Shown: positions 1 through 33,671 of the stretch, in pieces
How positions within the stretch are numbered: the first letter of the stretch is position 1
Layout: each line of letters starts with the position of its first letter
NCBI GenBank assembly: GCA_902526565.1
Contig: CABZLP010000007.1
Location: 1 to 33,671, forward strand
Origin: an uncultured Pelagibacteraceae bacterium
GTDB lineage: Bacteria; Pseudomonadota; Alphaproteobacteria; Pelagibacterales; AG-422-B15
Direction: 5' to 3'
Length of the DNA stretch: 33,671 bases
The notes under the pieces: model-generated
Seen by the model: the letters and a program-made list of their open reading frames with translations, nothing else
Told to the model about the DNA's origin: nothing
Database searches by the model: none
Program-made: the position numbers and the translations under genes

Positions 1-11
1 GGAGAAAGCAG

Positions 12-1091
12 ATGAGCAAAGCAAATTTGAAAGTAGTAGACGATAAAAAAATGGATAATTCTGAAAAAGCAAAAGCCTTAGATGTAGCAATGTCTCAAAT
101 TGAGCAGACTTATGGGAAAGGTTCAATTATGAAACTGGGCCAAAGAACTGCCATGGATGTTGAAGCTATTTCAACTGGATCTTTGTCCTTAGATGTAGCG
201 TTAGGGATAGGTGGTTTACCAAAAGGTCGTATTGTTGAAATCTATGGCCCTGAATCATCAGGCAAAACTACTTTGGCACTTCATGTAATCGCAGAAGCAC
301 AAAAAAAAGGTGAGAACTGTGCCTTCATTGATGCAGAGCATGCATTAGATCCTGCGTACGCAAAAAAATTAGGGGTGAATATTGATGAATTGCTAATTTC
401 TCAACCCGACACTGGAGAGCAAGCACTAGAGATTACTGACTCACTAGTTAGGTCAAAGGCAATATCGGTATTAGTAGTTGATTCAGTAGCTGCATTAACA
501 CCAAAGGCAGAAATTGAAGGTGAAATGGGTGATGCGCATATGGGTCTTCAAGCTAGATTGATGAGTCAGGCATTGAGAAAGTTAACTGGATCAGTTTCTA
601 AATCTAATTGTATGGTTATCTTCATTAATCAAATTAGAATGAAAATTGGTGTAATGTTTGGCAGTCCCGAGACAACCGCTGGTGGAAATGCTTTAAAATT
701 TTATTCATCATGTAGATTGGATATTAGAAGGATTGGTGCTATTAAAGATAAAGACGAGATTATTGGAAACCAAACGAGAGTTAAAGTTGTAAAAAACAAG
801 GTCGCACCACCATTTAGATTGGTTGAGTTTGATATAATGTACGGCGAAGGCATTTCAAAGTTAGGTGAGCTTATTGACCTCGGGGTTAAGGTAGGAACTA
901 TTGAAAAATCTGGAGCATGGTTCTCATATAAAGGAGAGAAGATTGGTCAAGGAAGAGAAAATTCTAAGATCTTCCTTAAAGAAAATCCTGCTATAGCTCA
1001 AGAAATTGAGTCGATAATTAGAGGACAGTCTCAAGAAATGCCTGAACAAATTGGTGAAAACTTGGGAGCCGAAGAACCAGAAGAAGAATAA
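12..1091 (+). CDS. recA: Recombinase RecA
   Basis: RecA is the ATP-dependent strand-exchange protein of homologous recombination and the coprotease that triggers the SOS response. The 359-residue product has the usual family length. The Walker A motif GPESSGKT is at residues 79-86, followed by the [10 protein letters not shown] segment, the [10 protein letters not shown] Walker B strand and the [10 protein letters not shown] loop. The C-terminus is acidic (EEPEEE), as in most RecA proteins. The ATG at 12 is preceded by a good ribosome binding site (GGAG at 1-4), so I accept this start. A later Met at codon 14 would remove only the disordered N-terminus. The gene is followed by an intrinsic terminator, so it appears to end its transcript. 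Its promoter and any LexA box lie outside the window. Confidence 0.99.
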
Positions 1092-1120
1092 ATTTTAATC
1101 ATTATAATTGATCATAGCAA

Positions 1121-1145
1121 GGAGGCGCTGAAAAGCGCCTTTTTG
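1121..1145 (+). terminator. Intrinsic terminator after recA
   Basis: GGCGCT (1124-1129) pairs with AGCGCC (1134-1139) around a GAAA tetraloop, with an extra A-U pair and G-U pairs at the base, and is followed by a run of T (1140-1144). It lies 30 bp past the recA stop and is the most G+C-rich structure in this A+T-rich window. It should separate recA from alaS. Confidence 0.93.
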
Positions 1146-1177
1146 CGTTTTATTCAACAGGGTGTTATACGTAACAT

Positions 1178-3760
1178 ATGAGAATTAATGATCTAAGAAA
1201 TGCTTTCATATCATATTTTGAAAATGAGGGGCATGAGCACGTTCATTCTAGCCCACTTGTTCCGCAGAATGATCCAACACTTATGTTTGCTAATTCAGGA
1301 ATGGTGCAATTTAAAAATGTTTTCACTGGATTGGAAAATAGAGACTACAACAGAGCAGTCACCGCACAAAAATGCATTAGAGCTGGTGGTAAACATAATG
1401 ATCTAGAAAATGTTGGATATACTTTGAGACACCATACTTTTTTTGAAATGTTGGGAAATTTTTCTTTTGGAGATTATTTTAAAGATGATGCAATTAATTA
1501 TGCCTGGAAGTTTATCACATCAGATCTAGCTATAAATAAAGAAAAATTATGCGTTACAATTTATCACAATGATGATCAAGCATATGCTGCATGGAAAAAA
1601 GTTACTGGCCTTAGTGATGACAGAATAATTAGAATTTCAACGAAGGATAATTTCTGGTCTATGGGTGAAACAGGACCATGTGGACCTTGCTCTGAGATAT
1701 TTTATGACCATGGTGAGAAATTCAGTGGAAAGTTACCTAGTGAAGCTGACGAAACTGGAGACAGATTTGTTGAAATATGGAATCTAGTTTTTATGCAATT
1801 CGAACAGTTGAATTCGAACGAGAGAATTGATCTGCCTAAGCCCTCAATTGATACGGGTATGGGAATTGAGAGAATTGCCGCCGTCATGCAAGGTACAAAT
1901 GATAACTACCAAGTTGATAGCATAAAAGAAATTATTAACAATTCAATAGATCTAACTAAGGCTGACGACAATAAATTAATTTCAAGTCACAGAGTGATAG
2001 CTGATCATTTACGTTCTTCATGTTTCTTAATTGCTGATGGCGTATTACCTTCTAATGAGGGAAGAGGCTATGTACTGAGAAGAATTATGAGAAGAGCGAT
2101 GCGTCATGTTCATCTGCTTCAATGCAAAGATACTTTAATGCATCAATTGGTCCCAACTTTAATGCTTAATATGAAGGATGCATATCCGGAATTGTTAAGG
2201 GCAGAAGTGCTAATCAAAGAGACATTAAAGTACGAAGAGGAAAAATTTAAAGATCTTTTAGAAAAAGGTATTATGCAATTAGAAGCTATATCTCAAAACC
2301 TTGGATCTAATGATATTTTTCCAGGAGAATCTGCATTTAAGCTTTATGATACTTATGGATTTCCAATTGATCTAACTCAGGACATATTAAAAAGTAAAAA
2401 TATCTCTATAGATATCGAAAGTTTTAATAAAAAACTTGAGGCACAAAAAGAATTAGCAAGAACAAATTGGTCAGGCGCAGGAGGAGCAGCGACACATAGA
2501 ATTTGGTTTGAATTAAATAACGAATTATCTGCAACAGAATTCCTTGGATATAATAGTATAGAAACGCAAGGTGAAGTTTTGTCAATAATCAAAAATGATC
2601 AAAGGGTAAATAAATTAAAAGATGGCGAAAAAGGAGTGCTTATATTAAATCAAACCGTTTTTTATGCAGAGTCAGGTGGGCAAATTGGGGACACAGGAAT
2701 AATAAAAGGAGAAAATTTTGAGTTCAAAGTTGAAGACACTCAAAAAAGAGGACAAGTAATCATTCATTCTGGCGTTGTGATTAGAGGCATTATAGAAATT
2801 GGTCTAAATGCATCTTTATCAGTTAATCAAAAGCAAAGAAATGATTGCCGGGCATATCATTCAGCTACACATATTTTACACCAATCTCTAAGAGATAGAC
2901 TGGGGGAGCATGTTACACAGAAAGGATCTTTAGTTTCAAATGACAAATTAAGGTTTGATTTTAGCCATCATAGATCAATGACAAATATAGAAATTGAAGA
3001 TGTTCAAAATAAAGTAAATGAAATTATCAAGAGTGGTTCTGAGGTAGAAACACAAATAATGTCCCCGGATGATGCCGTAAAGGCCGGTGCTCTTGCCCTG
3101 TTTGGAGAAAAGTATTCTGATGAAGTAAGAGTTCTCAAAATAGGAAAATTAAATGACAAAACATATAGTACTGAGTTATGTGGAGGAACACATGTTTCAA
3201 ATACAAAAGAAATTGGGGAATTGAAGATTATTAGTGAGTCTTCTGCTGCCTCAGGCGTAAGAAGAATTGAGGCTTTAAGAGGTGATGATTTATTAAAATA
3301 TAATGAAGAGAAGAAGAGTGAAAACCTTAGGTCAGAAGAAAAAAGATTAGATATTAAAAAAGTAAAAGAAATTTCTACTGTGAACATAAAACTTCTTGAA
3401 GAAGCGATGCAAATGAGCATTAGTAATGTCTCTGATCAAAATATAATTATTGAATTTTGTGACAATGTTCCAGTTAATGAATTAAGACCACTGATTGATA
3501 AATATAAAAAACTAATTTCTGGAGATGGTGTTATTATTATCTGCGCTAAAAAGGATAATAAGTTAAGTTTCTTAATTGGCGTTACAGATCTACTAGCTAA
3601 CAAAATTGGAGCAGACGAAATTGCTAAATTTGCCTCTTCTATTTCAAATGGCAAAGGGGGCGGAGGTAGAAAAGATTTTGCTCAATCAGGAGGCATGTTA
3701 ATAGATGAAAATGATCAAAAAAAGAAACTGAGAGAGTTTATTATTGATAAGTTACAGTAA
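1178..3760 (+). CDS. alaS: Alanyl-tRNA synthetase
   Basis: This enzyme charges tRNA-Ala with alanine and hydrolyses mischarged Ser/Gly-tRNA-Ala. At 860 residues it is close to the usual 870-880. The class II catalytic domain is N-terminal (NSGMVQFK near residue 40, then the GMGIERIA motif 3 region). The editing domain carries the zinc ligands HSATH (about 561-565) and CGGTH (about 668-672). The C-terminal DHHA1-type domain has the glycine-rich [13 protein letters not shown] segment near 824. The start [10 protein letters not shown] fits family alignments, although no strong Shine-Dalgarno sequence precedes it. Only 33 bp separate it from the recA terminator, so its promoter must be very close or overlap that region. 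Its last 20 bp overlap the 3' end of icd on the other strand. Confidence 0.98.
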
Positions 3761-4970
3761 GTTTTTTATCTAGGTTTCGTTCAATAATTTCTAAAAAATC
3801 TTCAGTACTATGCCAATCTTGTTCATGAGGCATTAATAAAGCTAGATCTTTTGTCATTGAGCCACTTTCAACAGTCTCAATACATACTTTTTCTAATTTA
3901 TCAGCAAATTGAATTAGTTCATCATTCTCATCCAGTTTCCCACGATATTTAAGGCCCCTTGACCATGCAAAGATAGAGGCAATTGGGTTAGTTGAGGTCT
4001 GTTTACCCTCTTGATGCAATCTGTAATGCCTTGTTACTGTTCCATGAGCAGCCTCTGCCTCGATTGTTTTTCCATCTGGAGTCATTAATACACTTGTCAT
4101 GAGGCCTAGCGATCCAAATCCCTGAGCAACAGTATCAGATTGTACATCTCCGTCATAGTTTTTGCAGGCCCATACAAATTTTCCATTCCATTTTAATGCA
4201 GATGCGACCATATCATCTATTAATCTGTGCTCGTAATCTAAATTGAGTGATTTAAATTTATCAGCAAATTCATTTTCATATACTTCCTGAAAGAGATCTT
4301 TAAACCTACCATCGTATTGTTTTAAAATAGTATTTTTTGTGGATAAATAGACAGGCCATTCGCGCATTAATGCATAATTCATACAAGATTTTGCAAAGTC
4401 TCTGATTGACTCGTCTGTATTATACATTGCCATCGCTACACCACTCGATTGAAATTCATAAACTTCTTTTTCAATAGGTTCTATATTTGGATCTTCTGGA
4501 GTCCATTTGATACTTAACTTCCCTTTACCAGGTACTTTAAAATCTGTTGCTTTATATTGATCTCCAAAAGCGTGTCTACCAACAACTATTGGATCAGTCC
4601 ATCCAGGCACAAGTCTTGGAACATTTTTGCAAACAATTGGCTCCCTAAAAACTGTTCCACCAAGTATATTTCTTATAGTTCCATTCGGTGAACGCCACAT
4701 TTCTTTCAGTTTAAATTCTTCTACTCGGTCTTCATCAGGCGTTATAGTGGCACATTTAACACCAACACCGTATTTTTTTATAGCATTTGCAGAGTCAACT
4801 GTAATTTTGTCATTGGTTCTATCCCTGCTTATTACTCCAAGATCATAATAATCAAGGTCTACATCAAGATATGGAAGTATGAGTTTATCTTTAATAAACT
4901 GCCATATAATTCTTGTCATTTCATCACCATCTACTTCAACTAGTGGCGTTTTAACTCTAATTTTATTCAC
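3741..4970 (-). CDS. icd: NADP-dependent isocitrate dehydrogenase
   Basis: The enzyme oxidatively decarboxylates isocitrate to 2-oxoglutarate in the TCA cycle and produces NADPH. The 409-residue protein is of the homodimeric type shared by alphaproteobacteria and eukaryotes, not the E. coli type. The substrate-binding SPNGTIRN is at residues 94-101, [12 protein letters not shown] follows near 133, and the cofactor region [11 protein letters not shown] is near 310. The start is a GTG at 4968-4970, lying inside the end of the upstream LOG gene (8-bp overlap); no upstream ATG in frame would make sense. The stop overlaps the alaS stop region on the opposite strand by 20 bp. It is the last gene of the efflux-type gene string, so it either rides on that transcript or has a promoter within the LOG gene. 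Confidence 0.97.
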
Positions 4971-5505
4971 AAAGTTCCAATTCTTTTTTTAATTCTGAGT
5001 GATTTTTGATTACTTTATATGCTTCTTTCATATTTTCTCCAGCAAAATCCTCATCAATAAGACGATCTATTAGTTTGATGAGTCCATCCCAAAAGTTATT
5101 TAAATTATAAATATAAATAGGCTTTTTATGAAGTCGCAGTTGTTTCCAGGAATATACTTCAAAAAATTCTTCCAAAGTTCCAATTCCTCCTGGAAAAATA
5201 ACAAAACCGTCTGCTTGCATAAACATTTCCATCTTTCTTTCATGCATAGTTTTAACTATTTTAAGATTGTTAAGGCTGTTGTTCTTCTTTTCTATATCAA
5301 TTAAATGCTCAGTTATTACTCCATATACATTGCCTCCACTATCAAGAACACTATTGGCTAATATGCCCATTAAGCCCATGTTGCCACCACCATAGATAAG
5401 TTTGATTTTGTGTTTTGCTAAAAGCGATCCAAGTCTTTTAGCTTCATTTTTATAGATACTTTTTACATGTTTGGAGGAACCACAGTAAACAGCTATAGAC
5501 CTCAT
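4963..5505 (-). CDS. LOG-family nucleoside 5'-monophosphate phosphoribohydrolase (TIGR00730-like)
   Basis: Members of this Rossmann-like family release free bases from nucleoside 5'-monophosphates. Plant and some bacterial members make active cytokinins; others are simply nucleotide hydrolases. The 180-residue length is typical. The signature PGGIGTLEE is at 105-113, the conserved ERK triplet at 89-91, and the glycine-rich [10 protein letters not shown] at 38-47. The ATG shares its A with the stop codon of the upstream RND gene (TAATG), and the gene's last 8 bp overlap the GTG start of icd, so translation of RND, LOG and icd is probably coupled. The substrate cannot be told from sequence, and the older label 'lysine decarboxylase family' should not be used. 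Confidence in the family is high and in the physiological role low. Confidence 0.9.
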
Positions 5506-8500
5506 TAATCAGCCAAAACTTTAACATTGAGTATTTTGGACTTACTATAAAATATATTTTTAATACTTTTCGGCAATGCAAGAAGAGCAGGTGTAACAAA
5601 CAATGTGGCAAAAGACGCAAATCCTATACCCCAAATAAGTGACCAAGCAAGAAGAACAAAAAAGTATGTTTCTTCACTCTTATATGCAATCGTTCTGTCA
5701 AAAATATCCAAGCTTATTTGGAGTGCTGATGGAAGTAGACCGGTAATTGTCGTAATTGTAGTTAAAAAAATTGGCCTAATTCTATTTTTACATGCAACTA
5801 AAATTGCCTCATAGACATTGCTTCTATCCTCTAGAAGTTCTTTACGATAACTGTCAATTAAAATTATATTATTATTCACAACAATTCCCATACAAGCAAC
5901 AATACCTAAACCTGAAAATACAATACTGAATTTTAAATCAAGTAATAGAGTTCCAAGTAATATGCCTCCGATTGATAGAATTACAGAAAATAAAATTATA
6001 AATGTATGATAAAAGTTATTAAACAAGGTAATCAACACTATAAAAATCCCCACCAATGCACCAAAGAATGCTAACATTAAAAAATTCATCGAGCTGGCCG
6101 AGTCTTCAGCTTCACCAGCAAATTTGATAAATACATTTGAAGGTAAATTTAATTCATCCACCCATTTTGATAGTTCCTGCTTTACCTCTGATGCATTTAA
6201 TTCATCATTTATATTTGCATCAATTACAAGTGTTCTCATGCCTTGTTGTTTTCCAATGGTAAAAACTTTTTCTCTTTTTTGCTTGTCAACAAAGTTGGAT
6301 AATGGGACTAGACCTTGAGAAGTTGAAATATTTGTTCTTTCAATCGAGGAGAAAGTTTTTTCGTCAGAAGGTAAATAAATTTTTACAGGTATTCTCTCCT
6401 CAGCATTATCAGGAATAATATTACCAATTGTAAGACCTGAAGTAGCAATTTTAATACTATCACCAATTGTATTTTTTGATAAATCGTATTTTTTTGTTTC
6501 ATTTGAGTCGATATTATAGATCCATTCAATCCCTGTAATTGGATTTTTAATATTCTGATCAGTAAACGAGTCATCTTTTATTAATTTCTGCAGCACAATT
6601 CCTGCAAATTGTCTAATTTTGGTTGAGTCTGCAGACTGAACTTCAATTGTAAGATCTTTCGCCCACTGCGAACCGCTATAATCGTTTGCACTAACACTAA
6701 TATTTAAACCCTGAATTACTGATAACCTTTTTTCTAGGTCCTGAATAACTAAATCAGTATCTGGCCGGTCCTTAAAGTCAATTAAATCTACCCAAATATC
6801 TGCCACCATATCTGTTGGGTTATTATCAAATAACCATATCCTATCTCGATAGATTGTATTTCCATAAAAATTCTTAATATGAGGATGTCCAACTATTACA
6901 TCGATTGTTTCTTCTAGATAACCTTTTGACTCTGAAGGAGATAAATTACCTTTTGCCAAGATTTCTATTTCTAGACTGTTTGCCTTGTCTTCAGCAAAAA
7001 AAACATATTCTGTGTTAGACTTTATTATTCCAAATACGATTGTTGAAAATATAAGAATACCAAATAATGAAATTTTAATTGGATTTACAATTATATAATT
7101 AATAATTGTTCCATAGTATGTATAAAACAAACTATCGTAAGGATCTTTTTTTGTAACCATTCCTGCAGTCTTCATTCCAAAAGATGACCCAAGTACAGGA
7201 ATTATAATCATTGTAACAAAGAAAGAGCATAACAATACAACAAGTACTGTCCTTGGAATTACTCGTATCCATACACCAAAAAAATCTGGCCAAAATGCTA
7301 AAGGCAAGAATGCTAATACGGTAGTTAATGTAGATGCAAATATTGGATAAAACATGTCGTGAGCTGCATTAAGGTAAGACAAAGACCTCCTAACACCTTT
7401 TTCCTGTTCTCTTCTAGCGTATTCGGTTATTACGATCGGTCCATCAACAAGCAGCCCAACTGATAATACAAGGCCCATTATGCTCATTAAATTATAGGAC
7501 ATGCCCATGAAATTCAGAATCGTTATTGAGAGTAAATAAGTAGTTGGTATTGAAACGCCTACAAGAAGTCCAACACGCCACCCAAGAATAGCTACAATAA
7601 TGGTCATCACAATGATTACGGCTGTTATTACAGTATTTTCAGATGCTGAAATTCTATCATTTATATCCTTAGATTCGTCCGCTATGAGCACAGCTGATGC
7701 AATAGGGCTAATGGTCCCGTCTAATTCAGAAAGTTTTTTCTTTATGCTATCATAAAGTGTAATTGTGCTTGAGTTCTCTTTTTTATTAATTTGAAGTAAT
7801 ATACCTGGATTACCATTTATGTTTACGTAGTCTTTATTTTTATCAAATGTTTGTTTTACACTAGCAATATCGCTTAAATAAATTGTCTTATTAGATGATG
7901 ATTTTATTGGTAGTTTATTAAGTTCTGCTGCGGACTTGTATAGAGACTTTATTTTAACAGAATAGTCAGAATTATTGTTTGTAATCTTCCCTGCAGAAAT
8001 AAGGTTGTTATATTTTTTAAAAGACTCAAGTACATTATTAATTCCTAGATCATATTTTTCCATTGAGGACGCATTTATATTTATGTCTATTATTTCATCT
8101 TTTTTTCCTTTATATTCAATATCTGTAACGTCATAAAGTTGTTCAAATTCGTCTTCATATTTTTCAGCAACCTTGACTAATTCTCGGTAACCCATATCGC
8201 CGTGAATGCCAACTAATACAAATTGATAATTAGAAGATTTATGTTCAACTACCTCTCTGAGGTCATAACCCTGAGGCAGGTCATCAATATTTAAAATTTT
8301 ATTTCTTACTTCTTTTGCAATATTTGGTATCTCAGTATCTAATTCAAATGCAATTAAAAATGATACCAGTCCATCTTTTGTGATAGAAACAACTTCCTTT
8401 GAATCTTTCATTGTCATCATTTCTTTTTCTATCGGAGTTGTAATTAATCTTTCTACATCTGTTGAAGATGCTCCATCATAATAGACAATTACTGAAACAG

Positions 8501-8636
8501 ACTTTAGGTCCACATTTGGCCATTCATGCCGTGGGAAGCTAGTATAGGATAGAACACCAACTAAAAATATACCTACCAAAATAGTGTTAATAGTTTTTTT
8601 TCTGAAAAAAATTGTATCAAGTATTTTTTTTAGCAT
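5505..8636 (-). CDS. RND efflux pump inner-membrane subunit (second of a pair)
   Basis: This is a proton-driven RND transporter subunit of 1043 residues, with an N-terminal transmembrane segment, two large periplasmic domains and clusters of membrane helices in each half. The TM4 region reads GLLVDGPIV, with a single Asp (D398) where AcrB has two. The TM10 region reads GIVVNNNIILID (first Asn at 921), where AcrB has Lys940. RND subfamilies lacking that Lys are known, so this need not mean loss of function. The ATG abuts the TAA of the upstream RND gene with no spacer, and the TAA overlaps the next ATG. Its divergence from the neighbouring subunit, together with a single adaptor gene, suggests a heteromeric pump in the manner of MdtBC. 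The substrate is unknown. Confidence 0.93.
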   Translation of the reverse strand: MLKKILDTIFFRKKTINTILVGIFLVGVLSYTSFPRHEWPNVDLKSVSVIVYYDGASSTDVERLITTPIEKEMMTMKDSKEVVSITKDGLVSFLIAFELDTEIPNIAKEVRNKILNIDDLPQGYDLREVVEHKSSNYQFVLVGIHGDMGYRELVKVAEKYEDEFEQLYDVTDIEYKGKKDEIIDININASSMEKYDLGINNVLESFKKYNNLISAGKITNNNSDYSVKIKSLYKSAAELNKLPIKSSSNKTIYLSDIASVKQTFDKNKDYVNINGNPGILLQINKKENSSTITLYDSIKKKLSELDGTISPIASAVLIADESKDINDRISASENTVITAVIIVMTIIVAILGWRVGLLVGVSIPTTYLLSITILNFMGMSYNLMSIMGLVLSVGLLVDGPIVITEYARREQEKGVRRSLSYLNAAHDMFYPIFASTLTTVLAFLPLAFWPDFFGVWIRVIPRTVLVVLLCSFFVTMIIIPVLGSSFGMKTAGMVTKKDPYDSLFYTYYGTIINYIIVNPIKISLFGILIFSTIVFGIIKSNTEYVFFAEDKANSLEIEILAKGNLSPSESKGYLEETIDVIVGHPHIKNFYGNTIYRDRIWLFDNNPTDMVADIWVDLIDFKDRPDTDLVIQDLEKRLSVIQGLNISVSANDYSGSQWAKDLTIEVQSADSTKIRQFAGIVLQKLIKDDSFTDQNIKNPITGIEWIYNIDSNETKKYDLSKNTIGDSIKIATSGLTIGNIIPDNAEERIPVKIYLPSDEKTFSSIERTNISTSQGLVPLSNFVDKQKREKVFTIGKQQGMRTLVIDANINDELNASEVKQELSKWVDELNLPSNVFIKFAGEAEDSASSMNFLMLAFFGALVGIFIVLITLFNNFYHTFIILFSVILSIGGILLGTLLLDLKFSIVFSGLGIVACMGIVVNNNIILIDSYRKELLEDRSNVYEAILVACKNRIRPIFLTTITTITGLLPSALQISLDIFDRTIAYKSEETYFFVLLAWSLIWGIGFASFATLFVTPALLALPKSIKNIFYSKSKILNVKVLAD

Positions 8637-11600
8637 TTACGCGAATGAAGGCTTTCTAAATTTTTTTATAATATCTTTGATGTGATCTGGTAAAACTAGA
8701 AGGCAAGGAGTTAGCACTAAAGTTAAAATTGCGGAAAAAGAAATACCATAAATGATGCATTGAGCCAGTGGAGCCCAAGATGTTGATGCATTAGAGTCAT
8801 ACGCGATATCTCTGGCTATTGGATCGATAGAATAGTTTAGCGCTAAAGGTATCAAGCCCAACATTGTTGTAAGTGATGTAAGAAAAATAGGGCGCAATCT
8901 TTGAGCACAGGCCTTAATTATTCGAGTTCTTACATCCTCATTAGACTTAGAGGAAATAACATTAAAGCTGTCTATTAAAATTATATTATTGTTTACAACT
9001 ATTCCCGCTAAAGAAACTATACCAATTCCTGTTAAAAGTGCGCTAAATACCTGGTTGAATATAAGTAAGCCCAACATCACCCCAGCTGTACTGAGTACAA
9101 CGGCACTTAGAATAATTGTCATTTGATAAAAATTATTGAATTGGGTTACTAATAATGCAGCCATAAGCATGATTGAAATAACAAAAGCCTGTGTAACGAA
9201 ATTTAGTGAATTTACTTGCTCTTCATTATCACCTCCAAATTCAATATCAACATTTGCAGGAATACTCTGTTCTTTAATCCATGATTCAAATAATTTCAAT
9301 CTAGATTCAGGTGTAAATTCTGATGAAACATCCGCTTTAATTATTGTTACGTGTTTAGAGTCAAATTTTCTTACATAATTTACTTTTTGTTGGGGTTTTT
9401 TTTCAACAAAATTTGAAATCGGAACCATACCAGACTCCGTATTTATTAAAATATTGTCTAGTTCATCAATATACCTTTCCTTTTCTGGATATCTCAGGAC
9501 AATGTCTAATTCTTCGTCAATATCTTTTGGCCTATAAGAGCCAATTGTAAGCCCACTAGTAATAAGGCCAATTGAATTCCCAATGGTAGGTATGTCTGCG
9601 CCGAATTTTGCTGCTTTTGGCTTATCAACAAAAAGTTCCCATTCTACGCCCGGTACCGGAAGAGTACTTTCTAAATTGACAAGGCCAACTACTGTATTCA
9701 AATAGCTCTTAATATCTTGAGCAACAGTCATTGTAGAGCTTCTGTTGGGCCCAAGTACTCTTATTTCAATATCTTTACCAGTTGGTGGGCCACCTTCTTG
9801 TGCTTTGATCTCAGTCTTGATTCCTGGAATCTTGTCCAGTTCTTTTCTCATATTTTCAATTACAACTCTTCCATTTTCTCTCTCTTTTCTGTCGGTAAAT
9901 TCAAAGAAAAATGAGGCAATTGTATCATCTGAGCTACTACCACCTGTTCTAAAATTATTGAATCTTCCAGTTTGCAAAAATAGATTTTTAACACCTTTTG
10001 TTCCGTGTACGATTTCTTCAACTGATTCAGATAATTCATCAATTTGCTCGATTGTAAGATTTCCACGTGCTTGAATTTTTCCAAATCCAGCATATGGATC
10101 ACTTTGAGACACTAAAACAACACCTTTACCTATTGAAGAATAAGTTGAAATAACAATAAATGAGAAAATAATTATTGATCCACTAACTATCAACGGTCTT
10201 TTAAGGACCAGTGTCAGAAAATTAATATATTTTCCAACAATTCCCTCAACTTTAGAGAGATCATATGCATGTTCTGAACTTATTGACTGAACAGTTTTTT
10301 TGCTCATTTCGGAAGCCTTGCCAAAAATACTGCCAATCACAGGAACAATCATCAGACTATAAATTAAAGCCACAGTTAGGATGATGAATATTGTAATAGG
10401 TAGAACTCTCATGAACTGCCCACTTACACCTGGCCAGAAAAATAAAGGAATAAATACCGCTAACGTTGTTGCTGCTGATGCAGTGACAGGCCAGAACATT
10501 CTTTTTGCAGCATAAATAAAGGCTGTTTTCTTATCATATCCCTCTACCATTTTTCTATCGGCCAATTCTACAACAACTATCGAGCCGTCTATCAGCATCC
10601 CTAAAGCCACCAACATTCCAAATATAACCATAAAATTATATGTAAACCCGAGGGCATATAAAATAAAAATGGCAATAATAATTGATACTGGAATACCAGA
10701 TCCTACTATTAAGGAGGACCTAATCCCAAAAGTTATCATCGCTACAATTAGCACAAACATAGTAGCCATTATAATATTTCCTTGAAGTGAATTAACTTGT
10801 TCAAGCATTACATCTTTTGTATTTAATACATAGCCAAGACTAATATCAGGTGAAATTTTTGATTGATATTTTTCTACAATATTTTCAACTTTATTAATCG
10901 TACTTATTAGGTTTGCCCCACGCGCTTTTTTTACTCCTAAGCAAATACTTTGATTTTGATTAATACTTGTAAAAAACGTTCGCTCTTTGAAGTTTCTTTT
11001 AACATCGGAAATATCAGACAGCAGGACAACTCCGTTGGAAGAAGATCTGATAGGTATAGAATTAATTTCACTTTCGTCTTCAAATAAACCTGGAACATCT
11101 ACCGAGAATTGCCCCTGACCAGTTTCAATTTCGCCAGCCATAACAGCCTGATTATTATTATTGATTGCTCTTATAATTTCATAAATAGAAATATTATAAT
11201 TCTCAATTTGATTACGGTTAAGTATTGCTTCTAATTGTTCATCTCTATTTCCGATCAAATCAACTTCAAAAATTTCTGGAAGAAGCTCTATTTCATTCTG
11301 AATATCTCGTATAATATTTAAAAGTTCTCGTTCTTGAGCAACATCTGAGGAAATTGCTACAATAATTGAGGGGTCATCAGATAAAGATACTTCTCTAACT
11401 ATTGGATCTTTAGCATCTTCTGGAAACTTTGATTTAGCTTCGTTTACAGCATCTCTGACATTATCTAAAGATTTTGACATTGTCTCAGCCGCTTCAAACT
11501 CTACAACTGCAGCCGCATAACCTTCGAAACCAAACGCTTGAAGTTTTTTTACACCCTCAATGGATCTCAACTCTTCTTCGAGAGGACGTACTAATAATCT

Positions 11601-11774
11601 CTCAGAGTCGGATGGAGATACGCCCGGAAGTCCAACACCTGCATAAACGACAGGAATCGTAATATCTGGTTCAGCTTCAACAGGAATATTTATCCTCCCG
11701 AATATGCCAGCAACAATAAGCACTAATAAGAAAGCAAGTGCTGTTCTTTTTCTGTCTACAAAAAACTCGATCAT
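8637..11774 (-). CDS. RND efflux pump inner-membrane subunit (first of a pair)
   Basis: This is an RND-family pump subunit of 1045 residues in the AcrB/HAE fold: one helix at the extreme N-terminus (about residues 8-28), a periplasmic porter/docking domain, a helix cluster around 330-480, then the repeat of this arrangement. The N-terminal IPVEAEPDITIPVV and the GVSPSDSERLLVRPLEEEL segment are characteristic. TM4 has GMLIDGSIVVVE with a lone Asp (D396); TM10 has GIVVNNNIILID (N928-N930). The gene starts directly after the adaptor stop (zero spacing) and runs without spacer into the second RND gene. With the adaptor, the TolC-like channel and its partner subunit it should form an envelope-spanning exporter. 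Substrates cannot be inferred. Confidence 0.94.
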   Translation of the reverse strand: MIEFFVDRKRTALAFLLVLIVAGIFGRINIPVEAEPDITIPVVYAGVGLPGVSPSDSERLLVRPLEEELRSIEGVKKLQAFGFEGYAAAVVEFEAAETMSKSLDNVRDAVNEAKSKFPEDAKDPIVREVSLSDDPSIIVAISSDVAQERELLNIIRDIQNEIELLPEIFEVDLIGNRDEQLEAILNRNQIENYNISIYEIIRAINNNNQAVMAGEIETGQGQFSVDVPGLFEDESEINSIPIRSSSNGVVLLSDISDVKRNFKERTFFTSINQNQSICLGVKKARGANLISTINKVENIVEKYQSKISPDISLGYVLNTKDVMLEQVNSLQGNIIMATMFVLIVAMITFGIRSSLIVGSGIPVSIIIAIFILYALGFTYNFMVIFGMLVALGMLIDGSIVVVELADRKMVEGYDKKTAFIYAAKRMFWPVTASAATTLAVFIPLFFWPGVSGQFMRVLPITIFIILTVALIYSLMIVPVIGSIFGKASEMSKKTVQSISSEHAYDLSKVEGIVGKYINFLTLVLKRPLIVSGSIIIFSFIVISTYSSIGKGVVLVSQSDPYAGFGKIQARGNLTIEQIDELSESVEEIVHGTKGVKNLFLQTGRFNNFRTGGSSSDDTIASFFFEFTDRKERENGRVVIENMRKELDKIPGIKTEIKAQEGGPPTGKDIEIRVLGPNRSSTMTVAQDIKSYLNTVVGLVNLESTLPVPGVEWELFVDKPKAAKFGADIPTIGNSIGLITSGLTIGSYRPKDIDEELDIVLRYPEKERYIDELDNILINTESGMVPISNFVEKKPQQKVNYVRKFDSKHVTIIKADVSSEFTPESRLKLFESWIKEQSIPANVDIEFGGDNEEQVNSLNFVTQAFVISIMLMAALLVTQFNNFYQMTIILSAVVLSTAGVMLGLLIFNQVFSALLTGIGIVSLAGIVVNNNIILIDSFNVISSKSNEDVRTRIIKACAQRLRPIFLTSLTTMLGLIPLALNYSIDPIARDIAYDSNASTSWAPLAQCIIYGISFSAILTLVLTPCLLVLPDHIKDIIKKFRKPSFA

Positions 11775-12833
11775 TTAATAATTAATTTCCTGCCCCTCAA
11801 TAACATATTCTTGACCGACTGTAATAATCTTTGTTTTTTCAGGCAATCCCTCTACCCAAAGACCATCTGGAGTATCCTCTATAATTGATATTTTTTTAAA
11901 AGTTGCACTGTTATCAATTGCGATTTTAATACCCAATTCTCCATTATCGTCTAATGATAATAAATAAGAAGGTATTAGATGTGCTGTTGTTTCGCGTATT
12001 GGTACTTTTATTTCCGCCGTTAGTCCCTCTCTAATTTCTCCGCCTATATTAGATATTTCAGCCTCAACTGTATAAGTTCTTGTTTGAGGTGAAGCACTCT
12101 TACTGATAAAGTTAATTTGGCCTTTTAAACTTATGTTATTAAGAAGCTCAATTTCTACTTTTGACTTCTTTTTAACTTTACTTACTTCTTTTTCAGTTAC
12201 CTCTCCCACAACCTTCATTGGATCTAATTGAATAATTGTCACACACGGCAGGCTTGGACTAATTAATGAACCTATTTCAACATGTACCTCTTCAATGTAT
12301 CCGTCAAAAGGAGCTAATATCTTTGTATTATTTAATTCATTTTGTGACATCTCAACTTTAGCATCAGCCCCCTTAAGCCTTGCTTCAGCCATTGCTAAAT
12401 CATTTTCTGAACGATAACCATCAATCTTTAGCTTGTTTATTGCGTCATACTGAAGGCTAGCTTGTTTTTGAAGAGCGAGTGCTTCATCTAAAATTGCAGT
12501 TCTATTTTCCTCTTCCAAACTACAAACCAAATCATTTTTTTTGACATAATCTCCCTTTTTCGATGTAAAAATAATATTTGAAGAAGTTTTTGGATTTAAT
12601 TTAATTTTTTTATTTGCTTCAGTCTTGCCTCTTATCGTTAAATAAAAAACTTTTTTCTTAGAACTAGTCTCCATTACTCTCACAGATACTGATTCGTCTA
12701 TTTCTATAGATTTCTCAATATTTTCAACAACTTCATTGCTATTATCTCCACTTAGAACTCCTGATAGAATCCATAAGAGCACTGCCGCAAGGATGTAAAA
12801 AGCTATCATGTAATTACTTAATAAAAATCTCAT
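11775..12833 (-). CDS. RND efflux periplasmic adaptor (membrane fusion protein)
   Basis: The 352-residue adaptor would link the RND pump in the inner membrane to the TolC-like channel. An N-terminal hydrophobic segment (about residues 9-27) is an uncleaved anchor or signal; there is no lipobox Cys. A lipoyl half-motif follows (PKTSSNIIFTSKKGDYVKKND), then a helical hairpin (about 115-170), the second lipoyl half (KILAPFDGYIEEVHVEIGSLI) and beta-barrel and membrane-proximal segments (QTRTYTVEAEI, REGLTAEIKVPI). This domain order is the classical HlyD/AcrA order. It lies 27 bp downstream of the PadR gene and directly abuts the first RND gene, so it belongs to the same transcript. Confidence 0.94.
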   Translation of the reverse strand: MRFLLSNYMIAFYILAAVLLWILSGVLSGDNSNEVVENIEKSIEIDESVSVRVMETSSKKKVFYLTIRGKTEANKKIKLNPKTSSNIIFTSKKGDYVKKNDLVCSLEEENRTAILDEALALQKQASLQYDAINKLKIDGYRSENDLAMAEARLKGADAKVEMSQNELNNTKILAPFDGYIEEVHVEIGSLISPSLPCVTIIQLDPMKVVGEVTEKEVSKVKKKSKVEIELLNNISLKGQINFISKSASPQTRTYTVEAEISNIGGEIREGLTAEIKVPIRETTAHLIPSYLLSLDDNGELGIKIAIDNSATFKKISIIEDTPDGLWVEGLPEKTKIITVGQEYVIEGQEINY

Positions 12834-12860
12834 ATTTAAGCCTCAATATTTTTTAATTAA

Positions 12861-13412
12861 TTATTCCTTTAATAGATATCTATTCTTCTCAACGTACCTA
12901 ATTCCTGTTTCAAAAAGTGTTGATGCTAAACCTCTAATAAATTTAATAGATTTTTCTTTTCTTAAAGCAGCAAGTTCTGATGGGATAGGGCCGTCATATT
13001 TAAATTGTTCAAGTTTCTGTTTTAAGTATAGAACTCTTTCATTCATTACAGTATCTAACATTTCATTTGGGAGATATTTAGAAAATAATACCAATAAAAA
13101 AAATTCAGATTTTATCTGATCGCCAAAATTTCCAGATCTGATGTATTCTGTTGCATCACTAAGTAAATTAGACTTCATAAGAACTAATCCTTTTTTTGTA
13201 ATTGTATAAACTTTTTTGTCTGGTTTTTTACTTTGTGCGTGCTGTTTGCAAGAAACATATTTACTTGATTGTAGATTATTTAATGTGGGATAAATTGTTC
13301 CAAAACTTAGACTGTAGAAATCTGATAAAGGACCTTCAAACATTTGTTTAATTTCATATCCAGATCTTGGTCCTAGCGATAAGAGGCCTAAACAAAGAGT
13401 TTCTTTTTGCAT
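12861..13412 (-). CDS. PadR-family transcriptional repressor
   Basis: PadR regulators are dimeric winged-helix repressors, often located next to the efflux genes they control. The 183-residue protein has the PadR N-terminus (LCLGLLSLGPRSGYEIKQMF) and the recognition-helix region with the family hallmark FGTIYPTLNNL near residues 37-47. The wing follows (KKVYTITKKG, about 66-75), then a helical C-terminal domain of the Vir_act_alpha_C type (about 95-180) that mediates dimerisation. It starts one base after the channel gene stops. Two perfect palindromes of the form TATATCA-N3-TGATATA sit immediately upstream of the operon, and I infer these are its autoregulatory operators. The inducer is unknown. 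Confidence 0.92.
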   Translation of the reverse strand: MQKETLCLGLLSLGPRSGYEIKQMFEGPLSDFYSLSFGTIYPTLNNLQSSKYVSCKQHAQSKKPDKKVYTITKKGLVLMKSNLLSDATEYIRSGNFGDQIKSEFFLLVLFSKYLPNEMLDTVMNERVLYLKQKLEQFKYDGPIPSELAALRKEKSIKFIRGLASTLFETGIRYVEKNRYLLKE

Positions 13413-13413
13413 T

Positions 13414-14703
13414 TTAATTTACCTCTAAATTTTCTAAATTAAGTATCCCAGCTAGATACATAATTTGAGTTTTGACTATTTCTCTGTCTTTTTGTTTGTT
13501 GAAATAATTGATTTCTGAGTTGAGCAACGCTTGTCTTGCAATTAAAACATCAAGTACACTTCTTTCGCCAACCTCTTGCTCAATCACAGTACCTTTGTAT
13601 GCAGTTTTATTGGCATTGTAACTCAGCTCTGCAGCTTCAATGGTTTGCTCAGAAATTTTATATTTATCCCAAATATTTTCAGAAAGGATTACTGTTTCAT
13701 TTTGTGTTTTTTGCAAAAGAATTAATTGTGAATTTTTAAGTTCCTTTGCTTTACGAACATTAGACAGCGATTTCCCAGCAGTAAAAATTGGCCAGTTAAG
13801 AGTAGCATTGACTTCTTCATTGGTCAATTCATCTATCTCTGATGAAAATTCGTCTAACTCAGATTTAGTGGCAGTAAGATTAAGTTGAGGGTAATATGCC
13901 GAACGGGCAACTCCTACATTAGCATCCATTATTTTCATATTTACTTCTGCCATTCTTATTGAGTAATTATTTAAAATTAAAATTTCTTTAAACTCTTCAA
14001 ATGAGTTCGGGATATCTACATTAATTTCTGAAAAAATTAAATTTCTGGCGTCAACACCAACTAAATCAAGGAATGAGTTTTTTAAATTTTTTAGAATTAT
14101 TTCTGAATCTAATAAATCAATCTTTGCAATATTAAAGTAAGCTTCAGCCTGGGCTACGTCGGTTTTTGATGCAAGGCCAACCTCATATTCTTTTATTGTT
14201 GCATTTGATCTCTCTGAAACTGACTCAAGGTTATCCTTGTATGATCGAAGAGACTTTTCAGCAACAAGGACATTATAGTAAGCTTCAATTGTCTCTAAAA
14301 TTATATCCTGAGTAACTTTTTGTTGATTAAGTCTTTTTAAGTTTAGAGATTCTTTAGTTGATATTGAATTGTAAAATCGATTAAAACCACTAAAAAGATT
14401 TTGGGATAAAATAATTGACTTACTACTTGGGGTTAACTCATACGCATTTGCACTAACTCCAGATTGCGTTTTAATACCTGAGTATTCGTTTTCAGATATA
14501 TTGGCATTAAGACTTACAGATGGAAAGTAATTTGATTTAGATTGAAAATAATCTTCTTCAGCAATATCCACACTATTAGTCTCCATTTTAAGGAGCAGGT
14601 TATTTGCTAAAGACTCGCTAATTGCATCATATAGACTTAATGCCCCCGCATTATTGCTTGATAATAAAGCTACTACCGTCGCTAAATATTTAAAATATTT
14701 CAT
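13414..14703 (-). CDS. TolC-family outer membrane efflux channel
   Basis: This is the trimeric outer-membrane/periplasmic exit duct of the tripartite pump. From the chosen ATG at 14703 the product has 429 residues. It begins with a signal peptide (MKYFKYLATVVALLSSNNAGA, cleaved near AGA/LS). Two structural repeats of long helices and beta strands follow, with typical segments such as QNLFSGFNRFYN, AYYNVLVAEKSL, VGLASKTDVAQAEA and, in the second repeat, NWPIFTAGKS and VGERSVLDVLIARQALLNSE. The reading frame is open to 14754, but that would put extra residues before the signal peptide and cover the operator region. The ATG at 14703 also has AAGGA at good spacing upstream. It is the first gene of the efflux operon. 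Confidence 0.93.
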   Translation of the reverse strand: MKYFKYLATVVALLSSNNAGALSLYDAISESLANNLLLKMETNSVDIAEEDYFQSKSNYFPSVSLNANISENEYSGIKTQSGVSANAYELTPSSKSIILSQNLFSGFNRFYNSISTKESLNLKRLNQQKVTQDIILETIEAYYNVLVAEKSLRSYKDNLESVSERSNATIKEYEVGLASKTDVAQAEAYFNIAKIDLLDSEIILKNLKNSFLDLVGVDARNLIFSEINVDIPNSFEEFKEILILNNYSIRMAEVNMKIMDANVGVARSAYYPQLNLTATKSELDEFSSEIDELTNEEVNATLNWPIFTAGKSLSNVRKAKELKNSQLILLQKTQNETVILSENIWDKYKISEQTIEAAELSYNANKTAYKGTVIEQEVGERSVLDVLIARQALLNSEINYFNKQKDREIVKTQIMYLAGILNLENLEVN

Positions 14704-14724
14704 ATAAACATCCTTGAAAAAAAG

Positions 14725-14749
14725 TATATATATCAGATTGATATATATA
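14725..14749. promoter_or_regulatory. Proximal palindromic operator, probably bound by the PadR repressor
   Basis: This is a perfect inverted repeat with 11-bp arms: TATATATATCA (14725-14735), spacer GAT, TGATATATATA (14739-14749). Its centre is 34 bp upstream of the channel start codon at 14703. On the minus strand it overlaps candidate promoter elements (TTGATT at 14754-14749 and TATATA at 14730-14725), so a bound dimer would block RNA polymerase. Assignment to the PadR protein is inference from position and shared half-sites. Confidence 0.75.
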
Positions 14750-14757
14750 ATCAATAC

Positions 14758-14776
14758 CTATATCAGTGTGATATAG
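14758..14776. promoter_or_regulatory. Distal palindromic operator, probably bound by the PadR repressor
   Basis: This is a perfect inverted repeat with 8-bp arms: CTATATCA (14758-14765), spacer GTG, TGATATAG (14769-14776). It shares the core TATATCA-N3-TGATATA with the proximal site but differs in spacer and flanks. Centre-to-centre distance is 30 bp, close to three helical turns, so two dimers would sit on the same DNA face. It lies between the divergent efflux operon and rlmE. Confidence 0.75.
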
Positions 14777-14840
14777 TAGAATTTGACTATTTTTCAAGTA
14801 AAATGCATTTATTGTTAAATAATTGATAAAAAACAATATT

Positions 14841-15470
14841 ATGAAGATTAAAAATAAATCATTTAAAGATAAGAGTAAGAAATGGCTAAAGAGACATGTA
14901 GATGATGAATTTGTACAAAAGTCTATTAGTGACAACTATAGATCTAGGGCCGCATACAAGTTGGTCGAAATTATTGAAAAATACAAAATATTAGATGATG
15001 CCAAGAATATAATTGATCTTGGGTCAGCGCCTGGAAGTTGGTGCCAAGTACTTAAAAATCATGGAAAAAGTCTAAATTCAATAATTGCTGTAGATATCTT
15101 AGAAATGGAGGAAATTAAGGGAGTTACTTTCTATAGATCAGACTTTTTATCTTCCGAATTTGAAAAAATTTCTAAAACCTTAGGTGAATTTGACCTAGTG
15201 CTTTCTGATATCTCACCCAACTTGTCAGGCAATAAAGTGTCTGATTTTCTTCTTTCCAAGAATATAGTTGAGAATGCATTAAGTTTTTCACTTCAGAATC
15301 TTAATACTAATGGCCATTTTGTGGCTAAGTATTTCAGAACAGGCGATATTTCGGATGTACTCACTATATGTAAAAGGAATTTTTATAAAGTTATTTCATT
15401 TAAGCCAAAATCAAGTAGGAAAAATTCGAGTGAAATTTACTTAGTTTGCCTTAGAAAAATAACACCTTGA
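14841..15470 (+). CDS. rlmE: 23S rRNA (uridine-2'-O-)-methyltransferase RlmE (FtsJ/RrmJ)
   Basis: RlmE methylates the 2'-OH of a uridine in the A-loop of 23S rRNA during late large-subunit assembly. The 209-residue length from the ATG at 14841 matches the family; an upstream TTG at 14823 is possible but unnecessary. Visible motifs are the RSRAAYKL start with the catalytic Lys, SAM-binding IDLGSAPGSW, the LSDISPNLSG motif with the catalytic Asp, FVAKYF with the second catalytic Lys, and SSEIYLV with the Glu, so the K-D-K-E tetrad is intact. It is transcribed divergently from the efflux operon. The distal operator lies about 65 bp upstream of its start, so crosstalk is possible but unproven. 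Confidence 0.94.
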   Translation: MKIKNKSFKDKSKKWLKRHVDDEFVQKSISDNYRSRAAYKLVEIIEKYKILDDAKNIIDLGSAPGSWCQVLKNHGKSLNSIIAVDILEMEEIKGVTFYRSDFLSSEFEKISKTLGEFDLVLSDISPNLSGNKVSDFLLSKNIVENALSFSLQNLNTNGHFVAKYFRTGDISDVLTICKRNFYKVISFKPKSSRKNSSEIYLVCLRKITP

Positions 15471-15496
15471 TTGACATAATATGTTAAATAATTTAA

Positions 15497-16972
15497 ATGT
15501 CAGAGATGGAGCGCTCCACTATTCAAAAATCCCTTTCATTTGACGATGTTTTAATAAAGCCTGCGCGCTCATCTGTTCTACCAACTGAGGTTCAATCACA
15601 TACATCTATAACTTCAAATATTAAACTTGGTATTCCATTAATTTCTTCGGCAATGGACACTGTTACAGAATATAAGTTAGCTATTGCTATTGCTCAATCT
15701 GGTGGGTTGGGAATACTTCATAAAAATATGTCTATAGACGATCAAGCGCAAAATGTAGCAAAAGTAAAAAAGTTTGAAACTGGCATGGTAATTGATCCAG
15801 TAACCATAACACCTGAAGCCACTCTATCAGATGCTTTAGATCTAATGAAAGAGCATCAGATTTCTGGTGTCCCAGTAGTCGATAGTAACGATAAGCTGCT
15901 CGGTATTTTAACAAATAGGGATGTTCGTTTCGCAACTAACATGTCTCAAAAAATTAGTGAGTTAATGACAAGTGAAAATTTGATTACTGTAAAAGAGGGA
16001 ATCTCTAGTGACGATGCCCAGAAATTACTGCATGCTCATAGAATTGAGAAACTAATCGTTGTTGACGATAATAGAAAGTGCATTGGCTTAATTACAGTGA
16101 AAGATATCGAAAAAAGTCAATTAAATCCTCACGCATCTAAGGATGCCAAAGGAAGGCTGATAGTGGGTTCTGCAATAGGTGTTGGAATAGAAGCAATTAA
16201 TAGAGCAGAGCGCTTAGTTGATGCTGGTGTAGATGTGTTAGTAATAGATACTGCTCATGGCCACTCAGAAAAAGTTATTTCTACTCTTGAAGAAATTAAA
16301 TCTCATTTTTCCATCGATGTAGTTGTTGGCAATGTAGCTACAAAAGAAGCTACAGCAGAATTAATTGATAAAGGCGCAGATTGTATAAAAGTTGGTATAG
16401 GTCCAGGGTCAATTTGTACTACGAGGGTAGTTGCTGGAATAGGAGTCCCCCAATTCTCAGCAATTTTGGATTGTGCTGAGATTGCAAACAAAAAAAATAT
16501 TCCAGTCATTGCTGATGGAGGTATAAAATATTCTGGAGATATAGCAAAAGCAATAGGTGCAGGAGCTAATGCGGTAATGATAGGATCATTATTTGCTGGA
16601 ACCGACGAGTCTCCAGGTGAAGTATACTTGTTTAAAGGCAGGAGTTATAAATCATATCGTGGGATGGGTTCACTGGGTGCAATGGCTAGAGGGTCAGCAG
16701 ATAGATATTTTCAGGAGGAAATAACAGAAAGCAATAAACATGTACCTGAAGGAATTGAGGGAAGAGTTCCATACAAAGGTCCAATATCACCAATAATATA
16801 TCAGCTTGTTGGCGGCCTCAAAGCATCAATGGGCTACACAGGTTCTAGAGATATAATGCAATTTAAAAAGAATGTTCGGTTTATTGAAATCACTGGAGCA
16901 GGACTAAAAGAGAGTCATGTGCATGATGTAGATATCACTCGTGAGTCACCAAATTATCCAACCAATATTTAA
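15497..16972 (+). CDS. guaB: Inosine-5'-monophosphate dehydrogenase
   Basis: This enzyme oxidises IMP to XMP with NAD+, the committed step of guanine nucleotide synthesis. The 491-residue protein has the normal length and a TIM-barrel catalytic domain split by a pair of CBS domains (about residues 95-205). The catalytic loop GPGSICTTRV places the nucleophilic Cys at 307. The flap segment GRVPYKGPI and the GGLKASMGYTG region are intact. The start MSEMERSTIQ is 26 bp after the rlmE stop. An in-frame ATG three codons later is an alternative. It is followed at once by a small secreted TPR gene and then guaA, so both steps from IMP to GMP are encoded together. Confidence 0.98.
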   Translation: MSEMERSTIQKSLSFDDVLIKPARSSVLPTEVQSHTSITSNIKLGIPLISSAMDTVTEYKLAIAIAQSGGLGILHKNMSIDDQAQNVAKVKKFETGMVIDPVTITPEATLSDALDLMKEHQISGVPVVDSNDKLLGILTNRDVRFATNMSQKISELMTSENLITVKEGISSDDAQKLLHAHRIEKLIVVDDNRKCIGLITVKDIEKSQLNPHASKDAKGRLIVGSAIGVGIEAINRAERLVDAGVDVLVIDTAHGHSEKVISTLEEIKSHFSIDVVVGNVATKEATAELIDKGADCIKVGIGPGSICTTRVVAGIGVPQFSAILDCAEIANKKNIPVIADGGIKYSGDIAKAIGAGANAVMIGSLFAGTDESPGEVYLFKGRSYKSYRGMGSLGAMARGSADRYFQEEITESNKHVPEGIEGRVPYKGPISPIIYQLVGGLKASMGYTGSRDIMQFKKNVRFIEITGAGLKESHVHDVDITRESPNYPTNI

Positions 16973-16976
16973 GTTG

Positions 16977-17375
16977 ATGAAATATTTTATAATTTTAACT
17001 CTTTTATTATACACATCTCATTCTTTATCAGCGTCAAATTTCTATGACAATGCTCTAAAGAATTACAATGATACTAAATACAAAACAGCCATTAAATATT
17101 TAGAAAAGGAAATTGTTTTCAATCCTAAATCATCTGAGTCATTTATTTTACTTGGAAAATCTTACGAAAAAATAGACGATTTAAACACTGCTAATAAATA
17201 TTATAATATCGCGTTTACGTTAGCACCGCATAGTTTAGAGCTTAATTTTCTCTTAGGAAAGACTGCGTATGGATTGGGTAATATAGAAAATTATGCTGAA
17301 TTCATTTCTAATTTAGAAATCCTTTGTGAGAACGACTGTGAAGAAATTAATAATCTAAAATTACTGGCCGAGTAG
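16977..17375 (+). CDS. Small secreted TPR-repeat protein
   Basis: This protein of about 132 residues has no function I recognise. From the ATG at 16977 it begins with a clear signal peptide (MKYFIILTLLLYTSHSLSA) with no lipobox, so the mature protein should be periplasmic. The rest has at least two tetratricopeptide-like helix pairs (YDNALKNYNDTKYKTAIKYL, then SFILLGKSYEKIDDLNTANKYYN, and a third partial one LNFLLGKTAYGLGN). TPR modules usually bind other proteins. The longer open frame from 16941 would overlap guaB and hide the signal peptide, so I reject it. It sits 4 bp after guaB and 1 bp before guaA, hence it is cotranscribed, but a link to GMP synthesis is not implied. Confidence 0.75.
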   Translation: MKYFIILTLLLYTSHSLSASNFYDNALKNYNDTKYKTAIKYLEKEIVFNPKSSESFILLGKSYEKIDDLNTANKYYNIAFTLAPHSLELNFLLGKTAYGLGNIENYAEFISNLEILCENDCEEINNLKLLAE

Positions 17376-17376
17376 T

Positions 17377-18915
17377 ATGATTTATATTGTAGACTTCGGC
17401 TCTCAGGTAACCCAATTAATTGCAAGAAGAGTTCGAGAGGTCGGTGTTTACTGTGAGATTGTAAGCAATAAGAAACTTTTGAATAAAATCAAAGTTATGA
17501 AACCAACTGGACTCATATTTTCAGGTGGGCCCGCAAGTGTTCATAAGTCACGTACACCTAAAATTGATCAGAAAATTTTTTCGTTAAATATTCCGATACT
17601 AGGAATTTGTTACGGAATGCAGCTAATAGTGCATCAACTTGGAGGTAAGGTTGAAATATCAAATGAACGTGAATTTGGCAAAACATTAATTACGCACACC
17701 AATAAAAGTAAGCTCTTTCAAAATATTAGGTTAAAAAAGAAGCAACATTATGTATGGATGAGTCATGGAGACAAAGCGATCAAATTACCTATTGATTTTA
17801 GGACCATTGCAAAAAGTAAGAACTCGAAATTTGCGGGAATAGAAAACAAAAAACTAAATATATACGGTCTACAGTTTCATCCTGAAGTGGTTCACACACA
17901 TCAAGGTGAAAAAATAATTAAGAACTTCATAATTAATATCTGCAAAGCTAAACCAACATGGAGTATGCAAAATTATCTTAAAATTCAAGTTGCTAAAATA
18001 AAGACTAAGGTTGGAAAAAATCACGTCATTTGTGGTTTATCTGGAGGAGTCGACAGTATGGTGACTGCGGCAATAATTTCAAAAGCAATTAATAAACAAT
18101 TAACATGCATCTATGTTGATACAGGCTTAATGAGATTAAATGAAACTGAGGAGGTTCATAATTTATTCAAAAAGTATTTTAAATCAAAGCTTATTATAGT
18201 TAATGCCAAGAGTAGGTTCCTTACCTCACTGAAAGGAGTTTCAGATCCAGAAAAAAAACGTAAAATTATCGGAAATTTATTCATAAATATATTTAATACC
18301 GAATCCAAAAAAATCTCTAAAGCAAAATTTTTAGCTCAAGGTACTATCTACCCAGATATAATAGAAAGTCAAAGTTTTCATGGAGGGCCAACTTCAGTCA
18401 TTAAGTCACATCATAATGTTGGAGGCTTGCCTAAAGAAATGAAGCTAGGTCTTGTCGAGCCTCTTCAAGAGTTATTTAAGGATGAAGTAAGAAGACTCGG
18501 TAAGGAACTAAAATTACCCAAAGAATTTATTCAACGACATCCGTTTCCAGGTCCTGGATTAGGAATTCGAGTATTAAGTGATATTACAAAAGAAAAAGTA
18601 CAAATGTTACAACAGGCAGATAAAATATATATTGATGAGATTAAGGCAGCTAATTTGTATAGAGAAATTTGGCAGGCTTTTGCCGTTTTATTGCCTGTTC
18701 GAACCGTTGGTGTCATGGGTGATCAAAGGTCATACGAGTTTGTTTGTGGCTTGAGGGCAGTTACCTCTGTAGATGGAATGACTGCTGATTTTTTTCCTTT
18801 TAGTGGTGAATTTTTAAGTAAAGTATCAACTCGTATTATAAATGAAGTAAAAGGCATTAATCGTGTAGTTTATGATACGACTTCTAAGCCGCCTGGCACT
18901 ATTGAGTGGGAATAA
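17377..18915 (+). CDS. guaA: GMP synthase (glutamine-hydrolysing)
   Basis: GuaA aminates XMP to GMP using glutamine and ATP. The 512-residue protein contains a class I glutamine amidotransferase domain with nucleophile C78 (GICYGMQ) and His168/Glu170 (FHPEVV). The ATP-pyrophosphatase domain has the P-loop SGGVDS at 222-227, and the C-terminal dimerisation domain has FPGPGLGIRVL and the terminal TIEWE. The last codons coincide with a 16-bp sequence repeated 1194 bp downstream; the guaA 3' end is a recognised integration site of genomic islands. Here the stop is TAA followed by a second in-frame TAA, whereas the downstream copy continues into TGA. Confidence 0.98.
   Translation: MIYIVDFGSQVTQLIARRVREVGVYCEIVSNKKLLNKIKVMKPTGLIFSGGPASVHKSRTPKIDQKIFSLNIPILGICYGMQLIVHQLGGKVEISNEREFGKTLITHTNKSKLFQNIRLKKKQHYVWMSHGDKAIKLPIDFRTIAKSKNSKFAGIENKKLNIYGLQFHPEVVHTHQGEKIIKNFIINICKAKPTWSMQNYLKIQVAKIKTKVGKNHVICGLSGGVDSMVTAAIISKAINKQLTCIYVDTGLMRLNETEEVHNLFKKYFKSKLIIVNAKSRFLTSLKGVSDPEKKRKIIGNLFINIFNTESKKISKAKFLAQGTIYPDIIESQSFHGGPTSVIKSHHNVGGLPKEMKLGLVEPLQELFKDEVRRLGKELKLPKEFIQRHPFPGPGLGIRVLSDITKEKVQMLQQADKIYIDEIKAANLYREIWQAFAVLLPVRTVGVMGDQRSYEFVCGLRAVTSVDGMTADFFPFSGEFLSKVSTRIINEVKGINRVVYDTTSKPPGTIEWE
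18898..18913 (+). repeat. Direct repeat, left copy (guaA 3' end; putative att site)
   Basis: The 16 bases ACTATTGAGTGGGAAT encode the end of GuaA (TIEWE plus the first base of the stop) and recur exactly at 20092-20107. The same segment of guaA is a known tyrosine-integrase target in other bacteria, so I read this as one end of an integrated element or of its remnant. Confidence 0.7.
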
Positions 18916-18918
18916 TAA

Positions 18919-20073
18919 ATGAAGATTTTAGCTTTAGGCGGAAGTGGTGGAATGGGAAGGTACGCAGTCAAATATTTGCACAATATAAAACAGATCAATA
19001 AAATTTATGTAGCAGATTTAAACTTTTTGTCGGCAAAAAAATTTGCATCACATTTTGACAGTAGAGTTGAAAGTTTGAAATTAGATATTAGAAACTTTCA
19101 GTCTCTAAAGATTGAAATGTCAAAAGTAGATATAGTAGTCAACACAACTGGTCCATTTTTTTTATTTGTTGAGTCTATTTTAAGAGCTGCAATTCAAACT
19201 AATACACATTACTTTGATATCTGTGATGATTGGGAGCCAACTGAAGCGATGCTTAAAATGAATAATGAGGCAAAAAAAGCTAATATCACTGCAATTATTG
19301 GTCTTGGGGCAAGTCCTGGACTAACTAATATATTAGCGCGTATAGCAATATCCGAGCTTGATGAGGTAAAAAAAGTATATACAGGCTGGGATATGTCAGC
19401 TGCTAAACCGGAAAGTGAGTCATCTCAATCTGAAATAAGTGCAGCAATGGTGCATGGTATAGAACAAATGATTGGGGAAGTTAAAGTTTTCAAAAATGGA
19501 AATTTTGAAATGGTAAAGCCTCTTAAAAAAATTAAGTTTGACTATCCTGATATTGGAAAAAGAAAGGCATATATATTTGGACACCCTGAAGCTTTAACGT
19601 TTCCATATTACTTCAAAGATATTAAAGAGTCCTATAACTTAATGCATGGCGGTGAAAATAGTTTTATAGGAATCTTAAAAATTATAAGATTTTTAATAAA
19701 AATAAAAATTATAACCAAAAATTTTGGTGCAAAAATTTTGACATGGCTTGAAAAATTAAATAATTCAGAAAAAAAGAAAGACAAAAATGCGGTACTTCCA
19801 GGTATTTATGGTTATGCACAAGGCTTAAAGGAGAAAAGAGTTACATCAATCGGAGTTACAATTGATGGAGATATTAATAGTTTTTCTATGGGCGAAGCTA
19901 CATCGTTGCCTCTTGCAACGGGTGTTAAGATGTTTATAGATGGAAAAATTAATCAATTTGGTGTTCACACTCCAGAATCGCCAATAATTGACCCTAAGCT
20001 ATTTTTTAATTACTTTAAAAAAGAAGCTGGTGATAACTTTGTAATAAATACTGTAATTACAAGAAAATCATAA
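18919..20073 (+). CDS. Saccharopine dehydrogenase-like NAD(P)-binding protein
   Basis: The 384-residue protein starts with a Rossmann dinucleotide-binding motif (GGSGGMGRY, about residues 7-15). It continues with the layout of the saccharopine dehydrogenase/LYS9-like family: VNTTGPFFLF near 75, YFDICDDWE near 95 and GLGASPGLTN near 128. Many members are oxidoreductases of unknown substrate, so a role in lysine metabolism should not be assumed. A Lys-rich segment around 250-275 (KIIRFLIKIKIITKNF) may be a membrane-associating helix. It begins 3 bp after guaA and so could be read from the guaA transcript. It is the only gene between the two copies of the 16-bp guaA-end repeat, which suggests it was brought in by an integrative element. 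Confidence 0.75.
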   Translation: MKILALGGSGGMGRYAVKYLHNIKQINKIYVADLNFLSAKKFASHFDSRVESLKLDIRNFQSLKIEMSKVDIVVNTTGPFFLFVESILRAAIQTNTHYFDICDDWEPTEAMLKMNNEAKKANITAIIGLGASPGLTNILARIAISELDEVKKVYTGWDMSAAKPESESSQSEISAAMVHGIEQMIGEVKVFKNGNFEMVKPLKKIKFDYPDIGKRKAYIFGHPEALTFPYYFKDIKESYNLMHGGENSFIGILKIIRFLIKIKIITKNFGAKILTWLEKLNNSEKKKDKNAVLPGIYGYAQGLKEKRVTSIGVTIDGDINSFSMGEATSLPLATGVKMFIDGKINQFGVHTPESPIIDPKLFFNYFKKEAGDNFVINTVITRKS

Positions 20074-20091
20074 TTAAACGGTACAAAAAGT

Positions 20092-20107
20092 ACTATTGAG
20101 TGGGAAT
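20092..20107 (+). repeat. Direct repeat, right copy of the guaA 3' end (putative att site)
   Basis: This is an exact copy of 18898-18913, here continuing as GA so that it reads ATTGAGTGGGAATGA, the end of an intact guaA with a TGA stop. Just before it, GTAC (20081-20084) and GTAC (20090-20093) form a short inverted repeat around AAAAA. No integrase gene is present between the copies. Confidence 0.7.
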
Positions 20108-20114
20108 GACTTTC

Positions 20115-20753
20115 ATGAATAATTTTATAATCTTTATAAAAAGAAAAATTATCTCGAGTAGTTTTTTTTGGAGGTTTCGACATTTCTTTCAATCATCTTG
20201 GCTGAGCACCTATAATAATAAACGTGTTCCAACATTTTATTTTAAATTAATTTCAGAAAATAATATTTTAAGCATTTTAGACTTTGGATGCGCCTCAGGT
20301 ACTCTTTTGTATCAGTTATATCTCAGTAATCCTGGACAAATTTCTTATGGAATTGATATTAATAAAGAAGCAATAAAAAATTGTTACGATAAATTTAAAA
20401 ACTCTAATTCAAAGTTTTTTTTTGATAATAAACTTAAACCGATTAATTTATTTACGTTTTTAAAGAATAATTCTTTAACTAAATTTGATTTAATTGTATT
20501 TGATCGAGTATTATACTGTTTATCTGACAAAGATTTAGAAAATCTTTTATATTCTTTATCGAAATTTACAAATGCGATCTTAATAGACGATTTTGAGTTT
20601 ACCCACGAACATAATACAAGTGGATATAAGCATAGAGATTGGAATTTTCTATTAAGTCAGTATAATTTTGAAATAATTATGAATATTCCAATTATATATT
20701 CAAGAGTAATGTCAGCAAATGCACGAACACTCTTTTTTAAAAGAAAGATATAG
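20115..20753 (+). CDS. Class I SAM-dependent methyltransferase, substrate unknown
   Basis: The product has about 212 residues from the ATG at 20115. It carries SAM-binding motif I (ILDFGCASGTLL, near residue 53), an acidic residue after strand 2 (YGIDINKEA) and a motif IV-like FDLIVFDRVLY. This is the standard seven-strand methyltransferase core with a Phe/Asn/Lys-rich, very A+T-rich composition. The frame opens earlier (GTG at 20100, ATG at 20106), but those starts lie inside the right copy of the guaA-end repeat. Removing the putative insertion would leave ATG 20115 just after a guaA TGA stop, so I prefer it. The substrate is not apparent. The GNAT-like gene follows after 6 bp. Confidence 0.7.
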   Translation: MNNFIIFIKRKIISSSFFWRFRHFFQSSWLSTYNNKRVPTFYFKLISENNILSILDFGCASGTLLYQLYLSNPGQISYGIDINKEAIKNCYDKFKNSNSKFFFDNKLKPINLFTFLKNNSLTKFDLIVFDRVLYCLSDKDLENLLYSLSKFTNAILIDDFEFTHEHNTSGYKHRDWNFLLSQYNFEIIMNIPIIYSRVMSANARTLFFKRKI

Positions 20754-20759
20754 AAAAAA

Positions 20760-21275
20760 ATGAAATTATTATTTTATAAGATCATAAACTTTTTAAAATC
20801 AATATTTAAGTTAAATTTTAATGATTTTACTTGGATTAAAACAGCTAAACTTATTGAGTTAAATAATATTGACGTTTCTGAGGACCCTGTGAGACCTGAA
20901 TTGGATATTGAATGGAGAACTTCACATGACAGGAAAATATACGGGTTAGAATATAATAATCAAATTGAAGGAATTATGTGTTTGGCGTTTACAAAGGATG
21001 TTCCACACTCGATTCGGGAGTTAGATTTGATGAGTCGATTAGCTGTTTATGAGCAAAATGCTGATACAATAATTGCTTATACTGTATGGTCGAGAAAAAA
21101 AGGTGCGGGCAAAAAAATTATGGAGGAGGCATTGAAATTTGGCAAGGAGATGGGGTACAAAAGAATTGTTACTCTATCCCCCTTAACACCAATGGCTACT
21201 CATTATCACATTAGAAACGGCGCAAAACTCTTAGGACACAATCCAACAACTCAAAATTTTGAATATTCTCTCTAA
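20760..21275 (+). CDS. GNAT-like acetyltransferase
   Basis: The 171-residue protein has a C-terminal half that resembles the GNAT acetyl-CoA-binding core: a strand (TIIAYTVWS), the loop RKKGAGKKIMEEALKFGKEMGY matching motif A (R/Q-x-x-G-x-G/A), a strand (RIVTLSP) and HYHIRNGAKLLG, which resembles the motif B 'Y-x-x-x-G' end. The first 20 residues are hydrophobic and basic (LLFYKIINFLKSIFKLNF) and might touch the membrane. The substrate is unknown. It follows the methyltransferase by 6 bp, so the two form a pair. The fold call is by motif reading only and could be wrong in detail. Confidence 0.6.
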   Translation: MKLLFYKIINFLKSIFKLNFNDFTWIKTAKLIELNNIDVSEDPVRPELDIEWRTSHDRKIYGLEYNNQIEGIMCLAFTKDVPHSIRELDLMSRLAVYEQNADTIIAYTVWSRKKGAGKKIMEEALKFGKEMGYKRIVTLSPLTPMATHYHIRNGAKLLGHNPTTQNFEYSL

Positions 21276-21337
21276 TACTTTAGACTGTAAGTTCAAATCC
21301 ATGGAAAGTTTTTATAATTGAGCTATATATAATCAAC

Positions 21338-22780
21338 ATGGTATCTATTAAAAATATAAATGTAATGTGGTTCAGGCAAGATCTTAGGCTAGCTGACAAT
21401 CCTGCGCTATCAAAGTCATTAGAGGATGGCAAGACCTTGCCAATTTTTATATTCGATAATGTAAACTCCAAAGATCACATAAACGGTTCTGCAAGCAAGT
21501 GGTGGCTACATCATTCATTAATAAACTTAAATAAGTCATTACGGAATAGACTCTGTTTTTTTATAGGTAATCCAATAGATATTCTAGATGAAATTAATAA
21601 ACGATTTGAAGTTTCAAATATATTTTGGAATCGTTGTTATGAACCTTGGAGAATTAAACGAGACAAAAAAATTAAAAAATATTTTAATGAAAAAGGCATA
21701 AATGTAGATACTTTTAATGGATCGCTGTTATGGGAACCATGGAACATAGCAAAAAAAGACGGCACTCCATATAAAGTATTCACTCCATACTATCGAAAAG
21801 GATGCTTAAATTCGGATAAGCCTCGTATGCCGCTACCAGTGCCCAATTTATCTAATTTAATATCAGTTGATAATCATGAAGTAGAAATTGATGACCTGGG
21901 CCTAATGCCTATGAATAATTGGCATCGTAAAATGACTTCTCTTTGGTCACCTGGAGAAGAGGGTGCCCATTGTAAGATTGAAGAGTTCATTTCAAATGGA
22001 TTAAATAATTATAAAGAAGGAAGAAATTTTCCGTCCAATCAGAACGTTTCTCAACTTTCTCCTCATTTACATTTTGGTGAAGTCTCACCGAATCAAGTGT
22101 GGTATAGGGCTAAAACAAAAGAGGGAAAATTAGGTATTAAGAAAGACTTAGATCACTTTTTGAGTGAATTAGGTTGGCGAGAGTTTTCCTTTAATTTGCT
22201 CTATCATTTTCCATTTCTCCCAAAAGAAAATTTACAAAAAAAGTTCGATAATTTTCCATGGGATAATGACAAAGAAAAATTAAAGAAATGGCAGAGAGGA
22301 TTAACGGGCTATCCAATTGTAGACGCTGGCATGCAAGAATTATGGCAAACTGGATATATGCATAATAGACTAAGAATGGTAGTAGGTTCTTTTTTAGTAA
22401 AAAATTTACTTTTACATTGGCATCATGGAGAAAGATGGTTTTGGGATTGCCTGATTGATGCAGATCTAGCAAGTAATAGCGCTGGATGGCAATGGATTGC
22501 TGGTTCAGGTGCAGATGCTGCTCCATATTTTAGAATTTTTAACCCCATCACCCAGGGACAAAAATTTGACCCTGATGGAAGATACACTAGAAAATACCTG
22601 CCTGTATTGAGTGATATGCCAAATAAATTTTTATTTAACCCTTGGGAAGCTCCCGAAGATGTTTTAGAATTGGCAGGTATAAAGCTTGGCGAGAATTATC
22701 CATTACCTATTGTTGAAATTGGTTCTTCCCGTCAAAAAGCTTTAGAGGCATTTTCTACAACTAAAACATTAATCGCCTAA
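21338..22780 (+). CDS. phr: Deoxyribodipyrimidine photolyase, class I (cryptochrome/photolyase family)
   Basis: The enzyme repairs UV-induced cyclobutane pyrimidine dimers using blue light, FAD and an antenna chromophore. The 480-residue length matches class I CPD photolyases. The N-terminal alpha/beta domain starts INVMWFRQDLRLADNPAL. The C-terminal FAD domain contains WREFSFNLLYHFPFL, GYPIVDAGMQELWQTGYMHNR, HWHHGERWFWDCLIDADLASN and WQWIAGSGADAAPYFRIFNP, so the FAD-contacting and Trp electron-transfer residues appear intact. A TATAAT at 21328-21333 lies just before the ATG, but I cannot pair it with a convincing -35 element. The gene fits a sunlit-water lifestyle. Its TAA overlaps the ATG of the next gene. 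Confidence 0.95.
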   Translation: MVSIKNINVMWFRQDLRLADNPALSKSLEDGKTLPIFIFDNVNSKDHINGSASKWWLHHSLINLNKSLRNRLCFFIGNPIDILDEINKRFEVSNIFWNRCYEPWRIKRDKKIKKYFNEKGINVDTFNGSLLWEPWNIAKKDGTPYKVFTPYYRKGCLNSDKPRMPLPVPNLSNLISVDNHEVEIDDLGLMPMNNWHRKMTSLWSPGEEGAHCKIEEFISNGLNNYKEGRNFPSNQNVSQLSPHLHFGEVSPNQVWYRAKTKEGKLGIKKDLDHFLSELGWREFSFNLLYHFPFLPKENLQKKFDNFPWDNDKEKLKKWQRGLTGYPIVDAGMQELWQTGYMHNRLRMVVGSFLVKNLLLHWHHGERWFWDCLIDADLASNSAGWQWIAGSGADAAPYFRIFNPITQGQKFDPDGRYTRKYLPVLSDMPNKFLFNPWEAPEDVLELAGIKLGENYPLPIVEIGSSRQKALEAFSTTKTLIA

Positions 22781-23298
22781 TGAATACAGATACTATTTTG
22801 CTTATCGTTCAAATGGTAGCAGCATTTGGCGTACTAGTCTCAGTTATTTATTTAGGATTACAAATTCATCAACAAAATGAGATTACTAAAGCTCAATTTG
22901 GACATTCCCTTACACAACGGATGTATGAAAGATATTTTAATACAGCTAAAGATAAGGAGTTTAGTAATTTTTTAGCAAAAGATTGGGCGACTGGTGACTT
23001 AGATGACTCAGACAAATGGCGCGTTGCTATTTTTATTAATACATTACTCGTAGATATATTTGATACCTATGAGAAAGTGAAAAAAGGGTTTGTTGATGAA
23101 TCACATCTCAAAATGAGAATGCACATGCTAAAGCTTGGAGTAATGAAAGCACCTATAGCGCAATCATCATGGAAATATTGGAAAGGGATAAAGTCGGAAG
23201 AGTTTGTTGAGTGGTTTGAAGCAGAAATTTATGGTGATTCAGACTCTTTCAATGAAGGTTATCAAGAGGAAGTAATCCCTAATGTTAGGAGAAAATAG
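22780..23298 (+). CDS. Membrane-anchored protein of unknown function
   Basis: I do not recognise this 172-residue protein. It begins with one hydrophobic helix (about residues 5-26, ILLIVQMVAAFGVLVSVIYLGL), followed by the charged stretch QIHQQNEITKAQ and a soluble, mostly helical, Trp- and Met-rich domain (SSWKYWKGIKSEEFVEWFEAEIYG). The arrangement suggests a short N-terminus, one membrane pass and a cytoplasmic or periplasmic helical domain. Its ATG shares a base with the phr stop codon (TAATG), implying translational coupling to photolyase. That may only reflect compact packing. Homologues with this N-terminal layout occur as 'hypothetical proteins' in marine bacteria to my recollection, without assigned function. 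Confidence 0.7.
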   Translation: MNTDTILLIVQMVAAFGVLVSVIYLGLQIHQQNEITKAQFGHSLTQRMYERYFNTAKDKEFSNFLAKDWATGDLDDSDKWRVAIFINTLLVDIFDTYEKVKKGFVDESHLKMRMHMLKLGVMKAPIAQSSWKYWKGIKSEEFVEWFEAEIYGDSDSFNEGYQEEVIPNVRRK

Positions 23299-23317
23299 CC
23301 AGATTTTAAGCTTTTTA

Positions 23318-23337
23318 TAGAAATTTTTCTATTTCTA
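23318..23337 (+). terminator. Weak A/U-rich hairpin between the phr pair and panB
   Basis: TAGAAAT (23318-23324) pairs with ATTTCTA (23331-23337) around TTTTCT. The stem is 7 bp but almost all A-U, and no T tract follows, so it is at best a weak terminator or pause site at the boundary between the accessory block and panB. Confidence 0.3.
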
Positions 23338-23353
23338 AAGTATAAACCGCAGC

Positions 23354-24181
23354 ATGAAACGTAAATCTGCAATTGATATTAAGAACCAAAAAGGAAAAAC
23401 CCCAATAGTTTGTTTAACAGCTTACACCGCTCCGATTGCGAGATCTATCGATTATTGTGGTGATCTTTTATTAGTAGGCGACTCGCTTGGCATGGTTCTT
23501 TATGACTATCAAAATACTTTACCTGTAACACTTTTTCAAATGATAGAGCACTCAAAATCTGTTGTTAAAGCAACAAAACAGTCGTGTATTATAGTTGATA
23601 TGCCTTTTGGCACTTACGAAGAGTCCGTTGATAAAGCTTTCATGAATGCTGCAAAAGTAATGAAGGAAACAAACTGTAACGGAATAAAACTTGAGGGCGG
23701 AAGAAACATGTTTGATACTGTCAAATATTTAACTGATCGTTCAATCCCTGTTATGGGACATATCGGACTTCAGCCTCAAAGTGTACTCATTGATGGTGGT
23801 TACAAAGTAAAAGGAAGAAATAAATTTGATTGGGGTAAATATATTGATGATGCAATTGCAATAGAAGAGGCTGGAGCTTTTTCCATAGTTTTAGAAGGTA
23901 TGACGGAGCCATTAGCCTCAGAGATTACTTCAAGAGTTTCGATTCCAACGATTGGTATTGGCGCCTCTCCCAATTGTGATGGTCAAGTGTTAGTAACAGA
24001 AGATATGATAGGCTTGACGAATATTGCTCCTAAATTTGTTAAAAAATATGTGGATTTAGAAATTCTAATTAAAAAAGCAGCAAATCAATACGCTAGTGAG
24101 GTAAGAAATAGAGAATTTCCAGGTAAGGAACATACCTATGCCATGAACCCTCATATCGTTAAAAAAAGTGAAGTGGATTAA
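23354..24181 (+). CDS. panB: 3-methyl-2-oxobutanoate hydroxymethyltransferase
   Basis: PanB transfers a hydroxymethyl group from 5,10-methylene-tetrahydrofolate to 2-oxoisovalerate, giving ketopantoate, the first step of pantothenate and CoA synthesis. The 275-residue protein has the conserved metal- and substrate-binding VGDSLGMVLYD (D43), the DMPFGTYEE and KLEGG motifs, GHIGLQPQ, and the catalytic-base region VLEGMTEPLA followed by IPTIGIGASPNCDGQVLV. Length and motifs are complete. TATAAA at 23341-23346 precedes the ATG closely and could be a -10 element. The stop overlaps the next ATG (TAATG). No panC or panE gene lies next to it, so the rest of the pathway must be elsewhere. Confidence 0.97.
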   Translation: MKRKSAIDIKNQKGKTPIVCLTAYTAPIARSIDYCGDLLLVGDSLGMVLYDYQNTLPVTLFQMIEHSKSVVKATKQSCIIVDMPFGTYEESVDKAFMNAAKVMKETNCNGIKLEGGRNMFDTVKYLTDRSIPVMGHIGLQPQSVLIDGGYKVKGRNKFDWGKYIDDAIAIEEAGAFSIVLEGMTEPLASEITSRVSIPTIGIGASPNCDGQVLVTEDMIGLTNIAPKFVKKYVDLEILIKKAANQYASEVRNREFPGKEHTYAMNPHIVKKSEVD

Positions 24182-24813
24182 TGTCAGATATTTTAAGGCA
24201 GGTTGACGAAGAATTGAGACAGGACCGTCTATTGAAGTTATGGAGACAATACCGCATATATCTTATAGGCGCATTAATTTTATTAATTGGTTCAGTACTT
24301 GGTTATCAAATTTATAAATCAGCAAACAAGTCATTTTATGAAGACGAGGTCGAGAAATACATTAATACTTCAAATTTAGTAGATTTTAATCAAGCAATTG
24401 AAAATTTAGGTGACTTTGATAAATCGGGACAATTATTTATTTCAGGAATATCTCAAATTAAAATCGCAACATTACTAATGGAAAATGGAAAAATACAAGA
24501 AAGTAGAGACAAGTTATTGGAGATTATAAATAAAGATAAAGAAGACGTAATCTTAAATGATCTCGCTATATATTTATATTTAATGAGTAGTTTAAATGAC
24601 ATATCGATAGATGAAATTAATACACACCTAACAAATAATAAGTTAGAGAGTAGTTCATTTAAATATCTTTTCAAAGAAACTATTGCAATTAAAAATTTAT
24701 TAGTAGGAAATATAAAACTATCGAAAGAAAGATTTGATGAATTAATTAATGATAAAAATACTCCACGAGATATTGTGATTAGAGCGTCTAAATTTTTAGA
24801 CACAATAAAATAG
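24181..24813 (+). CDS. YfgM-like membrane-anchored TPR protein
   Basis: The 210-residue protein has the layout of the YfgM/TPR_21 family: a short charged cytoplasmic N-terminus (RQVDEELRQDRLLKLWRQYR), one transmembrane helix (about 27-46, IYLIGALILLIGSVLGYQIY) and a periplasmic helical-repeat domain. In E. coli YfgM associates with the Sec translocon and periplasmic chaperones, and its gene lies next to bamB and der, as it does here. Sequence conservation is low and the repeats (GQLFISGISQIKIATLLMEN and following helices) are degenerate, so the call relies on topology and neighbourhood. The start overlaps the panB stop by one base, and bamB follows after 1 bp. Confidence 0.75.
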   Translation: MSDILRQVDEELRQDRLLKLWRQYRIYLIGALILLIGSVLGYQIYKSANKSFYEDEVEKYINTSNLVDFNQAIENLGDFDKSGQLFISGISQIKIATLLMENGKIQESRDKLLEIINKDKEDVILNDLAIYLYLMSSLNDISIDEINTHLTNNKLESSSFKYLFKETIAIKNLLVGNIKLSKERFDELINDKNTPRDIVIRASKFLDTIK

Positions 24814-24814
24814 T

Positions 24815-26113
24815 ATGATAAATACTTTTTATATTTTTTTACTTTCAATACTTGTGTTATTTAGTTGCATTAAAAATGAAATCACAGAAGATAACTCTAA
24901 TACCTTTTCAATTTTAGCTTATGACGCACAGATTTCGGAAACTCTAGGTTTAAATATAAACGATATAATTATAGAACCTCCACGACAAATAAATTATTGG
25001 TCGCAACATTTTCAAAATCCCACTAATAATCTAAACCATATATCTTCTTCATCCAAACTTAAAAATAAATCAAAGGTTGTTTCAGGTACAAGAGGAGCAC
25101 TTAACATAATACAACCTATCTACTTCAATGAAACAATTTGCTACATTTTACCAAAGGGTTTTTTAGAGTGTAAGAATGTCATAAGTGAGGAAAAGAAATT
25201 TTCAATTAATATAAAAATTAAAGATAGTAAAAATTATGAGGTCATAAGAGGTGGCCTTGCTTATTTTGACAATAAAATAGTATTGGTTGATGCTTATGGA
25301 CAGATTTTACTCATTGATGCTAATGATGGGAGTCAAATCTGGAAAAAAAATATTGAATTTCCAATTCTTTCACCTCCACTAATTTATAGAAATAAAATTT
25401 ACTTTATCTCCTCAGATAATAGATTATTTTCTCTTGCTTTAGAGACTGGGAATATCGAATGGTCATTTCAAACGATTGCTGAATCCAAGAAAAGTCTTAT
25501 TACAGCGTCCCCGATAGCTTTTGAAAATACAATTATAGCACCTTTTAGCAATGGCGAATTAGTAGCTTTTTCTCACGATACTGGTAGACCGCTGTGGTCT
25601 GAGAATATTTCAAAAGTTTCATTACTGAGCAACTTTGATATCAAAGATATTTCAGCAAGTCCTGTCTTATCAAATAATATAATTTTTTCCCTTAGCACAA
25701 ATGGTAAGTTTATATCAATAGACGCTATTAATGGAAAAAGAAACTGGTCAATTGATGTATCAGGATACAGGACGCCAACTATATCAGGAAATCAAATATA
25801 CGTAATAGATGAAGATGGAAAGCTTATTTGTCTAGATAAGAATTCTGGGGAAGTATATTGGATTACTGAGCTTGATAAATATAAAAAAGGGCAAAAAGCA
25901 AAGGATCTTAATCTATGGTTAGGTCCATATTTAATGAACAGTTTATTGTACAATATTTCTTACTTTGGCGAATTAAAGATTGTCTCACCAAAGACAGGTG
26001 AAATACTTTCGTCAGATAATCTAGGCATAAAAGGAATAATGTTACCGCCACTTATATTAAGCAATGCCGTATTTGTAATGGATGAAAATTCCAATGTCTT
26101 CCAGTTTGAATAA
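24815..26113 (+). CDS. bamB: Outer membrane assembly lipoprotein BamB (beta-propeller, PQQ-like repeats)
   Basis: BamB is the beta-propeller lipoprotein of the BAM complex, which folds proteins into the outer membrane. The 432-residue protein starts with a lipoprotein signal (FYIFLLSILVLFSC) whose lipobox Cys is residue 18. The body contains repeated PQQ-like blades ending in G-x-x-x-W motifs: DANDGSQIWKKNI, ALETGNIEWSFQ, SHDTGRPLWSEN, DAINGKRNWSID and DKNSGEVYWITEL. Its length is slightly above E. coli BamB. It lies between the YfgM-like gene and der, a neighbour set conserved well beyond alphaproteobacteria. Its last 32 bp overlap the der start region. Confidence 0.9.
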   Translation: MINTFYIFLLSILVLFSCIKNEITEDNSNTFSILAYDAQISETLGLNINDIIIEPPRQINYWSQHFQNPTNNLNHISSSSKLKNKSKVVSGTRGALNIIQPIYFNETICYILPKGFLECKNVISEEKKFSINIKIKDSKNYEVIRGGLAYFDNKIVLVDAYGQILLIDANDGSQIWKKNIEFPILSPPLIYRNKIYFISSDNRLFSLALETGNIEWSFQTIAESKKSLITASPIAFENTIIAPFSNGELVAFSHDTGRPLWSENISKVSLLSNFDIKDISASPVLSNNIIFSLSTNGKFISIDAINGKRNWSIDVSGYRTPTISGNQIYVIDEDGKLICLDKNSGEVYWITELDKYKKGQKAKDLNLWLGPYLMNSLLYNISYFGELKIVSPKTGEILSSDNLGIKGIMLPPLILSNAVFVMDENSNVFQFE

Positions 26114-26915
26114 AATAAATTTTTGTATTATTGGCAAACCAAATTCAGGTAAATCAACTTTATTTAACTGTTTGCTTGAAGATAGTATTTCTCCAGTTGG
26201 CGACGAATACGGGCTTACAAAAAATTTATTAAAGGATAAATTTACTTTGTACAACCACGATTTTACAATTTTTGATACTCCTGGACTGAGAAGAAAAAGC
26301 AAGATAGATGATCTGGATGAAAAAAAAAGAAGCAAGGAAGTCATTAACCTTGTCAACCAAGTAGACGTTGTAATTTTGCTCATAGATTCTGTTGAAAATA
26401 TTACCAAACAAGACTTTAGGTTAGCTGATTTAGCAATAACAAAAAAAAAGATACTATTTTTTTTGTTTAACAAAATGGATCTTATTGATGAAGGCAAAAA
26501 ATTTAAAACTAAGATCGATAAATATTTAAACAATAATTACAGTCAATATCAAATGATTAACACTGATTTTATTTCTGCGAAGAAAAATATTAGAATTAAG
26601 AGCTTTATAAAAGAAATTATTAACAAAAATAAACTTACCCACATTGAAATTACAAAAACAAATTTAAATAAATTTCTTAATTATTTAAATAAACAATCAA
26701 GATACCCAAAAATTAAAAAAAGAGAAATCAAACCTAAGTATATTGTGCAAATAAAGACTGGTTCTCCACTCTTTAAAGTCTTTATTAATTCAAAAAAGAA
26801 AGCGCCTCTTATATTTCAAAGATTTTTTGATAATGCATTCAGAGATTTTTTCAAAATAAAAGGAGTGCCCATTTCTTATCAATTTATAAGCTCTAACAAT
26901 CCTTATTCAGACTAA
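26082..26915 (+). CDS. der: Der/EngA-type ribosome-assembly GTPase lacking the first G domain
   Basis: Der normally has about 440-490 residues with two tandem GTPase domains and a C-terminal KH-like domain, and acts in 50S subunit maturation. This product has only 277 residues and one G domain: G1 GKPNSGKST (18-26), G3 DTPG (65-68), G4 NKMD (130-133), G5 SAK (165-167). The segment after G3 (LRRKSKIDDLDEKKRSKEVI then IDSVENITKQDFRLA) matches the second Der domain, not the first. The rest (about 185-272, TNLNKFLNYLNKQ through KGVPISYQFISSNNPY) is the Der KH-like domain. The switch I region is GLTKN where GTTRD is usual. The start lies inside bamB, leaving no room for the missing half. The 3' end overlaps the convergent SDR gene by 4 bp. 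Confidence 0.85.
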   Translation: MKIPMSSSLNKINFCIIGKPNSGKSTLFNCLLEDSISPVGDEYGLTKNLLKDKFTLYNHDFTIFDTPGLRRKSKIDDLDEKKRSKEVINLVNQVDVVILLIDSVENITKQDFRLADLAITKKKILFFLFNKMDLIDEGKKFKTKIDKYLNNNYSQYQMINTDFISAKKNIRIKSFIKEIINKNKLTHIEITKTNLNKFLNYLNKQSRYPKIKKREIKPKYIVQIKTGSPLFKVFINSKKKAPLIFQRFFDNAFRDFFKIKGVPISYQFISSNNPYSD

Positions 26916-27601
26916 AGCTTAATAATCTCACCACTTTTCTCATTCGATAATAAGAAATTTGCAATTAATCTTGCTACGTTTACTGGATTTTTTATTTTAT
27001 TTTTGTCCTCACCAGGCATGATATTTTCTCTAAATTTAGTATTTACTGCGCCTGGGTAGATAATATTAGCATTTATAGTGGTGCCTTTATTTTCATTGGC
27101 AAAACTTAGCACTAATTCATTTAAAGCTGTCATAATTGGTTGATATATCCCCCAATATTGCGACTTCATTTCATCTTTTATTGAAGAAATAATGATAAAG
27201 TTAGATTTCTTAGAATTTTTTAGCAGAGGATGAAAATATTTCATGATTCTAAAATTAGAAATATAGTTCAACTTGATTGTATCATTGAATTCGTTTAAAT
27301 CAATTGACTCTACAGGCGATAGTTTAGTGATTTGACCCGCAGACGAGACAATAATATCTAAAAACTTATCTTTTTTAAAAATTTCTTCAGAAAGATTTTC
27401 TATTACATTAGGTTCACATAAATCAATTGGAACAATTGTACATTCACATCCATTTGAAATTATTTTATCATTTATTTCCTCTAATCTAGATGTATTCCGT
27501 GATAAAATGTATATGTGTTTAGCTGATTTTGACAACTCCTGAGCAACACTTGCTCCAATTCCAGATGAGGCGCCTGTAATAAGACAATTTAGATTTCTCA
27601 T
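26912..27601 (-). CDS. Short-chain dehydrogenase/reductase-like protein with altered active site
   Basis: The 229-residue protein has the SDR Rossmann fold: cofactor motif TGASSGIG (residues 9-16), acidic residue in the IDLCEP segment, SSAG in place of the usual NNAG, and LNY for the conserved Asn. The catalytic Ser (S140) and Tyr (Y153) are spaced 13 residues apart as usual. However, the Lys of the Y-x-x-x-K motif is Met157 (YQPIM). The NWG/YWG-type context resembles YciK-like SDRs, found next to purF in alphaproteobacteria. It may bind a nucleotide without normal oxidoreductase activity. It is the last gene of the rplI-dnaB-alr string and follows cvpA after 2 bp. Confidence 0.8.
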   Translation of the reverse strand: MRNLNCLITGASSGIGASVAQELSKSAKHIYILSRNTSRLEEINDKIISNGCECTIVPIDLCEPNVIENLSEEIFKKDKFLDIIVSSAGQITKLSPVESIDLNEFNDTIKLNYISNFRIMKYFHPLLKNSKKSNFIIISSIKDEMKSQYWGIYQPIMTALNELVLSFANENKGTTINANIIYPGAVNTKFRENIMPGEDKNKIKNPVNVARLIANFLLSNEKSGEIIKL

Positions 27602-27603
27602 GT

Positions 27604-28119
27604 TTATATGCCTATTTCTTCTAAATTTCTTGGAATATGCTCAAAAAAATTCATTCCAACATTTACCATTTCAGCAAATGAGCTATTAGCCATAAAGTTA
27701 TTTAATAGATTAGAAGATATATTTTGATTTATAAAAATCAAAGTTATCACAATTATTATATATCCTCTGAAAATACCCAGAACCCCTCCAAGCCCCATAT
27801 CAACGAACCCCCTTTTTTTAGGTTGTAAAAAACCTATGAAAAGTCTCAATAAGAATGAAATAAATATATATGAGGTTATGAGGGTAATTAGAAATATTGT
27901 TACATCTGATAAAGTTTCATTAGTGATATACTGATCTGCAACAGGTCTTAATAAGGTAAAACAATTTTTAAGTATAAAAAATATTAGTATCCATTTGGTT
28001 AAATTAAAAAAACTTTTTAATAGTCCATTTTTTATTCCAAAAAAAATTGATATTAGGCAAATAACTAGAAAGGTAATATCAAAAGTATTTAGAAATTGAG
28101 AATAATTAATATCATTCAT
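27604..28119 (-). CDS. cvpA: CvpA-family integral membrane protein
   Basis: The 171-residue protein has about four hydrophobic segments (near residues 14-33, 41-58, 73-97 and 113-132). It carries the CvpA hallmark FDITFLVICLISIFFGIKNGLLKS at the first helix and GFVDMGLGGVLGIFRGYIII before the last. CvpA was named for colicin V production in E. coli; its molecular role is unresolved, with links to envelope stress and bile tolerance in some bacteria. In many alphaproteobacteria it lies between radA and purF, neither of which is here. It starts one base after the MMPL gene ends, so the two are cotranscribed. Confidence 0.85.
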   Translation of the reverse strand: MNDINYSQFLNTFDITFLVICLISIFFGIKNGLLKSFFNLTKWILIFFILKNCFTLLRPVADQYITNETLSDVTIFLITLITSYIFISFLLRLFIGFLQPKKRGFVDMGLGGVLGIFRGYIIIVITLIFINQNISSNLLNNFMANSSFAEMVNVGMNFFEHIPRNLEEIGI

Positions 28120-28120
28120 G

Positions 28121-30556
28121 TCATGAATTTTTATTAAAATACCCGAGTAATATCGGCAATATCGTAAGACTTCCCGTTAAAGCAATTAACATTGCAAGAG
28201 CTGTAAATGCTCCAAAGTATATTGTAGGATAAAAATTAGAAAATACCAAAATTGAGAAACCTGCCATAATAGTTATTGAAGTATTTTTGATTGCAGTGCT
28301 AACAGTTTTCTGGCAGTTATTGACGGCATCAGCGTGTGATCCAGCTATTGCAATATATTCACGATACCTATAAACATAATGTATACAATTATCTACCGCT
28401 ATCCCAATCGTAATAGAGGCAATCGTAATTGTCATTAAATCTAACGGAATATTCAATAAGCCCATAGCTCCTAATATAACAAAACAGGCTACTAAATTTG
28501 GTATTAAAGCAGCTAAAGCAATTTTAAAGGAACGAAATAATATAATTAATATTATAAATATTCCCATTAAGACAATTCCCAAGGATTTAATTTGAGAATC
28601 AAAAAGACTTTGCAACATGTTATTATACAAAATTAGTATTCCAGTAAGACTTACCTCAATATTTTGATTATTATAGTTTGACTCCATATACTCTCTAAGC
28701 TCATTAACAAAATCTGCTCTTTTTAAATCTGGGTGAGTATCGATTATACGTAGAGATATTCTCGCCTGATTTTTTTCCACCAACACATAAGGCTTTAAGA
28801 TTTGATTTTTAATTTCTTGAGGTAATTTCTTATACAATACTGAGAGTTCAAGAGTATCAAATTCTTCATTTGAATTAAGTTTTTCAGCAGTTCTTATAAT
28901 GGATGCCAATGAAAGGACTTTGCCTACAAAATTATACGTTTTTAGATAGTCATGAATATTCTTAATATTGTCAATTTTTTCCTTAGTAAACCAGTAGTCT
29001 AAAGGATCATATTCAATGCCAAAATCCATAAAATCCTCCTCGTCAGAAGAGAAATCATCATTTGGCTCATCTTTAAACTGAATAATAATATCCAAGGGAG
29101 TTGTCCCACCCAATTGCTCATCAATCAATCTCATTCCTTTATAAATTTCAGTATCTTCTTTGAAGTAATTAACAAAACTATTTTCTACTTTAAGAGTGCT
29201 TGCTCCATATATGCCAATAGCAAACAAAGATGTAAAAAATAATAATGTTAATACTGGGAATTTGATTGATAGGAAAGAATATACATCTTTACTATTATTT
29301 TTATTTAATTGAGCAATACCTTTTAAATTTAAGACGGATATTAAAATTGGTAAGAAAATAAAGCTTGATACATATGTGATACTGAGACCCATACACATCA
29401 TTAGGCCAAAATCCATAACAGGTTTAATTCCACTCGTATAAAGTGACCCAAATGCAAAAATAGTTGTTAGAGCTGCAAATAAACAAGGTTTATACATTTT
29501 TCCAAGTGCATGTATAATATTTTGATTAATTGTAGATTGTGCCTCCTCTAAACTAATTTGCCGATACCTTACTACAATATGTACTGTCATTGATAAAGAT
29601 AAGATCAAAATAAGCATGATAAAGTTTGACGAAATAACAGTCACTTTCCATCCAAGAAGTGAGATAGATCCGATCATAGTAATTAGGATGAATATACAAT
29701 TAGCTATACATGCAATCATCCACAAAGGGCTTCTAAAAACTATATATAGCACAATTAATATAAAAATAAATGCGCCAATACCGAAAATAATAATATCATT
29801 TTTTACGAATGCGATAGTATCATTTGCAATCATTGAAACTCCACCTAGGTGAATTTTAATATTCTCATTTTTGAATTGCTCAATTATTGTTCTGATAGTT
29901 AAAATATTAATTTCCCTCTCTTTATCCTGTTTCTTTTTTTCAATTTCATATTTGAAATCTAATTGAGACAAAAGCTTAAGCTCAGCATCACTTTTTTTAT
30001 TTAATTCATTAAGCCTTATTCTTTCATTTACTATTGCATTGAAATCAAGACTCTTTTTTAGATTAATTAGTAATCCTGTAGTGGTTGCATCTTCACTAAT
30101 AATTAAGTTTCTGAAAATTGGACTATTAAGTAATTCTATTTCAGCATCAGCGATATTTACTTGTGGTGACTTAATTGTAATTATTTCATTTACTAAATCT
30201 GATAATGATTGATTATTAATTTCTAATAATGGTGCGTCAAAAATTGATTGAGTTGAATCAACAAATGGAAGCTTATCAATTTCTGCAATAAAAGAATTTA
30301 AAAAATCAAGATTTTGCTCTTTAATAAATTTCTGTTTTGAAGTAAATGTAACAATTAAAAAATCACTTGAATCGTAGTCTTTGATTAACTCTTGATATCT
30401 TTTTAAATCATTATCTTGTTCTAAAATAAGTGTATCGGAGGATGCGTCAAGTTGAAAATTATCAGAGCTGAATAAGAAAAAAAAGGAAACCGCTACAAGC
30501 AAAAACAAAGATAATTTTGAATAATTATCAAGAATTGACGAAAATATTTTTTCCAT
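28121..30556 (-). CDS. MMPL/COG1033-type RND-superfamily exporter
   Basis: The 811-residue membrane protein has the duplicated half-RND layout: one N-terminal helix, a periplasmic domain, five or six helices (about 250-420), then the repeat (one helix near 435, second periplasmic domain, helices near 645-805). The second half carries ITIGIAVDNCIHYVYRYRE with an intramembrane Asp, typical of MMPL exporters of lipids or hydrophobic compounds. The first half has LSLSMTVHIVVRYRQ with no Asp. The first periplasmic domain holds a charged coiled-coil-like segment (about 175-235) and the second an acidic insert (about 498-515). No adaptor or channel gene adjoins it. It lies between alr and cvpA, where radA is found in many relatives. 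Confidence 0.85.
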   Translation of the reverse strand: MEKIFSSILDNYSKLSLFLLVAVSFFFLFSSDNFQLDASSDTLILEQDNDLKRYQELIKDYDSSDFLIVTFTSKQKFIKEQNLDFLNSFIAEIDKLPFVDSTQSIFDAPLLEINNQSLSDLVNEIITIKSPQVNIADAEIELLNSPIFRNLIISEDATTTGLLINLKKSLDFNAIVNERIRLNELNKKSDAELKLLSQLDFKYEIEKKKQDKEREINILTIRTIIEQFKNENIKIHLGGVSMIANDTIAFVKNDIIIFGIGAFIFILIVLYIVFRSPLWMIACIANCIFILITMIGSISLLGWKVTVISSNFIMLILILSLSMTVHIVVRYRQISLEEAQSTINQNIIHALGKMYKPCLFAALTTIFAFGSLYTSGIKPVMDFGLMMCMGLSITYVSSFIFLPILISVLNLKGIAQLNKNNSKDVYSFLSIKFPVLTLLFFTSLFAIGIYGASTLKVENSFVNYFKEDTEIYKGMRLIDEQLGGTTPLDIIIQFKDEPNDDFSSDEEDFMDFGIEYDPLDYWFTKEKIDNIKNIHDYLKTYNFVGKVLSLASIIRTAEKLNSNEEFDTLELSVLYKKLPQEIKNQILKPYVLVEKNQARISLRIIDTHPDLKRADFVNELREYMESNYNNQNIEVSLTGILILYNNMLQSLFDSQIKSLGIVLMGIFIILIILFRSFKIALAALIPNLVACFVILGAMGLLNIPLDLMTITIASITIGIAVDNCIHYVYRYREYIAIAGSHADAVNNCQKTVSTAIKNTSITIMAGFSILVFSNFYPTIYFGAFTALAMLIALTGSLTILPILLGYFNKNS

Positions 30557-30559
30557 TAT

Positions 30560-31660
30560 TTATGAAATATATCTTCTTTGGTATCTTTTGCCTAGGTTTG
30601 TTAAGATCTCATATGGTATTGTATTAACGCTCTTACAAACTGTATTAATAGGGTTCTTATTTCCAATGAACTCAAACTCTTTATTAGCTATTAGTTTTAT
30701 GTTTGTAAAATTTGTTAGATCCACTGTTACTAAGTCCATTGAGACTCTCCCAACCAAGTTAATTCGTTTATTGTCTAAATAAATTTTACAATTATTTGAG
30801 AAGAGTCTGCTAAATCCATCACCGTAGCCAATTGCGAAAGTGCCAATTTTCATCTTTTTCTTTGCTTTAAATGTAGCTCCATAGCCTACAGTATCTCCTT
30901 TACGTATTTCTCTTGTTTGAATTAATTTACTCTTTAAAGAAACTACATGTTTGTAATGTTTTCTTTCCCTGACTTGACAGTTGCCTCCGTAAAGAGATAT
31001 TCCTGGTCTAACCATATCAAGATTATATTTCCTTCCCAGTAACACCCCACCAGAGTTCGATATGCTGTGTAAACATTTTGGAAAGTGTGCTCTTATCTCA
31101 TCGAATTTTTTTAATTGAGTTTTATTTTTTTTATTTTTTGGTTCGTCGGCACAGGCTAAATGGCTCATGATTAGAACAAGTTCTGAATTTTTAATTAATT
31201 TTGATTTATTTTTAATTAGATCTGCAGATTCATTTCTGTCTAAACCAAGTCGAGACATACCTGTATCAAAATGAATTGCAATTTTAAGTTTTTTATTAAA
31301 CTTATTTTGGTAGCACTCTATTTTCCTAAGCTGTTTTAAATCATTAATTACTGGTATTAATCTATATTTGCTTATTATACTTAAATTATCTAAAAGTAAG
31401 CCATTTAAAATATATACATCTACCTTTTTATTAATTTTTCTAATTTCTACAGCTTCATCAGTGGATGCTACAAAGAAATGTTTACAATTTGAGTTTACTA
31501 GCGCAGGTAAAACTTTATTAACTCCAAGACCATATGCATTTGATTTTACGGTTGCTGCTACTATGCAATTTCGATTTACTTTTTTTTTAATTTTTAAATA
31601 ATTATCACAAAGGGATTTTAAATTAATATCCAGAAAAGTATTTTGATCAGCATTTTTCAT
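30560..31660 (-). CDS. alr: Alanine racemase
   Basis: This PLP enzyme interconverts L- and D-alanine, supplying D-Ala for peptidoglycan. The 366-residue protein has normal length. The PLP-binding Lys is K39 in TVKSNAYGLG, where Ser replaces the more common Ala. HFDTGMSRLGL near 130 and ISNSGG near 200 line the barrel, RPGISLYGG follows, and GYGATFKA near 258 supplies the second catalytic Tyr. AIGYGDGFSR and GRVSMDLVTVD complete the set. It starts 11 bp after dnaB, and the MMPL gene follows 3 bp after it; dnaB-alr adjacency is common in alphaproteobacteria. Many Lys/Asn codons reflect the A+T-rich genome rather than divergence. Confidence 0.95.
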   Translation of the reverse strand: MKNADQNTFLDINLKSLCDNYLKIKKKVNRNCIVAATVKSNAYGLGVNKVLPALVNSNCKHFFVASTDEAVEIRKINKKVDVYILNGLLLDNLSIISKYRLIPVINDLKQLRKIECYQNKFNKKLKIAIHFDTGMSRLGLDRNESADLIKNKSKLIKNSELVLIMSHLACADEPKNKKNKTQLKKFDEIRAHFPKCLHSISNSGGVLLGRKYNLDMVRPGISLYGGNCQVRERKHYKHVVSLKSKLIQTREIRKGDTVGYGATFKAKKKMKIGTFAIGYGDGFSRLFSNNCKIYLDNKRINLVGRVSMDLVTVDLTNFTNIKLIANKEFEFIGNKNPINTVCKSVNTIPYEILTNLGKRYQRRYIS

Positions 31661-31671
31661 TTTGAAAGACT

Positions 31672-33129
31672 TTACTCATAATTGTTTGAGTGATCTTTAC
31701 TTATAAAGTTCCCAAACTTGGTAAACTTACTTTCAAAGCTTAGTCTTATATTTCCTGTTGGTCCATGTCTTTGTTTTGATATGAGAAGTTCTGCTTGGCC
31801 ATGAATTTCATCCATTTTTTGCTGCCATTCAATGTAATCTGCCGTACCAAGAGCGGGCTCATTTTTTTCTAAATAATATTCTTCCCTATAAATAAACATT
31901 ACAACGTCAGAGTCTTGTTCGATAGAACCTGACTCTCTTAGGTCAGATAATAAAGGTTTCTTATCTTCTCTTTGTTCAACCTGTCTAGATAATTGTGATA
32001 ATGCAATGACTGGAATATTCATTTCTTTTGCCAGAGCTTTAAGGCCTTGAGTTATTTCTGAAAGTTCTAGGACTCGAGACTCATTTCTTGATGTCTTACT
32101 TGGTCTTAATAATTGCAAATAATCAATCACAATTACGCCAAGACCATTTTTTCGTTTGAGTCTTCTTGCTCTAGAAGCAAGTGTTCCAATATTTATGGCA
32201 GGTGTATCGTCAATGAATAGAGGTATCTCCAATATTTTTTTTGAAACTGATACTAAATTATCTAAATCATTTTCTGATAAATCTCCTTTTCTCATATCAT
32301 TTGAACTTATTCTTGCCTCTTCTGATAATATTCTTCTCGCCAGTTGTTCTGATGACATTTCAAGTGAAAAAAATAAAACACTTGAATTCGTATCATTATT
32401 ATTATGAGCCTCCTTTGCGATATTAAATGCCATATTTGTGGCTAATGCCGTTTTTCCCATAGAAGGTCTTCCAGCAATAATGATTAAATCAGAAGAATGA
32501 AATCCTCCTAATTTAGCGTCAAGATCTCTGAATCCAGAGGATAGACCTATCACGCTTGTATCCTTCTTAAATGCTTTTGTGGTAAGTTCTATAGCCTCTT
32601 CAACTGAACTTCTAAATGGTTGGACCTTATTTCTTGTTGTTCCTTTTTCTGAAATTTGATAAAGATCTTTTTCTGCATCTTCTATAAGATCTCCAGGCTT
32701 TATATCCATATCACTTTCAATAGCATCATGTTGCACCTTGCCTCCAAGCTCATAAAGACCTCTTCTTACAGCCATATCATATATTATTTGAGCATAGCTT
32801 TTTGCATATTCCAAAGAAACAGCTGAATTTGCCAGTCTAAAAAGGTAATTTGATCCACCTATTTCTTCTAGATTTTTTTCAATTTCAAAATAACTCTGCA
32901 AAGTAATTGGTGATGCAATTTGGCCTTTAGAAATCATTTTATGAATCACTTCAAATATAATTCTATGAACTGGTTCATGGAAATGTTCGAAATTTATTAT
33001 TTCAGTTACATCGTAGAATATTTCATTATTAATTAGTATAGCGCCAAGTAACCCTTGTTCAGCCTCCATATTGTGCGGAAGCTGTTTTGATGAAATATTA
33101 TTAGACTGAATTTGAAATGTGTTGGACAT
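31672..33129 (-). CDS. dnaB: Replicative DNA helicase DnaB
   Basis: DnaB is the hexameric 5'-3' helicase at the replication fork. From the ATG at 33129 the product has 485 residues. The N-terminal domain contains NMEAEQGLLGAILIN. The RecA-like C-terminal domain contains Walker A GRPSMGKTALA, the FSLEMSSEQLARRIL segment, VIDYLQLL as Walker B, the QLSRQVEQREDKKPLLSDLRESGSIEQDSD stretch with the arginine-finger region, and the C-terminal KQRHGPTGNIRL. No intein interrupts it. The frame is open further upstream (ATG at 33144, TTG at 33153), but MSNTFQIQSNN is the more usual beginning; no strong Shine-Dalgarno sequence decides. It lies downstream of rplI and upstream of alr. Confidence 0.96.
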   Translation of the reverse strand: MSNTFQIQSNNISSKQLPHNMEAEQGLLGAILINNEIFYDVTEIINFEHFHEPVHRIIFEVIHKMISKGQIASPITLQSYFEIEKNLEEIGGSNYLFRLANSAVSLEYAKSYAQIIYDMAVRRGLYELGGKVQHDAIESDMDIKPGDLIEDAEKDLYQISEKGTTRNKVQPFRSSVEEAIELTTKAFKKDTSVIGLSSGFRDLDAKLGGFHSSDLIIIAGRPSMGKTALATNMAFNIAKEAHNNNDTNSSVLFFSLEMSSEQLARRILSEEARISSNDMRKGDLSENDLDNLVSVSKKILEIPLFIDDTPAINIGTLASRARRLKRKNGLGVIVIDYLQLLRPSKTSRNESRVLELSEITQGLKALAKEMNIPVIALSQLSRQVEQREDKKPLLSDLRESGSIEQDSDVVMFIYREEYYLEKNEPALGTADYIEWQQKMDEIHGQAELLISKQRHGPTGNIRLSFESKFTKFGNFISKDHSNNYE

Positions 33130-33153
33130 CAAGTTAATTAACATTAATTGCAA

Positions 33154-33278
33154 AAAATTGTCAGTATATTAATAATAAAAGATACTAACAGGAATTGGAT
33201 ATTGTTAATATATTCTTTGGCTTTATATAAAGAATCATATTTGCCTTTTAAATCTTTGAAATTGGTAAAGAATTGTTA
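33154..33278. other. Intergenic region between rplI and dnaB
   Basis: This is about 125-150 bp of very A+T-rich sequence. It contains one 7-bp inverted repeat, ATTCTTT (33212-33218) and AAAGAAT (33229-33235), without a following T run on the minus strand, so it is not a convincing terminator. A dnaB promoter is likely here because this is the only sizeable gap in the string, but I cannot fix a -35/-10 pair. Confidence 0.35.
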
Positions 33279-33671
33279 TTAAGTCTTTTTTGTAATTTCT
33301 AGACGAAGATAAGCCTTAATATCCTCATATAAAACTATGTGTATCTCAGTTTCACCTAATTCTTTTATTGGATAAAGAATCACTGAGTCAGGTGAAATCT
33401 TTATTTTCAGTAAAGAAAATATACTTTCACTTATCGTTTTTTGATTAACTGAACCATAGAGGCTACCATCATCGTTTGCTTCCATTTCTATAAAAATTTT
33501 CTTTCCATCTAACTTCTCTTTAAGTTTATTTGCTTCAGCTAATTTTTTATCATTATTAGAGTTTATTTGAGTGATACGAGTTTCTAAATCAGCTTTATTC
33601 TTTTTATTGGCAATAATTGCTTTTTTCTCAGGTATCAAGAAATTCTTTGCAAAGCCATCCTTTACCGTAAC
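33279..33671 (-). CDS. rplI: 50S ribosomal protein L9 (5' end beyond the window)
   Basis: L9 is a two-domain protein of the large ribosomal subunit near the L1 stalk. The frame stays open to the window edge, and the bases at 33639-33671 translate to VTVKDGFAKNFL before IPEKKAI, the conserved L9 N-domain. The gene is therefore cut off at its 5' end by roughly 18 codons; an internal initiation codon near 33638 is not the start. The long connecting helix (ADLETRITQINSNNDKKLAEANKLKEKLDG) and the C-domain (DGSLYGSVNQKTISESI, then ETEIHIVLYEDIKAYLRLEI) are complete. It precedes dnaB, as in many bacteria. Confidence 0.95.
   Translation of the reverse strand, partial: VTVKDGFAKNFLIPEKKAIIANKKNKADLETRITQINSNNDKKLAEANKLKEKLDGKKIFIEMEANDDGSLYGSVNQKTISESIFSLLKIKISPDSVILYPIKELGETEIHIVLYEDIKAYLRLEITKKT

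Follow-up and report, generated by a model that had tools for sequence, protein, structure and literature searches.

In nearly all bacteria the ribosome-building enzyme Der (EngA; TIGR03594; E. coli Der, B. subtilis YphC, T. maritima 1MKY) carries two tandem GTP-hydrolysing domains (GD1 and GD2), together with a Der-specific KH-like domain (PF14714), in about 440-500 aa. In E. coli, GD1 binds near the L1 stalk, GD2 at the P site, and KH towards the peptidyl-transferase centre (Zhang 2014, cited in PMC13278734). A laboratory truncation of B. subtilis EngA consisting of GD2-KH binds nucleotides and is a slow, K+-stimulated GTPase, with 150-fold lower activity than GD1 (PMC3466195). Era (TIGR00436), of a length similar to the protein described here, has one G domain followed by a KH-type domain. 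Loss of der and era was reported as typical of CPR bacteria and not of other reduced genomes, and in CPR bacteria der loss goes with changes in uL1 and H78 (PMC12641178).

We analysed a 33,671-nt stretch (the window) of contig CABZLP010000007.1 (GCA_902526565.1) from an uncultured member of the Pelagibacterales (SAR11). The initial annotation had described a der gene encoding a single G domain of the second type joined to the KH-like domain. This was confirmed (Table 1). The EngA/Der profile TIGR03594 was the best NCBIfam hit (7.9e-58), but it aligned only at profile positions 174-431 of 432, with 196.5 bits against a cut-off of 306.7. Pfam gave one MMR_HSR1 domain (residues 14-131) and the KH-like domain (residues 190-268). 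In-frame stops lie directly before the first ATG, and bamB ends inside the beginning of the ORF, so there is no room for a GD1. The protein scored only 56.1 bits against the Era cut-off of 116.25, and true Era is a separate gene in the same lineages.

Table 1. Features of the single-G-domain der locus in the window and of two compared loci.
Sequence	Positions	Strand	Feature	Remarks
Window	24815..26113	+	bamB	Ends inside the start of the der ORF; yfgM-bamB-der order shared with an outgroup that has a full-length Der
Window	26082..26915	+	Single-G-domain der (GD2-KH)	277 aa as the longest ORF
Window	26109..26630	+	G domain, GD2 type	Residues about 10-183
Window	26133..26159	+	G1/P-loop GKPNSGKST	Includes the Asn of PN; invariant core in 10 single-G orthologues
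Window	26211..26225	+	Switch I GLTKN	G and T invariant in the order
Window	26274..26285	+	G3 DTPG	D and second G invariant; followed by the GD2-type LRRKSKI
Window	26469..26480	+	G4 NKMD	N, K and D invariant
Window	26649..26885	+	Der KH-like domain (PF14714)	51.8 bits against cut-off 27.3
L112 (HIMB59-sized genome)	2550-3824		Double der	425 aa
L214 (genus g6 genome G054)	5784-9117		panB-yfgM-bamB abutting purF	der precisely absent

The first codons of the ORF varied between close relatives. The ATG at 26082 was absent in several close orthologues, while the ATG four codons further in, at 26094, was conserved. The protein is thus probably 273 aa long, a small correction to the initial annotation. 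The gene order yfgM-bamB-der-SDR was the same as in the outgroup locus L118 (yfgM-bamB-der-SDR-purF), which has a full-length Der.

The gene is real and not an assembly artefact. Same-genus genomes carried orthologues at 50-94% identity, mostly in frames of 277-289 aa, and dN/dS to same-genus orthologues was about 0.05-0.22, indicating purifying selection. In an alignment of ten single-G proteins from two SAR11 families (f1, which includes the window, and f2), the P-loop core, the switch I Thr, DxxG and NKxD were invariant. The GLTKN-type switch I, noted in the initial annotation, is a feature of f1 only. Family f2 has GTTKD or GTTV. The f2 single-G Ders (loci L031, L077, L088 and L113-L116) also carry DxGG in switch II (DSGG, DTGG, DLGG), unlike f1 (DTPG) and the usual GD2 (DTAG).

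To determine which G domain was retained, GD1 and GD2 profiles were built from 88 full-length Ders. The log-odds favoured GD2 by 118 bits for the window protein, by 114-160 bits in f1 and by 19-115 bits in f2. The best PDB sequence matches were Ders, with the best-scoring stretch being their second G domain plus KH, and the alignments started at about residue 175-229 of bacterial and mitochondrial Ders. In the tree, families f1 and f2 were each well-supported clades. A single clade of all single-G Ders was not rejected (p-AU 0.45), and the long HIMB59 branch disturbed the tree, which did not decide between one and two origins of GD1 loss.

The AlphaFold2 model, made with GD2-KH relatives, had a pLDDT of 78.8 and a pTM of 0.77, but both switch regions were of low confidence. 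Foldseek ranked Der structures first. Structural alignment gave Z of 21-24 over about 232-258 residues to GD2-KH of Ders such as 4DCV, 1MKY and the ribosome-bound 9BSL and 3J8G, above Era and other GTPases at about 19 or less. The predicted fold thus matches GD2-KH of solved Ders.

The single-G form is found across the order. With the EngA profile, no full-length Der was found in 59 relatives, while all ten bacterial controls passed. Among 398 order members at least 80% complete, only 37 had the Der KH domain, in 7 of 12 genera. Their frames were 269-287 aa, except three short ones (131, 139 and 158 aa). Seven same-genus drafts gave no hit, which is consistent with their incompleteness. Closed isolate genomes were among the carriers: genome G040 (1,160,202 bp) has the length given for Fonsibacter ubiquis LSUCC0530 (PMC6018831), and G039 (1,237,371 bp) matches HIMB114 (1237 kb; PMC3815206). 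Elsewhere in the class, 380 of 389 genomes had the domain, and the listed frames were almost all 440 aa or more. Of 22 weak or absent cases checked, 14 were full length and over the cut-off. A scan of genome contigs also returned Ders that, where readable, were nearly all two-domain, but it may leave out relatives of the window and gives no count.

On the other hand, genera g3 (which contains the Pelagibacter-type isolates) and g6 had no Der KH match in any genome of the relatives set, and no EngA-profile match better than MnmE. These included g3 genomes G042 (1,456,888 bp) and G048 (1,343,202 bp), which match HTCC7211 (1457 kb) and HIMB5 (1343 kb) in length (PMC3815206). In the HTCC7211-sized genome the matches examined were MnmE, IF-2 and ObgE. 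In g6 (G054) the locus was a clean excision compared with g2 (subclade IIIa), g4 (Fonsibacter) and g5, whereas in g3 the neighbourhood after panB was different. The Era profile reached its cut-off in f1, g2, g4 and g5, but in no g3 or g6 genome. Der and Era are thus lost in the same genera.

A separate GD1 gene was looked for in the window's own draft genome and in closed or complete relatives, and none was found. In G059, a complete same-genus genome, the only matches to the EngA profile up to 1e-10 were the single-G Der, MnmE, Era, HflX, ObgE and a frame of IF-2 size. Genomes G040 and G036 showed matching frame sizes. These results support the proposal in the initial annotation that a lineage has reduced Der to a minimal form, and it is a whole order rather than a single genome, with the adjustment that the reduction is part of a longer series ending in complete loss of Der, together with Era, in Pelagibacter.

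We also tested whether the docking site of GD1 had changed, as in CPR bacteria. The L1-stalk rRNA was 121 nt, as in E. coli, in single-G, Der-less and HIMB59 lineages, although the LSUCC0530 23S reads N in this region. uL1 was present in 14 of 14 complete genomes. The docking site was thus not lost first.

We interpreted the gene, with good confidence, to be the orthologue of Der with GD1 and the GD1-GD2 linker deleted, fixed in the Pelagibacterales lineages that keep it. We infer that the protein still binds immature 50S particles through KH near the peptidyl-transferase centre and GD2 at the P site, and that GTP hydrolysis, probably K+-dependent and slow, drives release. We also infer that GD1 served regulation or speed and was shed in a streamlined, slow-growing ancestor. 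Nothing here shows ribosome binding directly, and the low activity of the B. subtilis truncation indicates that a Der of GD2-KH only might be a poor enzyme. The complete loss of Der in Pelagibacter shows that the remaining function can be dispensed with in this order.

An unlikely alternative is that the retained domain is a GD1/GD2 chimera, made by deletion between the two P-loop repeats, with its STLFN and GLT motifs coming from GD1. The first 40 aligned residues were neutral between the two profiles, the F of STLFN scored GD1-like, and a one-step deletion between near-identical repeats is an easy route. However, the rest of the domain was clearly GD2, family f2 has GTTK, a GD2-type switch I, and single residues can converge. 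A chimera cannot be excluded but is not supported. It is also doubtful that two single-G Ders act as a homodimer, supplying the second G domain in trans and rebuilding the tandem arrangement on the 50S. The GD2 motifs are intact, G domains of related GTPases such as MnmE dimerise in K+ (cited within PMC3466195), and the conserved L1-stalk docking site could still bind a G domain, but EngA itself shows no K+-dependent dimerisation (PMC3466195), and the retained domain is of GD2 and not GD1 type. A degenerating remnant on the way to a pseudogene, as the absence of Der in Pelagibacter and g6 and the degenerate HIMB59 Der might indicate, is contradicted by the dN/dS values, the motifs invariant across two families and the whole frames in dozens of species.

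SAR11 offers a natural series, with full-length Der in the outgroup, GD2-KH in several SAR11 lineages and no Der in Pelagibacter, and with cultured strains for the last two states (for example LSUCC0530 and HTCC7211). It is more likely than not that this order of free-living bacteria has dismantled two GTPases held to be essential, Der first losing GD1 order-wide while remaining a working 50S factor, and Pelagibacter then losing Der and Era together. GD1 would then be dispensable for 50S maturation in nature, and ribosome assembly could run without either factor outside the CPR. No description of a single-domain Der, or of Der/Era loss in SAR11, was found in the literature searched, which did not cover subscription papers. 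The protein is Der by descent, and differs from described Ders in lacking the defining two-domain feature.

Genome G436 (1,410,127 bp) matches HIMB59 (1410 kb), which is not a SAR11 member (PMC3815206) and is an independently streamlined marine lineage. Its very fast-evolving Der, next to bamB and yfgM, still has two G domains, but the first is degenerate (GKVNEGKS, NQLD) and the KH domain is below the Pfam cut-off. Two other small genomes of the class, G547 and G554 (1.2 and 0.9 Mb, 99-100% complete), appeared to lack Der and gave only Era- and MnmE-like matches, while a same-genus sister of G554 has a full-length Der.
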